A stretch of DNA of 6,554 nucleotides from Acholeplasmatales bacterium (GTDB lineage: Bacteria; Bacillota_I; Bacilli_A; Acholeplasmatales; Anaeroplasmataceae), in NCBI GenBank assembly GCA_017388605.1, contig JAFPIE010000125.1, positions 1 through 6,554 of the forward strand. The letters are read 5' to 3'. Shown one piece after another: positions 1 through 6,554 of this stretch. How positions within the stretch are numbered: the stretch's first letter is position 1; the number at the start of each line of letters is the position of its first letter. The notes below the pieces were generated by a model that was not told the origin of the DNA, did not search any database, and saw only the letters and a list, made by a program, of their open reading frames with translations. Made by a program: the position numbers and the translations under genes.

Positions 1-954
1 ATGGATTATCAGGAATATTTTGAATTATATAATAAGGAATTTGAATTCCTAAAGGAAACTAAATATTTCACCTTTAAAAGAGGTGAGGGTACCTATTTAG
101 CAACTCTATTGGATGATTTATATAATAGGATTGAGCACCTCAATAATTATTTAAATTTTGTCAATGTCATTGAAGGCTTTTATAAGGAAAAGGGTCTATC
201 GGATATGGCTATATATAAAGCCTTCCGTGTAGCGGATGGCATATTAAAGCCAATTAAGAATGTCTTAAATATTACATTCAACGATTTAATAGGTTTAGAT
301 TACCAAAAAAAGCTATTATGCGAGAATACAGAAAACTTCATTTTAGGTAAGCCTTATAATAATGTATTATTATATGGTGATGCAGGCACTGGTAAATCTA
401 GCTCGATTAAGGCATTAATTAATGAATATTTTGATAAGGGCTTAAGAATTATAGAGGTATATAAGCATCAAATGGCAGAAATATCTAAGATTATTAATAA
501 ATTAAAATCAAGACCATATCACTATATCATTTATATGGATGATTTATCCTTTGAGGAGGATGAAATTGAATATAAATATTTAAAGAGTATCATAGAAGGT
601 GGTATTGAGCCTAAGCCTGAAAATGTTGTCATTTATGCAACATCGAATAGAAGACATTTAATTAAAGAAACTATAAAGGATAACGGAGATGTCTTTGATG
701 ATTTACATAGAAATGAAACACAAGCAGAAAAATTATCCTTATCCTATCGTTTTGGCCTTCAAATCTTTTATAGCTCTTTATCTCCAGAGGAATTTAGAAC
801 TATGGTTAAAAAGATGGCAGAGGATCATAACATTCAAATGGATGAGAATGCATTAGTGAGGGAGGCCTTTGCATTCCAAATGAGAAATGGTACATTATCT
901 GGTAGATGCGCAGAGCAATTTATTAAATATTTATCGAATAAAATTCAAAAGTAA
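1..954 (+). CDS. AAA-type ATPase of the DUF815 family, start uncertain
   Basis: This is a P-loop ATPase whose cellular role is not established; DUF815 proteins are cytosolic and AAA+-like. Numbering from the ATG at base 1, the sequence shows a Walker A motif GDAGTGKSS (126-134, Lys132), a Walker B stretch ending in Asp180-Asp181 (IIYMDD), a sensor-1-like ATSNRRH (213-219, Asn216), the family hallmark EKLSLSYRFGL (243-253) with an Arg-finger candidate Arg250, and a sensor-2-like SGRCAEQF (300-307, Arg302). The hallmark usually reads LSDRFGL, so Tyr replaces Asp here. The 125 residues before the P-loop carry no motif I recognise. The frame is open to the first base of the window, so no ribosome binding site can be seen. 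Bacillota members are, as I recall, often about 100 residues longer, so the gene may begin upstream. The reading frame is otherwise intact and ends in TAA. Family call is confident; function is unknown. Confidence 0.88.
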   Translation: MDYQEYFELYNKEFEFLKETKYFTFKRGEGTYLATLLDDLYNRIEHLNNYLNFVNVIEGFYKEKGLSDMAIYKAFRVADGILKPIKNVLNITFNDLIGLDYQKKLLCENTENFILGKPYNNVLLYGDAGTGKSSSIKALINEYFDKGLRIIEVYKHQMAEISKIINKLKSRPYHYIIYMDDLSFEEDEIEYKYLKSIIEGGIEPKPENVVIYATSNRRHLIKETIKDNGDVFDDLHRNETQAEKLSLSYRFGLQIFYSSLSPEEFRTMVKKMAEDHNIQMDENALVREAFAFQMRNGTLSGRCAEQFIKYLSNKIQK

Positions 955-965
955 TTACTTTTTAA
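947..965 (+). terminator. weak AT-rich terminator hairpin after the DUF815 gene
   Basis: AAAAGTAATTACTTTT (947-962) is a perfect 16-base palindrome. As RNA it can fold into a 6-bp stem with an AATT loop followed by U residues, and it overlaps the TAA stop. Only one G-C pair is present, so it is a weak terminator at best. It could work in both directions. Confidence 0.4.
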
Positions 966-1040
966 GCCATATATAAAAATAATAGTCAAGAAATCGGTTT
1001 ACAAAGTAAAAAAATTGTGGAAATCAATACTCATTTAATA

Positions 1041-1046
1041 TATAAT
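1041..1046 (+). promoter_or_regulatory. likely -10 box of the typA promoter
   Basis: A perfect TATAAT lies 39 bases before the typA ATG in a gene-free, AT-rich stretch downstream of a possible terminator. The -35 is poor: TTGTGG (1015-1020) is 20 bases away, and at 17 bases only a TGGAAA match exists. The position suggests that typA has its own transcription start near 1053. This is inference from the box alone. Confidence 0.4.
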
Positions 1047-1073
1047 TAAACAGGTTTAAATTTTATTTAAAAA

Positions 1074-1080
1074 AGGGTGA
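1074..1080 (+). promoter_or_regulatory. Shine-Dalgarno site that fixes the typA start
   Basis: AGGGTGA ends five bases before the ATG at 1086. The in-frame GTG at 1077 lies inside this site and so cannot use it, which favours the ATG. Confidence 0.7.
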
Positions 1081-1085
1081 AAATT

Positions 1086-2912
1086 ATGGAAATCAGAAAC
1101 GTTGCAATTATAGCTCACGTTGACCATGGTAAAACAACAATGGTTGATAAGCTTTTACAAAGCTCACATACATTTAGAGAAAACCAGCAGGTAGAGGAGT
1201 GCGTAATGGATAATAACGCACTAGAAAGAGAAAGAGGTATTACTATTCTTTCTAAGACTACTGCCATTAAATGGAAGGATACAAAAATTAATATTTTAGA
1301 TACCCCAGGACACGCAGACTTCTCTGGTGAGGTTGAAAGAATCATGAAGATGGTTGATGGAGTTGTATTAATTGTTGATGCATATGAAGGTACAATGCCT
1401 CAAACTAGATTCGTATTAAAGAAGGCATTTGAAGCACATTTAAAGCCAATTGTTGTAATCAATAAGGTAGATAAGCCATCCGCAAGACCATTAGAGGTTG
1501 TCGATGAGGTATTGGAATTATTTATTGATTTAGGATGCGATGAGGATGAGCTTGATTTCCCAGTATGCTATGCTAGTGCTGTTAATAATACATCATCCTT
1601 AGATCCAGATCCATCGACACAATCTCCATCTATGGGACCACTACTTGATATGATTTTAAAATATATTCCAGCACCATCTATGGATTGTACTGCACCACTT
1701 CAATTACAGCCTGCATTACTTGATTATACCGATTACACAGGAAGAATTGGTATTGGTAGAATTGTACGTGGTACAATTAAGTCTGGTGAGGTAGTATCCT
1801 GCTGCAGACTAGATGGATCTATTAAGCAATTTAGAGTACAAAAGCTATATTCCTATTTAGGACTTGATCGTATTGAAATTGAAGAGGGTGAGGCAGGCGA
1901 TATTGTCGCATTCTCTGGACTTCCTGATGTATCTGTTGGTGAAACGATTTGTACAGCAGGTAAGGAAGAGGCCTTAGAGCCAATTCATATTTCAGAGCCA
2001 ACCGTACAGATGACCTTTGGTACAAATACATCTCCATTCTGTGGTAAGGATGGTAAGATGGTTACCGCATCTAAGATTGAGGATAGATTATTCCGTGAGG
2101 TTCAAAAGGATGTATCCTTAAGAGTTGAAAGAATTGGTAATTCTGAGGAATGGATTGTTTCTGGTAGAGGTGAATTACATCTAGGTATCTTAATTGAAAC
2201 TATGAGAAGAGAAGGCTATGAATTCCAGGTTTCTCGTCCAAGAGTAATCATGAAGGAAATCGATGGTGTCGTATGTGAGCCATACGAATATTGTGTTATC
2301 GATACTCCATCCGATACTGCTGGATCCATTATTGAAATGATGGGTAACCGTCATGGTATTATGGAAACAATGACCAATACAGAAACACAAACAAGACTTA
2401 TTTATAATATCCCATCTAGAGGATTAATTGGATTTAATACCGATTTTATGACATTAACTAAGGGCTATGGTATTATCAACCATTCCTTCAGTGAATATAG
2501 ACCTATGGAGGCAGTAAGTGTTGCTGAGCGTAGTGTTGGTGTATTAGTTTCTATGGCACAGGGTCAATCTACTGCATATTCCATTGGCGCACTAGAGGAT
2601 AGAGGCTCTATGTTCATTTCTCCAGGTGAGGAAATCTATGAAGGTATGATTGTTGGTGTTGCCAATAAGGATTTAGACTTAGCAGTCAATGTCGTTAAGG
2701 CAAAGCAGCAAACGAATACACGTTCTTCAAATAAGGATACAACGGTTGTATTAAAGAGACCTATTGTTATGGCACTTGAGCAATGTCTAGAATTCATCAA
2801 CGAGGATGAATTAGTAGAAATTACGCCAAAGCATATTCGTCTAAGAAAGAAAATTCTAGACACAGTAGAACGTAAGAAATTTGACGCAAAAAGAAGAAAT
2901 GAAAAGGAATAA
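1086..2912 (+). CDS. typA: ribosome-associated translational GTPase TypA/BipA
   Basis: TypA/BipA is a cytosolic GTPase of the EF-G/EF-Tu superfamily that binds the 70S ribosome and supports 50S subunit assembly and growth under stress or cold. Starting at the ATG at 1086, the protein is 608 residues, the usual family length. All G motifs are intact: G1 AHVDHGKTT (10-18), G2 RERGITI (48-54), G3 DTPGH with catalytic His76 (72-76), G4 NKVD (126-129) and G5 SAV (164-166). Domain II follows (about 205-290), then an EF-G-like domain III (about 303-385) with GRGELHLG (360-367), domain V (about 395-480) with IPSRGLIGF (442-450), and the TypA-specific C-terminal domain (about 480-608), including its basic loop KAKQQTNTR (538-546) and TPKHIRLRKK (580-589). 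The upstream in-frame GTG at 1077 overlaps the ribosome binding site and would add three atypical residues. The gene looks monocistronic, with a terminator directly behind it. Nothing is missing or unusual. Confidence 0.98.
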   Translation: MEIRNVAIIAHVDHGKTTMVDKLLQSSHTFRENQQVEECVMDNNALERERGITILSKTTAIKWKDTKINILDTPGHADFSGEVERIMKMVDGVVLIVDAYEGTMPQTRFVLKKAFEAHLKPIVVINKVDKPSARPLEVVDEVLELFIDLGCDEDELDFPVCYASAVNNTSSLDPDPSTQSPSMGPLLDMILKYIPAPSMDCTAPLQLQPALLDYTDYTGRIGIGRIVRGTIKSGEVVSCCRLDGSIKQFRVQKLYSYLGLDRIEIEEGEAGDIVAFSGLPDVSVGETICTAGKEEALEPIHISEPTVQMTFGTNTSPFCGKDGKMVTASKIEDRLFREVQKDVSLRVERIGNSEEWIVSGRGELHLGILIETMRREGYEFQVSRPRVIMKEIDGVVCEPYEYCVIDTPSDTAGSIIEMMGNRHGIMETMTNTETQTRLIYNIPSRGLIGFNTDFMTLTKGYGIINHSFSEYRPMEAVSVAERSVGVLVSMAQGQSTAYSIGALEDRGSMFISPGEEIYEGMIVGVANKDLDLAVNVVKAKQQTNTRSSNKDTTVVLKRPIVMALEQCLEFINEDELVEITPKHIRLRKKILDTVERKKFDAKRRNEKE

Positions 2913-2916
2913 TGCG

Positions 2917-2942
2917 AAAGGGCTTTGAAAAAAGCCCTTTTT
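2917..2942 (+). terminator. strong intrinsic terminator of typA
   Basis: AAAGGGCTTT (2917-2926) and AAAGCCCTTT (2931-2940) form a perfect 10-bp stem closed by a GAAA tetraloop, followed by a run of T that ends at 2942. It begins five bases after the typA stop. It separates typA from the potassium operon. Confidence 0.92.
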
Positions 2943-2950
2943 ATAAAAAA

Positions 2951-2971
2951 GACATTTTCAAATAAAATGTC
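2951..2971. repeat. second small hairpin between typA and trkA
   Basis: GACATTTT (2951-2958) and AAAATGTC (2964-2971) form a perfect 8-bp inverted repeat with a five-base CAAAT loop, nine bases after the typA terminator. No T-run follows at once on the plus strand, although a TTTTTATTT stretch begins ten bases later. On the minus strand the hairpin is followed by TTTTTT (complement of 2945-2950), so it could also end transcription arriving from the right. It could alternatively be a backup terminator or an operator; the sequence does not decide. Confidence 0.45.
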
Positions 2972-3007
2972 CGATATTGTTTTTATTTAATCAATATTCA
3001 AAAAAAG

Positions 3008-3036
3008 TTGTTAAAATAGTATATAGAATATGAAAT
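3008..3036 (+). promoter_or_regulatory. possible trkA-trkH promoter
   Basis: TTGTTA (3008-3013) and TGAAAT (3031-3036) are spaced by 17 bases, each matching four of six consensus positions. The predicted start near 3043 would leave a leader of about 20 bases. The region is so AT-rich that other pairings, such as TAGAAT at 3024-3029, cannot be excluded. Some promoter is expected here, because a strong terminator lies between typA and trkA. Confidence 0.3.
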
Positions 3037-3061
3037 ATATTCTTTTAAGGCTGGTGTATTT

Positions 3062-4414
3062 ATGAAGATTGTTATTGTTGGTGCTGGTAAAATTGGCTCT
3101 GCCATTGTGAAGCACGTAAGCGAAGAAAATCATGAGGTTATTGTTATTGATGACGATTCTAAGGTAATTGAAGAAATTGTCAATCAATATGATGTGCTTG
3201 GTATCTCTGGTAATGGAGTTTCCTATGAAATGCAAAAGGAAGCAGGAGTTGCAAACGCAGATATTTTTATTGCTGTTACTACCTCAGATGAAGCAAACAT
3301 GCTTGCCTGCTTAATTGCAAAAAAGCTTGGTGCTAAGCATACTATTGCTAGAGTACGTGATTATGAATATACTAAGCAGATTGATTTAATGACTGGTGCT
3401 TTAGAGATTACAAGAACCATTAATCCAGAGCATGAGGCCTCAAAAGAGATTATGAGAATCATTAATTTCCCAGAAGCCTTAAAGGTAGATTCCTTTGCTC
3501 ATGGGAATTGTGATTTAACGGAATTATTTATTCCTGAGGATTCTCCACTTGTTGGTCAAAGCCTAATGAGTATGGCATCTAAAATCGGCTTTAAGGTATT
3601 AGTTTGTGCCGTTCAAAGAGGCAATGAGGTTATCATTCCAAAGGGACAATTCGTCTTTGAGGCAAAGGATAAGATTCATTTAATATCCTCCCAAGAAGCC
3701 TCAAGAGGCTTTATTTCAAAGCTTGGATTACAATCTGCCAAGCTAAAGGATATTATGATTATTGGTGCAGGTAAGATTACTACATATCTTGCAGATGCCT
3801 TAATTAAAAATAAGTTTAATGTAAAAATTATTGAAATCAATCCAGATAAAGCAAAGGAGCTTGCAGAATTATTGCCTAATGCGACTGTCGTTTTAGGTGA
3901 TGGATCGGATCAAAATTTACTTAGAGAAGAAGGAATTTTAAATTCCGATGCAGTTATTTGCTTAACAGGTATTGATGAGGAAAATATTATTATTTCATTA
4001 TATGCAAATAAATTAAATGTAAAAAAGATTATTACAAAGGTAAATCGTGCATCCTTCCAGGGATTACTTGAATCCATTGAAATGGGTTCTGTAATATCCC
4101 CTAAGGATTTAGCGGCAAACCAAATTGTTTCTTATATTCGTGCAACCTCTAATGCTAGAGGTAATAATGTACTTACCCTACATAAGATTGTAGATAATCA
4201 GGTTGAGGCAATTGAATTCCTAGTAACAGATTCATCTAAGGTATTAAATATTCCTCTTAAGGATTTGGAGTTAAGAAAGGATATATTAATTGGAGGTATA
4301 ATTCGTAATCACCAAGTCATTATCCCTAGTGGTATGACCTCTATAGAGAAGGGGGATTCCGTCATTGTCGTATCGAAGGAAGTCTTAAGCGACCTTGATG
4401 AGATTTTAGTGTAG
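3062..4414 (+). CDS. trkA: Trk potassium uptake regulatory subunit TrkA, two-domain RCK protein
   Basis: TrkA is the peripheral cytosolic subunit that binds NAD(H) and gates the TrkH K+ channel/transporter. The 450 residues form a tandem repeat, close to the 458 of E. coli TrkA. The first RCK N-lobe has a Rossmann motif GAGKIG (7-12) with the ribose-binding acid at the end of strand 2 (VIVIDDD, 26-32), followed by an RCK C-lobe (about 140-220). The second Rossmann motif is GAGKIT (235-240), with IIEIN (256-260, Glu258) and GDGSD (279-283), followed by a second C-lobe (about 365-450). The last Gly of the second motif is replaced by Thr, so nucleotide binding may be weaker there. The start ATG follows AAGG (3047-3050) and GGTG (3053-3056), a modest ribosome binding site. 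trkH begins one base after the stop, so the two form an operon. Related RCK C-lobes in Gram-positive KtrA bind c-di-AMP; whether this one does cannot be read from sequence. The single-domain KtrA is ruled out by length. Confidence 0.96.
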   Translation: MKIVIVGAGKIGSAIVKHVSEENHEVIVIDDDSKVIEEIVNQYDVLGISGNGVSYEMQKEAGVANADIFIAVTTSDEANMLACLIAKKLGAKHTIARVRDYEYTKQIDLMTGALEITRTINPEHEASKEIMRIINFPEALKVDSFAHGNCDLTELFIPEDSPLVGQSLMSMASKIGFKVLVCAVQRGNEVIIPKGQFVFEAKDKIHLISSQEASRGFISKLGLQSAKLKDIMIIGAGKITTYLADALIKNKFNVKIIEINPDKAKELAELLPNATVVLGDGSDQNLLREEGILNSDAVICLTGIDEENIIISLYANKLNVKKIITKVNRASFQGLLESIEMGSVISPKDLAANQIVSYIRATSNARGNNVLTLHKIVDNQVEAIEFLVTDSSKVLNIPLKDLELRKDILIGGIIRNHQVIIPSGMTSIEKGDSVIVVSKEVLSDLDEILV

Positions 4415-4415
4415 T

Positions 4416-5939
4416 ATGAATTATAGAATTGTAAGAAATCTAATTGGTAAAATGTTAATATTAGTGGCAGCATTAATGGTTGTACCATTAGTTACTGCCT
4501 TTATATACAAAGAAAGTATTCGAAATATTATATCTTATTTAATTCCTATGGTATCCTTAGCTTTAATTGGTGCTTTAATGGCATTTATAGGAAGGGCTAA
4601 GGACCAAAGAATGGGTGCAAGAGAGGGCTTTGTCATCGTTGCCCTATCCTGGCTTTTAATGTCCTTATTTGGATGCTTACCCTTTTTAATTTCAGGATAT
4701 GTTACAGACTTTTTTACTGCCTTCTTTGAAATGGCATCAGGCTTTACTACAACTGGTGCTAGTGCATTAACCGTAAATGAAATGGATCAAATGCTAAATT
4801 ATGGCGGAAGAAGCTTAATGATGTGGAGAAGCTTTTCTCACTGGATTGGTGGAATGGGAATTCTAGTATTCATTTTAGCCGTTATTCCAGAATCTAAGGA
4901 AGGCTCTAGTGTGCATATTTTACGTGCAGAATCCCCAGGACCCCAGGTTGGTAAGATTGTATCTAGGATGCGAGCATCTAGCCGTATTTTATATTTAATA
5001 TATATTTTCTTAACTTTACTTGAGGTTTGTATATTAAATCTATGTCATATTTGGGATCCCAATATGACATTCTATGATTCATTGATTATGTCCTTTGGTA
5101 CTGCAGGTACAGGAGGCTTTGCCCTAACCCCAGCATCAGCAGGATTATATGCAGCACCATCTCAATATGTCATTGCGACATTTATGATTATCTTTGGTGT
5201 CAATTTCACCATTTATTATTGGCTATTAATCAGAAATTTTAAGGATATATTCCAAAATGAGGAAATTAAATGCTATTTTCTAATGGTTACTTTAGCTGTA
5301 GTAGTTATTACCCTTCAAATCTATAAGCTTTATTCCAGCTTTGAAGAGGGCTTCCGTCATGCATACTTCCAGGTTGCATCCATAATATCTACAACAGGAT
5401 ATTCTACAACGGATTACTGGAGTGGTGCACAAGGCAGATGGCCTGCACTATCGTTAGGTATTATCGTTTTCCTAATGTTTTGTGGATCTTGTGCAGGTTC
5501 CACTGCGGGTGGAATGAAGCAATCTAGAATCATTATTCTATCCAAATATAGTGGTTCAAAGATAAAACAAATGATTTCCCCAAGAAAGGTAGAAGTCATA
5601 AGAATGGATGGTAAGCCAGTAGAAGAAAATGTTATACAATCCACTCTTGCCTTCTTTATTGTATATATTATAGTTTTATTTGTTTGTGCCTTATTGATTT
5701 CTATATGGAATCCAATGATGCCAAAGGAGGATCAAGAGCCATTAACCATGATTACAGCAAGCTTATCCTGTATATCCAATATAGGTCCAGGCCTTGGTGC
5801 CGTAGGTCCTGCAGGAGGCTTCTCTAATTTCTCATGGCTATCTAAATTAATATTAACCTTTGAAATGATTGCAGGTAGATTAGAGCTATTCCCTATTTTA
5901 ATTCTATTCACCCCAAGAACATGGAAAAGAAGAGTATAA
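4416..5939 (+). CDS. trkH: Trk-type potassium uptake membrane pore subunit TrkH
   Basis: TrkH is the K+-translocating integral membrane subunit of the Trk system and belongs to the SKT superfamily with four imperfect M1-P-M2 repeats. The 507 residues contain hydrophobic segments from residue 10 to the C-terminus and four selectivity-filter loops, each centred on one Gly: TTTGAS (111-116), GTAGTGGF (228-235), STTGYSTTD (325-333) and SNIGPG (454-459). Other family signatures are HWIGGMGILV (142-151), the GSCAGSTAGGMK region (357-368), whose glycine-rich bend corresponds to the intramembrane gating loop of repeat 3, and the typical C-terminus GRLELFPILILFTPRTW (487-503). Two extra N-terminal helices precede repeat 1, which favours TrkH over the shorter KtrB. 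It starts one base after the trkA stop with no convincing Shine-Dalgarno site, so its translation probably depends on ribosomes finishing trkA. All four filters are intact, so the protein should be functional. Confidence 0.96.
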   Translation: MNYRIVRNLIGKMLILVAALMVVPLVTAFIYKESIRNIISYLIPMVSLALIGALMAFIGRAKDQRMGAREGFVIVALSWLLMSLFGCLPFLISGYVTDFFTAFFEMASGFTTTGASALTVNEMDQMLNYGGRSLMMWRSFSHWIGGMGILVFILAVIPESKEGSSVHILRAESPGPQVGKIVSRMRASSRILYLIYIFLTLLEVCILNLCHIWDPNMTFYDSLIMSFGTAGTGGFALTPASAGLYAAPSQYVIATFMIIFGVNFTIYYWLLIRNFKDIFQNEEIKCYFLMVTLAVVVITLQIYKLYSSFEEGFRHAYFQVASIISTTGYSTTDYWSGAQGRWPALSLGIIVFLMFCGSCAGSTAGGMKQSRIIILSKYSGSKIKQMISPRKVEVIRMDGKPVEENVIQSTLAFFIVYIIVLFVCALLISIWNPMMPKEDQEPLTMITASLSCISNIGPGLGAVGPAGGFSNFSWLSKLILTFEMIAGRLELFPILILFTPRTWKRRV

Positions 5940-5963
5940 GCCCATACGTTGGTTTTTTTTCTT
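5938..5963 (+). terminator. probable terminator of the trkA-trkH operon
   Basis: Directly after the trkH stop, CCA (5942-5944) can pair with TGG (5950-5952), and AAG with TTT outside a bulged C. A run of eight T (5953-5960) follows. The T-run is convincing but the stem is weak, so termination here may be leaky or may need help. Confidence 0.4.
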
Positions 5964-6003
5964 ACCCATTATTTGTATATTTGGTTCAAAATAATGCATT
6001 AAT

Positions 6004-6029
6004 TTAGACACATTTAAAACAATGTCTAA
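6004..6029. repeat. inverted repeat TTAGACA...TGTCTAA
   Basis: TTAGACA (6004-6010) and TGTCTAA (6023-6029) are exact inverted copies. Allowing a two-base CA bulge extends the stem to nine pairs with a TAAAAC loop. No T-run follows on either strand, so it is not a standard terminator. An operator or an RNA hairpin in read-through transcripts is possible. Confidence 0.5.
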
Positions 6030-6068
6030 GTAATTCAAAAAATATTTTTAAAAACATTCTCGAAAAAT

Positions 6069-6100
6069 TTTGTTCGAAAATAACACATATATCGAACAAA
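6069..6100. repeat. inverted repeat TTTGTTCGA...TCGAACAAA
   Basis: A perfect 9-base inverted repeat, TTTGTTCGA (6069-6077) and TCGAACAAA (6092-6100), is separated by 14 bases. Arm centres are 23 bases apart, about two helical turns, which would suit a dimeric DNA-binding protein. It lies about 100 bases upstream of the riboswitch promoter. The regulator is unknown. Confidence 0.5.
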
Positions 6101-6135
6101 TAACAAGCAAATTGTTTGATTTTTTAATCTCGTTA

Positions 6136-6172
6136 TGAATAATCAAAGAACATTTTGTCGTTTTGTTATTCA
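6136..6172. repeat. inverted repeat TGAATAA...TTATTCA
   Basis: Seven-base arms at 6136-6142 and 6166-6172 are perfect inverted copies with a 23-base spacer. In such AT-rich DNA this could be chance; it is listed because it is the third such element in this short stretch and the closest to the promoter. Confidence 0.3.
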
Positions 6173-6202
6173 AAAACTAAAATTTTCGAAAAATAGGGTA
6201 TC

Positions 6203-6230
6203 TTGATTTTAAAAAGGAAAGTGCTATAAT
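6203..6230 (+). promoter_or_regulatory. strong extended -10 promoter driving the riboswitch gene
   Basis: TTGATT (6203-6208) and a perfect TATAAT (6225-6230) are separated by 16 bases, and TGC immediately before the -10 supplies the extended -10 TGn element. The predicted start is near 6237, leaving about 40 bases before the aptamer. This is the best sigma-A-type promoter in the window. Confidence 0.85.
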
Positions 6231-6235
6231 TTCAC

Positions 6236-6255
6236 GCGAAGAAAGCGTTTTTCGC
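6236..6255 (+). other. 5' leader hairpin at the transcript start
   Basis: GCGAA (6236-6240) pairs with TTCGC (6251-6255). Inside, after a bulged G, AAA pairs with TTT around a GCG loop. An alternative is AAGCG (6243-6247) with CGCTT (6253-6257) around TTTTT. The hairpin would sit at or very near the mRNA 5' end and could stabilise the transcript. It is not part of the aptamer. Confidence 0.5.
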
Positions 6256-6277
6256 TTATTATATTATTATAATAAAT

Positions 6278-6350
6278 AATCAAGGGCAAAACCTGAGAAA
6301 TCAGGCGACGCAAAGCTATAGGGTCTAAAAAAAGACAGCCAGTTGCGATT
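6278..6350 (+). ncRNA. cyclic-di-GMP-I (GEMM-I) riboswitch aptamer
   Basis: The aptamer senses the second messenger c-di-GMP in the 5' leader of the downstream gene. The conserved core is easy to see: GGGCAAAACC (6284-6293), a five-bp hairpin CCTGA/TCAGG with a GAAA tetraloop (6292-6305), the hallmark GACGCAAAGC (6307-6316), TATAGGGTCT (6317-6326) and AGACAGCC (6333-6340), then GTTGC (6342-6346), which closes P1 by pairing TTGC with GCAA (6286-6289). AATC (6278-6281) and GATT (6347-6350) can extend P1. The second hairpin (GTCT/AGAC) is very short, with only a six-A loop. Its 3' half is shared with the terminator that follows. Assignment rests on motif recognition; a covariance search would settle it. 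Confidence 0.9.
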
Positions 6351-6389
6351 TACTTAGGTTATAAGTAATTGTGGCTGGTTTTTATTTTT
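6337..6389 (+). terminator. riboswitch expression platform: intrinsic terminator overlapping the aptamer
   Basis: TTACTTA (6350-6356) pairs with TAAGTAA (6362-6368) around a GGTTA loop. After a bulged T the stem can continue down to bases 6337 and 6380 with several G-U wobbles, or in another register by AGCCA (6337-6341) with TGGCT (6372-6376). TTTTTATTTTT (6379-6389) follows. The 5' arm is the AGCCAGTTGC segment that the aptamer needs for P1 and its second hairpin, so the two folds exclude each other. Ligand-bound aptamer should therefore prevent termination, giving an ON switch; the direction is inferred from the overlap. Confidence 0.8.
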
Positions 6390-6394
6390 CAAAA

Positions 6395-6402
6395 AGGAGG
6401 TG
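6395..6402 (+). promoter_or_regulatory. Shine-Dalgarno site of the c-di-GMP-controlled gene
   Basis: AGGAGGTG, a near-perfect anti-16S match, ends seven bases before the ATG at 6410. It lies outside the terminator stem, so control is more likely transcriptional than by hiding this site. Confidence 0.9.
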
Positions 6403-6409
6403 CAGAAAT

Positions 6410-6554
6410 ATGAAGAAGAACTCAAAAATAAATTTAATATTGTCAAGTATTAGTTTGTCTATTACTGCACTACTTTTAGTAATGATTACCATGGCATGGT
6501 ATGCAACAAATAAGACAGCTTATGTTACTGCAGGTATTGGTAGTACAAAGGGGA
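6410..6554 (+). CDS. exported or anchored protein, N-terminal fragment, c-di-GMP controlled; possibly SipW-dependent type
   Basis: Only the first 48 codons are present; the gene runs off the window end. The start is set by the strong Shine-Dalgarno site. The visible part is a signal peptide or membrane anchor: a basic N-terminus (MKKNSK), a hydrophobic core of about 20 residues (8-28), then AWYATNKTAYVTAG (29-42). That last segment resembles the cleavage-site region of SipW-dependent matrix proteins such as TasA and camelysin, where an Ala/Trp-aromatic pair is followed by a polar stretch and a Gly-rich strand. If so, the product is a secreted biofilm fibre or surface protein, which fits control by c-di-GMP. 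A plain lipoprotein is unlikely because no Cys is present. A pilin or another exported protein remains possible. Export is fairly clear; the family is tentative. Confidence 0.75.
   Translation, partial: MKKNSKINLILSSISLSITALLLVMITMAWYATNKTAYVTAGIGSTKG

Follow-up and report, generated by a model that had tools for sequence, protein, structure and literature searches.

Bc3-5, a triple-tandem c-di-GMP-I riboswitch that precedes cspABCDE in Bacillus thuringiensis, forms a terminator when no ligand is present and is turned on by ligand, according to the reporter tests in the portion of the paper covered here (PMC4759541). The pilM cGAMP riboswitch of Geobacter metallireducens is also an ON switch, and the covered portion of its description states that binding is lost once the ligand-pairing C75 becomes paired in the terminator, which gives a binding window of 25 nt (PMC9262584). 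In the excerpts consulted on Clostridioides difficile, the class-I switches are reported to be OFF, and one of them, Cd1, has an aptamer and a terminator that can exist side by side, in competition with an antiterminator. Bc1, a class-I switch of B. thuringiensis, is described in the passages covered as binding c-di-GMP without responding in transcription tests, so that anatomy is no guarantee of function. Tandem class-I switches are already known. In the titles, abstracts and passages covered of the open-licence literature, which was the scope of our search, we found no description of c-di-GMP riboswitches in the bacterial group considered here.

We analysed a stretch of 6,554 nucleotides, referred to below as the window, and propose that it carries a class-I c-di-GMP riboswitch that turns on transcription of a gene for a surface protein. 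The host is Anaeroplasma-like, apparently related to a rumen bacterium that has no cell wall. We consider this reading of the switch probable. A covariance search of the whole window found one Rfam family, c-di-GMP-I (RF01051), which matched positions 6275-6350 of the forward strand with 60.9 bits (gathering cutoff 35, E 1.9e-10) and covered the model completely, from 1 to 87. The original prediction had placed a c-di-GMP-I riboswitch here, and the search bears it out. In Vc2 numbering, and with P1 assigned after Vc2 anatomy, the ligand-contact positions are G6285 (G20), A6312 (A47) and C6346 (C92), and the c-di-GMP-type residues are all present. The features of the locus are as follows.

6203-6230, forward strand: promoter-like sequence TTGATT-16-TATAAT (consensus scan, 10 of 12 matches)
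6236-6255 and 6256-6275, forward strand: predicted 5' leader with two hairpins (minimum-energy fold)
6275-6350, forward strand: c-di-GMP-I (GEMM-I) aptamer (RF01051 match, landmark residues)
6278-6281/6347-6350, forward strand: aptamer P1, with GATT as its 3' strand (after Vc2 anatomy)
6286-6287/6310-6311, forward strand: 2-bp helix of the aptamer
6292-6296/6301-6305, forward strand: aptamer P2, with a GAAA loop
6314-6325/6334-6344, forward strand: aptamer P3
6290-6309, forward strand: 5' half of a predicted third pairing, made of the P2 5' strand, the GAAA loop and the core GCGAC (folding)
6342-6360, forward strand: 3' half of the predicted third pairing, antiterminator-like, made of the P3 end, C92, the P1 3' strand, the upper arm of the terminator and some of its loop (folding)
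6337-6356/6362-6380, forward strand: stem of the predicted intrinsic terminator, with its loop at 6357-6361 and T-run at 6379-6389 (folds)
6394-6400, forward strand: Shine-Dalgarno sequence AAGGAGG, not in the terminator stem (sequence)
6410-6554, forward strand: start of the controlled gene, a putative membrane or secreted surface protein, 48 residues, cut by the window end

To judge from these residues, c-di-GMP would be the ligand of the RNA at 6275-6350. The window has the c-di-GMP form, G at position 20 and C at position 92, which argues against the possibility that the same switch answers another cyclic dinucleotide, for instance cGAMP. A at position 20 is the change used in the cGAMP-binding GEMM-I variant (G20A) in the covered part of its description, and it was present in 24 of the 161 aptamers that we sampled among the matches listed (that of the window, 81 and 79 further; some are tandem or come from related genomes, and they are not independent). 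In the covered passages on Cd1, replacement of the corresponding G11 by A had no large effect on binding, so that position 20 alone does not settle the choice of ligand. We think it very unlikely that the ligand of the window's switch is a different cyclic dinucleotide. Position 92 was U in 65 of the 161 aptamers, and the two variants occurred together in none. Four A20-type aptamers (G092:C39:2565, G098:C81:79734, G112:C2:119503 and G114:C13:11013) share a downstream stretch, CTTTCATCTT..TGTAATTGACT, that complements the aptamer 3' strand; these loci are without an overlapping T-run terminator and are perhaps under translational control.

The terminator hairpin of the window has a predicted energy of -19.5 kcal/mol and ends in the T-run TTTTTATTTTT. 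Its lower part consists of 14 pairs (5 of them G-U) between 6337-6350 and 6367-6380, and above these 6352-6356 pairs with 6362-6366. The 5' arm takes the P3 3' strand, C6346 and the P1 3' strand, and 6337-6350 is common to aptamer and terminator. The segment AGCCAGTTGC (6337-6346) had been described as the strand that closes the aptamer and also forms the 5' arm of the terminator. It does belong to the terminator 5' arm, but what it contains is a pair of bulged bases followed by the P3 3' strand and the region of C92; closure of the aptamer falls to the P1 GATT at 6347-6350, which also lies within that arm. When the T-run was kept fixed and 6351-6380 was dinucleotide-shuffled, an equally strong hairpin opening inside the aptamer was found in 0 of 1000 shuffles, and a weaker one, of -7 or better, in 234 of 1000.

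In the terminator C6346 pairs with G6371, and aptamer and terminator are mutually exclusive in the manner of the Bc3-5/pilM type. Nucleotides 6339-6350 are shared, so that the terminator is unable to coexist with the bound aptamer; this is not the Cd1-type OFF arrangement. Because the two structures exclude each other, ligand should produce read-through. In the proposed mechanism, RNA polymerase would make the aptamer first and complete it at 6350. If c-di-GMP were bound before the terminator 3' arm (6362-6380) emerges, the P3 3' strand, C92 and the P1 3' strand would be locked and transcription would continue into the gene; if it were not, 6337-6356 would pair with 6362-6380 and transcription would stop at 6379-6389. 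Comparison of full-length folds under three energy parameter sets and at two temperatures gave the terminator as the most stable structure, with an advantage of 10 to 16 kcal/mol over a secondary structure in which the aptamer was forced. Since these energies exclude tertiary contacts and the ligand, we infer that the switch is decided during RNA synthesis. Capture of C6346 by G6371 would limit ligand binding to a window of about 6348 to 6371 at most, which resembles the 25-nt window measured for pilM in the covered part of that study (PMC9262584). Both the direction and the kinetics given here are inferred.

ON is the best-supported reading, as had been predicted: 6337-6350 is used by both aptamer and terminator, Bc3-5 of Bacillus has this layout and is reported to be ON, and it is the commonest layout among the sampled aptamers of the order. 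The accompanying remark that several clostridial class-I examples are OFF fits C. difficile, whose class-I switches are reported as OFF, but ON switches of this class are nothing unusual and were already known in Bacillus.

Folding of the growing transcript predicted one more structure. An 18-bp pairing of 6290-6309 with 6342-6360 (6290-6302 with 6347-6360, and 6305-6309 with 6342-6346) breaks P2 and P1, and thereby destroys the aptamer, and it also blocks the terminator. Taken literally, the original prediction that a separate antiterminator would not fit here was therefore wrong. An antiterminator that coexists with the free aptamer, which had been named as grounds for giving up the ON reading, was not what we found, since the third pairing destroys the aptamer. 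It is predicted to beat the free aptamer from about 6357 and to be the dominant, minimum-energy fold in transcripts ending at about 6358-6374; in the full-length RNA the terminator is the more stable of the two by 6 to 10 kcal/mol under all parameter sets. On our own reading, the absence of a competing antiterminator may be a defining feature of the Bc3-5/pilM type, and here an 18-bp competitor is predicted. The third pairing would leave the ON logic unreversed, because the terminator arm remains held in the bound aptamer; its possible effects are a shorter time for binding and some leakiness of the switch.

The third pairing bears on the opposite logic, an OFF switch. In that case bound ligand would hold P2 shut, the antiterminator-like pairing could not form, and the terminator arm would be free to fold. 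A bound aptamer would indeed disrupt an antiterminator of this kind, and layouts that look OFF do occur in the order, where the complement of the aptamer 3' strand lies inside a separate terminator (9 bp in G018:C85 and 7 bp in G008:C3). However, the terminator of the window depends on nucleotides of P3, C92 and P1 that are tied up in the bound aptamer, and the part left free, 6352-6356/6362-6366, amounts to 5 pairs and ends 12 bases before the T-run. We regard OFF control at this locus as very unlikely.

The third pairing also raises the question of whether the switch is leaky or weakly regulated. Ligand-free transcripts would then sit mostly in the third pairing, which would serve as an antiterminator; read-through would occur with or without c-di-GMP, and regulation would be slight or would depend on polymerase speed. 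The energetics point this way in that the third pairing is the minimum-energy fold of transcripts ending at 6360-6374, and the predicted barrier is about 5 to 8 kcal/mol into it (depending on the start and end state) and 14 to 15 kcal/mol out of it to the terminator, although these barriers are upper bounds, computed along direct paths with nearest-neighbour energies that leave out tertiary contacts. The choice of parameters matters as well: the third pairing had a probability of 0.58-0.65, about even with the aptamer, under the Andronescu set and 0.98-1.00 under the other two. Its main duplex (-14.9 kcal/mol) was equalled in 0 of 20000 mononucleotide shuffles of 6347-6361, the best of which reached -14.2.

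The cost of keeping P2 was highest at two of the 103 loci with an overlapping terminator (4.0 and 4.8 kcal/mol; median 0.09), namely the window and its copy in G090, a relative described below. The third pairing was also the strongest of its sort in about 100 loci, where only these two reached -14.9 and the next (G043:C120) reached -11.3; having been picked as the best of so many, it may owe its strength to chance. The sole close copy, in G090, is identical in sequence at the third pairing and hence offers no covariation to compare. We rejected pairing between P2 and the terminator loop as an order-wide feature: across 100 overlap loci, the window and the G090 copy included, the true combinations did not outperform swapped ones (the median percentile was 0.50, and 9 of 100 loci lay at 5% or below). 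A class-I switch without ligand response is on record in Bc1, as far as the covered report goes. Weighing these points, we find a leaky or weakly regulated switch unlikely. A related and equally doubtful idea is a three-state class-I switch, in which the upper terminator arm and the loop imitate the P2 3' strand, and ligand-free RNA can escape to a further read-through structure that is incompatible with the aptamer and with the terminator. If so, the gene, encoding a TasA-like surface fibre, would respond to c-di-GMP and also to how fast the polymerase moves or whether it pauses between 6357 and 6380. The reading we prefer remains an ON switch governed by the aptamer and the terminator.

Transcription would start near 6236 if the promoter-like sequence upstream is used; the consensus scan found 5 such sites in 5900-6554, where 3.5 were expected. 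Translational control was considered and dropped because the Shine-Dalgarno site falls outside the terminator and its sequestration is not apparent.

The nearest copy of the locus is in genome G090, apparently Anaeroplasma bactoclasticum, and is 95% identical over 6270-6553. A G090 protein is 100% identical to P0001, a record named Anaeroplasma bactoclasticum, which is a mollicute in the NCBI taxonomy. At the place of the promoter-like sequence G090 has TTGACA and TATAAT, in a stretch otherwise identical at 16 of 33 positions. Leader, aptamer, terminator and gene match between the window and G090, and the DNA further upstream is unrelated, with TrkH in the window and an ATPase-like gene in G090. 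The window itself begins with an AAA ATPase of the DUF815 family (1-954), upstream of BipA and a TrkA/TrkH potassium transporter pair. The idea of a conserved gene order around the Trk genes was rejected: the G090 module lies on contig C20 and TrkH on C22, which ends 328 bases past TrkH, so that its downstream region is partly known. A cmscan of the stretch to the end of C22 found no aptamer beside TrkH and instead a group II intron D1-D4-3 domain right behind the gene (L187 5077-5244, 113.6 bits). A weaker group II intron match was found at L177 6712-6813 (32.2 bits, cutoff 32). A group II intron may be the reason why the neighbourhoods differ. No aptamer was found in G001, the relative with the first TrkH match, and cmscan of the TrkH loci L002-L009 returned two tRNAs only, with no aptamer.

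Across the order to which G001 and G090 belong, the aptamer was present in 91 of 160 genomes. GGDEF domains were found in 128 of the 160, with 20 matches in G090, and c-di-GMP can therefore probably be made. We counted a terminator as overlapping when it had -9 kcal/mol or better and opened at least 3 nt before position 92. Overlapping terminators followed 103 of the 161 sampled aptamers versus 42 of 800 controls with shuffled downstream DNA; 20 of the 161 had a separate terminator only (83 of 800 with shuffled downstream DNA) and 38 had none. In the 103, position 92 was paired in the terminator in 89, and at least two of the next four bases in 88. An earlier criterion (hairpin opening at -17 to -1, cutoff -6) had given 110 of 161 and was replaced, as it misfiled loci such as G102:C60; at a loose cutoff chance overlap is high (1680 of 6400 shuffles). 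Within the window's own gene family, a cluster of 21, 6 of the 19 members examined were without an overlapping terminator. There were 16 tandem c-di-GMP-I arrays within 250 nt, five of them triple, for example G034:C107:46853-47168, G038:C89:2819-3168, G039:C84:27164-27513, G026:C2:259425-259876 and G109:C58:11361-11598. Many have a terminator for each copy; in G109:C58 only the last copy has one.

The 48-residue fragment encoded at the window end shares 98% identity with the beginning of a 281-aa protein of G090. Further homologues at 64-77% identity (P0003-P0023) lie mostly on short contigs. The fragment had no Pfam match over the cutoff (DUF5480, E 0.019), and the 281-aa homologue matched neither Pfam at 0.01 nor NCBIfam at 0.05, so that no sequence match places it in the TasA family. 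A predicted model of the homologue resembles TasA weakly, and the gene product may be a fibre subunit. Among known systems, the SipW/TasA fibre system of Bacillus is one of the closest. Two signal-peptidase-like proteins are encoded near fibre-like genes in G090:C20 (L177 9487-10227 and 14501-15478), and the second has its own c-di-GMP-I aptamer with an overlapping terminator upstream.

Many of the aptamer-linked genes in the order appear to encode secreted or membrane proteins, judging by the look of their N-termini. The commonest target is a family of secreted-looking proteins, about 225-250 aa long in those seen, which accounts for 65 of 154 ORFs in 48 genomes, 59 of them with overlap by the earlier criterion (-17 to -1, -6); one scanned member (L144) had no Pfam or NCBIfam match. 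A target cluster of 11 contains a GGDEF protein (L096), which makes feedback possible.

If the switch is confirmed, c-di-GMP would turn on surface proteins, perhaps fibres, in bacteria such as Anaeroplasma, which has no cell wall. A single locus changes little, the design being known, and the setting matters more, namely an order rich in GGDEF domains, class-I aptamers and ON-type terminators. Because two folds compete naturally at this locus, it could also serve for studying the effect of a third state on a kinetic riboswitch.

The switch design is already known from Bacillus, and the locus adds a case from a little-studied host. Compared with Cd1 in the parts of its description covered, the window has a highly homologous aptamer domain, but the OFF layout of Cd1 is unlike the overlap seen here. 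The pilM switch shares with the window the mutual exclusion of aptamer and terminator and differs in its ligand, cGAMP, and in the phylum of its host, as far as the covered account goes (PMC9262584). Bc3-5 is like the window in that the ligand-pairing C is drawn into its terminator together with the P1 3' strand and some of the P3 3' strand; it differs in having three tandem copies and another host, and the parts of the paper covered describe no third pairing between P2 and the terminator arm (PMC4759541).
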